Positions 1-64,000 of a stretch of DNA of 64,000 bases are shown piece after piece (positions within the stretch are counted from its first letter, which is position 1; the number at the start of each line of letters is the position of its first letter). The DNA is from Dillenia suffruticosa. Taxonomy: Eukaryota; Streptophyta; Magnoliopsida; Dilleniales; Dilleniaceae. Location of the stretch: assembly GCA_033439265.1 (NCBI GenBank), contig JAVTVX010000019.1, positions 2,239,501-2,303,500 on the forward strand, given 5' to 3'. The notes beneath the pieces are model-generated. The model saw nothing but the letters and a program-made list of their open reading frames with translations. It was not told the origin of the DNA and ran no database searches. A program made the translations under genes and the position numbers.

Positions 1-593
1 AACAAACACTGGCCATCTATATTGATATTCGGTCTTTGTATTTTACTATTTAACAATAAAAGGAGAAAGATAAATGAGATATCCAATTAAGCAAGATATG
101 AACACAATTGCAAAGATCTGGAAGAATGTTTATTCCTATTCAGGATCTACTCACAAAACCATCTATTCAATATATGTTTATTAATGTAAATGCCAACCAA
201 AAAAACCTCACCTTGCTGTGCATCAGCAATGCCATATCATCTGCTTCAATGCGATTCCATTAGCTAGAATCTCATGGTAGGCCAAAGAGAATGCAGTTTC
301 TGTAACATGAAAGAAACATAAAAATACTTTCAAAAGTCATTATTTGCCTCAACTTAATTTAGATCAACATTCAATGACATGCACATTAATTGAACAAACT
401 ACGAGGTTAAATTTTCCATATTGATGCCTTTTATATCAAACAAGCAGTTATCAACATAACTCATGCCAGAAGTAGCAAATTCACTTGGCTTGAGAGAGGG
501 AGTTACCATGGAGATAATTAGGAATATCCATCATACAGCCTCTTCCCTAACGACAAATTGAAGATCACCAATATTGAGATCATTTCATACGAT
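1..593. other. Intergenic; one weak minus-strand exon candidate
   Basis: No convincing gene is seen. On the minus strand, 301 down to about 212 has exon-like edges: a TTACAG acceptor-like site at its 5' side and an AAG|GTGAGG donor-like site at its 3' side. One frame stays open for about 23 residues (contains LAYHEILANGIALKQM) and then stops. A CT-rich minus-strand stretch at 1200-1350 could be the leader of the same transcript. The peptide is not recognised, so this may equally be a noncoding transcript or chance. Confidence 0.2.
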
Positions 594-684
594 TTTGCTT
601 GAGGCCGAGTGGTTGATGGCTACGATCTTGAAAACCGGTATAGTTCTAAATAAAGAACTATCGACGGTTCGAATCCCTCTCTCA
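594..684 (+). pseudogene. tRNA-Ser(UGA) relic, plastid-like
   Basis: The stretch carries the D arm (GGCCGAGTGGTTGATGGC), the anticodon loop CTTGAAA (anticodon TGA), a long class II variable arm with stem TAGTTCT/AGAACTA, and the T loop TTCGAAT. From memory this closely matches plastid trnS-UGA rather than the native mitochondrial gene. It looks dead: the 5' acceptor strand is absent (TTTGCTT where GGAGAGA is expected), the anticodon stem has two mismatches and the T stem has one. No plastid flanking genes are recognisable, so only the tRNA survives from the transfer. Confidence 0.75.
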
Positions 685-707
685 AATGAATTTTCAAAAA
701 TTCATTT
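684..707. repeat. Perfect hairpin next to the tRNA-Ser relic
   Basis: AAATGAATTTT at 684-694 is the exact reverse complement of 697-707, with a 2-nt loop. It abuts the 3' end of the tRNA relic. No T-run follows it, so I do not call it a terminator. Confidence 0.6.
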
Positions 708-1377
708 GCGCAAGAACAAAGAAGCTGTAGGGTACTTGATTGGACAAACATGATTAATGCAACTATTCTGCTACGCTTCAGAATAAAGAAACTCCAAATA
801 AAGAATAAAATTAAATCAATTTTAACTTCCCTTTGGGTTTTCCCAAAATCTCAAATTAGGGCATTTTGGGTGAGTTGAACTTAAAAATTACATATACTAA
901 TTGGAACTCTGATTGGGGTTTCACAAATGGAATACTTGATATTCATCGAAGGAAATGATCAGTAGTTTGACATGAAAACCCAAAACCATGGAAGTTAGAA
1001 TGCGATCAGAAAACTCAGGCCGTTAGGGTTTCTCCCCCACCCGGGGTTTGATCGGGGTTTCAAATTGTTAATCACAAATCAAACAGTAAAATTTGTAAAA
1101 ATAAAATAAAATAAAAGCTAATCAAGATTGTAGCAGACGAATCAACAACAGTAAAACCCTAACCAGAATTCAAATCATAAAAGAACTATAGGAAATGAAA
1201 CATCAAGAATAAGGGGGGAGAGAGAGTGTGTGTGTTACAGCGCAGAAGCAAAGATGATAGAACTTCCATGCAAGGACTCAATCGACTTCAAGATTTTCTC
1301 CGATCGAATTGACAATGGGGCCGGCGAGAGAGGAGGCAGAGAGAGACTTCTTGAGTTGAGATCGCTTACCGCCCAAA
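708..1377. other. Intergenic, no gene on the plus strand
   Basis: AT-rich sequence with short telobox-like AAACCCTAA words near 1154-1163. The 1200-1350 stretch is CT-rich on the minus strand, like a 5' leader, and contains a 27-codon minus-strand ORF starting near 1270. No protein family is recognised. Confidence 0.4.
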
Positions 1378-1450
1378 GGGGATGTAGCTCAGATGGTAGA
1401 GCGCTCGCTTAGCATGCGAGAGGTACGGGGATCGATACCCCGCATCTCCA
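1378..1450 (+). tRNA. tRNA-Ala (anticodon AGC)
   Basis: A full 73-nt cloverleaf. The acceptor GGGGATG pairs with CATCTCC, with one G-U pair. The D arm contains GCTCAGATGGTAGAGC. The anticodon AGC lies at 1411-1413 in loop TTAGCAT on stem CTCGC/GCGAG. The T arm GGGGATCGATACCCC includes the B box, and the discriminator base is A at 1450. No intron is present and CCA is not encoded, as expected for a eukaryotic nuclear tRNA. It should decode GCU/GCC after A34-to-inosine editing. All stems pair, so it is probably functional. Confidence 0.96.
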
Positions 1451-1463
1451 CTCTATTGCTGGC

Positions 1464-1468
1464 TTTTT
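1464..1468 (+). terminator. Pol III terminator of tRNA-Ala
   Basis: A run of five T residues 14 nt after the tRNA end, with a second T5 run about 10 nt further on. This is the usual Pol III stop arrangement. Confidence 0.7.
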
Positions 1469-3164
1469 GACCTTTTTGTGAAAAGATTCACAATGACTTG
1501 GTCTGGTGTGATCAATACAGAGATAATGACTTGGTGAAATCAGTACAAAAAAAAGGAAAATTTACTATGTATCTTTCATAATCATGAAATTTATGTCATG
1601 AAAAATTAAAGAAAAAAAAAAAAAACAAAAGTTTCAACACATTGCATGTGTTGATCATTTGACATGATGTAATTTCCAAGTTCTTGTTTTCTTAAATAAA
1701 CTAAGTAAAAAAAAAAAATTAATCAGGTTTACCATAAAAATTATTAATTTTATTCTTTTGAAAAAAAATATTTATAAAACTACATTTTTTTTATTAAAAA
1801 CTAATTCCAGTTTTTAATTTTCTTAAATTATTTATATTTAAATAAAGCTATATTAATTATGTATACCGAAAAAGTACTCAGAGTTAGCTTGAGAAACTTG
1901 AGATTAAGAAGACTTCTCAATATTAAAAATTATTTATAAATTAAAAATTTTAGTCTTCTTTATAAAAAAAATAATTTTTTTTTTTTTACAGAATCCACAT
2001 TGCTTTTATTTATACCATTTGAAATTGTTAATATATTGTTTTTCTTATATTGATATTTTGATAAATTTTTATCATAGATGGAGTTTAAATATAATTTTAA
2101 ATACACGTAAAGAGAGATTAAACTAGATAGGGAAAAAAAGGAATTTATCTAAAAATCGATTATAAAATCATTAAAATTTTAGTTGCGAGAGTCAAATTTG
2201 ATAAAAATTATCATTAGAAAGTAGAGAAATCGAAATCCAAAATATTTTAATAAATTTTGTTATAATTTAAATTATATAATTACTTTAAAGTATGTTTAGA
2301 AAATTATTTGTAGCTTTGGGTTATCATTATTTATAAAATTTTGTAATTTTAATATTAAATTGAATAAATTTAAATAGACCGCAAAATTTTTGTTACGGTA
2401 AGGAATGAATTTACAAGCATCATACACGATAGAAAATAATATTAATCGTTACTATATATCATATCATCACCAAAATAATATTTCTATTTAATCCATGCAC
2501 TTGTTAATGATATCCGGATAAATAAAGAAATTAATGAACTTTTAGAAGGTCATATGTCTTAAATCAAATGCATTTTTTGGTTCTCTCTTTAATTATAGAA
2601 GATTTTAGATAATGTTTGAAGAGCCCATTTTAGTGAAACCTAGATAGAAAAAGAGATGGATATGGACACATTGTTGCCTGTTGCCACTTAAGGCAATCTA
2701 ATGCTGGTTAAGTAATTAATCACTATTTTACATTTAACAGTAAACATATAAGTGTTTTATTGGATTACAGGATTGGATGAGGGGATTGTGACCAGTAGAT
2801 TATCTCATCTGAAATTAAGTATTTTATTTATTTATTTGATAAATATGTAATATTCGGTAACCATATTGGTCATTCTAAATTTAGTTTTAGGTGGATTGGA
2901 CCCTTTAGGGGTAAATCTCTCTTGCATTTATTTTTTTCACACATAAAACTTGAATATGATATTTTATTAAGGAGAAACGAAGGATCAATTAAGTGTTTTA
3001 ATGTTAATTAAGTAAATATTTCTAAATAATTTCTTATTTATCATTTTGGGGTAAGACCATTTTTCCTCTCCTTTGGATTGCAACATGGTTTTTTAAAAGC
3101 CTTTGAGATGGCAAAGAAAATTATTATGTTCACTTCTACTCGGGAAAAACTACTTAGTAATCAA
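1469..3164. other. AT-rich intergenic DNA
   Basis: Long AT-rich stretch with poly-A and poly-T runs. No open frame with recognisable protein content, RNA gene or transposon terminus was seen. Confidence 0.5.
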
Positions 3165-3300
3165 TTTTTTTTATCATCGTTATCTGAAAATTATATTTTA
3201 ATTAATTTGATTTGAATATTTATGAGATCGTATTTAAGAAACAACTCTCTTAATTTAATATTTTTTATTTTTAAGTTTCAAATATAAAACTTGATAAAAA
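3165..3300 (+). repeat. Dispersed AT-rich repeat, copy 1 (plus)
   Basis: Shares an ordered set of words (TATCTGAAA, TTAATTTGATTTGAATAT, ACTCTCTTAA, TTTTTAAGTTT) with 12840-12945 on the plus strand and with 13710-13800, 14740-14890 and 34490-34610 on the minus strand. No coding capacity or clear termini; possibly an old MITE or solo-LTR remnant. Confidence 0.5.
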
Positions 3301-3728
3301 AATCTAATATGTCATCCCACTTAAACCGGCCATTAATTACTCATAAGCAATTAATAAGAAAGAGTGACTTTGAATTAAGAATTTTTTATGAATACGTTGA
3401 GTTATGACTATAGGCTCTGCAACATGAATTTTTTTTTGATAAATTATATTTTTTCCTCCTGTAATTTGATCGAAAACCACGTACTATTTTTATAGTGAAA
3501 AATATCCATTTATATTCTTGTGATTTTAAAAATTGTGACAAATGGACGGAACCGTGAAAAAAAACGAAAAGGTCACGGGAACACATAAAATATCAATTAT
3601 ACCCTCGCTCTCTCTTCTCTTCCACTGCCGAATGAAAGAAACAAAACAAAAAACAAAAAACAAAAAACAAAAACTACGAAAAAAAAATACACCACAAAAA
3701 AAAAAGAAATCCAACTTTTTCTCTATCT
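3301..3728. other. Flank of the MULE; CT-rich leader-like DNA
   Basis: No protein is recognised. 3600-3738 becomes pyrimidine-rich (CTCTCTCTTCTCTTCC, then CTATCTCTCTGTCTCC), like a plant 5' leader, and continues in kind on the far side of the MULE at 11918. Confidence 0.4.
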
Positions 3729-3738
3729 CTCTGTCTCC
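3729..3738 (+). repeat. MULE target-site duplication, left
   Basis: CTCTGTCTCC, repeated exactly at 11908-11917 immediately outside the other terminus. Ten bp falls within the usual 8-11 bp for Mutator-like elements. Both flanks are CT-rich, so part of the match could be chance. Confidence 0.75.
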
Positions 3739-3905
3739 GAGAAATGTACCAAAATAACTTTTTAAAAAAAAAAATTTAAAAAAAACCTAAGGGGGAAAAA
3801 ATTTCCCCAAATGACCCATATTTGTCGCGGGTTGAACCCGCGACCGTATTTGTCGCGGGTTGAACCCGCGACAAAGCCACATGTTGCATCCCGGGAGGGT
3901 TTCGA
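3739..3905 (+). repeat. MULE left terminal inverted repeat
   Basis: Pairs with the complement of 11660-11907. Shared blocks in order are the GAGnAATnTACnAAAATnAC terminus, AACCTnAGGGGGAAAAAATT, CCCCAAAT, the 21-nt GC palindromes, and GACAAAGCCAC followed by a G-rich GGGTTTC block. The left arm is shorter because it has two palindrome units where the right arm has five. Confidence 0.8.
3824..3872. repeat. Two 28-bp palindromic subterminal repeats (left)
   Basis: Identical 21-nt units at 3824-3844 and 3852-3872, each an inverted repeat GTCGCGGGTT-GAACCCGCGAC, spaced with a 28-nt period. The same unit recurs five times near the right end. Possible roles are transposase binding or a methylation target; this is inference. 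Confidence 0.85.
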
Positions 3906-5776
3906 GCGTGTCAGGCTTTCCGCGTTTTCCCAACGTGGAAAGCCTGGCCTTCCAGTCAGGCCGCGATACGTGGCATCCGCATTCTTCACTCGGCTTCACT
4001 TCTTCTCCCATTTTTCATTCGAAGTCTCCGCTTTCCTCTCCTCCTCTCCTCCTCTCCTCTCCTCTCCTCTCCTCTCCTCTCATCTTCTCTCACGCCTCTC
4101 CTCTTCTGCAAACGAAGAACCCTAACAGAAGGGTCCCGAATTTTTCTAGATCTATCAATTTAGAGGAAAAAAAAGCTGCTGAAATTGCTGAAATTATTGG
4201 AGCATTCAAGATTAGACAATATTTTGTCCAAAAATTTCAAAGGTATAAAATTTTTCCTATCTCAATTTAAATTATTTTAGATGCATAATTTTATAATACT
4301 GTGTATTTGTAAATACAATTGATATTTTAAACTCAGTAGATTTGTATGACATTTACTGTTAATTTTTAATTAATGACATTTTTAATTAGGTTTTAGTGAG
4401 ATTAATTAATTTAATAAATATTAAATATGTAGTTAATATAAATTAATATGAAATAGTAATAGTTATATTAAACTAATAACTATTATAAAAATTATAGTTG
4501 AAATTATTTTAAATGACTATAATTATATTAAATGATTTTTGATTAAAATAAAAAATTTTAATATAAATGACTATAATAATACTTATAAAATAATACTTAT
4601 AAATATTAATGTTGATGTTTAAAAAATTTACGTTAAAATATTTTAAATTGAACGATTATATTTAAAATTAAAATGTATTAACGTGTAAATGGTACAATAT
4701 ATTAATATTTTTAGTTTAATATAAAAGTATTAGTAAAAATTAAAAATATGTATCAATTTTTTTTAATAATTTAAATTTTTATTTCAAAATTATTTAATAA
4801 ATGATTTTAGTTAATATTTAGTAATTTAAATCAAAATATTAAAATTATTAAAATTAGTATTTGTATGAAATTGAAAATTTATTTTTATCATTCCATTATT
4901 AAAATTAGTATTATAAATATAAAGTGAGTTTAGGGTTTTAGATTAAATTTAAATATAATGAAGATTAAAATTTTGTTAGTAGTAAGTTAATATAATAATT
5001 TAGTAGTAATTATATTTTTATTGGTATTTTTAAATAAAAATAGTAATAGTTATATTAAACTAATAATTATTATAAAATTTGTAGTTTAAATTATTTGAAA
5101 TGACTATATTAATATTAAAATATTATACAATAAATTTAAAAATTTTAATATAAATGCCTATAATAATACTTAGAAAATATTATAAAATATATATTTACAA
5201 GTTAAAAATTACAATGAGGTAAATTAAATATTTGAAAATACTTTTAAATATTTTAAAAAATTATAAATTAATACTTTCAAAATACTTTCAAAATATTATA
5301 AAATATTATAAATTTTAAAATTTAAAATAAATGACTATATTTAAATATTTTTAAGTGATCATATTGTAATTAATGACTATATTAATCTATATAAAATTTG
5401 TAATTTAAATTATTTGTAATGACTTTACTTATATTAAAATATTATAAAATAAAATAAAAAGTTTTAATATAAATGATTATATTAATACATATAAAATATT
5501 ATAAAATAAATATTTATAAATTATGAATTAAATTTAGAAATTAAATATTTGAAAATACTTTTTAAATATTTTAAAAGATTATAAATTAATACTTTAAAAA
5601 TAGTATTAAATTTTATAAAATTTAAATTTTAAAATAAATGAATATATTTATTGTTTTAATAAATATAGTATTTATTGTTTTATTAATTGATTTAATTTTA
5701 AATTGTTGAATTTTTTGTATGTTTGTTTAATATTGATAAAATGTATAATTTATTTTTTTTTTATATTTATAGAATA
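3906..5776 (+). other. MULE 5' region: CT-rich leader and probable long intron
   Basis: 4015-4095 is a CCTCT-type pyrimidine tract, then a leader-like stretch ends with CAAAG|GTATAAA near 4242. About 1.5 kb of very AT-rich DNA follows, ending with TTTATAG just before the ATG at 5777. This looks like a 5'-UTR intron of the transposase gene. 3936-3950 holds a degenerate copy of the CCGCG-type hairpin found at the right end. No protein-coding signature is seen. Confidence 0.45.
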
Positions 5777-8344
5777 ATGGCGGATATAGTAAGTCTGTTA
5801 TGTTATAGCAATGGTGAAATTGTGACGGGAGACGATGGAGTCCGTTATGACTGTGGTCCAACAAAGTTGATTAGGGTACGGAGAAATTGTAATTTTACTG
5901 AGTTGCTGAAAGTAGTATGCAAGGGTGTTCGAATAAATCTGTTGAGACAACATGTAGAGATTTTTCATCGGTTTCCCGTGTCGTATATGGGAGCTGGTAA
6001 TGTAAAGGTTTGAATTGGTTCCGATAAGTGATGAGGACGATATTTTGAATTTGATGGAATTTGCGATAACTAGGGGAGTGGGTGGGACTATTGAGTTGTA
6101 CATAAAATCATATGATGGTAGAGATTCTATAGTACAAGATTGTGATTATATGGAAGATTATCCGCATATCGAATCTCGAGTGGATGTTGCTTTTGCAGAC
6201 GTAGATAATGATGTTGATGAGGAGGAAATGGCGGAAGAAGAGGCAGAAGAATATAATGAAGATGAAGAGGGAGATGATGAAATTGGCGATGGGAGTGGTG
6301 GCGGTGGTGCAAACCAGTTAATGGTCGGGCCTTCGTCAGTGTCTATAAACATTGGTGGTGGTAGGAGATATGGGGGCGGTGGAGTAGAGGAATCCATATC
6401 ATTCATGACGATCGCACCGGGTGGTGATGGTTATGTGAGATTTGAGGAAGAACACAGATTGACATCTGATAGCTGGAGTTTCAGCGACGAATTGAAAATG
6501 GGTATGAGATTTGAGTCGAAAGAGCAGCTTATTCATGCTGTTAAAATGCATCATGTTGAACACCACTATCAATTTCGGGTTGGTAAATCAACCCCTGAAC
6601 TTTGGACAGCAATTTGTATGCAAAGGGAAGAAGGTTGTACATGGAGGTTGCGTGCTTGTAAAACACGGTTACTTGGTGCATTTGTGATTACAAAGGTCGA
6701 GGGACCCCACACATGTGTGAATGCTGGGTTGACGCAGGATCATAGGCAGTTGGATTCAAATTTGATGGCTAGGCATTTGCTTAATTATGTGAGGGAAGAT
6801 CCCAGCGTGAAAGTTTCTTTTCTTCGAACTGTTATGACCGAGAGAACGACATATGCAGTTTCTCGTAGAAGGGTTTGGGCAGCAAAGAGAAAAGCTATAG
6901 AGATGGTTTACGGGGATTGGGATGAATCTTACAAACAACTACCTCAGTTGTTAAATGCAATAGTGGAAAAAAATCCAGGGACACAGGTAAATTGGAAGTT
7001 GGGTCCACCTAATGCCAGAGGGGAACAGGTTTTTGAGGCTTTATTTTGGGCATTCGGTCCGAGTATCTTGGCTTTTAGGAGTTGTAGACCATTGATAAGT
7101 ATAGATGGGACTCACCTTTATGGGAAATATAATCACAAATTGTTGATTGCATGCAGCATGGATGGAGCGAATCATATTGTCCCGTTGGCATTCGGATTGG
7201 TAGATGGAGAGTCACTCGCATCTTGGTCATGGTTTTTGCGATGTGTGCGAGAGTCAGTTGTTCGAGATAGGGAAGGTCCCATTTGTTTAATTTCAGATCG
7301 ACATGAAGGGATAAGGGCAACAGTTGTATGTCCAGAGTTCGGATGGTCACCTCCCAATGCTGTGTGGCGATTTTGTATTCGTCATGTCGCTAGTAACTTC
7401 AACACGCACCACAAAAGTCAAGCTTGTAAAAGAGTCGCTACGATTACCGCGTTGCAACCACTGCGGAGGAAATTTGATTTATATATGGCGAAGATGAAGG
7501 AGATTAAAGAAGACGCTCCTGATTATTTTGCAACTATTTCTCTGGAACAATGGACTCTTTCTCATGATGGTGGTGTTCGTTTTGGATATATGACCACAAA
7601 TATTAGTGAAAGTTTTAATGCCGTGTTAAAGGGGGCAAGAAATCTGCCGGTTTCTTCTTTGGTACTTAAAACTTTTTATAATTCCGTTAACTATTTTCAG
7701 ACTCGTTTGGGAGAGGCGAATGCGGGAATTGGAAGAGGAGAGCGGTACACTAAATATACGTTCGCCATGTTAGGCAGATGGATGAATACGGCTAACCTTC
7801 ATACCATCGTTTCTTTCAGTAGGGAGCATGGGATATTCGAGGTCGAAACTGGGAATAGACAGACACGGTATGGGTACAAGGGAGGCAATAAACACATTGT
7901 CAATGTACGGGAAAAGCATTGCACATGCGGGAAATGGCAAACTTATAAAATTCATTGCTCTCATGCAATTGCTGCATTAACACGGACGATAATTGATGTG
8001 CATATGATCGTCGAAAAATGGTATACATGGGAATATCAACTTAAGGTTTATGAGCGTAATTTTTTCCCCATTGGAGACCACTCGGCATGGCCCATTGATT
8101 CCTACCCTACAATAATTCCCGATATATCCCTGAGACGTCAGAAAGGAAGACCTAAATCATCTCGATATCACAATGAGATGGATCTTCGAGGATCTTCGAG
8201 GATCTTCGAGAATCTTCGACACGGACATCATGCGGTAGTTGTAGTGCTGAGGGTCATAATAGGAGGAGATGTCCGAGAAAAATGAGGTGCGGACTTTGTG
8301 GTCGAGAGGGTCACGATCGAAGACATTGTCCAACAACAAATTAA
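5777..8344 (+). pseudogene. mudrA-type MULE transposase, two frameshifts
   Basis: The N-terminal segment (ATG 5777, about 79 codons) has the character of the PB1-like leader of plant MULE proteins. It hits TGA at 6011-6013; the frame from 6015 continues the family pattern, consistent with a one-base indel near 6006-6011. The main 756-residue ORF (6015-8285) has an acidic stretch (residues ~65-95), an N-terminal MuDR-type DNA-binding region (~155-235), and a DDE/RNase H-like core: D~364 in ISIDGTHLYG, D~428 in CLISDRHEG and E~532 in TTNISESFN. A SWIM zinc finger CTCGKWQTYKIHCSHA lies at ~636-651. Two CCHC zinc knuckles (CGSCSAEGHNRRRC and CGLCGREGHDRRHC) lie in another frame at 8231-8344, cut off by a 10-bp tandem repeat. 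It would catalyse cut-and-paste transposition; this copy is probably inactive. Confidence 0.9.
8171..8210 (+). repeat. 10-bp tandem repeat causing a frame change
   Basis: Four units of GATCTTCGAG, the last with two changes, inside the transposase 3' coding end. Ten is not a multiple of three, so gain of two units or loss of one accounts for the zinc knuckles being out of frame. Confidence 0.85.
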
Positions 8345-8573
8345 TGAGATTTTCTTGTATTTGTATGATTTTCTAATTATTGTACTTCTTAATGTATACT
8401 ATATTTTGAAAATTTAAACATGTTGCTGTATTTTTTTTATTATGCAATATATAACATATTTTTCTGAATATCAGATTTTCTTTTTGTGCATTGAATAATG
8501 TGGTTATATATTATTAATTTTATTTGTACATTTATATATTTATGCTAATTATTATACTTTTTTAAAATTTCAG
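8345..8573. other. AT-rich spacer between the two MULE genes
   Basis: Non-coding and T-rich. Likely holds the transposase 3' end and the PMD promoter or leader; AATTTCAG lies directly before the PMD ATG at 8574, so a leader intron acceptor is possible. Confidence 0.4.
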
Positions 8574-10505
8574 ATGGATCTCGGACCTACTGATCCGAGT
8601 CTTCTACGCTTGCAGCAAGGACACCGCTCTACTAGAGTTTGGGAGGGAGATGATACTGATTGGCTTGTCTGCCGTAGACGTGAGGCAGTATTACGACGTT
8701 TTGGGCATGACCATATTGACGATAAAGTAGTTCCTCTCCTACAGGCGTCGAGCTTTTTGGGGGTCGCTCGACTTCGTTTTATACAGTTGGATTGGCATCT
8801 CATCACGACTCTAGTGGAGAGATGGAGGCAGAAGACACACACATTTCATATGCGCCACGGTGAGCTTACAGTTACGTTACAAGATGTAGAAGTTATTTTA
8901 GGTTTACCTTTAGATGGGATACCCGTTATCGCTAGGACAACGGGTTTCTCGTGGATTGGGCTGTGTCAGAGATTATTAGGTGTTATCCCTCCTCGCTCGA
9001 CTTTTAAGGGTCATTCATTGAGTATGCCATGGTTGTCAGATTTTATAGGTCACTTGCCCCACAATGCAGAATATGATCATATTTTGCGATGGACACGGGG
9101 GTATATATTACTATTGATAGGGGGTGTTTTATTTTCTGATAAGAGTGGTTATTATGTACATTTACAGTATTTATTAGTATTAGAGAATTAAGATTACTCT
9201 AGTCGTCGTAGTTGGGGTTCTGCGTGCTTAGCTTACTTGTACAGACAGCTTTGTATAGCATCGCACGCAGATTCGCATGAGATTTGTGGGGCTCTGATTC
9301 TTTTACAGATTTGGGCATGGGAGAGATTTTCATGTATTGCTCCTATTAAGCAATCTATATATGTCGAGGGGGATGGCCCATTGGCTTTGCGGTGGAGGAC
9401 GGAATTTGATGTCACTTCCCTTTCTACACACGTCGTGACAGTGTATAGGGAGGCATTAGATAGATTGACGAACGATGATATCGTGTGGCAGCCTTACACT
9501 GAGGACGTGTTATCTTCCCTCCCCGATTATTGTCATGAGGGTAAGGATATTTGGCTGGCTCGGGTACCGCTTATCTGTTTCTCTATTGTAGAGTGGTACT
9601 TTCCAGATCGAGTGATCCGTCAGTATGGAGGAATTCAGGTCATTCCGGATCACTGCGATACTGAAGATCGATTACACGATATTAGCTTGCGTGGTTCACA
9701 GGAGATAGATTGGTCAGTCGAGTATGCCCGTTACATCGAGATTTGGAATCACCGATGGGATTATGTAGTCCCTATTGACACGTCAGTTGGACCCACTGTC
9801 CATAATTCTTACACCACATGGTACCGCACCATCTCTCGTATATTTATTAGTCGGCATGACACTTGTTTGGGATATGTGGTAAGTGTGTAATTTAAATTTT
9901 TTTTATTTTTTTTTTAATTTCATTTTTTATTTTTTAACTAACGTGTATCGAGATCTTTATAGCGTGATTCACTACATCAGATGCGAGAAGACTCTGAGGA
10001 TGTTCATATCCGTGGAATAGCGGATACAGCCATATCAGCTTTGAATGATGACATGACATATCTCCTGAGACCTAGACATCCTAGAGGTCGTGCTGAGAGA
10101 GGTGACGAGGAGCATCGACCTCGACGGAGCCGAGCGCGACAACGTCCGAGGGCATCTACTCATGATGCGTCACCATTTCCATCTCAGCATCCAGAGGACG
10201 TTGTAGGACCTTCGAATACATTTGAGGACTCCTCTTCTTTTTATACACCAGTGTTTGAGTTTCCTCATTTTTCTACTCCTGACGCCCCACAGAGGGGCAT
10301 TCGTATAGTTGAGGGACAGACACAGTTTCAGAGAAATGATGCACACACGATGTACCATGTTTCTCCTCCTCGTTTTAGTGACGTAGGACCCTCACAGATC
10401 ACACAATTACATGATATGGGTTTATCGTCCCAAGTCGACACTACATATATCAGGACAGATTTAGATGTTATACGTTATGATACAAGAAGGCGACGACAAC
10501 GTTAG
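8574..10505 (+). pseudogene. Plant mobile domain (PMD, MAIN-like) gene in a MULE, with internal stop
   Basis: Exon 1 (8574-9878) is one frame of 435 codons interrupted by TAA at 9189-9191; frame and similarity continue past the stop. A GTAAGT donor and a CTTTATAG acceptor join it in phase 0 to exon 2 (9963-10505). Without the stop it would be about 615 residues. The N-terminal part matches the plant mobile domain (aminotransferase-like PMD family; homologues are often labelled 'serine/threonine-protein phosphatase 7 long form'), with LTVTLQDVEVILGLPLDG at ~100-117 as the hallmark. Exon 2 encodes an Arg-rich, low-complexity tail. Cellular PMD proteins MAIN and MAIL1 act in silencing and genome stability; TE-borne PMD genes are known. 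Its role in transposition is unproven. Confidence 0.85.
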
Positions 10506-11519
10506 TTATATATTATGTACTTTATATCCTATATTATATTAATAATAATTCGATTCATTTATATATGTTCATTTCTCGGATTTTATTTGTTTCGTTTCTC
10601 CTTTTTGTTTTATTTATAAGAAATTAGTTTTTTTTTTCAAATTGTTATTTTACTTTAACTGTTTAGATAATACACATATATCGATAATATCGTGCGTCCG
10701 GCCCATTACACCGCTGGTTAACCGTTGACTCGCGGACGGGTCTGGTGGATATACATTTAATTATTTTAATTTATCAAACCACCATTACGAGTGTTATAAG
10801 GGATAACATGCAAAAATATATATATATAGATATATGACAAAATAATAAATTATTATTAGTTCACTTCTCTAAAAATTCTAATATTTATTTTTGTTTGTAA
10901 TTTTAATTATTTTATATATTTATTTATAATTTAAATAATTTTAATATAACTAATGGTTAGCAGTTTATGTTACAATTATTTTGAAAATTAAAATCAATTC
11001 GTTATATATTCATTCTCTATTTTAAAACTCCATTGATATTGATTATTTATGCAATATGATATTATTTTTATATTAAATTAATCAAAAATGAAAAATAATA
11101 TATTAAAATATAATGAATCTTAACATATAATTTTTAGATACTAATACTAGTATTTTGTAATGTTACAATTTTTTTCAATTATGAGAATTTTTTGTCACTA
11201 TTTTTTAATTTTTAAAAATTCTTAGAATTATTTTTTAATTTTGTAATTTTTCATAAAATTATAAAGACAAACTAACCTGATTTATTTTAATTATTATAAT
11301 ACATAATTTTGGATCATCTAAATTAGATATAATTACAAAAATTGAAATTAAATATAATTACAAAAATCGAATTAAAATAATTAGGGGGTAAAACAATTGG
11401 GAGATTAAAACAATTTAGAGGGGGGAATGGCGTGCGTTTTTTGGAGGGAATGGCGTCCGTTTTTGGGAGGGAATGGGGTTGGGTTAATGGCGTGCGTTTT
11501 TGGGGGGGAGGAGGCATTT
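10506..11519. other. MULE 3' AT-rich region
   Basis: Non-coding, AT-rich DNA between the PMD gene and the GC-rich right-end array, with one short GC-rich island at 10690-10740 (CGTGCGTCCGGCCC; GACTCGCGGACGGGTC). From about 11380 it becomes G-rich on the plus strand (GGGGGGAATGGCGTGCG repeats). The reading frames that stay open here and in the array are by-products of repeats. Confidence 0.5.
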
Positions 11520-11666
11520 CCGCGTTTGCAAAACGCGGAATGGGGTTTCCGGATAGGGTTTCCGCGTTTCCAAGACGCGGAGTAGGGTTTCCGCGTTTCC
11601 AAGACGCGGAGTAGGGTTTCCGCGTTTCCAAGACGCGGAATAGGTTTCCGTGTTTCCAAGGCGCGG
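11520..11666. repeat. 29-bp CCGCG hairpin array (right end of MULE)
   Basis: Units start at 11562, 11591, 11620 and 11648, each with CCGCGTTTCCAAGACGCGG or a close variant (6-bp stem CCGCGT/ACGCGG). A related hairpin CCGCGTTTGCAAAACGCGG lies at 11520. Period is 28-29 bp. The left end has only one degenerate counterpart. Confidence 0.85.
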
Positions 11667-11907
11667 AAACCCCCCCAGCCAACACGTGGCTTTGTCGCGG
11701 GTTGAACCCGCGACAAATACGGTCGCGGGTCCAACCCGCGACAAATACGGTCGCGGGTCCAACCCGCGACAAATACGGTCGCGGGTCCAACCCGCGACAA
11801 ATACGGTCGCGGGTCCAACCCGCGACAAATACGGGTTATTTGGGGAAATTTTTTCCCCCTCAGGTTTTTTTAAAAATAAAAAAAGGGGTCATTTTCGTAT
11901 ATTGCTC
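11660..11907 (-). repeat. MULE right terminal inverted repeat
   Basis: The complement of this arm aligns with 3739-3905; the outer 21 nt differ at only five positions. It is longer than the left arm because of three extra palindrome units. Confidence 0.8.
11694..11826. repeat. Five 28-bp palindromic subterminal repeats (right)
   Basis: Palindrome units start at 11694, 11722, 11750, 11778 and 11806, each of type GTCGCGGGTCCAACCCGCGAC, joined by AAATACG. The first unit has the TTGAA centre found in the left arm. The perfect 28-bp period suggests recent unit expansion. Confidence 0.9.
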
Positions 11908-11917
11908 CTCTGTCTCC
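11908..11917 (+). repeat. MULE target-site duplication, right
   Basis: CTCTGTCTCC, identical to 3729-3738. Confidence 0.75.
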
Positions 11918-12160
11918 CTCTCTCTCTCTCTCTCTCTGATGCCTCACATGTCCGTTTCATGGCCACCGATAAGTCCTCCGATACCTTAATCCAATGCCGG
12001 AGAGGATGGATCAAACAATGATGGTGATGGATCCGGTGAATGATCAGCAGGCTTCTTCGTTCACAGTGGCCATGATTTGTCCTTCAATTCGGCTGATTCA
12101 GTGATGATTCATGGTGGGAATCGAAAGATATTGCAATTGGATTATACAGAGGAGAGGAAA
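11918..12160 (+). other. CT leader and possible 5' remnant of a gene hit by the MULE
   Basis: A (CT)n tract runs straight out of the insertion site, followed by ATG at 11961 with a 20-codon frame. A second frame open across about 12044-12200 contains SGHDLSFNSADSVMIHGG and runs into the minisatellite. Neither is recognised. The picture fits a leader and first exon interrupted by the MULE and then degraded, but it is only suggestive. Confidence 0.25.
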
Positions 12161-12635
12161 GGAGAGAGGAGGAGAGAGAAGAGGGAGGGACGGGTCTTGA
12201 CCTTTGAGGTGGTTTGATTTGAGAGATGGTAATCTTTTCTCCACTGTGGCCGGAGTGTGCAAAGGAGAGGAAAGGAGAGAGGAGAGAGAAGAGAGAATGA
12301 TGGATTTTGACCTTTGAGATGAGTTTGATTTGCGAGATGGTTATCTCCTCTCCATGGCAGCGGGTGTGTGCAAAGGAGATGAGAGGAGAGAGGAGGAGAG
12401 AGGAGAGGGGGACGAATCTTGACCTCTGAAATAGGTTTGATTCGTGAGAGGCTCTTCTCCACGGCTGTCGGAGTGTGTAGAAGAGAGGAGAGAGGAGAGA
12501 GGAGGAGAGAGAAGAGAGAGGAACGGATCTTAACCTCTGAGATGGGTTTGATTCGAGAGAGGCTCTTCTCCATGGTCGCTGGAGTATGCAGAGAGGAGAG
12601 GTGAGGAGGGGAGGACAAAGAAGAGAGAGAACGAA
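12150..12635. repeat. Minisatellite, ~111-bp unit, about four copies
   Basis: The landmark CTTGACCTTTGAGnTGnTTTGA recurs near 12196, 12307, 12418 and 12528, a period of about 110-111 bp. Each unit also holds a GGAGAGAGGAGG-type purine tract and a CTTCTCCAnnG block. Open frames across it on either strand are by-products of the purine-rich repeat. Confidence 0.85.
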
Positions 12636-12839
12636 AATTTTTTTAATTAGGGTAATTTTGATAAAAAATATAATTTGTGAGTCAACCCTACGTGCTTCTC
12701 AATTTTCCATTGATTTTAACCATTTTTGTCGCTTAATTTTTTTGAAAAATCATAAGAGATAAAGTGAATATTTTTTTAATCGTGATTTTTCATCAAATCA
12801 TAAAAAGACAAAATATAATTAATCTCTTTTTAATCAAAT

Positions 12840-12945
12840 CATCAATATTTTATATATAATTAATTTGATTCGAATATATATAGAGACTCTATTAAAAAAC
12901 GATTCTCTTATTATAAATCATTTTATTTTTAAATTTTGAATTCAA
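12840..12945 (+). repeat. Dispersed AT-rich repeat, copy 2 (plus)
   Basis: Shares TAATTTGATTCGAATAT, ACGATTCTCTTA and TTTTTAAATTTTGAATTC-type words, in the same order and spacing, with copy 1 at 3165-3300. Confidence 0.5.
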
Positions 12946-13709
12946 CCCAACACGCACAGATTGTACGTGGGGAAAAATCCCGAGGGCAGGTCGAAAAGAA
13001 AACCAATAGAAACACCAAAAGCTTGGGGGGAGCTAGATAGCATCAAAATAGGCAAAACTTCATGTGCAAAAAGGTTGACAAGCCAACAAATAGAGAAGAA
13101 GATCAGAATAAACATGGACAAACAAGAGAAATCCAAAAACAAAGACATGGAAGGGAAGGGTCGGAACCAACAGGATCTCGAAGAATTTGAGTAGATGCGT
13201 CCTTGCGAGAAGCGGGGAGATACCAACAATCTGCAAAATGATCTATAGCTCCACCTCTACTTTTATTTCTTTCTCTAATTACTAAAGATCTATTATATTA
13301 TAGTCTCTAAAAGGACAATCTGGTTATCATAATTTCCTTTTTTCAATTCTGAAATCAAGTTCAAATTATTGTGTAATAAAAAAAAAGATCTATTATATTA
13401 TATTCATTAAATAATTCTATATCAAATATTAAGATGAATAAAATGATTATTTACTAAATAATCACAGATTTTATTAATATTGAAGTTCTACAAATAACAT
13501 ATACACTTGTATAATGTGGCTCGATTTACATTATGGATTTACATAATACTAACAAAAGGGTAAATTTTATTTTATGCATAAAATGAAATCCAATTCAAAT
13601 AGAAATAAATAAGTATAATAACATCTAGTTGGTCTAATAACTGAACATTAATACCTCTTAATTATGATCTTGATTCAATTCTTGTGTATGAAAAAAGTAA
13701 CGTTAAGAG

Positions 13710-13800
13710 AGTTTTGTTATTTAAAAATTTAACTAATTCGAATCGAATTAAGTTAACCCAACGTGATTATTGAATATCATTAATTTATCATAAAAAAATA
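13710..13800 (-). repeat. Dispersed AT-rich repeat, copy 3 (minus)
   Basis: The complement shows GATATTCAATAATCACG, TTCGATTCGAATTAG and ACTCTCTTAA, which aligns with copies 1 and 2 although it is diverged. Confidence 0.4.
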
Positions 13801-14160
13801 TATAATAAAAGGTATAATTATTTTAAGTTATGTCATTAAATGTAAAATCTGAAATTAGTAATTACAAAAACAAATCAAGATAGTTAATATTATAAATAAA
13901 TGACAATATGAAACATGAGAAAAAAAAACATCTTAATCTGCAAGGTATAACAAGATATGACAGTTGTTTTATGCATTATAATATATCATTGTTAGTGATT
14001 ATAGAAATCATTAAATTTACAAATTCAATGTAAAAAGAAAAAAACTAAAATTATAAATATAAAAACATATTCATGTTTTAAATTAAAATAAACTTTATAT
14101 TAAAATTCATATATAATAAACAATAATTTTACCGCCCCACCCACTAGCCACGTGCTCGCC

Positions 14161-14191
<31 letters not shown>

Positions 14192-14739
14192 AGATTTAAG
14201 AAGAAACAAAAAAGGAAGAGAGAAAATCATATTTTTTGTCCAAAAGTCAAATGATTTTACTGCAACAACGTAGTATGGCATCGTAATGCATGGTGAACCC
14301 AAAAGCAGCTTTAGGCTTTTAGAGTATCCAAGTCAGTTAAGGGCCCAAAACTAAACTATCAAGCGATGCCTCAGAATCAGAAGTCCCTCCAAAAATTTCA
14401 ACACTCTTAGTATAAATCTAATTATCTCCAAACATGAGCGCCAAAACCTTTCCCATTTTACCAAATTCTCCCTACTCATCTCACAATTCTCCAAGAAACC
14501 AGTACGACTCGAAATGACAAAATCCCCCGAGACTTAAGACTCCGAGTCTTGACGGCAAGAAGCTCAGCCTACAGAATATCCGCACCCTGCAAAGCCAGTG
14601 AAAACCAAAAATCCATTCACCGGCAGCAAATAGCATGATCCCACCGAACTCAGCCCACTTTCTTGGGATTGCCCTAACAACTTTCAACTACATTCACCTT
14701 GATTAACCATAAAGAAATTGAAAAAATATTGAAACATAA

Positions 14740-14890
14740 GATATTTTAATCAAATCTAGATTTAAAATTTTAAAATGAATAAAATTATATTAAAGAACTT
14801 TCATAATTTAAATTTGACAATATTTGAATCAAATTAATCAAAATATGATTTCAGATACCTATTAATTTAATATAAAAAAATATTAAAAAC
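14740..14890 (-). repeat. Dispersed AT-rich repeat, copy 4 (minus)
   Basis: The complement carries GGTATCTGAAATCATATTTT, TTAATTTGATTCAAATATT and GTTCTTTAATATAA, matching copy 1 in order. Confidence 0.45.
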
Positions 14891-15515
14891 TTTTGAATTG
14901 ATTCAAGATATAGTAAACCACTAAATCCAAATCCAATTCATCGTCCTCAAACAATATATCACTACGCCAACACCACACTCGCCAAAGAAATTATAACAAT
15001 CACTCTGTTAAAAACAACCCCACTCAACCCAATTGGCTCATGTTGAAAGCCTCAATATGTTCAAAATATCTCCATTAGTTATAAAGAAAATAATTTTTTT
15101 TAACTTACCAGTGATATTATTCTATCATAAATTTTAAACCAAACAGATTATAAATATCAATAAAAATTTCAAAATAAAACTATGTATCATTAATATCTTG
15201 TATTTATCACAATTACAATAATAAATTCAATAATCACTTTATTTTTTTGTCTTAATAGTTTTAATTATTTCAAAAAAATTATCAAAATTGCTCAGTAGTC
15301 AACATATATCACTATAATTTTGAGCTAGCATATTTATACGCTAATTAATATTTTTCAACATTTGTTGCATCGTCGAGATTTGCTTTGCCCCAATGGATGA
15401 CCTGCTTCGTCCTACGTATAGTCCTCACCCTAGCATTTACTATTGAGACATGCCAAGACCTTTTACGACGACCGGAAAAGTGCAAAAAATTAGAATCCCG
15501 GCGAGAGCTGACGTT

Positions 15516-15545
15516 GACCGTATGCTATACAGTCAACATACGGTC
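15516..15545. promoter_or_regulatory. Perfect 9-bp inverted repeat upstream of ATXR3
   Basis: GACCGTATG (15516-15524) and CATACGGTC (15537-15545) are exact complements around a 12-nt spacer, in a GC-richer island before the gene. It could be a dyad binding site or a hairpin in the leader; no known motif is claimed. Confidence 0.4.
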
Positions 15546-15639
15546 CATCAGCGTATATTTAACGTATCTGCGTTGGGTGATAAATACATTGAGGGCAAAG
15601 AACGGAAGATGAAAGAGAAAAAGAAAAAGAAAAAGAAAA

Positions 15640-16261
15640 AGAAAAAGAAACTAAAATATAAGGGAAGGAAAACTCCGAGGCTCGAGGCTTTCTTTCTCTA
15701 TATCTCTCTCAGACCCAGGAACTTGGAACACGATATTAGAGAGACACAGAAGCGAACGAAGAAGAAGAAGAAATACGAGAGGGAGAGAGAGAGAGAGGAG
15801 AGAGAGAAGAAGAGGAAAAAGACGAACGACTCGAGAGTTCGAGGTACGAGAGAGAGATTTGATCCGCTTGGTTTTCGGGAGTTTCTTTCCCGTATATTTG
15901 GATTCAGAGCTCGTGAGTTTCGTTTCTCGATCCACCGATTGAAATTTCTTCTATTTTTCTCGTTAAGTTCTCTTCAATTCTTTGTTTTCCTTTGTTTCGA
16001 ATCTGTATCGTGGTTGGATTTGAGGTTTGGGGTTTCAATTTGAAAGCTTTGGGTTGTGTTTTTTTTTATGGAAATTTGGTGGTGAAACCCTACATTTGTC
16101 ATCCCACTGATTGGTTTGTTGTTTGTGTTTGAAATTCTAGGGTTTTGCGTGGATTGATCTCTCGCTGTGAAGTGAATTGACTATTTGAAGTATGAGCATT
16201 AATAGCCCCAGATAAGGGGAGAATTAGGGTTTCGCTTGTTCGAGTTTGGACTGGATTTTCC
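15640..16261 (+). promoter_or_regulatory. ATXR3 5' leader region, probable leader intron
   Basis: From about 15640 the DNA becomes leader-like: a pyrimidine-rich block at 15688-15710, then GA-rich tracts to 15815. A GTGAGTTTCG donor-like site at about 15913 and a TTCTAG acceptor at about 16140 could frame a 5'-UTR intron. No clear TATA box is seen. Transcript ends are inferred. Confidence 0.45.
16192..16215 (+). other. Upstream ORF in the ATXR3 leader
   Basis: ATG followed by six sense codons and TAA (peptide MSINSPR), ending 46 nt before the ATXR3 ATG. It lies downstream of the likely leader-intron acceptor, so it should be in the mature mRNA and could dampen initiation. Confidence 0.5.
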
Positions 16262-19200
16262 ATGGGCGATGGCGGCGTCGCATGCGTGCCTTCGCAGGTC
16301 ATTATGGAAAGGTTTACAATTTCGGAGACGTTTTGTGGAGGCAACAATGGTGGAAATTCGCTCAATTGTGCAAACACAGACACTCGGCGCAAGAAGAAGA
16401 TGAAGAAGGTTGTGAAGAAAGTTATAGTGAAAACGAAGAAAGTGGTGAAATCAGAGAAGGGCAGCGAATTGGGGTCCGAGAAAGGCAAGACCAGTAAAGA
16501 AGTTGTTGGGAATGGTGAAGTTTGTAATAATGATGATGATAAGCAGGTAGCAAAAGAGGAAGTTGAGGAAGGGGAATTGGGGTCATTGAAGTGGCCTGCT
16601 GGTGCAGAAGTTGAAAATGGGGAATTCGTTACACAGGAGAAAACACCGGAGAAGCCATCAACCAGAAAGAGTGAAATTGAAAAGGGAGATTTTATTCCTG
16701 ATAGGTGGAGGAAAGGTGACGTTGAGAAGGGAGAGTTTGAGGCAGGAAAATGGCGAAAAGGAGAAAGAAATGATGATGGGTGGAGAAGGGAGTTTACTCC
16801 AGAGAGAGGTAGAAATTGGGAGAATGAGAAATCAGATTCATGGAGAGGATACAAAGATGAATTGGAGAAAGGAGAGTTCATCCCAGATAGGTGGAATGTG
16901 AGAGATGAATATAGTTTTCCTAATAAAACAAGGAGACATGATGCAGTGAGGGAAAAGGGGTGGCGTGAATATGATCGCAGCACGCCACCTTCCATTAAGC
17001 ATTTTAATGAAGATGTTGGGCAGAGGAAGGAATTTAGTAGGACTGGAGGACAGAATGGAAGAAGCTCATCCACCTGGGAAGCTGGACAAGAGAGGAATTC
17101 AAGGATTAGTTCGAAAATTGCGGATGATGAAGGTGTCTGTAAGGATGACTACAGCAATGGGAAGAACCATGGGAGGGATTTCTTAGCTGGACCTCGTTCA
17201 AAGCGGCACGGAAGTGATGCTGAGAGTGGCGACCGCAGACTCTACAGTGAGTATGGTGATTACTCTACATCAAAGAGCAGGCGACTATCTGACGATGGTT
17301 GTCGTTCCTCTTACTCAGAGCACTATTCCCGGCACTCCGTGGAGAGGTCTTATCGAAATAATTCTTCATCTTCACGGTTTCCTTCCTCAGACAAGTACTC
17401 TTCAAGGCATTATGAATCTCCCTTGCCTTCCCGAGTACCTTATGACAGGCATGGTCTTAGCCCAAGTCAGTCTGAGCGATCCCCACGTGAGCGCCCACGG
17501 TACCATGAGCACCAGCACCGTGACCGGAGCCCGTTCCGTCATGAAAGGTCTCCATATGATCGAAGCCGTCATTATGATTACAGAAAGAGGAGCCCTACTT
17601 ATGCAGACAGGTCCCCAGATAGAACTCGGCATCATGATCGCAGGGATCGGACTCCAAACTACTTGGACCGGTCTCCACATGATCGGGCTAGGACAAATTA
17701 TCCTCGAGAGCCAGCAAGGAAGAGTGGAGCTGGTGAGAAACGACAAAGTCAGGGCAATAAAGGGCAGGAAGAGAAACTGAATCAGAAAGATGGTGCAAAG
17801 GATTCAAAAATTTTGGCTAAGGAACTCATTGATAAAAATGGTTTGCGGAATGAAAATGAATCAGTTGAGAAAAATGCAAGCTGTCAGCCTGTCAAAGAGG
17901 ACCGGGGTCAAATTGCAAATCTGGATTGCTCAGAACCTCCTCAGAGTAATGGAGTTGCTGAAGATTTGCAGTCCATGGAAGAAGATATGGATATATGTGA
18001 TACACCACCCCATGGGTCGGTTGTGGCTGATTCGACCTTAGGGAAGTGGTTTTACCTCGACCATTTTGGCATTGAACAAGGCCCCTCAAAATTGAGTGAT
18101 ATTAAGAAGCTCGTTGAGGAAGGGTTTCTTGTGCCTGATCATTTAATCAAGCACTCGGGGAGTGACAGGTGGGTATCTATTGAACATGCAGCCTCTCCAT
18201 TGGTGCCTGCAAATTTTCCACCTGTCGTGTCTGACTCTGTTACTCAGCTGGTGAGCCCTCCAGAGGCTCCAGGGAATATTTTATTGGATACTGGAGATTC
18301 TGGACAGCCTAATCAGGTGTCGGAGGAAGCACAAGGAGTATCTTCTCAGCCAGTGGTGTCAGAAGATGGCAGGTTGGCTGCAGTCGAGCCATTAGAAGAT
18401 TTTCATATTGAAGAAAGAATTGGGTCCCTCTTAAAGGGCATCACCGTCGTACCTGGCCAGGAGCTTGAGACACTTGGGGGTATTTTTCTTATCCCTGATG
18501 ACTTCTGTAGCTTTTCTGTCATGTTCATGAATGGTCCTTTATTGTATAATTCTCAGATATTTTAATATGAATAATTTCCCTGAATTGGCACCATCTTATC
18601 TTGCAGAAATTCTTCACACAACATTTGAGCATACAGAATGGGAAAAATGGGGAACTTTTCAAGGTATTGCTAATATCAAATGGACTATTGTCCTTTTTTT
18701 TATTGTTTTTACCCTAGCCAACGTTGGACTATATTGGTGCTTATCATGTTATTGCTGCTGTATTGGGGCTGTCTCAAATATGGACGGGTGTGCTATATCT
18801 GAGACTAGATATCTCCCAACGTAATATTTGGTGAATTTCTTGTTCAGGAAATATGTCAAACCGGGAAAAATAACGTGACTGAATCTAGCCTAGACTAAGT
18901 ATATGTTGTAATATCAAGGCTTTCTGCATCTTGAGTTGCCAATAATGTCTAAAGATATTGCCCTTTTAAATTTCTAGGCCAGCATCAAGCAAGGCCGATT
19001 TTGCTATGTGCATCTATTGATTTGTGTTAGTGATTTCATCTTAGTTATGGTCTTGAACTATGTTTCATCCGGCCACAATGCCTCAGGAGATCTCTGTGAG
19101 GGTGGCTTTACATTGGCTGATGACTTGGACGATGGTCATCTCATGCTATCTTTTATTGAACCTACAAGAATATTTAGGTTCTGTCTAGTGGCCAGAGCAT

Positions 19201-22200
19201 TGTCAAATAAACTTTCAGTTTCATCAATTGAGAGATGATGTGCTTAGTAATTCCTTTATGTTGTCTGTTTTGTTTTGTGGGGTATTATTAATTGGAGATC
19301 TCAGAGAGGTAAAATCAGAAACAGTCCGCAGCTGAATTCGAATGATATTTGATATCACATGCATACAAATTCAAATTTATGTGGACCTGCAAATTTTGTT
19401 ACGATGTCAATTTGTTGTCTAGAAGTTTTAGATTTGGAAGTCTAGTGGTACAGCTATATTTTTGAAGCTTAATCTGCAAACTGTTGGCCATACATGCATT
19501 TTGCCTCTCAAGTCCTTGACAGATACTCATTTTGATCATGTACAGGTTTCACCAGCCCTAGGGCTGAGAGCCGGGAGCAATGTGAACAGAAGACAGATGA
19601 GGACATTCTGAATTGTGCTGAAACAACAAAAGAAAATGATGGATTGAGGTTTAATGCATCCTATGACAAGGACTATCCTTCTGCACATGTTGATCCAAGT
19701 GACTGGTTTTCTGGTGGATGGTCCTGCAAGGGTGGGGACTGGAAAAGGAATGATGAAGCTGTACATGATAGATCTTTTAAGAAGAAAATTGTTCTCCATG
19801 ATGGCTATCCCTTATGCCAGATGCCAAAGTCTGGGTATGAGGATCCTCGGTGGCATCGAAAAGATGATTTGTACCATCCTTCTTTTGGCAGAAGACTTGA
19901 TCTACCACCTTGGGCTTTTTCCTCTCAAGATGACAGGAATGAAAGCAGTTCTGCAAGCAGATTTGTGCAAAATAAGTCTGTTAATTTAAGGGGAGTGAAA
20001 GGAACTATGCTTCCTGTAGTCAGGATAAATGCATGTGTGGTGAAGGACTGTGGATCATTTGCGTCTGATCCTCGCTCAAAAAGTAGAGGAAAGGACAGAC
20101 ACTCATCTAGGTCCACTCGTCCCCATTCTTTGAGTGTTGAATCCAAGAGATCTTCCGGTGATGTTGATTCCCTCATTGGAACTATTCATGAGCAAGGTTC
20201 AAGAAGCTCCTCGAAGTCAATTATGTTTATTAACATCCCAAAGGACCATGTTTGCACAGCAGAAGAGTTGCAATTACATCTCGGTGACTGGTATTACCTT
20301 GATGGTACTGGGCACGAGCGAGGTCCTACATCATTTTCAGAGCTGCAAGCTTTAGTTGATCAAGGTGTTATTCTGAACTCCAGTAGTGTGTTTAGGAAAT
20401 TTGACGGACTCTGGGTTCCTATTACTTCTGGAACAGAGGCCTCTGACAATACTGTAAAAGCTCTACATGAGAAGAGTGCAACATCTGGTGATTCAGCCCA
20501 ATCTGTTGGTGCTGGCTTTGTTGAAAAAATGGTCCTCTCTTCCTTATTTCATAGTATGCATCCACAATTCATTGGATATACCCGTGGGAAAATTCATGAA
20601 TTGGTCATGAAATCTTACAAGAGTCGGGAGTTTGCAGCAGCCATAAATGAGGTACTCGATCCATGGATTGGTGCAAAACAGCCGAAGAAAGAGATGGATA
20701 AACACTTGTTTTCTCCATCTTCCAGTCAATCAGGTGAGTTTCTTTCTTTTCTAACTTTTATAAGTTCATCATTTTGTCTCAAGCTATCATAAACAATCTT
20801 GTGCTCTTGGAGAAAACTCTTCTCCAGAGTGGGTCACATATGTTGCAAGGAGCCTTCACTCATTTTCCTCAAAAGAATATTTTTATGTTGCATACTTGAT
20901 GCATATGATTATGGTCAGGATGAAACGATGACAAATATTCTTCAGTCATTTCCGTGTCCTTTGGTGCAATGTTGATATTACTAGCTCCTTTCTCTTGCAC
21001 TTTTCCTATTTTCTGGAATCTGATTTGTTGTTATCATATTCATTATTACTATCTTTATCGGGATTATTCCTTTGTCTTGCTGACATTTAACTTTCATGTC
21101 ATGTTTTTCTTTATGGTGTTTTCCTGAAATCATATTTCTGCAGATTATTTTCGTGCTGCGAAAAGGGCCAGGATTATGGCAGATGGGAGTGATGAAGACA
21201 ATGAAGGGGAAGACCTCCTGGGAGTTCAGAGTGACTCCACATTTGAGGACTTATGTGGTTACTCCAAACTTCACAGAGATGAAAGCTTGTGTTCTGAGTC
21301 TGAGGTTGGAAGCTGGGGTCTTCTGGATGGTCATATTTTGGCTCGAGTTTTTCATTTTCTGAGAGCTGATTTTAAATCCCTTGCCTTTGCTGCTTCTACT
21401 TGTAAGCACTGGAAAGCTGTAGTGAGGTTTTACAGGGATATTTCTGTACAGGTTGACTTGTCAGAGTTTGGGTCCAGGTGCAATGATTCCATTATCTTGA
21501 ATGTCATGGTAAGGTTTGATTCTAGAAAACATTCTTCTGGAAATTTTTCGTTTTTTTCGTGCTTACTATACTTCTCTGATTGCAGAATGGTTACAAAAAG
21601 GAGAAGATAACATCCATGGTACTTGTTAATTGCACCAACATTACATCCAGTGTGTTAGAAGAGTGTATCCGTTCTTTCCCCAGCATCTCCTGCATAGATA
21701 TCAGAGGTTGCAGTCAATTTGAAGACTTGGCATGTAAATTTCCAAATGTGAACTGGGTCAAAAGTCGTAGTTTGCATGGCAGAAAGATCTCTGAGGACTC
21801 ACTATCCAAGTTGAGAAGTCTTAAGCAGATAACAGAGAAAACATCAACAAATTACAGATCTAGCAAGGGTATTGGAAGTCATGTTGATGATTCTAATGAA
21901 TTAAGAGATTATTTTGAGATGGTGGATAAGCGAGTCTCTGCAAGCCAATCATTCCAACAGAGCTTGTACAAACGTTCGAAGCTGTTCAATGCCAAACGGA
22001 CCTCCTCCATTTTATCTAGGGATGCTCGTATGATGCGACTGGCACTTAAAAGGTCTGAGAATGGATATAAGAGGATGGAAGAGTTTCTTGCTTTCTGCTT
22101 GAAGGACATTATTAAGGAAAATACATTTGACTTTTTTGTGCCTAAGGTACAGATGTCTTTTTGATCTTAGGCATGGTAGAGATGGTCTTTATTTGTTCTT

Positions 22201-25200
22201 GAACAGATTAATCATTGTTTATATCTCGCCTTGTGGTTCAGGTTGCTGAAATTGAGAATAAAATGAAGAATGGTTATTATATTGGGCATGGCTTGAGCTC
22301 AGTCAAAGAGGATATTAGTCGAATGTGCAGGGATGCAATCAAGTAGGCTGTTTCTTTTTTTCTTTCCATAGCTTATTTGCTCAATTGCCCTGTGGCATGG
22401 TGCTTCTAACTCATTTAAATCGTATGAATAACTGAAAAGGAACCTAGGACTAAATAGCTTGCCTGTGAGGTTTTGACGTGCAAAGAAATTAACGAGCCAG
22501 CCAGGTGTTGTGGAGGACCTCTGTGTAGTTCTACATTTTTTTTATACCTTAAATTCTTGAAAATTGAAATTTCTTCAGCTTTGATGTTTCTGTACGGATA
22601 TTTGGCGTCAATAATTAGGGCATTTGCAGTTTGTGCTAAAAATGACTAAAAGATATATATATATATATATATTTTGGTGCTTTGCACATTGCCTCACTTT
22701 CATTATGAACTTTGTTTTTATCTTGCCGTACTATTATGGTTCACTTTCTGCATTTTTTTACCTTTAGAACTTGATAGCTTCTTTATATTACATGATTAGG
22801 ATCATAATAATCACCATCAGTGCTTATTGGTTTTAGAGAGCTTATTATACTGGTTGTTACAATGATGATATGGTCCTATATATTGAGTGATCTGTGTTCT
22901 ATGGATGCAGGGCAAAAAATAGGGGTGAGGCTGGAGACATGAATCACATCATTAGCTTATTTATCAAACTTGCAACATGTTTGGAGGAAAGTGCAAAGTC
23001 TTCATATGAAAGAGAGCAATTGATGAAGGCATGGAAAGATAGTTCATCCACCAATTTCTGCTCTGCCTTTGCACAGGACAAGAAGAAGCACAGCAAGCTT
23101 GTGACTGACAGAAAATACAGGAGTAATGGAACTGTGTTTAGCAATGGAGATACTGATTGTGGGTATACATCTGATCGTGAAATTAGAAGACGTTTGTCCA
23201 AATTGAATAGAAAATCATTGAACTCTGGAAGTGAAACATCTGATGACCAGTCCTCCGAAGGTACCAGGAGTGATAGTGAGAGCACTGTCTTAGACTCAGA
23301 AAGTGATTTGGATCTTCATTCTGAGGCTGGAGGCAGGGACTCAAGACTAGAGGGATTCTTTATGGAAGACGAGAGTCTAGATTCGACTGAGGATCGTGAA
23401 TGGGGTGCTCGCATGACAAAAGCAGGCCTTGTTCCTCCTGTTACTAGGAAATATGAAGTTATTGATCAATATCTTGTCGTAGCAGATGACGAGGAGGTCC
23501 GTAAGAAGATGCGTGTTTCTTTGCCTAAGGACTATTTGGAGAAGCTAAATGCAGTCAAAAATGGTACTGAGGAATCTGAATTGGAAATTCCAGAGGTAAA
23601 AGATTATAAACCTAGAAAGCAGCTTGGAAATGAGGTATTGGAGCAAGAAGTTTATGGTATAGATCCTTATACTCATAATCTTCTACTCGATTCCATGCCT
23701 GAGGAACCGGATTGGCCTCTTCTAGATAAGCATTTGTTTATTGAGGATGTGCTTTTGCGGGCTCTGAATAAGCAAGTCCGGCGCTTCACTGGCACTGGAA
23801 ACACACCTATGACATACCCTTTGCAGCCAGTTGTGGAAGAAATCCTGAAACAAGCTGAAGAAGAACACGATCAACGAACTGCAAAATTGTGCCAGAGTAT
23901 TTTGAAATCCATTGACAACCGCACTGATGATAACTATGTTGCTTACAGGAAGGTATTTATGCACATGGCTCACTAGTTGCACAAGAGAGATTTTTAGTTG
24001 ACATTGTTTTTCCATATTTTTGCTATTTTAGTCTAGTCGGCTTTTAATATGCTTGCTAGGATTGATTTGGGTTGTGGCCCAGGGATTAGGTGTGGTTTGC
24101 AACAAGGAAGAAGGTTTCGGTGAGGATGATTTTGTTGTGGAGTTTTTGGGTGAGGTATGAATATTGTTTCCATTTCCATTTTCTCCTTTTTTCAGTTTAC
24201 TGCTTTCAGTTGGTTTGGCTGATTATTTGAAAACATTTAAATTTCATGGTGTTAATAGTTGTTTTGTGTTCTAAATCCAAAGGTTTATCCTGCTTGGAAC
24301 TGGTTTGAAAAGCAAGATGGAATTCGATCTTTGCAGAAAAATAGCGAAGATCCAGCACCTGAATTCTATAACATTTATCTTGAGAGGCCAAAGGTATGTG
24401 TATGAGAATTATATTCGCTCCACTGTAGTTTTTATTTGTTTTCTTGCTTAAAAAGGTGTTAATTAAATTCCTTTTTCTTCTTTCTGTTTTCTGAAAACAG
24501 GGTGATGCTGATGGTTACGATTTAGTTGTTGTTGATGCAATGCACAAGGCCAACTATGCCAGCAGAATTTGTCACTCGTGCAGACCTAATTGTGAGGCAA
24601 AGTAAGTTATGTTTCATTTTTGTTCATTCATTATATTTCATCTTGTTCAACTTTAAGCAGTGGCTTTGCATGAAACCTTGTTTCATTTAGCAAATTTTGT
24701 GTTCCTTGAAACATAAGGTGTTCAAATGAACAAAAATGTAATATTATTTTACAATTGCTGTATATCATACATAAACACATGCATATTTGTGCATGTATCT
24801 TGCTATGTGACTGTGCTTATATAGGTTGATGGGAAAGGCTAATTGTATAGCACTGCATTCGCAAGTTCCCTGGGGCTGAATTTTTAATGAGTTTCTTCAA
24901 TCTCCTGATTTCCTGCATACGGACCTCCTCTATCTGGATGCAGTCCGACCAAACTGTAGAAGCTGAATGTCCATGGGTTATTAATATATTTCAAATTACA
25001 TATTTTAAAGGAAGACAATAGGTGTAATTCTGCGAGTCCTTTTATCTTCAATTTTTATGATCACATTATTGTTCTCCCTAATTAGTTTATCTCAATAACT
25101 ATCAGTTATGTAAATGTTACAATCTGAGTTCCATAATTGACCTTTTTTTTTTCCTTCTATACCCTATATCTTGAATCAGCTGTCTTTTTATTCAAATATC

Positions 25201-28200
25201 ATCCTTAATAATCTTTTTTATGACGTCCATTATTTGGGATATTTCTTTATTTACTAAATTCGTGGTTGGTTACTTTATGAGAGCAGAGTTACTGCCGTAG
25301 ATGGTCACTATCAAATTGGAATTTATTCTGTGCGTCCAATCAGATATGGTGAGGAGATCACATTTGATTACAATTCTGTAACTGAGGTATTGACCTCCTT
25401 TCTCTTTTTTTGGATGATAAATACTCTAGACTAGAAGTGCAATTTTCCTTCGAGGGTTGTAATATTCCATAATCTGATTTTGTTGCAGAGCAAAGAAGAA
25501 TATGAAGCATCTGTTTGTTTGTGTGGAAGCCAAGTTTGTAGGGGTAGCTATTTGAATCTGACAGGTGAAGGCGCGTTTTTGAAGGTACTTACATCTCTAA
25601 TGTGCAATTAAATATAAAAACAAAGATTCTTTTCCTTTTTTTTTTTTTCCCTTTATTCCTTTTCCTTTTATCAGAGTAGAACAAATTTTTCATGATGAAC
25701 TTTGCACAACATTCGTTGGTCCTTTTGTGGGCTCTGCTCTCCTAATTTGAGTATGAAACCATTTAATGAAGTGCTTGATCAGCTATTTATTTGAAGTGGT
25801 GATCTAAAATTTATAACACACTTCAGCCAGCTGAAAGGTAAAATGTAGGTCAAGTTTTGGGTCAAGCAATTTTATAATGTCGATATATTTTTTTATAGGT
25901 GCTGAAGGAGTGCCATGGAATGTTGGATCGACATCATTTGATGCTTGAGGCTTGTGAATTAAATTCAGTTTCTGAACAAGATTACATAGACCTAGGGCGG
26001 GCTGGCTTGGGCAGTTGTTTGCTTGGTGGGTTGCCTGATTGGCTGATCGCATATTCAGCTAGACTGGTATGAATATTTACTTGCTTATTATTCATGTATG
26101 GATGTTAACTTTCTGCAGTTGGATTCTGACTGTTAAAATGTTTGTGAAGGTGAGATTCATAAATTTTGAAAGAACAAAACTGCCAGATGAGATTTTAAAG
26201 CACAGCATGGAGGAAAAGAGTAAATTTTTTGCAGATATTTGCTTTGAGGTTGAGAAGAATGATGCTGAGATTCAGGTCGGTTTTCTCTCTGTCTCAGTAT
26301 CTATATGTTTGCTGGTGTATCTATTTCTGTGTGCTTGTACCCGTGAAAGTGTTTTATCAGGTAGCATGCCTTGTAGCCCTCGCATTTATATTGGTTCATG
26401 TCGATGCTCCTGATAAATCAGTTAATGACACAATCTATTTTCATGTGTAATAGGCTGAGGGTGTGTTCAACCAAAGGCTTCAGAATTTAGCTCTTACACT
26501 TGACAAGGTAAGCACCTGCTCCAAAAATTCTTTTGTACACAAAAGCTTCCCTCCTGCCCCCTTTCTAAATATTGTTGAGGCATCAAATTCCTTCTTGTAT
26601 TATGTTCCATCGGGAGATTGTTCTTGTTTTGTTGAGAGATTCTTTCATAGTGCCTTTGATAGACTGATGCATGACTTCTGGCCTAGACTATGAGTGATCA
26701 TTGGTTGAATTACATACTGGCTGCATATTAGACAAAGTGGCTTTGATCTGTACCCTGTTGGTCCTAACTGGATCTGAGTGCAATATATTATTCATTGGTT
26801 TTGATGCAGTCTGTAACTAAAAATTAAGATAGTTCAAATGGGTGAAATAATTAACCATTACTATATATCTGTGATTAGCATCTGCAGAACATACGTATTA
26901 TTTGGTATGGCTGGAAAGATATAGAACAAGGTATACATGGGTGCTTTAATACTGCTTGATGATTGTGCTCCTTATTTCTTGCGGGACACTTCAACTGCCA
27001 TCTGTACTTGTGATGAATTTCCATATGTACCGCGAGTAGATTTTAATGTTATTTGCAAGATCTTGTTTCCTGATATTTAAGCGCAACTGCCATCAATTTT
27101 GAATCTTTTCATTTGCATTTGCAGGTGAGGTATGTTATGAGATGCATTTTTGGTGATCCAAGGAAAGCTCCGCCACCACTGGAGAGACTTAGTCCCGAGG
27201 AAGCGGCCTCCTTCCTTTGGAAGGGAGAAGGGTCACTTGTTCAGGATCTTCTTCAAAGCATGGCCCCGCATATGGAAGAGGATGTCTTAAATGATTTCAA
27301 GTCTAAAATAGATACTCATGACCCGTCTGGGTCTGCCAACATTCAGAAAGAACTGCAGAAATCTTTAATTTGGTATGCAGCTTGAAATCTAGGTATCATA
27401 ACCATGGATGAAAATGAACTTAAATAGTCAAATCTTAACAACTTCCCCTTTGCTTATATAAGGTTGAGGGATGAGGTTAGAGACCTTCAATGCACATACA
27501 AGTGTCGGCATGATGCTGCTGCTGATTTGATTCATATTTATGCTTATACAAAGTGCTTCTTTAGGATTCGGGTGAGTCGTTTATTATGAAATTTGAAGTT
27601 TTTATTCAAAATTTGAACTTTAAATCACCAAATAGTAATAAGAAACAGGGTTTCCCATTGTCCTTACAAATGATCTATCTACTTGCAGGAATATATAAGT
27701 GTAACTTCTCCGCCTGTTTACATTAGCCCCCTTGATTTAGGACCCAAGTACTCTGACAAATTTGGATCAGGTGTCCAGGAGTACCGCAAGACATATGGAG
27801 AAAATTATTGTCTAGGGCAGCTGATTTATTGGTACAATCAGACTAATGCAGAGCCAGACTGTAACCTGATAAGGGCAAGTAGGGGTTGCTTGTCATTACC
27901 TGACATTGGTTCTTTCTATGCAAAGTTGAATAAGCCGTCGCGACATCGAGTATACGGCCCAAGGACAGTGAAATTTATGCTTGCAAGAATGGTTAGTTGA
28001 TTCTATTTTTTTAGCTTTAAATATTCTTCATACTTATCATTTTATGTTCAACTTCTCATCTGAAGTTGCTGTTCTCCCCTCCTCTCCCCAGTGAAATTGA
28101 TATAAAATAGATCTCAAGTAAAAACATATGATGTCTCTGCCGTAATTATACATGTGATATCTCAAAATTGTTAGCTACAATATCATTAGTTTTCCTAAAA

Positions 28201-29717
28201 GGACCAAGGGTATTTCATTTCTGATGTGCACGGACAGCTTTTTTGTACAATTAGATCATGAGAATATTTCATGTTTCATGTCTTTGGTGCATGTTTATAA
28301 TGTGATTTGCTTGATATAACAGTGGCATATGGCAAGGTTGAAATTTGAAATTTAGATGTTTTTAAAATCTAGTTTTTTTGGTATTCTTATTTTACTGGGA
28401 TTTAGATCTATGCCTTACATGGAAGCACCAACCATTTAGCTGCATCTATGTACTTTAGTGCATGCAGGTAAATTTGTTGTTAAGCTTTTTTATGTTGTGA
28501 TCTACACCAAAGACTTAAGAATCTTTAGGGATTGGCTGACCTTTGTTTCATGAAGGACCATGGCAATCTGACTGGTCTAATTTCAATGTTACATTGAAAT
28601 CACTTTATATCATAAACATAAGATGCAGTATTGGGTATCAGTTGTCTGGTTGCATGATGGGATTTTGACGATGTAGGGAATTTTTTTTCCCCAAATTACA
28701 TCAGAACATATAAATATATCAAAGCTAATCACATTCAATGAAATATCAATATATTATAAGGTTTTTACTAATTCGATTCTTTGTGTTTATAATTTGAATA
28801 ACTTTATTTGTTAATGTACTTTTTATGTTGGTTTTGAAAGCAAATTGTTAAAATTTAAGCTGAAAAATAAACAAATAGAAAAGGGTAGGGTGAAAGGGAA
28901 TCTTATGGCTACAATCTAGAAAGGAAGAGGTCGGCTGCTGCTACTGTGAGAGAGAGGAGGCCTGCCTGCTGTGATCAGTTGATGGGTTTTTTTTTTTTGG
29001 GGGGGGGGGGATTCATTTAATGGAGAATGCAAGGAGATGGTGCTTCTGGCAGCAATCTTCTTCATGTGCATGGTTGTGTCATGGTTAGACCAATATTGAT
29101 CCATTTGAAGTGTTCTTATATTCTGGTGAAGAATTAATTATATTTTTCCAACTTTTCACATGTTCTTAAAAGGTCCCTTAGGCCTCAACCACCTGTTAAT
29201 ACTCCTTAAAACGGTGGTTTAATCAAAAATTTTTATAATTAAGGCTGTTAAATGTATTCCTTAATTCTTGTGGCAACACCTAAAACGACACTTGAAAGGG
29301 AATGAAGAGAGTATTTTGTAAGCTTACATAGGAATCTTCTAGAGAACTACTCATCTTTTTGTCAGTCAGTTAAAACGACATTTGCATTGCCTTCCGGTAA
29401 TTTACTATGAGAGCAGACCATTGCATGATTTTACATTCTGTCAGGGCTGTGAAATGTAAATTTTCAGGTTTGAATAAATTGTTGTAAGCTTCACTTGCTT
29501 GTTTGAAAAATGGCCTCATGGTGGATGGTTGGTCTTCCAGGAAAAGCAACCCCAAAGACCATGGCCCAAGGAGCGAATATGGTCGTTCAAGAATTCTCCA
29601 AAAATTTTTGGCAGTCCGATGCTAGATGCTATTATGAATAATTGCCCTATAGAAAAAGAGATGGTCACCTGGCTGAAGAACAGGCCTCCAATATATCAAG
29701 CTATGTGGGATCGGTGA
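16262..29717 (+). CDS. ATXR3: Histone H3K4 methyltransferase ATXR3 (SDG2)-like
   Basis: ATXR3/SDG2 is the main H3K4 trimethyltransferase in Arabidopsis and acts in the nucleus. Nineteen coding exons keep one frame: 16262-18479, 18607-18663, 19546-20733, 21144-21508, 21586-22146, 22242-22342, 22911-23952, 24083-24154, 24283-24393, 24501-24601, 25287-25386, 25489-25584, 25899-26066, 26150-26275, 26454-26507, 27125-27372, 27463-27571, 27689-27991, 29541-29717. The total is 7,197 nt, 2,398 residues, near the Arabidopsis length. In order: repeated EKGEF.P.RW motifs (~140-215), RS/RD-rich stretch (~400-485), GYF-like domain 1 (~593-645), GYF-like domain 2 (~1005-1055), F-box/LRR-like stretch (~1212-1345), SET domain (~1845-1990) with RICHSCRPNC (~1927-1936) and GEEITFDYNS, a Cys-rich post-SET-like CLCGSQVCRG, and a conserved C-terminal region. 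The ATG at 16262 is the first long in-frame start. All junctions are GT/AG and no lesion is seen. Confidence 0.96.
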
Positions 29718-30041
29718 ATCTGTTTGGGCACGGTGAATGCAGCAGCGAAAAGTTTAGCCGGTATTTTTGCGGTGTTTTGGAATGATGATTTCAGTATGAT
29801 TATATAATTCTGCCTTTGCAATCATTTCAAAACCTGGGTTCCTTTTGCTGCCTCTTCATTCTTGTGTACAGGTCAACATTTTGATCTTTTTCTGTTTCTA
29901 TTTTGTATCTTGTAATTCATTATTGATAGAATTGTTCATTTCTCTAATTTAGTTAGCGATAAAAAAAGAAAAGAAATATAAGGAGGTTTGATATTGCATT
30001 TCGCTTCATTCTCTCTCTCCATATCTTTTTTCTTTTCTTTT

Positions 30042-30080
<39 letters not shown>

Positions 30081-32093
30081 AATTGGAAGACGTATACAAG
30101 GCCAGAAGTGTTGACAATTTGTGTTCAAATTTTCTGATTTGTGGGCGAAATCATATTTTTTCTGAATCTAAAATATAAATAATTTTTATATTAATGTTAT
30201 TCTTAAGTTATTTTTGGTGAGAAGGGTTTTATTAGTGCGTCATGTGGGATGGTCAACTTGTATGATAGTAAATTTTGAAAGTGGATATGATGGGTCAATT
30301 TCGTTGGATCGACTATATTTTACAAATTATCCAAAAAAAAGAGAGATTTAATAACTTTTCATTTTCAAATCTTGGAGTTTGCATCATTTGTTTTCGCATA
30401 ACATCTTGACATGGTGTCAAAAGCTCCCTATTGTAGGATATGGGTTGGTATCATTCTAATTTAGGGGAGACGGGCAGGAAGGAGGGTGGGCATCTCCCAC
30501 ACCTCAAGCAGTATTGTTCATCGTCACCCCGAGAAGCAAAAGATTCAGGAGTCGAGGCCGAAAATACAGCCATGGATAGTGGTCTAATGGCGAGGGCTAA
30601 CAGTAGAAGCTGGGGACACAGCCGTATGATGCTTTAGTCTCAGGTTGGCTATTGCAAGGTTGGTGCTGTGGGTGGGAATATCAAACAGATATTTGTTGAT
30701 TTCTAGGTTTGAGTGATTTTTGTTGAAATTGAAAATTAAAAATACAATACCTATAACAGAGAATATCAAATTATTTAATAAATTATAAATTGCGAATTTT
30801 TATCCATTATTTTTTATCAAACATTTTTTATTATAAAAGATCCATTTTTATCTAATGTTTTTTTTTTTATTTTTTTTATTTTATTTTTTATCATGAAAGA
30901 TCTTTAATAATAATAAAAAAAACATTTATCAAACATTATTTTATCATAAAAATATATTTTTTATCGAATAATTTTTACCATGAAGTATTTTTTTTTAAAA
31001 AATGGGTAAAATTGATAATTATATAATTTTTATTCTAAAAGATATATAAATCAAATATCAACAATGATAATAATATTCATTTCAAAATTTGATTCAAACA
31101 AAAGATAAACGATTTCCATTCTAAAAAACATAAAAACTAAATATGTATAATGATAATAATATTCATTTCAAAATTTGATTCAAATAAAAGGTATCGGATT
31201 TCGATTTCGATTCTGATTTTTATTCTTAAGGTGTTTTATTTTAATTTTGATTTTGATTTCGATTTTTGATTCCGATTCTCAAGTGGAAAGTAAACGCCTC
31301 ATTTTTCTCTTATTTGGAAAATTTAGACACGAATTTGACCATAAATCAGGACACACGCACGCACTCTCTCTCCCTCTTTTTTTTTATTTTTATTGGTACT
31401 GCTCTCTCTCCTTCTCTCACATGCAATCTGGCTCGCGAACTTGACAGGTTCTACTTGAATGTAAGCAGGTCGGTGTTTTTTCCGAGGTTTGTGGTAATTG
31501 GGGCCTGGCCCTGGCCCAACTGTTCTCAGGTCGAGGGGAGGTTAGGTCTGGTTTCGCTATGCTGGACAGGGCCTGGCCCAAGTGTTCTCAACCCTCTCCC
31601 CAAGTAATCGGAGGTTACCCAAAATTTGAAAACGACACTCTCTCTTACCCTCCCACACAAACACACACACACACACACACACACTCTGTCTCTCTCTCTC
31701 TCTCTCTCTACTTTTATCTGTCATCTGGCGGATGCGAATGCCAGCTCAATAGAATCAGATTGTACAATGAGACGTGTGAATCCCCCTCCGTCCGATCATT
31801 CGTTTCCCCCTCCCTTTTGGGCCATCGAATGGCTGTTACAAAAAAAAAAAAAAACCGCGAAAAAAAGAGAAAGCAATATCGACACCCACCCAAATCGCAG
31901 TAACGGACAAGACAGCTCATCTCTCTCGCTCTCTCCCCCTCCTGAAACCGTTCCTTTATACAGAGAGACAACACCAACAGTCTCGACCAAAAAGAAGCCC
32001 ATCAGCTTCTCTCTCTCTATCTGTGTCTATAGCCGCCGATCCTTTCTTCCCTGCATTAATTGACATGGTCTTAATACCCCTCTCAACATTCAA
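29718..32093. other. ATXR3 3' end and intergenic region
   Basis: 29718-29960 is likely 3' UTR. A (CT)n microsatellite lies at 30044-30077. 30100-31300 is AT-rich without recognised genes; ATGGTGTCAAAAGC near 30412 resembles a retrotransposon primer-binding site, but no LTR is visible. (AC)n at 31660-31684 and (CT)n at 31685-31709 precede the bHLH promoter. Confidence 0.45.
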
Positions 32094-32132
32094 CACGTGT
32101 CCTTTCCTCAACGTAACGCCAAGCTTATATAA
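32094..32132 (+). promoter_or_regulatory. G-box and TATA box of the bHLH gene
   Basis: CACGTG at 32094-32099 and TATATAA at 32126-32132, 45 nt before the ATG. Spacing places transcription start near 32160, giving a short leader. A G-box is a bHLH/bZIP target, so self- or cross-regulation is possible (inference). Confidence 0.65.
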
Positions 32133-32176
32133 TCCCCGCTCTCATTGCCTCTCACTATCTTTCACTGCGACGAATT

Positions 32177-33172
32177 ATGGAGAGAGATAGAGACTATAAC
32201 TCTTGGTTAAACGGTGAAGCTTCGTCAATGTCGATTTCGGACATAATCAATCCGGCTATGAATTTTCCTCCCTCCTCCTATAATAACTATCTTTTTCCTC
32301 CGCCGGAGAGTCTAGTCGGTGATACGCCTTCTCAGCTAGGGTTCGACCCACCAATTCCGACGTTCGGCTTCTTCAGCGAAGCTTTTCCATCACTTCAACA
32401 CAGAGATATAACCAACACCACCGACGATCAGCAGTTGAAGCAGACGATCGATTTCCACGCCAATTTGAAGCTTCAGATGCCGAAATATGAAGCGCCCGAT
32501 CAGATCGAAGAAGTGATCGGTGAATCTTTCGTAGATAAATCTGAACTGTTTTACTCGAGTTTTGATCAGTTGCCGGATCTCCGATCACTGGAGCAGGTCT
32601 CCGGCGAACAAATTCCGGCGGATTTATCTGCAACTCGTCAAGGTAAACGTCTCCGATCAAACTCGCTCTCCGAGTCCTACAATCTCGACGCGATCCTCAG
32701 GAACTTCACCGTACCACCAAAACCTGTAGATCCTCTTCGAGTGAATCCGGAGCCAGTTCAGGCAATCAATGCTCGAAAACGTCGTCAGAAGCTAAGCGAC
32801 AAGGCGCGAATTCTGCAAAAGCTGTTGCCATGGGAGAAGAAGATGGATCAAGCGACGATGTTCGAAGAGGTGTACAAGTACATCAAGTTCTTGGAGGCTC
32901 AGATAACCGTTCTTCAGTCAATGCCTTGTGAATCAAACTTCGTTTTTTCAAAGGGTAAGGTTGAGGCTGAGGAAGGAGTAGTCTTTGGGGGCTTGGAGAA
33001 ACTGAATCGGCAGCAACTGCTTCAAGCGGTGGTGAATTCGCCTGTGGCGCAGACCATGCTTTACTCCAAGGAGTGGTGTGTGTTCTCCATTGAGCAGTTG
33101 GCTGTTTTGAGGAGCATTGCCGCCAAAAGGATTCTCCTTCACCACCAGCTCTTGGATTTGAATCAGTCTTGA
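32177..33172 (+). CDS. bHLH transcription factor, bHLH117-like
   Basis: Intronless, 331 residues. Residues ~198-250 form a basic helix-loop-helix: basic part ARKRRQKLSDKARILQKLLPW, loop KKMDQATM, second helix EEVYKYIKFLEAQITVLQ. The C-terminal block (~278-312, including LLQAVVNSPVAQTMLYS) is, from memory, shared with Arabidopsis bHLH117 and its relatives. The first ~150 residues are Ser/Pro/Asp-rich and look disordered. The E-box-contacting Glu of classical plant bHLH proteins is not apparent (Arg at that place), so DNA binding may be altered or need a partner. It is a nuclear protein by family. The start is the first ATG after the TATA box; stop at 33170-33172. Confidence 0.9.
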   Translation: MERDRDYNSWLNGEASSMSISDIINPAMNFPPSSYNNYLFPPPESLVGDTPSQLGFDPPIPTFGFFSEAFPSLQHRDITNTTDDQQLKQTIDFHANLKLQMPKYEAPDQIEEVIGESFVDKSELFYSSFDQLPDLRSLEQVSGEQIPADLSATRQGKRLRSNSLSESYNLDAILRNFTVPPKPVDPLRVNPEPVQAINARKRRQKLSDKARILQKLLPWEKKMDQATMFEEVYKYIKFLEAQITVLQSMPCESNFVFSKGKVEAEEGVVFGGLEKLNRQQLLQAVVNSPVAQTMLYSKEWCVFSIEQLAVLRSIAAKRILLHHQLLDLNQS

Positions 33173-34489
33173 AGATGAAAAAGAAAATGCTAAGCTCTGT
33201 TTTCTTGATCCTTTTTTCTATGTTTCCATATTTCTATCTGAATCGGATGTTTTTTGGTTGGTTTTGCGGGTCGGGCTTAAGACGCTTTGAGTTGGGGTTT
33301 TTTCCATGAATGGAGTCTCGAGTTTTGTAAGACGTAGTGTTCGTTAATTGTTCGAGTTGCTTCATTCACGTGTGGAGAGCCTTACCTAAATGGAATCTGA
33401 TCGTAATCATTGCGTTGCTTTTTTCCTTTGCTACTGCTGCTGCTGCTTTTAATTTCCTTCCTTTATCATTATTGTCTAACAATTTGATTTATAAAGGCAT
33501 AATATAAAATTTAATTTCAATATTTGAACCCTCCAAAAAAAATCACTCAGATTCCGGGGGTCTTTTAGGGCATGGAAGGTGTTTCAATGGAAAAGAAATC
33601 ACAAATTTGTGGTATGTATATCCAACTATCAGCATCTTTGATTTCGTGATACGATAGTGAACTCTTTTAATTAAAATATCGAGTTTGTGTTTTGAGAATA
33701 AAAAATTAAGTGATAGGAGATAGCTTATAAATTGGATTCTACAAATGGATTAGTCAGATTTTTAGATACTGATGGTTCTGCTAACTTATTTTTAGAAGTA
33801 AGACATAATTTGGTGGATATATATTTTTTATGATATATAAGGAGGTTTGAATTCGAGTTTTTTATAAGGGGATAAGGGAAGACAGTGCCAATTAAGTTAT
33901 AGATCATTGGCTAATTTGGTGGAAATATACCCTAATCTGGTGAATGTATAACAGGTTAAGTAGGTTTGGGTCTATCAATTTTTGTCAAGGGAATTACCCA
34001 TTTTATGTAATTAAGTGTTTAGACCTCCTAATGAATAGAAAGAAGAATTATTCGTTTCAAATTTCTTCTTGCTATACCCCGGCTAAGTAATTTGATTAGC
34101 TTTTTGCACAACATTTCACAGGCCCATATGTACAGCGCTTGGACTTGGACTTTGGATAGGCTTAAATGTGGGCTGGGATTCTAGCACCAAACTCAGGCCC
34201 AATATTGTGATTGGGGTCCTGGGAGCCTCAAAGTTAGCGCTGCCAGGCTTTTTCTTTTCGGTTAGGGTCACTATTTGCGCCTGCTTTTAAGTATGCCATG
34301 TCCATTAAATTTAACCAAACTTTTACATGCTTGCTTTTTCTGCAATTTATTGTGCTTGTTCTCTGTAGGGTCTGCAAAACTTTACGCAAAGACACCCCGC
34401 CCAACCCAACCTAAACGAGGCTTTTAATTGCAAACCAAAACCCCACTTTACAAATTAAATATGCTATACTGATAATTGATTTAATGGAT
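33173..34489. other. bHLH gene 3' end and intergenic DNA
   Basis: The first ~300 nt are likely 3' UTR, including a CTGCTGCTGCTG run near 33436. The rest is AT-rich with no recognised gene. Confidence 0.4.
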
Positions 34490-34610
34490 AAAAATATTAA
34501 TTAGTTTAATAAAATTTTGAGTTCAAAACTTGAAAATAAAAAAGATACGCTAGAGAGCTCCCTTAAATTAGGCCTGACAACATTCAAATTAAATTAATTA
34601 GAATATAACT
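34490..34610 (-). repeat. Dispersed AT-rich repeat, copy 5 (minus)
   Basis: The complement reads GATATTCAGAGTTATATTCT, TTAATTTAATTTGAATG and TTTTTATTTTCAAGTTTTGA, in line with copy 1 at 3165-3300. Confidence 0.5.
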
Positions 34611-34962
34611 CTGAATATCGATTGATGTATAAGAAAATTGAACATGCTATAAAAAATTTGGGATATTACCTTTTAATTAGTATAGGAAACCCATGCATTG
34701 GAAGGATTTCTAAGATTGTTAAGAGTTAACTAGTTTACTGCAAAAATATGGGAATCTGATATTGAATAATTAAGGAAGGATAAAATAGTGAATTTCGGCA
34801 GTGGTGCATAATGTTTTCCTAACACTGTTCGGCTTCTAATCCTCGCCCTGCATAATATATTTCTCGAATTGAAAGAAGAGAATGATGACGCGCAATGCTT
34901 TATGTCCCCCAAAGCTTGGTTAAGACCCACTAACCACAAAATTTAAAAATGTGCAGTTGCAA

Positions 34963-35064
<102 letters not shown>

Positions 35065-35556
35065 GCATTCATGGTCCAATTTTCTACTAGAGTTGTCAAT
35101 ACATATTCGGAAGCTGTTTTCAAACTTGAGAGGGAAAAGAATATGAAATGCAAGGTTAAGGTCAAGGAAGCAGAGATCCCTTGATTGATGAATGATGACC
35201 CGCCGAACAATCCTATCTGTTGATTTCCATAAGGCCTAAAGTAGGCAACGATCCCCTGTGAACTGCTTTATACCCTACTTTTCTTGTCCCCCCATCAAAG
35301 GAATCCAATAGTGAAGAAAAGAGAAATTAAAAAGTAGAAAAAGCAGGGAGTAAAGCAAAACTAAAGCGCACGCACTGTATAGACAAAAGAGGTTTTTTCT
35401 TCACTTATCCCTTAGCCAAGACATTCCCCATTTTCCATTATCTTTATTGCTACATATTTCCTTTGTTCACATTCTCCCTTCTTATCTCAATCAAATCATC
35501 ATTAATTACACTTGAGAGAGAGAGAGAGAGAGAGAGGTCAATACACTTGGAAAAAG

Positions 35557-36987
35557 ATGGCCAAAGCCAAAGTTGCGGGTGCTTTGATTTGTTTGGTGAT
35601 TGTTGCCATGGATATCTTGGCTGGGATTCTTGGTATTGAGGCAGAAGCAGCACAAAATAAGGTACGCTTTCTAGCAGTAAATTGTTTCGTTTATGTTTTT
35701 TGAGATACCATTGAATTGATTGATGATATTAGCAAAATATTTTCTTGTTACATAAAAAGAATAAGTGAAAATAATATATTCTCTACATGTTCTTTTTAGA
35801 AAATGAAAAAACTTATAATATTTATTATGAGCTTAGATGTTTGTCAAGTCGTGCAAAACAAATTTATCTTAACTTGTCAATTTGGTCTGAATCTGGTTAC
35901 TGATAATAGTAATTTTTAATCAAAAAAGAGGGGAAGATTAAAGTTAATTGTATCAATGTAGAACAACACACTCTTTATTTTTAACCTCAAAAGTAGAGAT
36001 TACTTATGTGAGTTTGAGAAAAAAGAAAAACGTGGAAAATTTTGTGGTGCCTAGACCTGTGTATGGGTCTGGTTCAAACTGGATTGGAATTGGCCCGTGC
36101 AGAGATCCAAGCCACGAGGCATTAAACTTAAAATTTTGTTGGGTTGTGAGCAGGTGAAGCATTTAAGGCTGTGGATATTTGAGTGCAGAGAGCCGAGCCA
36201 TGAGGCATTCAAACTAGGGGTAGCAGCAGCAATACTATTGGGACTAGCCCATGTCATTACCAACTTGCTTGGGGGATGCAATTGCATTTGTACCCAAGAA
36301 GAGCTTGAGAAAGCTTCTCCTAATAGGCAACTATCTGTGGGTTGCCTCATTTTTGCTTGGTAGGTCTCTCTCTATTTCCATCTATCTTCCACATTCCCCC
36401 CCCTTTTTTTAAAAAAAGACCTTCACTTTGTATGAGTTGGTTTAACTAAAATGATCTTTCCTTTCAATTTAAGACCAATCTGTGAAATCTGAATGGAAAT
36501 TCATTGAAGTGAGACTTATACAATTTAGGACCATCTGATTTGAATTTCCCCTGTTGTGTAAGAAAAAAAAAATCATTTATTTGGATCTAATTCCTAGAAA
36601 CGTGACACAGTAAAAATTGTCCCAAAATTTCTGGCACAATTCATGCAAATGAGGTTCATAAAGGCAGCAATATAATTAACTAGGGTACACTAATCTCTAA
36701 TGAGTTATAATTAAATTAATACCATCCCCTCTTTCTTAAAAATCTCGCATTTGAGTCCCTCGTAATGTTTGTGATAAATGATTAATTATTTTTATTCATG
36801 ATTTTGATTGATCAGGATCATATTGGCCGCTGGATTGTCAATGCTGGTCATAGGAGCTCTATCAAACTCCAAATCAAGAGCGTCCTGCGGCTTCACGCAC
36901 CATCACTTCCTGTCCATTGGAGGCATTCTGTGTTTTGTTCATGCTCTGTTTTCTGTTGCGTTTTATGTTTCCACTACTGCCGAGTAG
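35557..36987 (+). CDS. DUF1218 membrane protein (DESIGUAL/MWL-like)
   Basis: Three exons with GT/AG junctions: 35557-35661, 36154-36359 and 36816-36987; 483 nt, 160 residues. Four hydrophobic segments are visible: residues ~7-28 (an N-terminal anchor or signal-like helix), ~58-78, ~98-118 and ~133-155. Conserved Cys occur in WIFECREPSHEAF, in GGCNCICT and in the ASCGFTHHHF loop, as in DUF1218 proteins. Named members are MODIFYING WALL LIGNIN (secondary wall) and DESIGUAL (leaf symmetry), both endomembrane proteins; which group this belongs to cannot be settled here. The ATG at 35557 is preferred to the in-frame ATG at 35512, because that one would translate a (GA)n leader repeat. Confidence 0.88.
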
Positions 36988-37306
36988 AACAAGCATTAAC
37001 CTCAATTAGGCATGCTTTTGTTCCAGTGGTCATAGACTAATCTGAGTTGAAACATGTATCGTGTTAAAACTTAAACCCCCTTAACTCTTTCTTGTAGAAC
37101 ACCACAAAACTCTCCATTTATTTTTGGAATCTTTATGATTATCATTTTAATCTTGATTTCATCCCTTGTATTTGTGATATATCATTATCAGATTTATTAT
37201 TGAACACCGTTACATAATGCGTTTATTAACGAGGATAATGTATCGGCAAGAATGTTAGACCATAAGAAACGATGATATCCTATTGAAGTTGGACAACCTC
37301 TTCTTT
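36988..37306. other. DUF1218 gene 3' flank
   Basis: Probable 3' UTR and AT-rich DNA up to the copia target site. No further gene. Confidence 0.5.
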
Positions 37307-37311
37307 ATTAT

Positions 37312-37588
37312 TGGTAACATATATGTTGTGAATATTCTCTGATGACACACATGATGCGATTATGTCAATGACTTATTATCCTAAATATCATAATATATCA
37401 ATAATATAATATCACAATATGTTGATGTATCATCTATTTTGAAAAAATATTTGATTAACTTGATTTTGAGAATTTTCTTTATACTTATATATTCTAAATT
37501 GTACAAATACCCTATTTATTCAATACATTATACACAAAAGAAAATATAAAGAATTTTCTCTCTCTTATTATCTCTCTCAATTTTTACA
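37312..37588 (+). repeat. Copia 5' LTR (277 bp)
   Basis: Aligns end to end with 50468-50750: shared blocks include AACATATATGTTGTGAATAT, GTCAATGA, TTATCCTAAATATCA and GAATTTT. Visible divergence suggests an old insertion. Confidence 0.9.
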
Positions 37589-37600
37589 TGGTATCAGATC

Positions 37601-38367
37601 TGATGGTACATGGTCCGGCAGTCCATTACCATAAAGGTTCAGCAGGTCCGTGATCATAAAGCTCACAAAGCTCGCAATCCTCTTTCGGTAAACACTCTTA
37701 CACTCTTGGTTTCTGTTCGGTCGAGGTCTTTCTCTCGACCTATGTCTCTTAATAAAACCCTCTCAGTTTCCTCGGTCACAATGGAAATAATTTCTATTAC
37801 GCGATGGGTCTAAGTTGTGGTTATCTAATAAGAAAAAAAATTTTAACAAACTTAAATCTTCTTTAATTTGATTCAAATTTATTGTGATCTCTCCTGATAA
37901 GAAAGTAAATCTCCTAACAACGGAGACTTTCCTGATCTCTACGACAAAACTAGAACTTTCCTATCTTAGAAAACTCTGAATCTACGGGAAGTTTATGACT
38001 ATGATTCTTGCAATTTCAGAAGATCTCCGGTGATCTCTCCACAAGGAAAGTAGGATTTCTACACCCCTAAATGCATACAAAACCACAATGCATGCTATAT
38101 ATATTATATAGAGACAACCTGCCAGGTATGCACACTTTTACTCTATGTATAGCACACAGAGACTACACAAAATTCAGAAAATTTTAATTATTCATTCTTC
38201 TTTACCTCTTTTCTGACTTGAGCATTGGATGTTCATTTTCCGGAGTTATCTCAAGCAGGTTCTTTTACAGGTATACTCTCCTAAGACGACCCGGTAGATA
38301 CGACATCACCGATTCCTTATTCGAGCTAGAAGGACAATTTGCTATGGAGTCAAATTTGATTTCAACA
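37601..38367 (+). repeat. Tat-like 5' LTR (767 bp)
   Basis: Matches 44424-45198 throughout, e.g. GTAAACACTCTTACACTC, ATGGAAATAATT, GGAAAGTAGG. The TG...CA ends are intact. Confidence 0.9.
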
Positions 38368-41216
38368 GATTGGCGCCATCCATAAGAACGATTGACTGAT
38401 CAACTTAAAGAACTTCACGTCTTGTTTCTCCTATCAGCATGTCACTAAAAAGAAGAAGGCCGATGATTTGCTTCGACGATGACGACTTAGGAGGGGTCAA
38501 CCTAAGTTGGCATGACCCCCTGGTCATCATCGCCAAAATAAGCTAGTACATCATGAGAGAATTTTAGTCAACCAAGGAGCAGATTGCAACTTCCTATATT
38601 GGGACGTCTTTTACCAAATGAGCTTCCATCAAGTGCATCTCCAGCTTTCTACTGGCCCTTGAAAGAGCTTTTGAATAAGTGGCTATACCTCGAGAATAAT
38701 ATTTTGCTCCCTTTAACTCTGAGGACACTACCTAACCACACTACTACCGCGACCACCTTTAGTGTGGTCAAACTACCATCTCTATACAATGCCATCTTGG
38801 GCCATCCTAGTCTAAAAGGCCTAGAGGCCTTACCGAGTTTTAAACATATGAAAATCAAGTTCATAATGTCTCTGGGCATTGCAACGCTAACTTGCGATTT
38901 GGATCCCCAAACCTACGCTGAAAGAGGAAAGAAAGAATCTCACCATAGATATAATGGAATTCATATACGACATCAAGCAATGAGCTAAACCTAAGTTTGG
39001 TGAAGAGGTGGTTGAGATCCAGATCATGGATGCTCTTGCTCAGACTGTCCAAATCGGAGTCCACCTATCAACCCCACTTCGAGATGCCATAACTGATTGC
39101 TTGCTATGACACTAACGTTTTTGTGTGATTACCCAAAGATATGTTAGGAATACCCCTCTCGGTAATCGTACACAAATTGATAGTGGATCCTAGTCATAAG
39201 CTTGTATTCATGCTAGAATGCTAGCGATCGATACAAGAAAAAGTACAAAAACTACTAGGATCAAACTTCATTAGAGAAGTAAAAAATTTCGAATGGTTAG
39301 AAAATGTGGTCATAGTAAAGAAAGCGAACAATAAATGGAGGATGCTTGTTGATTTCATTTATCTCAACAAAGCATGCCCAAATGACAACAATCTACTTCT
39401 GAAAATCGATAAACTCATAAATAACTTATCATGTATGAGCACCTAAGTTTCATGAATGCATTCTCACGCTACAATCAGGTTCATATGGCTCTAGAGGATG
39501 AAGAAAAACCATTTTTATTATAGAATTCGACACCTATTGCTACAAAGTCATGCCATTTAGCCTTAAGAATGAGGGAACAACCTTCCAACACTTGGTCAAC
39601 AAAGTATTTAATGAGTTGCTTGGCAGGAATGTCGAGATTTATATAGACAACATGCTCGTCAAGAGCACCAACTTGGCGACCCCATGTTGCAGATCTTGAG
39701 GAAACATTTTAGACACTAGAATGCTATAATATTAAGCTAAATCCAGCCTAATGCACCTTTGGCATTACTTTAGGTAAGTTCTTGGACTTCTTGATCACCA
39801 ACCTAGGGATCAAAACCAATCTAGAAAAGATTCAGGCAATTTCAGATATGGCCCTGCCTTGAACATTGAAGGAGACGCAACGCCTTATTGGACGGATTGC
39901 GGGTTTAAGCCGATTTATGCCAAAGGTGGGAGAAAGGGACAAGCCTTTCTTCAATACCTTAAAGAAGTCCCATAAATTCGCATGGACACCCGAATATTAG
40001 GTAGCCTTTGACAAACTCAAGGAGTACCTCCTGTCACTACCTCTCCTCTCGGACTGTCTCTAGTGAGAAACTCTATCTTTACTTATTTGTAACTGATCGA
40101 GCTCTCTATTATGCATTAGTGAGATGGGATGCCATTGTACAAAGACCTATGTATTACGTTAATTGGGTACTCCAAGAGTCAGAAATCAACTACAAGCCTA
40201 TTGAGAAGGTGGCTTTTGCTCTTGTCATAATTACTCGCCGCCTATGTCCATACTTCCAAACACACACGATCATGGTGCTGACCAACTAGTCTTTAAAGTT
40301 GATCTCACAAAAGAGTGTCACCTCATGCCGCCTCATCAAGTAGCTTATTGAGCTCAGAGAGTTGGATATCGGGTACTAACCAAGCCTTGCCATCAAAGAT
40401 CAAACCCTAACTGACTTCATCCTCAAGTACACCGACCTGAATCCCATCGAGCCAACTATTGACAGCCCCACAAAAGGATGGCTGATTCCACTGTGGAGTC
40501 AAATTTGGATGGTTCTTCCAATTCATTAAGGAGCGAAGCTAGATTCATCCTAGTGTGTCCTGAGAACTTCAGAGCAGAATATCTACTCTGCTTTGACTTT
40601 TAAGCCACCAATAACTAGGCTGAATATAAAGTATTGCTGACCTACAAATTGTAGCATTATTAGGAGCTCGGGACATTTGAATTTTCACTGACAGCCAACT
40701 TGTGGTCAAATAGATCAAGAGAACATATGACAACAAGGAACCGATGATGGCGAAATACCTCTTTAAACTCCAGGAAGTAATGAACAAGTTCAACAAAGTT
40801 GACATACAATAGATTTCCAGATTTTAAAGTGCACATGCTCTCCAAGCTTGCAAGTTCAGACTTTGTCGTGACTAGGCGGATAGCTTATATCGAGAGTCTT
40901 CCATACCTGAGTACTAACGAACCAGAATAGATCCTGCTAATTGATAGCCCACCAATCTGGAAGGATCCAATCCAGGCCTATCTCAGAAGTGGTCAATTGC
41001 TGGATTCCCCAAAAGAGGTGGTAAAGATCAAGCCCAGAACTACACACTATGCTATCATTGATGGATCACTTTACAAGAAGTCCTTTATTTACCCCTATCT
41101 CAACAATCTCACACCAAAGGAGAGAGACTACGGTCTTAGAGAAATCTATGAAGAAATATGTGACGACCATCTGGGTACCCTGAATCTAGCTAATAAGACC
41201 TTATGATAAGGATACT
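38368..41216 (+). pseudogene. Decayed Ty3 pol: protease, RT, RNase H, second RNase H-like
   Basis: The protease-like motif region starts only about 80 nt after the primer site. RT signatures include FIREVKNFEWLENVVIVKK-like residues near 39270. A first RNase H stretch YYVNWVLQESEINYKPIEKV lies near 40150-40210. A second RNase H-like block near 40490-40830 carries DGSSNS, an ATNN-type motif and TDSQLVVK. The integrase zinc-binding start lies near 41140-41210. Frameshifts and stops occur throughout. Confidence 0.75.
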
Positions 41217-42245
41217 ATTGGCCCACTATGAGAATTGATGTGGAGACCTACGACAAACAATGTGACAAATGTCAGCGTTTCTCCTCGGCACCTTACCAAC
41301 CCTCCTTCGATCTCTATCCACTCGCAAGTCTATGGTTGTTCACGCAGTAAAGCATGAACATACTAGTACCGTTTCCACAGATCATCAAACAATGAAAATT
41401 CCTCATTATCGCCATATACTATTTCATTAAATGGGTGGAAACTGAACCACTGGTCCAGATAATAGCAAGCAAGATCCAAATGTTCATATGGATGTCCATC
41501 ATTACCATGTTCAGTTTATCCTATGTCTTTATCATCGACAATGGTAAACAGATCGACAATAAAAATTTCCAAGAGCTCTACAGCAAACTTGAGATTTAGT
41601 ATTGTTTTACCTCTGTTGCTTTCCCACAAGAAAACGGCCTCATTAAAATAACCAACTGAATAATCCTCCAAGAACTCAAGACGACACTGGATGAAGCGAA
41701 TGGCCAATGAGTAAACGAACTCTACAAAATCCTTTGGACTTACTGAGCCATACCTAGAACGGTCACAGGGAAAACACTATTCAGTTTCACCTATGGGTAT
41801 GAAGTAGTCTTATTAGTGGAGATGGTATCCATTTGGTACGGACCAATATTAGCCAAACACTAATGAGCACGTATTGCATGAGAATTTGGACCTTTTACTG
41901 GAATTATGAGATACTACATTTGTTCAAATGTCTGTCTATCAATAACAGATAGCCTGATACTGTAATAGGAGTGTGAGAGTCAGAATGTTCAAACTAAGAG
42001 ATTTAGTCCTATGAAGAGTAAAGGCGACAGGATAGCCATAGCCTGGAGGAAAACTTGTATCAAACTAGGAAGGACCATAACAAATGCGCTCGATAGTTCA
42101 TCCAAGAACATACTGGCACAGTCACTTAGTTCTAATATACTCAGGATATGGAACTCAGACAACTTACGTGTCTACTATCAGTAATTCTTGTCATTTTTCC
42201 AATTTTGATACATGTTCCGGTTATTAACAATAACACTATTCTTTT
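41217..42245 (+). pseudogene. Decayed Ty3 integrase core
   Basis: Follows the zinc-binding H-H-C-C region; CDKCQRFSSAPYQPS near 41258-41305 is the end of that domain. IIDNGKQIDN near 41530 is the second catalytic Asp region, and ENGLI near 41635 takes the place of the usual NGQAE motif. Several stops. Confidence 0.7.
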
Positions 42246-42985
42246 ACATAACATTGTTTATTAGGCGTCAGCGCCCGTCGGTCTCTATTCCATTACTCTA
42301 TTCATTATGGGACTATCTCCCAATTCTATGCCTCATATGGGTTTTGTATCAATTCAAACCAATATACAAGATCTAACTTCCGAGCAGGTGGCTTCTACTA
42401 TCTCCCAGCTCCATGCATCACATGGGTTTTGCACCCATCATAGCTAATATACGGGATTTATCTCATGAGTAGCTAACTCTTACTATCTCTTGGCTCCACA
42501 TATCATACGGATTTTGCACCTATTCTAGCCAATATACGAGATCTAATTTCGGAGAGGTTGGTTTCCACTATCTCTCGACTTTGCGTCTCACGTGAATTCT
42601 GCATCCATCCTATCCAATATATAGGTTCGAAGTCCTAAGCGGGTAACTCTCACTATCTCTCGGCTCCCCATCTCACATGGGTTCTGTAGCCCTCCTAGCC
42701 AATATCGGGATTTAACTCTCAAGTGGGTAGCTCCCATTATCTCTTAATTTCATGCCTTATATGGGTTCTGTACCCATCCTAGTTAATATACGGGATCTAA
42801 CTTCTGAGCGGGTGACTCCTATTATCTCTTGACTCCACGTCTCACATGGGTTTTACACCCATCCTAGGTAATATACATAATCTAACTCTGGAGCGGATGG
42901 CTCCCATTATTTCTTGACTCCGCGCCTTACATAGACTCTGCACTCATTTTAACATCAATATACGAGATTTAACTCCTGACAGGTG
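42246..42985 (+). repeat. Eight ~85-bp tandem repeats before the 3' LTR
   Basis: The phrase CACATGGGTTnTGnACCCATC or a variant recurs at about 42337, 42422, 42507, 42590, 42677, 42761, 42845 and 42931 (spacing 83-87), each followed by AATATACGGGATCTAACTC-type and CCACTATCTCTCG-type blocks. Such arrays between pol and the 3' LTR are known from Tat-lineage elements. Confidence 0.9.
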
Positions 42986-44423
42986 GCTTCCACAAGCTTT
43001 TGGCACCACACTAAGCAAGAGTTATGCAATCACTTTTCCAGCTTTATGCCTCTTGCACACCTCCTATGGGTATCATGGAATTCAACCTGTCAACATCTAG
43101 AAAGGGTTTTAAGTACTCTAGTACTCCTCTTGATTAAGATACAATCAAAGATTACTCCAAGCTAGAGTGTCTCGGAGACTTCATCGATGTGATTGGCTTT
43201 AATTCAATATACGAATCTTTAAACACAATAAAGCGACAAGAATGTCACGTGGCAAAGAAAACGAGTTCTATATTTATTCACCAACATCTTTATAGAGCAA
43301 GCCATAATTTATACAAATGGAAGCAAAAATAGCAAGGATATTTAATTTCAATACAACACGATGTTTACATATCAAGAGTACAAAGTTGGGAAGGGGAAAT
43401 GCAAAGCTGAAATTGCAGAGAAAGAGAAAGAGAACTGCATCAAAGTGCTTCTCCTCCCTTGCTTCTTTCCTCTACAATGCAGTCAAAGCCACTGGTGATG
43501 ATAAGGGGAAGATGGGATAACTCCTTAGCCCATAAGCTTTAGCTTGAATCTTGGACTTACTTACCAGGTTCGTTCTCCCACTTCCACCTTTATATATTTC
43601 ATTTCTTTATTCCTTGGCCCTAGGAATGTCGGCAATCCCCAATTAATCAGCTACCTATTCACCTATTGCTCGACCATTCTTGTAGGGGGAAACACTTCCA
43701 CCTTCCAAAGGACTCTGAAAAAGGAAAAGGATATGTCTACACTCACTACAAGGTCCCTTGAAACACCGATGTTGGGCCATCATGATATTGAGTTTCCGAA
43801 TGCCGTGATGAAACTTTGCATTGACAATTTCCCTATTGATGGAACCTCGAATTAACAGCCCTCATACTCTCTCCACAACTATACCATACAATCCTACCTC
43901 ATGAAAAACTTTCCAAAACATCCTGCTCAGGGTGGGATGCACTGAAATATTACAAATCACTCTGTCCCTAAACTCATCAATATTGAAATATTACAATGAT
44001 TCAGAACCCCTTACTACCTCTGTTTCTCACAAATTTCGCTACTCATGAATCAAAAGCAAGGCCAAAACTTTATCCCACACAAGGAACGGATGAACCTCCA
44101 ACAACTGCTCTTTATTATTTATAACCACTGGAGGCGTGTTGAATATGATTTTCAGTGATCAAAGCAAAAGCTGAAACAGTGCATTTCACATTTAATGCTA
44201 TACCGTAACGTCTTTTCCACTTACCCACAACCGACCCACTCTTGCGCTCTTTCTGCATACACCACTTCTATGTCTTTTCCGCTTCATAACTTCTTAAACT
44301 GCCAATATCTATCACATTTAATGCTACGCTTTCGCGCCTTTTCGGTTAAAATACACCACTTTAGAGCGTTTTTCTCTACTCCTAACACTATTTCCATGAA
44401 ACAAAATGAGAAGTAGGGGCAAA
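42986..44423. other. Tat-like element 3' non-coding region
   Basis: From the repeat array to the 3' LTR. A 67-codon frame at 43317 and a 103-codon frame at 43544 match nothing I recognise and are probably chance. Confidence 0.4.
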
Positions 44424-45198
44424 TGATAGTATATGATCTGGCAGTCTATTACCATAAGCCCATTATCATAAAATCTTAGCAGACCCATGATCATAAACCC
44501 GCAAAGCCTGCAAAGCTCACAAAACCTCTCTTGGTAAACACTCTTACACTCTCGATTTCTATTTGGTTGAGGTCTCCCTCTCAGAGCTATGTCTCTCAAT
44601 AAAACTCTCTTGATCCTCTTGGTCACTATGGAAATAATTCCTATTATGTGACGGATCTAAGTTGTGATTATCCAATAAGGAAAAAAATCTTTAATAAACT
44701 TAAATTTTCCTTAATTTGAAATAAATCTATTATAATCTTTTCCAATAAAAAAGTAAATCTTGTAACAATGGAGACTTTCTTGATTTCTACGACAACAACT
44801 GGAACTTTTTTATCTTAGAAAACTCTGAATCTATGAGAAGTCTATGATTATGATTCTTGCAATCTCGGAAGATTTTCAGCAATTTCTCCACAAGGAAAGT
44901 AGGGTTTTTACACCCCTATATGTATACGAGTCCCACCATGTATGCTATATATATTAGGTGCGCACACTTTTACTCTACATGTAGCATACAAAATCAACAC
45001 AATGCTCAGACTCTTTCAATTATTCATTCCTTTTTTCCACTCTTTTGACTTGAACACCGGACTTTCCTCCGTCAGAGCCACCTCTGATAGGTTTTTTGTA
45101 AGTCTACTTTCCTAAGATGACCCAGCAAACACGACATTAGCGGTTTCCCATTTAAGCCATAAGGACAACTTACTGTGGAGTCGAATTTGACTTCAACA
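44424..45198 (+). repeat. Tat-like 3' LTR (775 bp)
   Basis: Pair of 37601-38367, preceded by a purine-rich tract and followed by the AGATC duplication. Confidence 0.9.
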
Positions 45199-45203
45199 AG
45201 ATC

Positions 45204-46318
45204 TATATTCATTTATCTTTCATGTTCATACTTCTTTTGACATGGTATTAGAGCCCCATTTGCAGAGGGGTTACAAAAATACCTCTAGGGTTTTCGATAG
45301 GTCTGAAAACCCTCGTTTTTGTTTTCTTACTATCCCAATGTAATTCTCCTAATATAATTATATTAAGCAAATTATATAGGACAATTCATTTTTTCTCCAA
45401 CAACCCATCTTAACTTTCCCCAAAATCGTCATTGCACGTGCCATTGGATCAATGATTTGAGTACACCACTATGTTCGCAACCTCTTCCACAGTCGACAAT
45501 ATAAATTTCAGCATCATCCATCATCCATCATCCATCATCCATCATCCATCATCCCATGTGCTCTCACGTGTCAGCCAAATTTCCTAGCAATAGCTATTGA
45601 CATCCTGTCAAAGCTTGTGATAAAAACATCTTTTCTAGTCGTTTTCTACACATCTATTATCAACTTGCATACACCAAATTAATCTACGTTACTCGATGAT
45701 TACATCGGTCATAATTAGACCGCTGTACGACAAAGCACATGCCATCAATATGCCAGTGGTCTGTTCTGCAAAGCTACTCTCCAGAGGTTGAAGACAACCA
45801 AACAACGTCGTTTTGAGTCAACAAGTGCTAAACGATGCCATTTCAATCCTTCAACATACTCTCTCACATCCATAACATCATCGACATGTTATTTGCAATG
45901 TTCGAATTCTGTGCCCACTCTGCCACATCATCAAGCCATGTCAACTACCACATCATCCACCATGTCGGATATATAGCACCGGTTGCCATGTCATTAACCA
46001 TGTGTCTTCAACATTAGCATCCACATGTCCCTCCACGTTGGGATCCATGTGTTGAACATGTCACCCTTTATATTTGCCACTCGGCCAACATGTCATCACA
46101 CATGCCACATCAGCATTCTCATACCTTGGTTCAGTTCAAGTGGGCCAGTTCAATCATTGACCATACTTTGACCATTTGGTTCAGCCATTTCAACTGATTT
46201 TTTGTTAACAGACTAGTTCCTAACTTTTTCTGATGTCTTGAATCCATTTTTGGGTGGCTAACTTTTGACACTATAAACAACTTTATTCCATTTCTTGTGA
46301 TTTTTAAGTGCTCTTATT
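45204..46318 (+). other. Copia leader between primer site and gag
   Basis: Long non-coding leader resuming the copia element after the nested insertion. It has a CATCATC-type tandem tract at 45508-45553, several CACATGTC-like words, and a second primer-site-like TGGTATTAGAGCC at 45243. Confidence 0.55.
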
Positions 46319-47186
46319 ATGTATTTTTGCATTATGGATGTTTCCAAATTGTCTAAACACATTTCTCAACCAATTGATGTTGTATTTGATGGCTCCAATT
46401 CTGATTTATGGATTGAGAAAATGTACAGTTTTCTTAAAGGAATGTTTGGCGTATTGTTACCGAAAACATACCCAAATCTACACAAAAGAAGGATGATGAA
46501 ACAGATGGATTCATAGAACACATAATAAATTGGGATGATATGAATCATCAGATTCTCACATGGTTCCGAAATATGCGTATGAAAATTATCAAACTCGGCT
46601 TTCTACATTTTGACAATGTAAAAGATGTATGAGATTTCTTAAAAACTCAGTATTCTATTTTTGATAATATCAATTGATTTCAATTTTATAGACGTTTTCA
46701 TTGTGTGCAACAATAATCTGACCAAACTATCCATAGTTGTGTGTCTGAACTACAAGAAGTTTGGGATCAATTGGCATGCATGGCCTAGTACTGATGTAAC
46801 CATTATATATGATAATCTTTATGATGGTCATCACATATGACATTTATCAATGACTCCGGAACACATCTGTAGCTTCCTTCTTTATTGCGGTTCTATACCC
46901 AATCTCAATACTGTTATCAAGGAATTGATTACAAAAGAAAGCCGTCTTAATATTCTTCGTATAAAGAAATTTGCACTATTTGCTGATATTGTTTTTGCCA
47001 CTCCAACCTCGCCTCATCAAGTCTTCTCCTTCTTAAAAATCAGCTATGAACTCTCAAAAAAGACTTTGCATTTACAGCCACAAGTATGGTCATCACTTCT
47101 TTGAATGCAGAACAAGACTCAAACATACCTCAGGATAACAGACTTTTGGACAAGGTGTTCTTTTAAGTCCCTTTACATTCCGCTTA

Positions 47187-47243
<57 letters not shown>

Positions 47244-50200
47244 TGACTTGAGGGTCCTCAAGAGAGCATTTCTTTCAAGTTTTCCTTAAAAGACGTTCAA
47301 ATGCTTTTTCAATAGCTTCAACCAGATTCTGGTATGCCTTATTCTCTTACCCTGTTTGTCTAACCAGGTACTCCCTTCATGGGAATTTGATTCTGTATGT
47401 TGGAATCATATGACCTTTGATGTATTTATCTTTGAATCTTCCACTATTTCTCCTGCTTCTCATGTTGTTCATATTGCTGATAATTCCATTATACATTTTT
47501 GAAGTATAGGCACTGTTAATACATGTAATTTATTCTTGTCAAATAAACTATTTTTAAACGTCATATTTGTTGGTCAATGATGTGACTTTGGTGTTAACTT
47601 ATATTTTTTGAGTCATGGTTGTATTGTGCAGGACCTACAGATAGGTGAGAGCCTTGGGACAGGGCATAAGTTTGGTTAACTATTCCAAATTACTTCTCTA
47701 TGTTTCCTATTCAAACAAGTTGTTGCTACTATTTCGTCTGCTATCTGATATTTTTGTCTTGGTTATCTTTCTATGTCAGATAGGAATCCCTCATCTCTAG
47801 TGATTTCTTAGGACAAGAAGTATTTAAGTTTTGATTGTGTCACATGTCAACTTTTAAAAGATTATGTTTTACCTTTTTTTAATAATGATTTTATATTTGT
47901 AGCACATTTTGACTTAATTCATTTTGATATTAGGAGACCTACCCCTCATGATGCTATGAAAGGTTTACATTATTATGTTATCTTTTTTATTATTATTATA
48001 TATGGATTTATCTATTACATCATAAGTTTGAATTATTTTCTACTTACTTTCGCTATCCAAATACGATTCAAATTAAATTCTCTCACAAAATCAAAATACT
48101 CTGTACCAATAATGCCATGGAATGTAAAGAAAAAAAATCATTTACTTACTTTTTTACCCATAAGATACTATTATTCAAAGATTTTATTCAGGAACATCTC
48201 AACAAAATAGTCGAGCAGAGCAGAAAAATAGTCATATTCTAGAAGCCGTTCTATCCCTCCATATATCTTCCTCATGGCCAAAAACATTTTAAAGAGAAGT
48301 AGCTCTTACAACTGTCTATACTATCAACCATATTTCTATTCCAATAATTGATAATATCTCTCTTTATGAATGACTATATAATTGTATTTCTAATTATCAC
48401 ACTCTTTAAGTTTTTGATAGTACCTATTTTGTAATCTTACAACCTTATGAGTATACTAAACTAGAATCACGAGCATGATTATGTTGTTTCTTAAGAAATG
48501 AAATAGATTACAAAGTGTATAGATGCTGCGATCCACTATCTCAAAGATTTTATCTATCTAAACACATAACTTTTTGGGAATACAAGATATGTTCTCAACT
48601 CTTTCCAAATTTAGAGTTGCCAACCCTCTTCAGCCGTTATTCTTTACCCCAACTATACCTCTATTTCCTAGCATTTCTATTGCAAATTCTTTTAATAACT
48701 CATGTAGCTTGACCGCACTTCCACCTACTCCTTTCAACTCACGTACGATTGAAGATTTATCACATACTTTAACATATCATTTTTCACCTCCTTCAAATGT
48801 TTTCTTAAATTCAACTGAGCCTTCGGCTTTCCAACCATTTCTTTGTCGATTTGATCAAGTAAGTTACTATCTTAGTAGACTTTGAGACTTTCATGTTTAT
48901 TCTGCTATTGTCTCTTTGTATGAATCTCACAGCTATAATGAGGCTAGTACTGACCAGCTATGGCATAAAACGATGGTAGAAGAACTATAGGACCTTACCT
49001 ATACAAATACTTGGGACATAGTTGACTTACCTTTAGGAAATTTTGTTATTGGGAGCACATAGATCTATAAAATCAAAACTCAAGTTGATAAGTTTGTTCA
49101 TCGATACAATACCCGACTTATAGTAAAGGGTTTCACACATGACTATGACATTGATTATGAAGAGAGATTTGCCCCTGTAGCTCACATAACCTCAGTTGGT
49201 AGTCACATTGTTATTACTGCTAGTAAATTTTGATCATTATTTCAGATAGATGTCAAGAATGCCTCACTCAATGGTGATATTATTGAAAAAGTATACATGC
49301 AAACCCTACCAAGTTATGATCATCCACTAAATAAAATTTGTTATCTTCACAAAACCCTTATATGATCTTAAACAAACACCTCACACATGGTTTGCCAAAT
49401 TCAACACCACAGTTGACCGTCTCAATTTTCATTCTAGTGCTTATGATCACACCCCATTTATTTGGAAAAGCAATCAGTGGATTGGCCTTCTTCTTCTCTA
49501 TGTCAATAACATGATCATCATCGGCAACGACACTAACCGTATCTCCACTCTCAAATTATTTCTACACTGACAATTTGAAATAAATGATCTAGGTACTCTC
49601 AATTATTTTTTGGGAAATGAGGTTACATTTAATCAGTTTGGATACCTTTTATCACAAGTCAAATATATTACCGACCTTATCTTACGTGCCGGCATCACGG
49701 TTACTAAATCAGTCTATACTCCTCTTGAACTTAGTACTCATGTCTCGGTCACTAATAGGATTCTTCGCAGTGATGATACTCTCTATCACCAACTAATTGA
49801 TATTCTTATTTATCTTAGTGTCTTACATCCTGACATTACCTATGCTGTTCATATTGTCAGTCCGCTCATGATTGCATCACGGATCGCTCACTTTTAGCTA
49901 TCCTTCGTATTTTTCATTCCATTAAAGGTACTCTATTTTATGGTTTTCATTTCTCCATCCGTCTTCGCTAAAACTATGAGCATATTTTGACGCTGATTAG
50001 GCTAGAAACTCAACTAAATGTCATTCCACTACTGGATATTGTTTATTTCTTAGAACATCCCTTATCTCTCGATGTTGCAAAAAACAAATAATTGTCTCTC
50101 GCTCTAATACAAAAGCTGAATACTGAGCTCTTACTGATGCAGCTTCGAAGCTTGCTTCTATGGTTATGATGGCTCTTTTAGGACATGAGTGTCATCTCCT

Positions 50201-50330
50201 TCTTGGTCATTCCTCTTCATTGTGATAATCGTAGTGCTACATAAATTGCATACAATGATGTATTTCTTGAACGTACCAAACATATTGAGATTGATATCAC
50301 TTTGTGCAATATCTTGTCCTTCATGACACT
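46319..50330 (+). pseudogene. Decayed copia gag-pol
   Basis: The gag N-terminus is recognised by HISQPIDVVFDGSNSDLW (near 46358). Integrase is recognised by TSQQNSRAEQKNSHILEA near 48190-48240. Reverse transcriptase from about 49060 includes FAPVAH, the catalytic box as YVNNM (where YVDDM is expected) and FGYLLSQVKY. RNase H lies near 50030-50330. There are stops in every domain. A (GCT)17 tract at 47189-47239 lies in the gag-to-integrase interval. Confidence 0.8.
47189..47239 (+). repeat. (GCT)17 microsatellite in copia
   Basis: Seventeen perfect GCT units inside the dead gag-pol region, which suggests expansion after insertion. Confidence 0.97.
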
Positions 50331-50467
50331 ATTTAGCTTGTTACCTATCTCCTCCCAATCTCATATTGTAGATATTTTCATCAAATTACACTTAATTTGG
50401 TGATTTCAAGATCTAATTTGCAAATTCAAGTTAGCTGACTTTTCACCACTTTGAATTTGAGGAGAGA

Positions 50468-50750
50468 TGTTAACATATATGTTGTGAATATTCTCTGATA
50501 ATATACATACCGCTATTATGTCAATGATTTATTACTATTATTAGTATACTTTTACATGTGTCATGTTATGTTATCCTAAATATCACAATATGTCAACATA
50601 TCATATATTTTGGAGAATTGATTAACTTGACTTTAGAAATTTCCCTTATATGTATATATCTAACTTTTATAAATATCGGTTTTGTTCAATGCATTTTACA
50701 CACAGAAAAATACTGAGAATTTTATTTTGTTAACTCTTTCAATTTCTACA
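50468..50750 (+). repeat. Copia 3' LTR (283 bp)
   Basis: Pair of 37312-37588; preceded by polypurine tract TTGAGGAGAGA, followed by ATTAT and then an (ATT)n run to about 50777. Confidence 0.9.
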
Positions 50751-50842
50751 ATTATTATTATTATTATTATTATTATTTTGCCAAAAAGAAAAAATTAATT
50801 GTGTGCTTATGGGTGGGTTCCATCCCTTTAAAATTAGACATC

Positions 50843-52310
50843 TTAAATAGAGATTGGTTTGACAACTAATGAAACTGGACGATCTTTGGTAACACCTTCA
50901 GAAGTACCAATGCCATTTCCATACTGAAAAATGCACTGTACAGTGCGAGCCATGTTCACGATCATGTTCACTAGGGGGTTGGATAGAGATTTTGAGTAAA
51001 TAATGTCTTCATTCATTTTTTTCCATGAATAGGCTAAGAGATTCTTTATGTAATCCCGTGCTTTATCTTCAGGTGCACCTTTTTCTTTCGTGTAACACTA
51101 GATGGATTTCGCCACATCTCCCCGTTCAATCTTAGCCTTTAACATCCAACAAAAAGAAAAAGGACAAAAGTAAGAATGAGATAAAATATGCAATATTACA
51201 TTAAAGCAAATACCTTAATTAAGAAATTTTCTTTTAGGATATCTGGGAAGTTCCCAAATCGTCGCTGAGTCGGATAATCAGAGATGACCTGTACAATAAC
51301 TTTGAGCCATGTCTCAAACAATTGAGGGTGCTATTGTCAATGGTGCAACCCATGACCAAATAAGCACGGACCATGGCAGCTGGCCACCAACAGAAGTCCA
51401 AGCATTTTCCAGATATTCCCTCAATTTTGGAGTGTATCCCATTGAGAACCACCGGCCTTCTACGAGATAGGATTTGCATAGATTTAACCACTGCAATGCA
51501 CAAAAATAGTTCTCACTTGAAACATCTTTTTTTTTTTTTTTTACTATATCAAACGGTATTTGGATTTTATCTGATTAATTTAATCCAAATACTATGAGAT
51601 CTATTAAGTGATTGATTTTTTCAAATTATTTTTTTTATTTTTAGAATTTAAAATTAAGATTTTTAATTAAAAAAATAGTATGTTTAATCGTTCTATCAAA
51701 GGAATCCGGTAAACATCCCATTTTTCCTCGTAATCGTTGTACCAAATCTCATGTATTATGATTTCATTGGTTGTTAGAAAGCAGACAATTATAGTACATT
51801 ATAGTATTTTTTAATCAATAATTAATAACATTGTCATATTACGTGGATATATTCGTACCGCTTCCATGAGATAAGGAAGAGTATTAAAATCATTGGATGA
51901 GATTGGCTAATTCGTTTGCAAAGTCAACCATGGCTGATAGGCTTAACTTCATGCATTGGGGGAGGACATCCACTGTCTTGGTGTCCCATCTGAAATTGGA
52001 AATCCGAAAAGATATTACTCACAAAAATTGCCGACCGACATTGAGTTGTGAGCACTTTGGGAGTGTTTGAGATAAACTAAAACTCGCAAACTATTGTACC
52101 CGTTGACAGCATCCGAAAATTTTCAAGCTCGTTGATTGATCCACATGCATCGTATAGGACTGAATTTGGTGAGCACTGTCGTGAATTGGGAAAATTTTGG
52201 TTCGAAGTTTGTCCCTAATGCCCTCAAGTAGTTTTCCATCAATCTATCCCTCGCAAAGCTCTGTGTCTCCTTGATGTTTAGCGCCTTCCACTATGTCGAA
52301 CAATTCCAAA
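50843..52310 (-). pseudogene. Terpene synthase pseudogene, 5'-truncated
   Basis: Read on the minus strand, four exon-like blocks follow the terpene synthase order. About 52310-52070 resembles the exon preceding the metal-binding region (ETQSFARDRLMENYLRA). About 52010-51860 has QCMKLSLSAMVDFANELA. About 51500-51237 has [14 protein letters not shown] and, in another frame, SSLIIRLSDDLGTS. About 51146-50843 has ARDYIKNLLAYSWKKMNEDI and a proper stop at 50843. Introns remain at family positions, so this is a decayed duplicate, not a retrocopy. Defects: no recognisable exons 1-3, the DDxxD region eroded to LYDACGS, a frame change inside the third block and an in-frame stop after AKSI. Confidence 0.85.
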
Positions 52311-53479
52311 CTCATCACTTCAATAACAATATAAATATATATATATTTGTAATTTAAAGCAAAACTCATTTAATGTTTCAAGATAATTAACAGACATGAA
52401 TATTAACCCGACAACGACCCGGCTTTCTATTAGGTCACGTAGAGTTTGAGAAGCCTTTATTTTCAAGGCAAGACTCAAAATTGAGAGAGTGTATGGAAAT
52501 GATCGGTCATGCGTGCATATTTGGAAATCGAATGTGCAAATACCATGTATAGTAGTTGTGATTTTAAGATAAGTTTCTTCGGGAGATGCCACCAAGATAT
52601 TTGGTGTCTAGTGTGTAGCGAGGCATGGGTAAAGCCATTATTAAGTTTTAAAGTTTGAAATTATTTGCCATATAGTTTATAATTTAAAAATATAAATTTT
52701 ATGGTCTTGTTCGACCATATAATATTTTTAATTAAAATTAATAATTTTATCATAAAATAGAGAATTTTACAACTTAAGATTATTTTTTCCCAAAGAAACC
52801 AAATTTGTTATCATATTAATATTTTTTATCAAAAATTCTAAAGTTAATCTCAATTTTTTAAAAAAAAATAGAATCTAAAACTTTGGTGCGTTGGCATACA
52901 TTGATTTTTGATAAATAGGAAATATTTAAATTTAAAATTTTTAATAAGAAAAGAATGATATTAATTAAGTTATAATTCTGTCACGTTGTCATGCATATTG
53001 ACCGCAAAAACTTACCTTATAAAATTGACAAATTAACTAGTTTATCCAAGTTGGTTGTTCACCGGCCATAGAAGGGGACAATGGGGTCTCCTCCCCCTCG
53101 TCAGCAACGTTTTTCGCGTCAAAAAACCAGACCCCATGTCGCAAAAACAGGAAAGAAGTTTCGATTTCTTAGCCATGTCGAAAGCCACACCCGATCAACG
53201 TAAACCACATGACTCAATTGAATTATACAATTTCTAATGCCCCTCTCTCTCTCTCTCTCAGCTGCGGTATGTTGGGGGGTACGGCAGCCAACCTAAGAGT
53301 TTTTTATTTATTGAGAACATGTTTTTTGTGGTTAAAATCCATTTATTTATCGGGATTAGATTCCTTGTTGGATAAGTATCAAAAAAATGTATTTACAAAT
53401 AAGACAGGATAAACACGTAGTCCCCATCCCCAAAGTTATTTAACTATAAACTTTTTAGCTTAATTGTGCATAAACTCCA
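52311..53479. other. AT-rich DNA beyond the TPS pseudogene
   Basis: No upstream terpene synthase exons could be found. 53050-53270 is GC-richer (GGGGTCTCCTCCCCCTCG) with a (CT)n tract at 53243-53260; nothing recognised. Confidence 0.4.
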
Positions 53480-54960
53480 CGTGGGTTACATAAAAATACT
53501 TGTGATAGGAATAAATTTAGTGTAATATTTATACTTTATTTTATATTATTTTTAGATTAATATTACACTAATTTTAGGTATTTGATGTATTAGATTTGTT
53601 GGAGGCAATTTATGAAGGAAAGTGGAGAAATTGAGCAAAATCGGTAATGATGCATGCAAAGAAGGAATTTGGACAGCAATGCGCGATTGTTAGCACGTGA
53701 GCGCGCTGAATTTGAGGAGAAATACAAGACTTTTGAAAATTCTTTTCCTAATATTAAGGAGTGTGAAATTTTGGTAAGTTGCAAATATCAAAAGCACTCT
53801 ATTTAGGAATTTTCTTTTACTTGAAATTTTTAGAGTTTTATTTTTTTTGGTGAGTTTCATTCAATTTTACTAAGGAAAAAATAAGAAGATTTTACCTTTT
53901 GGCTTTAGGGTTGCACCAGGCTCTTGGGATATATATATTACCTATTCTTGACTTTTTTTGGGTGAAGCCCCAAAAGTGCTGCAGCCAGCAACTTCAAGGA
54001 GTTTTCTTCCTTGCTTTTGGAATAAAAAAGGAGACACTCAGGGAGGGGCAGCAGCCCGCATATCCACAACAGCCAGTAGCCTTAGGATTTCATTTTCTTT
54101 TTTCCAGCAGCACATTTATTTAATTGAGACAATATTTCATTTATTTTGTGAGATCTATTTTCCTATATTTTTATTTTAATTTCTTTTCTAGTCAAAAGAT
54201 TATTGAAATATTGATTAATGATAATTGTGAGATCTAAATAATCTTATTTACTTGATATTTGTGGATATTTATTTAATCTCTATACTTAATGTTTATAATT
54301 GTTTTGGGATTGTTAAATAGAGCGTTATATTTAATAACCTTAGAATAGTCTACTACTATTTAAAAATAACAAGATTTGTATATTTTTAATGGAGTGATAA
54401 TTGACATAATTTTATGATCTCGCAAGCGGTAGAATTTATATCAAGAGATTAGATAATCTAATTTAAATAAATCTAGGTTGGAATTTACTGATTAGAATTG
54501 TGTCGCTTTAGATCGTAATGCTGTTGGAACATTAAATCTAACGAGAGTCTCTTGGGTTGTCTTTCGATTAGGAAAGTAATTAACGATGGTATCTTGGTTA
54601 CCGAAAAAGTAAGAAGAGATTGGTCGTTTCGTGGTATTTAGCGGCTATAACCAATTTATTCGCATAATATCAAGTAATTTTTGTATCGATAATCAATCAA
54701 ATATATCAATGTGGAAATAACTCATTTGTCTAGATTTTACCTTAATTGACATCCTTTCCTTTAATTGGTATTATCTTATCATTTTATTTTAGTTAATTTT
54801 TATTGATTTGTTTGCTTAGTTATTTTAAATTATTTTATCAAAACCCCCATATTTTATTTTCATTTTTTTTATTAAAAGAAATAAACTTGCCGTTCTCTGT
54901 GGATACGACCCTACTCGCGCTATATTCGTATTGTTTGAAATACGTATTTTATTTTTTGTT
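53480..54960 (+). repeat. Probable LTR fragment or solo LTR
   Basis: Near its end, CTGTGGATACGACCCTACTC followed by GCGCTATATTCGTA resembles the 3' end of many plant Ty3 LTRs. A perfect 13-bp inverted repeat (TTAGTGTAATATT at 53517-53529 and its complement at 53559-53571) lies near the presumed start. No target duplication could be fixed. Confidence 0.35.
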
Positions 54961-55009
54961 GTTTGACGATACACCAACTTGCAATGATTTAGCACTATCT
55001 GTTACGAAT

Positions 55010-55470
55010 CTTATATCAAATTCTAAAGAAATCATAAAATATTATTTAAATTTAATAGACTTTCTTACTTAACATATCGATCTTTTGAGTTGAATTCTTC
55101 TATTGAATTTGAATCTATCACTTGGATTCATGACAAATTAGTATCAGAGTCTCTGATTTAATATGAAAAAGAGTTACTTGAAAGAAAATTACCTAAAAAA
55201 GGGTTATCTGGTAATAAAATGAGAGCCGTTCAAAATAAAAAAGGATTAATTGGTGTAGGAGTGAGAGCTATCCAAAAAGAGAAAAAGGGCTACCTCCAGA
55301 GTGAGATCTATCCGTAAATATCTGATTTCTCAAGAGGAAGATAATATTACGAATTTCACATCGAATTTCAAAAAAATCATAAAATATTATTTAAATTTAA
55401 TAGATTTTTTTATCCAACGGATTAATGTTTTGTTATTAGATTTGATTCCATCACTTGAATATGTGATACT
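55010..55470 (+). repeat. Direct repeat of about 110 bp
   Basis: ATCATAAAATATTATTTAAA and neighbouring words occur at 55028 and 55374 in the same order (TCGAATTTC/TCAAATTC, TTTAATAGACTTT, then GATTTGATTCCATCACTTG/GAATTTGAATCTATCACTTG). TAGTATCAGAGTC at 55139 resembles a primer-binding site. Confidence 0.5.
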
Positions 55471-55529
55471 ATCCAAAATTTTAACCGATCCTTTTGGTGT
55501 GTCGTCCTGTTGGTATCCTTCGAAGCAAG

Positions 55530-56010
55530 ACAAGTAGGGTGATTGTCGGAGGTTGCGATCCACAGGAAAATACTTTGATTCGACTTACGTATTTATTTTT
55601 CGATTGGCGAAAGTAACGTGGGTGTTTTAGAAGTTTCTTTATTTTGAAATATATTAATTTAAATTACAATAATTACTCTCAAAATGAATTAATATTAAAA
55701 TTTGAAGATGTGTGGTCCCCGCCATTTTGACTAATCCCAAGGATTTGCCGTTCTAAATACGACTACTTGGTGGGCGAATGATTTACGGTTTGAACGGTCA
55801 AATGATTCTCATCCTTAATTATTAATTAAAGTTAGTATTTAGTATTTTTTAATTTGTTTATTCAACAACTCCGTACTTACATTAACCGGTGTTTAACACG
55901 TTCTACGTGAGGGCTTTTTGTAATTTTATTTTTCTTCAAACAAAGAGCGATAAAAAACAAAAAATTTGTCTAAGGTGCTCTTTAGCAACCAACGTCTTCT
56001 TTTAATTTAG
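55530..56010 (-). repeat. Possible second LTR-like piece, opposite strand
   Basis: The complement of 55548-55575 reads TTTTCCTGTGGATCGCAACC, like the conserved LTR end at 54896 but inverted. Limits unclear. Confidence 0.25.
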
Positions 56011-56489
56011 TTTTGCAAATCACAAAGATAAAAATTATTAATATGAATAATTGTATAAACCAATTTCACAAATTTTTTAAATTATATGTTTCTTATCCAA
56101 AATATTTTACTTTAGTTAAATAAGCATTAAAAGAAAAATCTAAAACTGTTAATAAAGGGAAGAAACAAGTATTATTGCTTTTTTTGTTATAAATTATCGG
56201 TACAGGGCATGACTAAATTTACATAATATTCGAATTAGGGATTTTTTTAAAGCTATTAGTGTCTAACCATTAGATCAATTAAACGGTGTTAAACAAACAA
56301 GTATTATAGTAATATAAAATTTTTATGACAACCTTAAATATTCAATATTACTTTTTTGTGAAAAAAAGTAAAAGGATGAAAATGAGATTTAAATAATAAA
56401 CTATCAATCTTTTTTAAGAAAAAAAAACTCCTCTATAGCATCAGTTCTTCGTTCGACTCAATAGAGCAGTTTATCTATAGAACAAACTT
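56011..56489. other. AT-rich DNA before the second Tat-like copy
   Basis: No gene or transposon terminus seen. Confidence 0.35.
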
Positions 56490-59400
56490 ACCTCTAATAG
56501 ATTGTCGTCGTCTGTGGGAACAGACTAACTGTTTAGGCAAAAAAACTTCATGTCATGTTAATACTCCGTCTCTCTTATCGCCATGTCATCAAAGAGAAAG
56601 AATGGAGCCGACACCTCTAGAGTCATGCCTGAGACGGGGGGATGAACATCTAATCCCCTAAACCTCCCGTCAACGGCAACCCTGGTTTGTCAGGGGAAAA
56701 CTCCCTTATCACAATGGCCTCAGATCATCCCATCAATCACACTTGTATTTTGGAAGACCAAGACTCCCACCTCTAGGGAAGTTCTCACTACGCATGCTGA
56801 GAATGGGTCAAAGAGAAAAAAACCAATGATTGATTTTGATGACAATGATTTAGTGGGAGTCGACCCGAACCAACACGATCTGTTGATCATCACCACCAAG
56901 ATAGGCCAGTATATCATGAAAAAAGTTTTCGTCGACCAAGGGGTGAGCTGTATTCTCTTCTATTGGGATGCTTTTAGTGGATGAGATTTCAACCGAATGC
57001 ATCTCCAACTCTACGCCGGACGTTTGAGGGGACTTTTGAATGAGTAACTATACCTCGTGGGTACCATCTCGCTTCCAATAACTTTGGGAATGCTACCCAA
57101 CCACGCTACCACCACAACCACCTTCAATGTCAAATTGCAGTTTCCTTACAACACCATTTTGGCTGCTCTAGCCTAGATGGCTTGAAAGTCTTGCCAAGCA
57201 CCAAATATATGAAAGTCAAATTCAGAACGCCTTTTAGTATCGCAACGCTCGATTGTAATCTTGACCCTCAAAATGCCTCTACTCTAAAGAAAGAAAAGAG
57301 AAACCTCTTCATAGAAGCCATGGAACTCACAGATGACATGGAACAAGTTGCCAAACCCAAATCTAGCGAGGAGGTGGTTGAGGTCTCGATCACGAATATG
57401 CCTAGTCAAACTATTTAAATCAGAGCCCACCTACCAACACCTCTTTAGGACGCCATAATCGAGTGCTTACGATGACACTCCAAAGTATTCATTTGGTTGC
57501 TCAAAGAAATGTTAGGATCCATCTCTCAGTGATTGTCCATAAACTGGTGGTGGACGCAAGCAGTAATCCGGTGAATCAGAAAAAGAGGGTATTTGTATTA
57601 AAACGCCAACAACTAATACAAAAAGAAATGCAAAAACTACTAACAGCAAACTTCATCAGGGAAGTGAAATATTTTGAGTGGTTGGCAAACGTGACAATAG
57701 TGAAAAAAATGAATGGCAAATGGAGAATATGTATCGATTATACCGATCTTAACAAAATATACTCAAAAGATAGCTACTCGCTTCCCAATATTGACAAACT
57801 TGTAGATAATTCATCGAGTCACTAACTCCTAAACTTCATGGATGCGTACTTCGACTACAATCGGGTCTGCATGATCCTAAAAAAGGAGAAAAAAATGGGC
57901 TTCATCATAGAATTTGGCACCTATTATTACAATATCATGTTGTTCGGCCTGAAGAATATGGGAGTAACCTTCAATAATTGGTTAACAGGGTCTTCAACAA
58001 GCAGCTTAAAAGAAACATGGAGACCTAGGTGGATGCTATGCTTGTCAAGAGCACTAGGCTGAAGGGCCACATACCATATCTCAAAAAAGCATTTTAGATG
58101 TTGGAGCACTACAACATGAAGTTAAATCCAACCAAGTGTATCTTTAGGATCACTTCAGGCAAGTTCTTTAGTTTTTTGATTACCAACCGAGGAGTTAATG
58201 CCAACTCAGAGAAGATTTAAACCATCCTGGATATGGCACCACCAAGAACATTAAAGAAGGTACAATGCCTCATCGGATAAATCGTGGCTCGAAGCAAGTT
58301 TATGTCAAAGATAGGAGAAAAATACAAATCTTTCTTCGACGTCCTGAAAAATTATCGAAAGTTCATATGGATACCATAATGCCAAACGACTTTCGATAAG
58401 GTAAAGGAGTACCTCTCATCTATTCCTTGGCTCTCTTGATGCATCCCCGGTGAAAACTCTATCTCTAATTATTTGTCTCTGATCAAACCCTTTGCTCTGC
58501 ACTTGTAAAGCAGGATGCTACTTTATAAAGACCGATATATTACGTTAGTCGGGTACTCTAGAAGTTAGAAATCAATTATAGGTCTATCAAGAAGGTAGCC
58601 TTTGCTCTCGTCACAATCGCTCGGCACCTTTGACTATAATTTTAGGCATACATAATAATAGTCCCAGGACAACTCATCAAATGGAGTATCGAGTTTGACA
58701 AATTTGATATCGAATACTAGCCGAGACCCACCATCAAAGGTTAGACTCTAGCTGACTTAATTCTCGAGTGCAAGCTCCCAAATCTCACCTAGCAATCCAT
58801 TGATGACCGGCTAGAAGCGTGATCACCACCAATATGGATCTTGCATGTAGACAGGTCCTCCAACATATCAAGGAATAGCGCTGGACATCTTGATGGGTCT
58901 CGATGACTTCAAGGTGGAATATGCACTTTATTTCAACTTTCAAGCCACCAATAATCAAGTTGAATACTAAGCACTCTTAACGTGATTGTAGATCGTAGTA
59001 CTGTTGGGAGCTCAGGATATTCGGATCTTGACCGATAGCCAACTCCTGTTCAACCAAGTTGAGAGAACATATAAAACTAAAGAACCAATGATGGCGAAAT
59101 ATCTCATCAAACTCCGGGAGGTAATAAGCAAGTTCAACAAAGTCGACATATAACAAATTTCTAGATATGAGAATGTCAAGGCCGACATACTCTCTAAACT
59201 TGCCAATTCGGATTCTATCAACACCAGCCGAATGGTCTACATCAAAATTCTCTTGTACCTAAGTATTGATGAACCAGAGCAAATTCTGACAGCTGATGAC
59301 TCATCGAGCTAGAAAGATCCAACCCAGGTCTACCTAAAGAATGGTCAACTGCCTAATTCTCCACACGCGCATTATGCTATTATCAACAGAGCTCTCTATA

Positions 59401-59547
59401 AGAAGTTCTTCACTCGGCTTTATCTCAAATGGTTGACACCCGAAAAGGAAAACTACGTTCTTAGGGAAATTCATGAAAGGGTGTGCGATAACCATTTAGT
59501 TGCCCGAAACCTAACCAACAAGGTCTTGCGCCAAGGATTCATGAAAG
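56490..59547 (+). pseudogene. Second gag-less Tat-like fragment (protease to integrase start)
   Basis: The DNA around 56500 (GTCGTCGTCTGTGGGAAC) looks like a mutated primer-site junction. A protease-like region follows within about 300 nt (VDQGVSC near 56930), then reverse transcriptase (57560-58150, FIREVKYFEWLANVTIVKK), RNase H (about 58430-58640), a second RNase H-like block (about 58850-59200) and the start of the integrase zinc region, ending abruptly near 59547. It is collinear with 38371-41216. No LTR is found on either side. Stops throughout. Confidence 0.8.
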
Positions 59548-61292
59548 GTTGTTTGGATCAGGAGATTTTTGAATAAGTTAAGGTTTGTGGCAAATAGTGG
59601 GGGATTATTGATTATGTACTATGATAATCAAACTACTATTGCCTACATGAGAGACCCTAAGTACTATTGTAGGACCAAACACAATTATATTAGATACAAT
59701 TACGTGAGAGATATCATCAACAAGGGAGAAGTGACTATAAAGTATATATCTATGTACAATATGGTAGTTGACCCTCTTACTAAACCCATTGTGAGAGACT
59801 CTTTTGTGAGATATGTAGAGTCATTGGGTTTACATTGTTTTTAGATATTTCTTATATATAATGTACTAATGACTTAATGATTATTAATAACACCTGTATT
59901 ATTCAGCTATTTTTTGAGCTGTTTTATTTTTACTGCTATTATTCTATATAACAATATATTGAGATGTGATATGATGAAAGATATATCAGATAGGCGAGTC
60001 GCATAAGTAACCACCTCTAATTCTGAGTGAGCGATGATGAGACAGTTTCTAAGTGTAAAAAGTTCTGAGAGTGTCATTGCTTAGAAATAGCAAGGTTTGA
60101 GATCTCATAAGTCACCTGTATCTTGAGATGTCATCTATGAGGTACTTTTTTTGAGCTTTCTGAAAGTTTTACATGTAGATTGAGTCTATATTTGTACAAT
60201 ATTAGAAAAATCTGATAGATGTCATTTTGGGAAATGGAAGATTGATATGATGGCACGTGATTCATACAATGTATGATATATGACCGAGGTTAGTGGGAGC
60301 AATATTATTTTTGAGATGATGTATTTTTATTAATCCACTTGCCTTACAGTGTGAGAACATGAGCCTAATGGTGGGCTCATATTCATGCCCTTATGACTTT
60401 CGGTTATTTTTTGATATTTTGGTTTAATGTATGCCAGTGTATTTCCCAATAAACTTTGAGATAAATAAGGCCTGCAGGATATATCTAAGAAACTATTTGA
60501 ACTGAGACAAAGAGATTCTAGTTGGGAAAATGAAGACCAATAGACATTACACCTATGTTATTGTATTCAAGGCTAGCCTATTATGTTTCTCCGTGTTGGG
60601 ACATGAACATAATAGTGAATACATGATTGAACAATTATTTGGAAACTACTTTTGATGAGAAAAGCAGTTTGATAGATGGAATGCATTGAGTCTGTCATAC
60701 AGCGAGTTTCTTATACTAACATCGACTTCTCGATCACTTTAATCAGTGCATTGACAAATCTTTACTTATAAGTATATTCGCCGATCGTACGACATGCGAT
60801 TCCTATTGAAAGTCCATAGGAGTGATGTCTAAGATCATATAAGTTGCGATCGTGAGATAGATATAAAATGCCCATTATATACAAGTGAGAGATGAAAAAA
60901 GTTGAGCTCATAAGGGCATTTGAATTCAAAATTTAAATTTAAATAACTGAGAGGTGAGGGGGAACGGTTAAGTGAAGTTAACGACCCCTTCCTACAACCT
61001 TGATTTTTCCTAGAAAAAAGAATAGAGTTTTGAGAGTAGAAAAACTCTTAGACTTTTGTACACACAAAATTGTGAGAAAATAATTTTTAGAAAAAAATTA
61101 TTAGGTGTCATTTATACATCAATCACTCGGATTTGAAGTGTCGTGTTATGAGAAAAGTATTGGTTTGATTGCTCATAATCAGTACCACAACTGATTTGAA
61201 ATATTCAAGTGGTAATTGGTAGCAATTTAGAGTTACGATTTTTTCTTCTTTTATATGGTTCCACATTTAATTTTAGTAGAATAAATCCAACA
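59548..61292 (+). mobile_element. Copia 3' fragment: RNase H end plus probable 3' LTR
   Basis: 59569-59844 encodes the RNase H C-terminal part of a copia polyprotein (YDNQTTIAYMRDP, then VVDPLTKPI and a stop after GLHCF). About 1.4 kb of non-coding DNA follows and ends AATCCAACA at 61292, typical of a copia LTR end; where the LTR begins is not clear. Joined directly to the Tat-like fragment at about 59547. Confidence 0.7.
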
Positions 61293-61665
61293 AAATGATA
61301 AACCTTTTTGGGAGTATTTATTTGACAACAATTAATCTACTTTCTGCGAGTAAAATTTTGTTACCCTCAGATGATCATCATGAATGCTAACAATCAGACT
61401 TTTGCCAGCAATTTTTATCCACATATAAGACTGAAATATTTGTTATTTTTACTCTTGAAAATGAATATATTTTAATACTCAATACTATAACAAGCACAAT
61501 CTATAATTAGTACCTTTCCCTAATATAACATTTTTAGGTGATTTTAAAACACAATAACCTATTGTAATATTTTAGTAGATTTTTCCATTGAGAAAATTAA
61601 TATTTGTAAAAATAAAAATAACCTCAATCCCTAAGATTTATGATGTGGGTGACCAACTTTTCTTT
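61293..61665. other. Intergenic AT-rich DNA
   Basis: Nothing recognised. Confidence 0.4.
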
Positions 61666-62554
61666 TCATTTCTTTTTTTTTTTTAATTTCTTTTTCATTT
61701 CATCAAAAAATTCCTGTGCTTGATAAGAAAGTTTAATAATATATGGCACTGTTAGGGTCATTTTTGTTGCCATGGACACGATATCATCGTTTGATGCTAA
61801 CCTAGATATAGTTTTTACTGTGTGGCTAAAAATAATACTATTACTACCCTCTAAAGCAAATAGTTGAACAGAAATTAGTAAATTGGTGATCTTGCTTTTC
61901 AAATCTTCCAAATGTGAGCCAGGATTTTTCCTCCAAACTGATAAGCACCATAAATATTTGATTCCACCAAAAAAGAAACGTAGAGAGGGAATAAAATCTT
62001 GGTTTCGCTTGGATGCAACAATAAGAACCTGACGATAGGTCATGGCAGTACAACCTCTCTCTATTCGAAAATTTTGAGGTTCAGACAAGAAAAATGGACA
62101 TGTTGCTTGAATACCATCAGAGAGAGAGAGAGAGAGATGAACAAATACATATACATCATATTTGATTAAGCGCTTCTAAACTAAAATTATTGAGCGGCTG
62201 CTAAACTAAAATTAATAATAAAACTAGATATTTCCCTTATCTAGAATGTTCTAATGCTGATTCAGATATTGTTTTCATTGAGCGGCTGCCATCATATTTG
62301 GTTGGCTTTCCATTCAAAAATTCGGTATTTCCTAATTTTATTATTTCTTCAATTATTATTATTATTTGGTCATGCGAGGGACCAAGGCCCCAAGACCAAA
62401 AACACAACAAAATAATCGATGCCCAAATCAAAGCCACACACATTCTCGGCGCATGGGGAAGCCCTGCCAGTCCTACCGCAATATCCATCTCAACCCTAAT
62501 GAGGGAGACTGCAAAATGATACAGCCAATACTCAAATAAGTGCATGTATGCCAC
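61666..62554 (-). other. Two minus-strand ORFs, possible unknown gene
   Basis: 62554-62237 (105 codons) has a hydrophobic helix containing MCVALIWASIILLCFWSWG. 62122-61666 has an open frame of about 150 codons (140 from its first ATG) containing IERGCTAMTYRQVLIVASKR and a Lys-rich end translated from a T-rich tract. They could be two exons of one gene, but the join is unclear and neither is recognised. The upper ORF is also open on the other strand, which weakens the case. Confidence 0.25.
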
Positions 62555-63159
62555 TAATCAGTCAGTACATTGGTTGGCTTCTCTAAACTCATAAAAAATC
62601 TCACCACGTTGTAGTGGACACTGGAATGGGTATCCTGCATCAGAAGGATTATCCCAACTTAACTTTTTTAATATATATATAGTTCTAAACTTTCACTCTC
62701 TCAAGTATGTTTAGCAAGCATTTTTTTCTCATCCCTAGTTGGGGGTAGAGTAAAGAGAGGTGAAAAAAACATAGAAAAAGTTTTCTTTTTCTTTCTTTTT
62801 TTGGACAACTTTCTCTCTAAGAAAAGGAAAATAAATAAGAATTTTTATGAAAGAATTTCTCAAAAGGTAAAATTTTTTTCTAATTCAACCACAACAGGTA
62901 TGGGAACGAATTTTGTGAGAGTAGATTTTATCACCTTAATTATTACTTTAAAAAATTTGCACTTGTCTAAAAAGTGCACGTGATAAATTATGTCTAAAAA
63001 GTGGAAGTGTTCGGACCGGATGATAAAGTTGATTAAAAAAAAAAAACCATGAATATTGCGCGTGGTAAATTTGATCATTCATGCGATTTGATAGTGTACG
63101 ATTGCTGTCTACCGTGGAGAAGTGTCTTTCTTCCTCTAGAGGCTGGGGAGTTTTATCAC
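62555..63159. other. Promoter-side region of the terpene synthase
   Basis: AT-rich and non-coding. No further gene is seen. Confidence 0.4.
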
Positions 63160-63167
63160 TATATATA
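63160..63167 (+). promoter_or_regulatory. TATA box of the terpene synthase gene
   Basis: TATATATA, 89 nt before the ATG; places the transcription start near 63195. Confidence 0.65.
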
Positions 63168-63256
63168 CAGAGGGAGTATTCTCCATTTCACAAGCTGAGA
63201 CAGCCAACACGGTACAAAAACATACCCAAGAGTTTGTGTTAGTAGAAAGACTACAA

Positions 63257-64000
63257 ATGGCTGCTCCGGTTATATTCTCTCCATTTTCAACCCTCTCTTC
63301 AGCTCGCTTGTTCTCTCTCTCTTCCAATAACCACCACCCTAAAATCATCAATTATGCTAACCCATTTGTTGTCCGATCCGTTAATGGTGTTCAAACCATT
63401 GATTCACCTGTTAATTCACCTACCATCAGACGGTCGGCAAATTACGCATCCAGTTTTTGGGACTATAGTTTTGTGAAATCTCTAGTCAGTGACCGCAATG
63501 TATGAATCTTTCAGTTTTTTATTTATCATGATTTTTCTTATGTTTCATAATTATTACCTCTCCTAGCAAGTATAGGTTTCAATGAGAACATTTTATTCTT
63601 GTTATTTTGAGTAATACAAATTCATTATGGGTGATATATTTTTCATAAGTGATATATTTCTTTCTGATTAGCAGGGTTATGCAACATGGTAATTAGAAGA
63701 AAAAGAATTTTGATATATTATTTTATTTGTGAATATATTAAAATAGTATTTATATCGGATTATTTACCCATATATGTTTTCCTTTTTACAAATTGCAAAA
63801 AATCGAAGGTTTGTTGCTTCATTGCTCCATTGAATCAATTGAATTGCAGGAGGAGAAGTATGCGGAGAAGTATGAGAAAATGAAGGAGGAGGTGAGATGC
63901 CTAATTACTGCACCAATGGAGCCACTGGAGAGGCTTGAGTTGATCGACGCAGTTCAAAGATTGGGTCTCAGGTACCAGTTTGAGATAGAGATCAAGAATG
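63257..64000 (+). CDS. Terpene synthase, TPS-b type, N-terminal exons (partial)
   Basis: Exon 1 (63257-63499, 81 codons, GTATGA donor) begins with a Ser/Pro-rich, acid-poor stretch (residues 1-~55) typical of a plastid transit peptide, then RRSANYASSFW, the RRX8W motif of cyclising monoterpene synthases, and DYSFVKSL. Exon 2 starts at 63850 after ATTGCAG in phase 0 and contains EEKYAEKYEKMKEEV, PMEPLERLELIDAVQRLGL and YQFEIEI, matching the N-terminal alpha domain. The window ends within it. The enzyme would convert a prenyl diphosphate (probably geranyl diphosphate) to monoterpenes in plastids; the product cannot be told because the DDxxD and active-site exons lie outside. No lesion is seen. 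Confidence 0.92.

Follow-up and report, generated by a model that had tools for sequence, protein, structure and literature searches.

A decayed MULE in Dillenia suffruticosa and its family of elements with paired mudrA and plant mobile domain genes and subterminal palindrome arrays

We analysed a 64,000-nucleotide stretch of the Dillenia suffruticosa genome (C19:2239501-2303500; hereafter the window), in which a MULE spans positions 3739-11907 as a structurally whole copy with broken genes. A 10-bp duplication, CTCTGTCTCC, lies at 3729-3738 and, as an exact match, at 11908-11917; it abuts the termini 5'-GAG[A/C]AAT[G/A]TAC[C/G]AAAAT[A/G]AC without gap or mismatch. The left terminal inverted repeat (3739-3872, plus strand) holds two 21-bp palindromes (3824-3844 and 3852-3872), and its counterpart on the right occupies 11778-11907 on the minus strand; the segments 3775-3872 and 11778-11875 form a 98-nt inverted repeat with 94% complementarity. 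Since the outer 20 nt differ at four positions between the left and right ends and the flanks are CT-rich, the window alone is inconclusive on the ends. The element has the hallmarks of a MULE, namely transposase domains, terminal inverted repeats and a duplication within the expected 8-11 bp. A gene with ATXR3 GYF domains follows the element, and its first long open frame starts ~4.3 kb past the element's end.

Two genes, mudrA and then PMD, lie in tandem on the plus strand with a spacing of 229 bp, an arrangement that the first-pass annotation had described correctly. The mudrA transposase gene (5777-8344) is broken by frame changes near 6006 and between ~8180 and ~8230, the second coinciding with a fourfold repeat of a 10-bp unit. 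Its open reading frame at 6006-8285 holds matches to DBD_Tnp_Mut (PF03108; 6489-6683; 6.8e-8), the MULE transposase domain (PF10551; 7095-7397; 7.6e-16) and a SWIM zinc finger (PF04434; 7896-7985; 1.3e-6), all of which exceed the curated Pfam cut-offs. Two CCHC-like motifs identified by eye at 8235-8340 (plus strand), which we take to be zinc knuckles, are in a frame that differs from the main mudrA frame in this copy. Upstream, an AT-rich stretch at 4243-5772 (plus strand) is, judging by its sequence, probably a 5' UTR intron of mudrA (donor AAAG/GTATAA, acceptor TTTATAG).

The PMD gene, also on the plus strand, consists of exon 1 (8574-9878; PF10536), an 84-bp GT..AG intron in phase 0 (9879-9962) and exon 2 (9963-10505), which encodes the C-terminal tail. 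Exon 1 is interrupted by an in-frame TAA at 9189-9191, with Pfam PMD matches on either side of the stop (3.3e-31 and 7.1e-47). The gene thus has a plant mobile domain, as do PMD-C (MAIN/MAIL) proteins, and with PF10536 the window element carries the domain that marks the PMD-carrying MULE groups (PMC6446971). PMD was the sole Pfam match of this second gene, which by this match would not be a VANC protein. Because of the two mudrA frame changes and the PMD TAA, the window copy can make neither full protein; its earlier description as a complete MULE holds for the structure and fails for the genes.

Inside each end of the element, the 21-bp palindrome GTCGCGGGTTGAACCCGCGAC recurs in tandem 28-bp units, two on the left and five on the right (11694-11834, plus strand; one exact and four with one near-centre difference), where none of such units would be expected by chance. 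An inner array on the plus strand (11517-11668) comprises five units of a second palindrome, TTTCCGCGTTT..AACGCGGAA, with 0-3 mismatches and a period of ~29 bp after the first, and an imperfect copy of it with three mismatches lies at 3917-3940 (plus strand). The two arrays gave single-strand DNA folding z values of -9.5 and -10.5, and the dyad symmetry of their units would suit a dimeric protein site or a hairpin. Like the targets of VANC (PMC5735166), they are tandem series of motifs that lie in noncoding stretches of a transposon.

A search of the genome (596 Mb, 37 contigs) with PF10536 returned at least 125 matches at no fewer than 117 places (117 of 1,535 candidates scored). We took 10 kb around each of the 20 best PMD places besides the window, a sample that leans to intact PMD genes, and found full-length relatives of the window element at 18 of them, with long BLAST matches 93-97% identical. 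At the other two (L009 and L026), PMD adjoins a WBSCR22-type methyltransferase frame (matched by Pfam in L009 and also present in L026), and we therefore regard them as host genes. All 18 relatives have exact duplications at identical termini (10 bp in 11 copies, 9 bp in 7), and the duplicated sequence varies from site to site; the end-finding script, which allowed shifts of up to 4 bases and duplication lengths of 8-11, used zero shift in 16 of 18 and 1-2 bases in the other two. Chance ends in a CT-rich tract are thereby ruled out. The first-pass annotation had held that the inverted repeats and the 10-bp duplication define the ends exactly and had proposed a genome search for copies with the same termini; both the claim and the search are borne out by 18 of 18 full-length relatives.

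These relatives, together with the window copy, form what we call family A. PMD was in frame without an internal stop in 13 of the 18 relatives and mudrA was intact in 13, with both genes intact in 11. Eleven copies (L014-L022, L025 and L027) diverge by 0-0.2% and keep both genes intact in nine cases; this set is a very recent burst. Divergence is greatest for the window copy and L012, which differ by 1.8% from each other and by 2.2-2.9% from the others. Five more 10-kb loci (L029-L033), chosen for open PMD frames, comprised three family-A copies with broken mudrA (L029, L030 and L032) and two members of a second family, B (L031 and L033). Of the 25 PMD loci read over 10 kb, 23 have mudrA and PMD in the same order and on the same strand; the remaining two are the host-type PMD genes.

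A query blind to PMD, the 142 bases of the left terminus, gave at least 79 matches, with 40 of 775 candidates scored. Among the matches, 40 cover 120 or more of the 142 bases; 38 are left ends, and two are right ends of PMD-bearing elements. For 32 of the 38, a PMD match lies 3.5-7 kb inward on the same strand, and one further element (C37:10360195) is shorter and keeps PMD at 1.7 kb from its left end by our own arithmetic. PMD was thus matched at 33 of 38 left ends, and the other five are without PMD among the matches listed.

Older copies carry traces of decay. Stops in decayed copies were TAG (136), TGA (122) and TAA (20), a ratio nearer to what C-to-T changes offer in the gene concerned (23:20:1) than to that of other single changes (53:40:43). 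Decay therefore does affect copies of the family, irrespective of any protection that PMD may give to young copies. With the exception of L013, most aligned copies had no excess of C-to-T changes at CG over CHH, a pattern that neither shows nor excludes methylation. In the window, the observed/expected CpG ratio was 1.2 for the element and 0.92-0.95 for mudrA and PMD, against 0.57 outside the element. These ratios indicate no old CpG loss, and the retained CpG would fit youth or little past methylation.

Family B, known from two loci, is 6.3 kb long and has termini, GAGCTTTGTACGGAAATAACAT, that differ from those of family A; its duplication is an exact 10 bp in L033 and, in L031, 9 bp with one mismatch. 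L033 has open frames for both genes, and L031 has an interrupted mudrA. The two families are 75% identical in mudrA and 57-58% in PMD, and they share gene order, strand, and the position and phase of the PMD intron.

Comparing L014 (family A) with L033 (family B), we obtained a dN of 0.279, a dS of 1.416 and a dN/dS of 0.197 (bootstrap 0.139-0.256) for PMD, and a dN of 0.143, a dS of 1.155 and a dN/dS of 0.124 (0.095-0.154) for mudrA; values of dS above 1 are imprecise, and dN/dS is still far below 1. The dS values of the two genes (1.16 and 1.42) are compatible with a single common split of the families. Within PMD, dN/dS was 0.17 for the domain and 0.29 for the C-terminal tail, with overlapping limits. 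Inside family A, three pairs with intact PMD gave weakly resolved values of 0.31-0.48 (upper limits 0.65-1.3), and comparisons with decaying copies gave mostly 0.8-0.9, with outliers where changes were few, as expected if selection works solely while copies are active. The dN/dS of PMD across copies, which the first-pass annotation had proposed to measure, thus comes to 0.20 (0.14-0.26) between families, a value of purifying selection that rules out PMD as a recent neutral capture. Judged from these comparisons, PMD is an old gene of the MULE lineage under purifying selection. That value, the order, strand and intron shared by both families and an intact frame in 13 of 18 relatives uphold the proposal that the element keeps PMD as its own gene; as far as we examined them, the copies revealed neither a single recent capture, nor absent purifying selection, nor different ends. 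Because both genes persist in intact, nearly identical sister copies and also in a related family of this genome, the extra PMD gene looks like a lasting working part of the element rather than a chance passenger.

The palindrome arrays also differ between the families. Across 19 family-A copies, the first palindrome occurs once or twice on the left and one to five times on the right, and family B has arrays of like design with different letters (GTCGTGACTTGAAGTCACGAC and GTCGTGAGTTCAACTCACGAC), CGTGAC..GTCACG in place of the CGCGGG..CCCGCG of family A. Over 15 distinct units, pairing holds for 96% of cells (88.6% in shuffles), 17 cells have changed on both arms (5.9 in shuffles) and the covariation score is 0.294 (0.156 in shuffles), with 0 of 500 shuffles as high in each case; when the partner arm was slid, pairing fell to 24-45%. 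Two further measures were no higher than in shuffles: pairs with two-sided change (3 vs 2.0; 134/500 as high) and pair types (7 vs 7.4; 457/500 as high). The 15 units were hand-picked, 12 from family arrays and three from a genome-wide pattern listing, excluding centre-only variants, one variant found only in L038 and degenerate units such as two from the left array of L031 (its first unit and a half unit), and related units such as these may exceed shuffles without constraint. A pattern for both palindrome types, which misses units with other letters, occurred 635 times in the genome, against 0 for the reversed-pattern control. By our own count, units were symmetric at 42 of the 50 places listed, where 1 in 8 would be expected if the arms were free, a count that common descent inflates. 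These data support, and do not prove, that the palindrome letters change symmetrically on both arms between families A and B.

Through the palindrome listing we located two short derivatives, L037 and L038 (2,006 and 2,093 bp), which have no intact gene. Each is a foldback that combines two right ends in inverted orientation with an inverted 3' piece of PMD (window 10413-10682), with whole-element self-complementarity of 93% in L037 and 90% in L038. Both keep the two termini and two palindromes per end, and the 10-bp duplication is exact in L037 and has one mismatch in L038. They thus have the form of Mu killer of maize as described in PMC3440606, an inverted duplication with a terminal repeat and a potential long hairpin RNA. 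In contrast to Mu killer, which carries mudrA (PMC3440606), they carry a 3' fragment of PMD and sit at two sites.

Within the host genome, the MULE PMD is ~40% identical over the best piece to L034 and to L035/L036, which we take to be MAIL-like host PMD loci, and 25-26% identical to the host PMD of L009/L026. A PMD tree of 11 rows, without named Arabidopsis references, left four of its eight inner branches open and drew long-branch warnings, and it conveys only rough closeness. A single-sequence AlphaFold2 model of PMD was unusable (pLDDT 33.9), a search of solved structures with one piece gave no PMD relative by sequence (best E 1.2), and the prokaryote and virus collections gave no close relatives.

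Taking structure and evolution together as a whole, we consider it very probable that the window element belongs, as a decayed copy, to an autonomous MULE family that was active recently and has mudrA and a MAIN-like PMD as its standard gene set. MULEs that carry PMD have been published before, as has the anti-silencing idea (PMC6446971; PMC5418596); the first-pass annotation had stated that PMD genes in transposons are known. According to Dupeyron et al. (2019; PMC6446971), PMD is present in several plant MULE groups, often antisense: VANDAL (half of the members, with PMD and/or DUF), MuDR-9_OS, MULE-Monocots, MDR, MUDRAVI2 and MUDR. As described there, these groups resemble the window element in their MULE transposase with a SWIM finger, 9-10-bp duplications, terminal inverted repeats of tens to hundreds of bp and PMD as second gene, whereas PMD is sometimes or often antisense in several of them and lies on the mudrA strand here. 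Ikeda et al. (2017; PMC5418596) reported MULE PMD-C proteins in grasses and Amborella and already speculated on anti-silencing, an idea repeated in PMC8616336; a MAIN-like PMD inside a MULE is common to both cases, but their PMD-C proteins are described as transposase fusions, whereas the window PMD lies downstream of mudrA as a gene in its own right, which has an ATG and an intron. The presence of PMD in Gypsy elements as well as in MULEs is noted in PMC9289625. In the open-licence literature on PMD and MULE subterminal palindromes, as far as its accessible text extends, we came across neither an analysis of selection on the PMD of a MULE nor a description of symmetric changes in subterminal palindromes. 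Two leads that we have not seen in print are the symmetric palindrome arrays that differ between families and the foldbacks with an inverted PMD 3' piece.

As to mechanism, we tentatively favour, at somewhat short of even confidence, a role of PMD in silencing. Intact copies would presumably make MURA and PMD proteins, and PMD may act in trans on the copies of the family, opposing the MAIN/MAIL silencing pathway of the host, or redirecting it, so that the ends stay transcribable or accessible. The palindromes would be sites by which element proteins, possibly a PMD dimer, recognise their own family, and old copies would lose both genes and then decay. Such an action would resemble that of VANC in VANDAL elements, although the proteins are unrelated. 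As described in PMC5735166 and PMC10398659, VANDAL21 is helped through tandem noncoding motifs; like the window element it belongs to the MULE superfamily and combines a transposase and an extra protein with noncoding tandem arrays, but VANC is another protein and its motifs are single-orientation and are not described there as palindromes.

In favour of the silencing mechanism we counted the ends found in 18 of 18 relatives, the retained gene pair, the recent burst of mostly intact copies, the PMD matches at left ends, the dN/dS between families, the palindrome counts, the CpG ratio (1.2 vs 0.57) and the tandem noncoding targets of VANC. Against it we counted the unenriched DOWN motif, the subterminal repeats of mosquito Muta1, the two null shuffle measures, the C-to-T-type stops, the weak dN/dS within family A and the two-locus basis of family B, as well as the ends, which are long in family A and degenerate in VANDAL elements (PMC10398659). 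The host DOWN motif CATGCAGTTT had zero exact matches in the window and, with one mismatch allowed, was not enriched there (7 vs 5.5 expected; one inside the element), and we rejected the reading that PMD works via this motif. A more specific version, in which a PMD dimer would bind the palindromes of its own family and block silencing, protein and sites would change together, and the foldbacks would be silencing triggers like Mu killer, strikes us as quite improbable. If true, this self-recognition would mean that the Plant Mobile Domain functions directly in sequence-specific dimeric DNA recognition, and it would account for how MAIN/MAIL proteins reach their targets. MAIN and MAIL1 (PMC7156037; PMC9899485) matter for silencing and development, and the biochemical role of the domain is unsettled (PMC8616336; PMC9899485). 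The MULE lineage offers a compact system for this role, with a natural protein, intact copies, derivatives without intact genes, and two families whose candidate DNA sites differ by symmetric changes; if PMD does recognise the arrays, the same logic may carry over to MAIN/MAIL1.

The main rival to the silencing mechanism, which sequence alone cannot separate from it and which we consider rather doubtful, is that PMD would be an accessory transposition factor needed for cutting, insertion or target choice, with the palindromes bound by transposase or by MURA and PMD together and no part in silencing. The model is mudrB, which is said to be such a factor for maize MuDR. The gene pair keeps one order and strand across two families, and the two foldbacks, which have no intact gene, retain the termini and two palindromes at either end; the arrays thus resemble cis signals for movement. 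The arrays may moreover belong to the transposase, because Muta1 of the mosquito Aedes aegypti, a MULE that shares long terminal inverted repeats, subterminal tandem repeats and many short derivatives with the window family, differs from it in having 12-bp repeats and a transposase only, with no PMD mentioned in the text consulted (PMC5225508). Against a transposition role, the best-studied PMD proteins, MAIN and MAIL1, work in transcription and silencing (PMC7156037; PMC5418596; PMC9899485), and plant MULEs without PMD exist in the MUDRAVI sub-group as described in PMC6446971, so PMD is dispensable for movement in general.

It is unlikely that PMD merely competes with the host, poisoning MAIN/MAIL1/PP7L complexes and loosening silencing generally while its own copies go unrecognised. 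MAIN, MAIL1 and PP7L interact in Arabidopsis (PMC7156037), and the identity of ~40% over the best piece to L035/L036 makes heteromers conceivable, but the host would be expected to suffer if silencing were lost generally. Hardly credible is a recent neutral passenger: MULEs capture host genes often, and two MULE captures of PMD-C are argued in PMC5418596, but unless each family acquired PMD independently, from conserved genes that are close relatives, this is contradicted for the MULE lineage by the dN/dS of 0.20 at a dS of 1.4, the shared intron and gene order, and the intact PMD gene that most copies in the newest burst retain.

Two loci in the D. suffruticosa genome (G000) were found to hold foldback derivatives of the window MULE family: L037:113-2118 on contig C2, which is 93% self-complementary and flanked by a 10-bp duplication, and L038:109-2201 on contig C4, which is 90% self-complementary and flanked by a 10-bp duplication with one mismatch. 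Both are made up of an inverted 3′ fragment of the PMD gene plus inverted right ends, and their likeness to Mu killer, a maize derivative with an inverted duplication that includes the terminal repeat (PMC3440606), is one of form. A second PMD-MULE family of 6.3 kb (L031 and L033) has termini that differ from those of the window family; the palindromes of the two families share their design.

On contig C37, match positions place a PMD match just 1.7 kb inward of a left terminus (G000:C37:10357572-10360337). This is apparently a shortened element that has kept PMD, possibly without mudrA. PMD was the sole Pfam match in the open frame L034:256-1389, whose N-terminus resembles by eye the corresponding region of a MULE transposase; this frame is possibly a transposase-PMD fusion.

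Host-type PMD genes form two near-duplicate pairs, L009/L026, where a WBSCR22-type methyltransferase frame adjoins the PMD gene, and L035/L036, which we take to be MAIL-like. This pairing suggests an old genome duplication.

Around the window element, about four 111-bp GA-rich tandem units (12150-12629) lie ~240 bp to its right. Downstream of the insertion, open frames at 16196-23973 represent one gene or more; two carry ATXR3 GYF domains, the family name indicating a histone methyltransferase. Rfam placed a tRNA gene at 1378-1450, and an open frame at 32117-33169 gave a weak helix-loop-helix match just below threshold.
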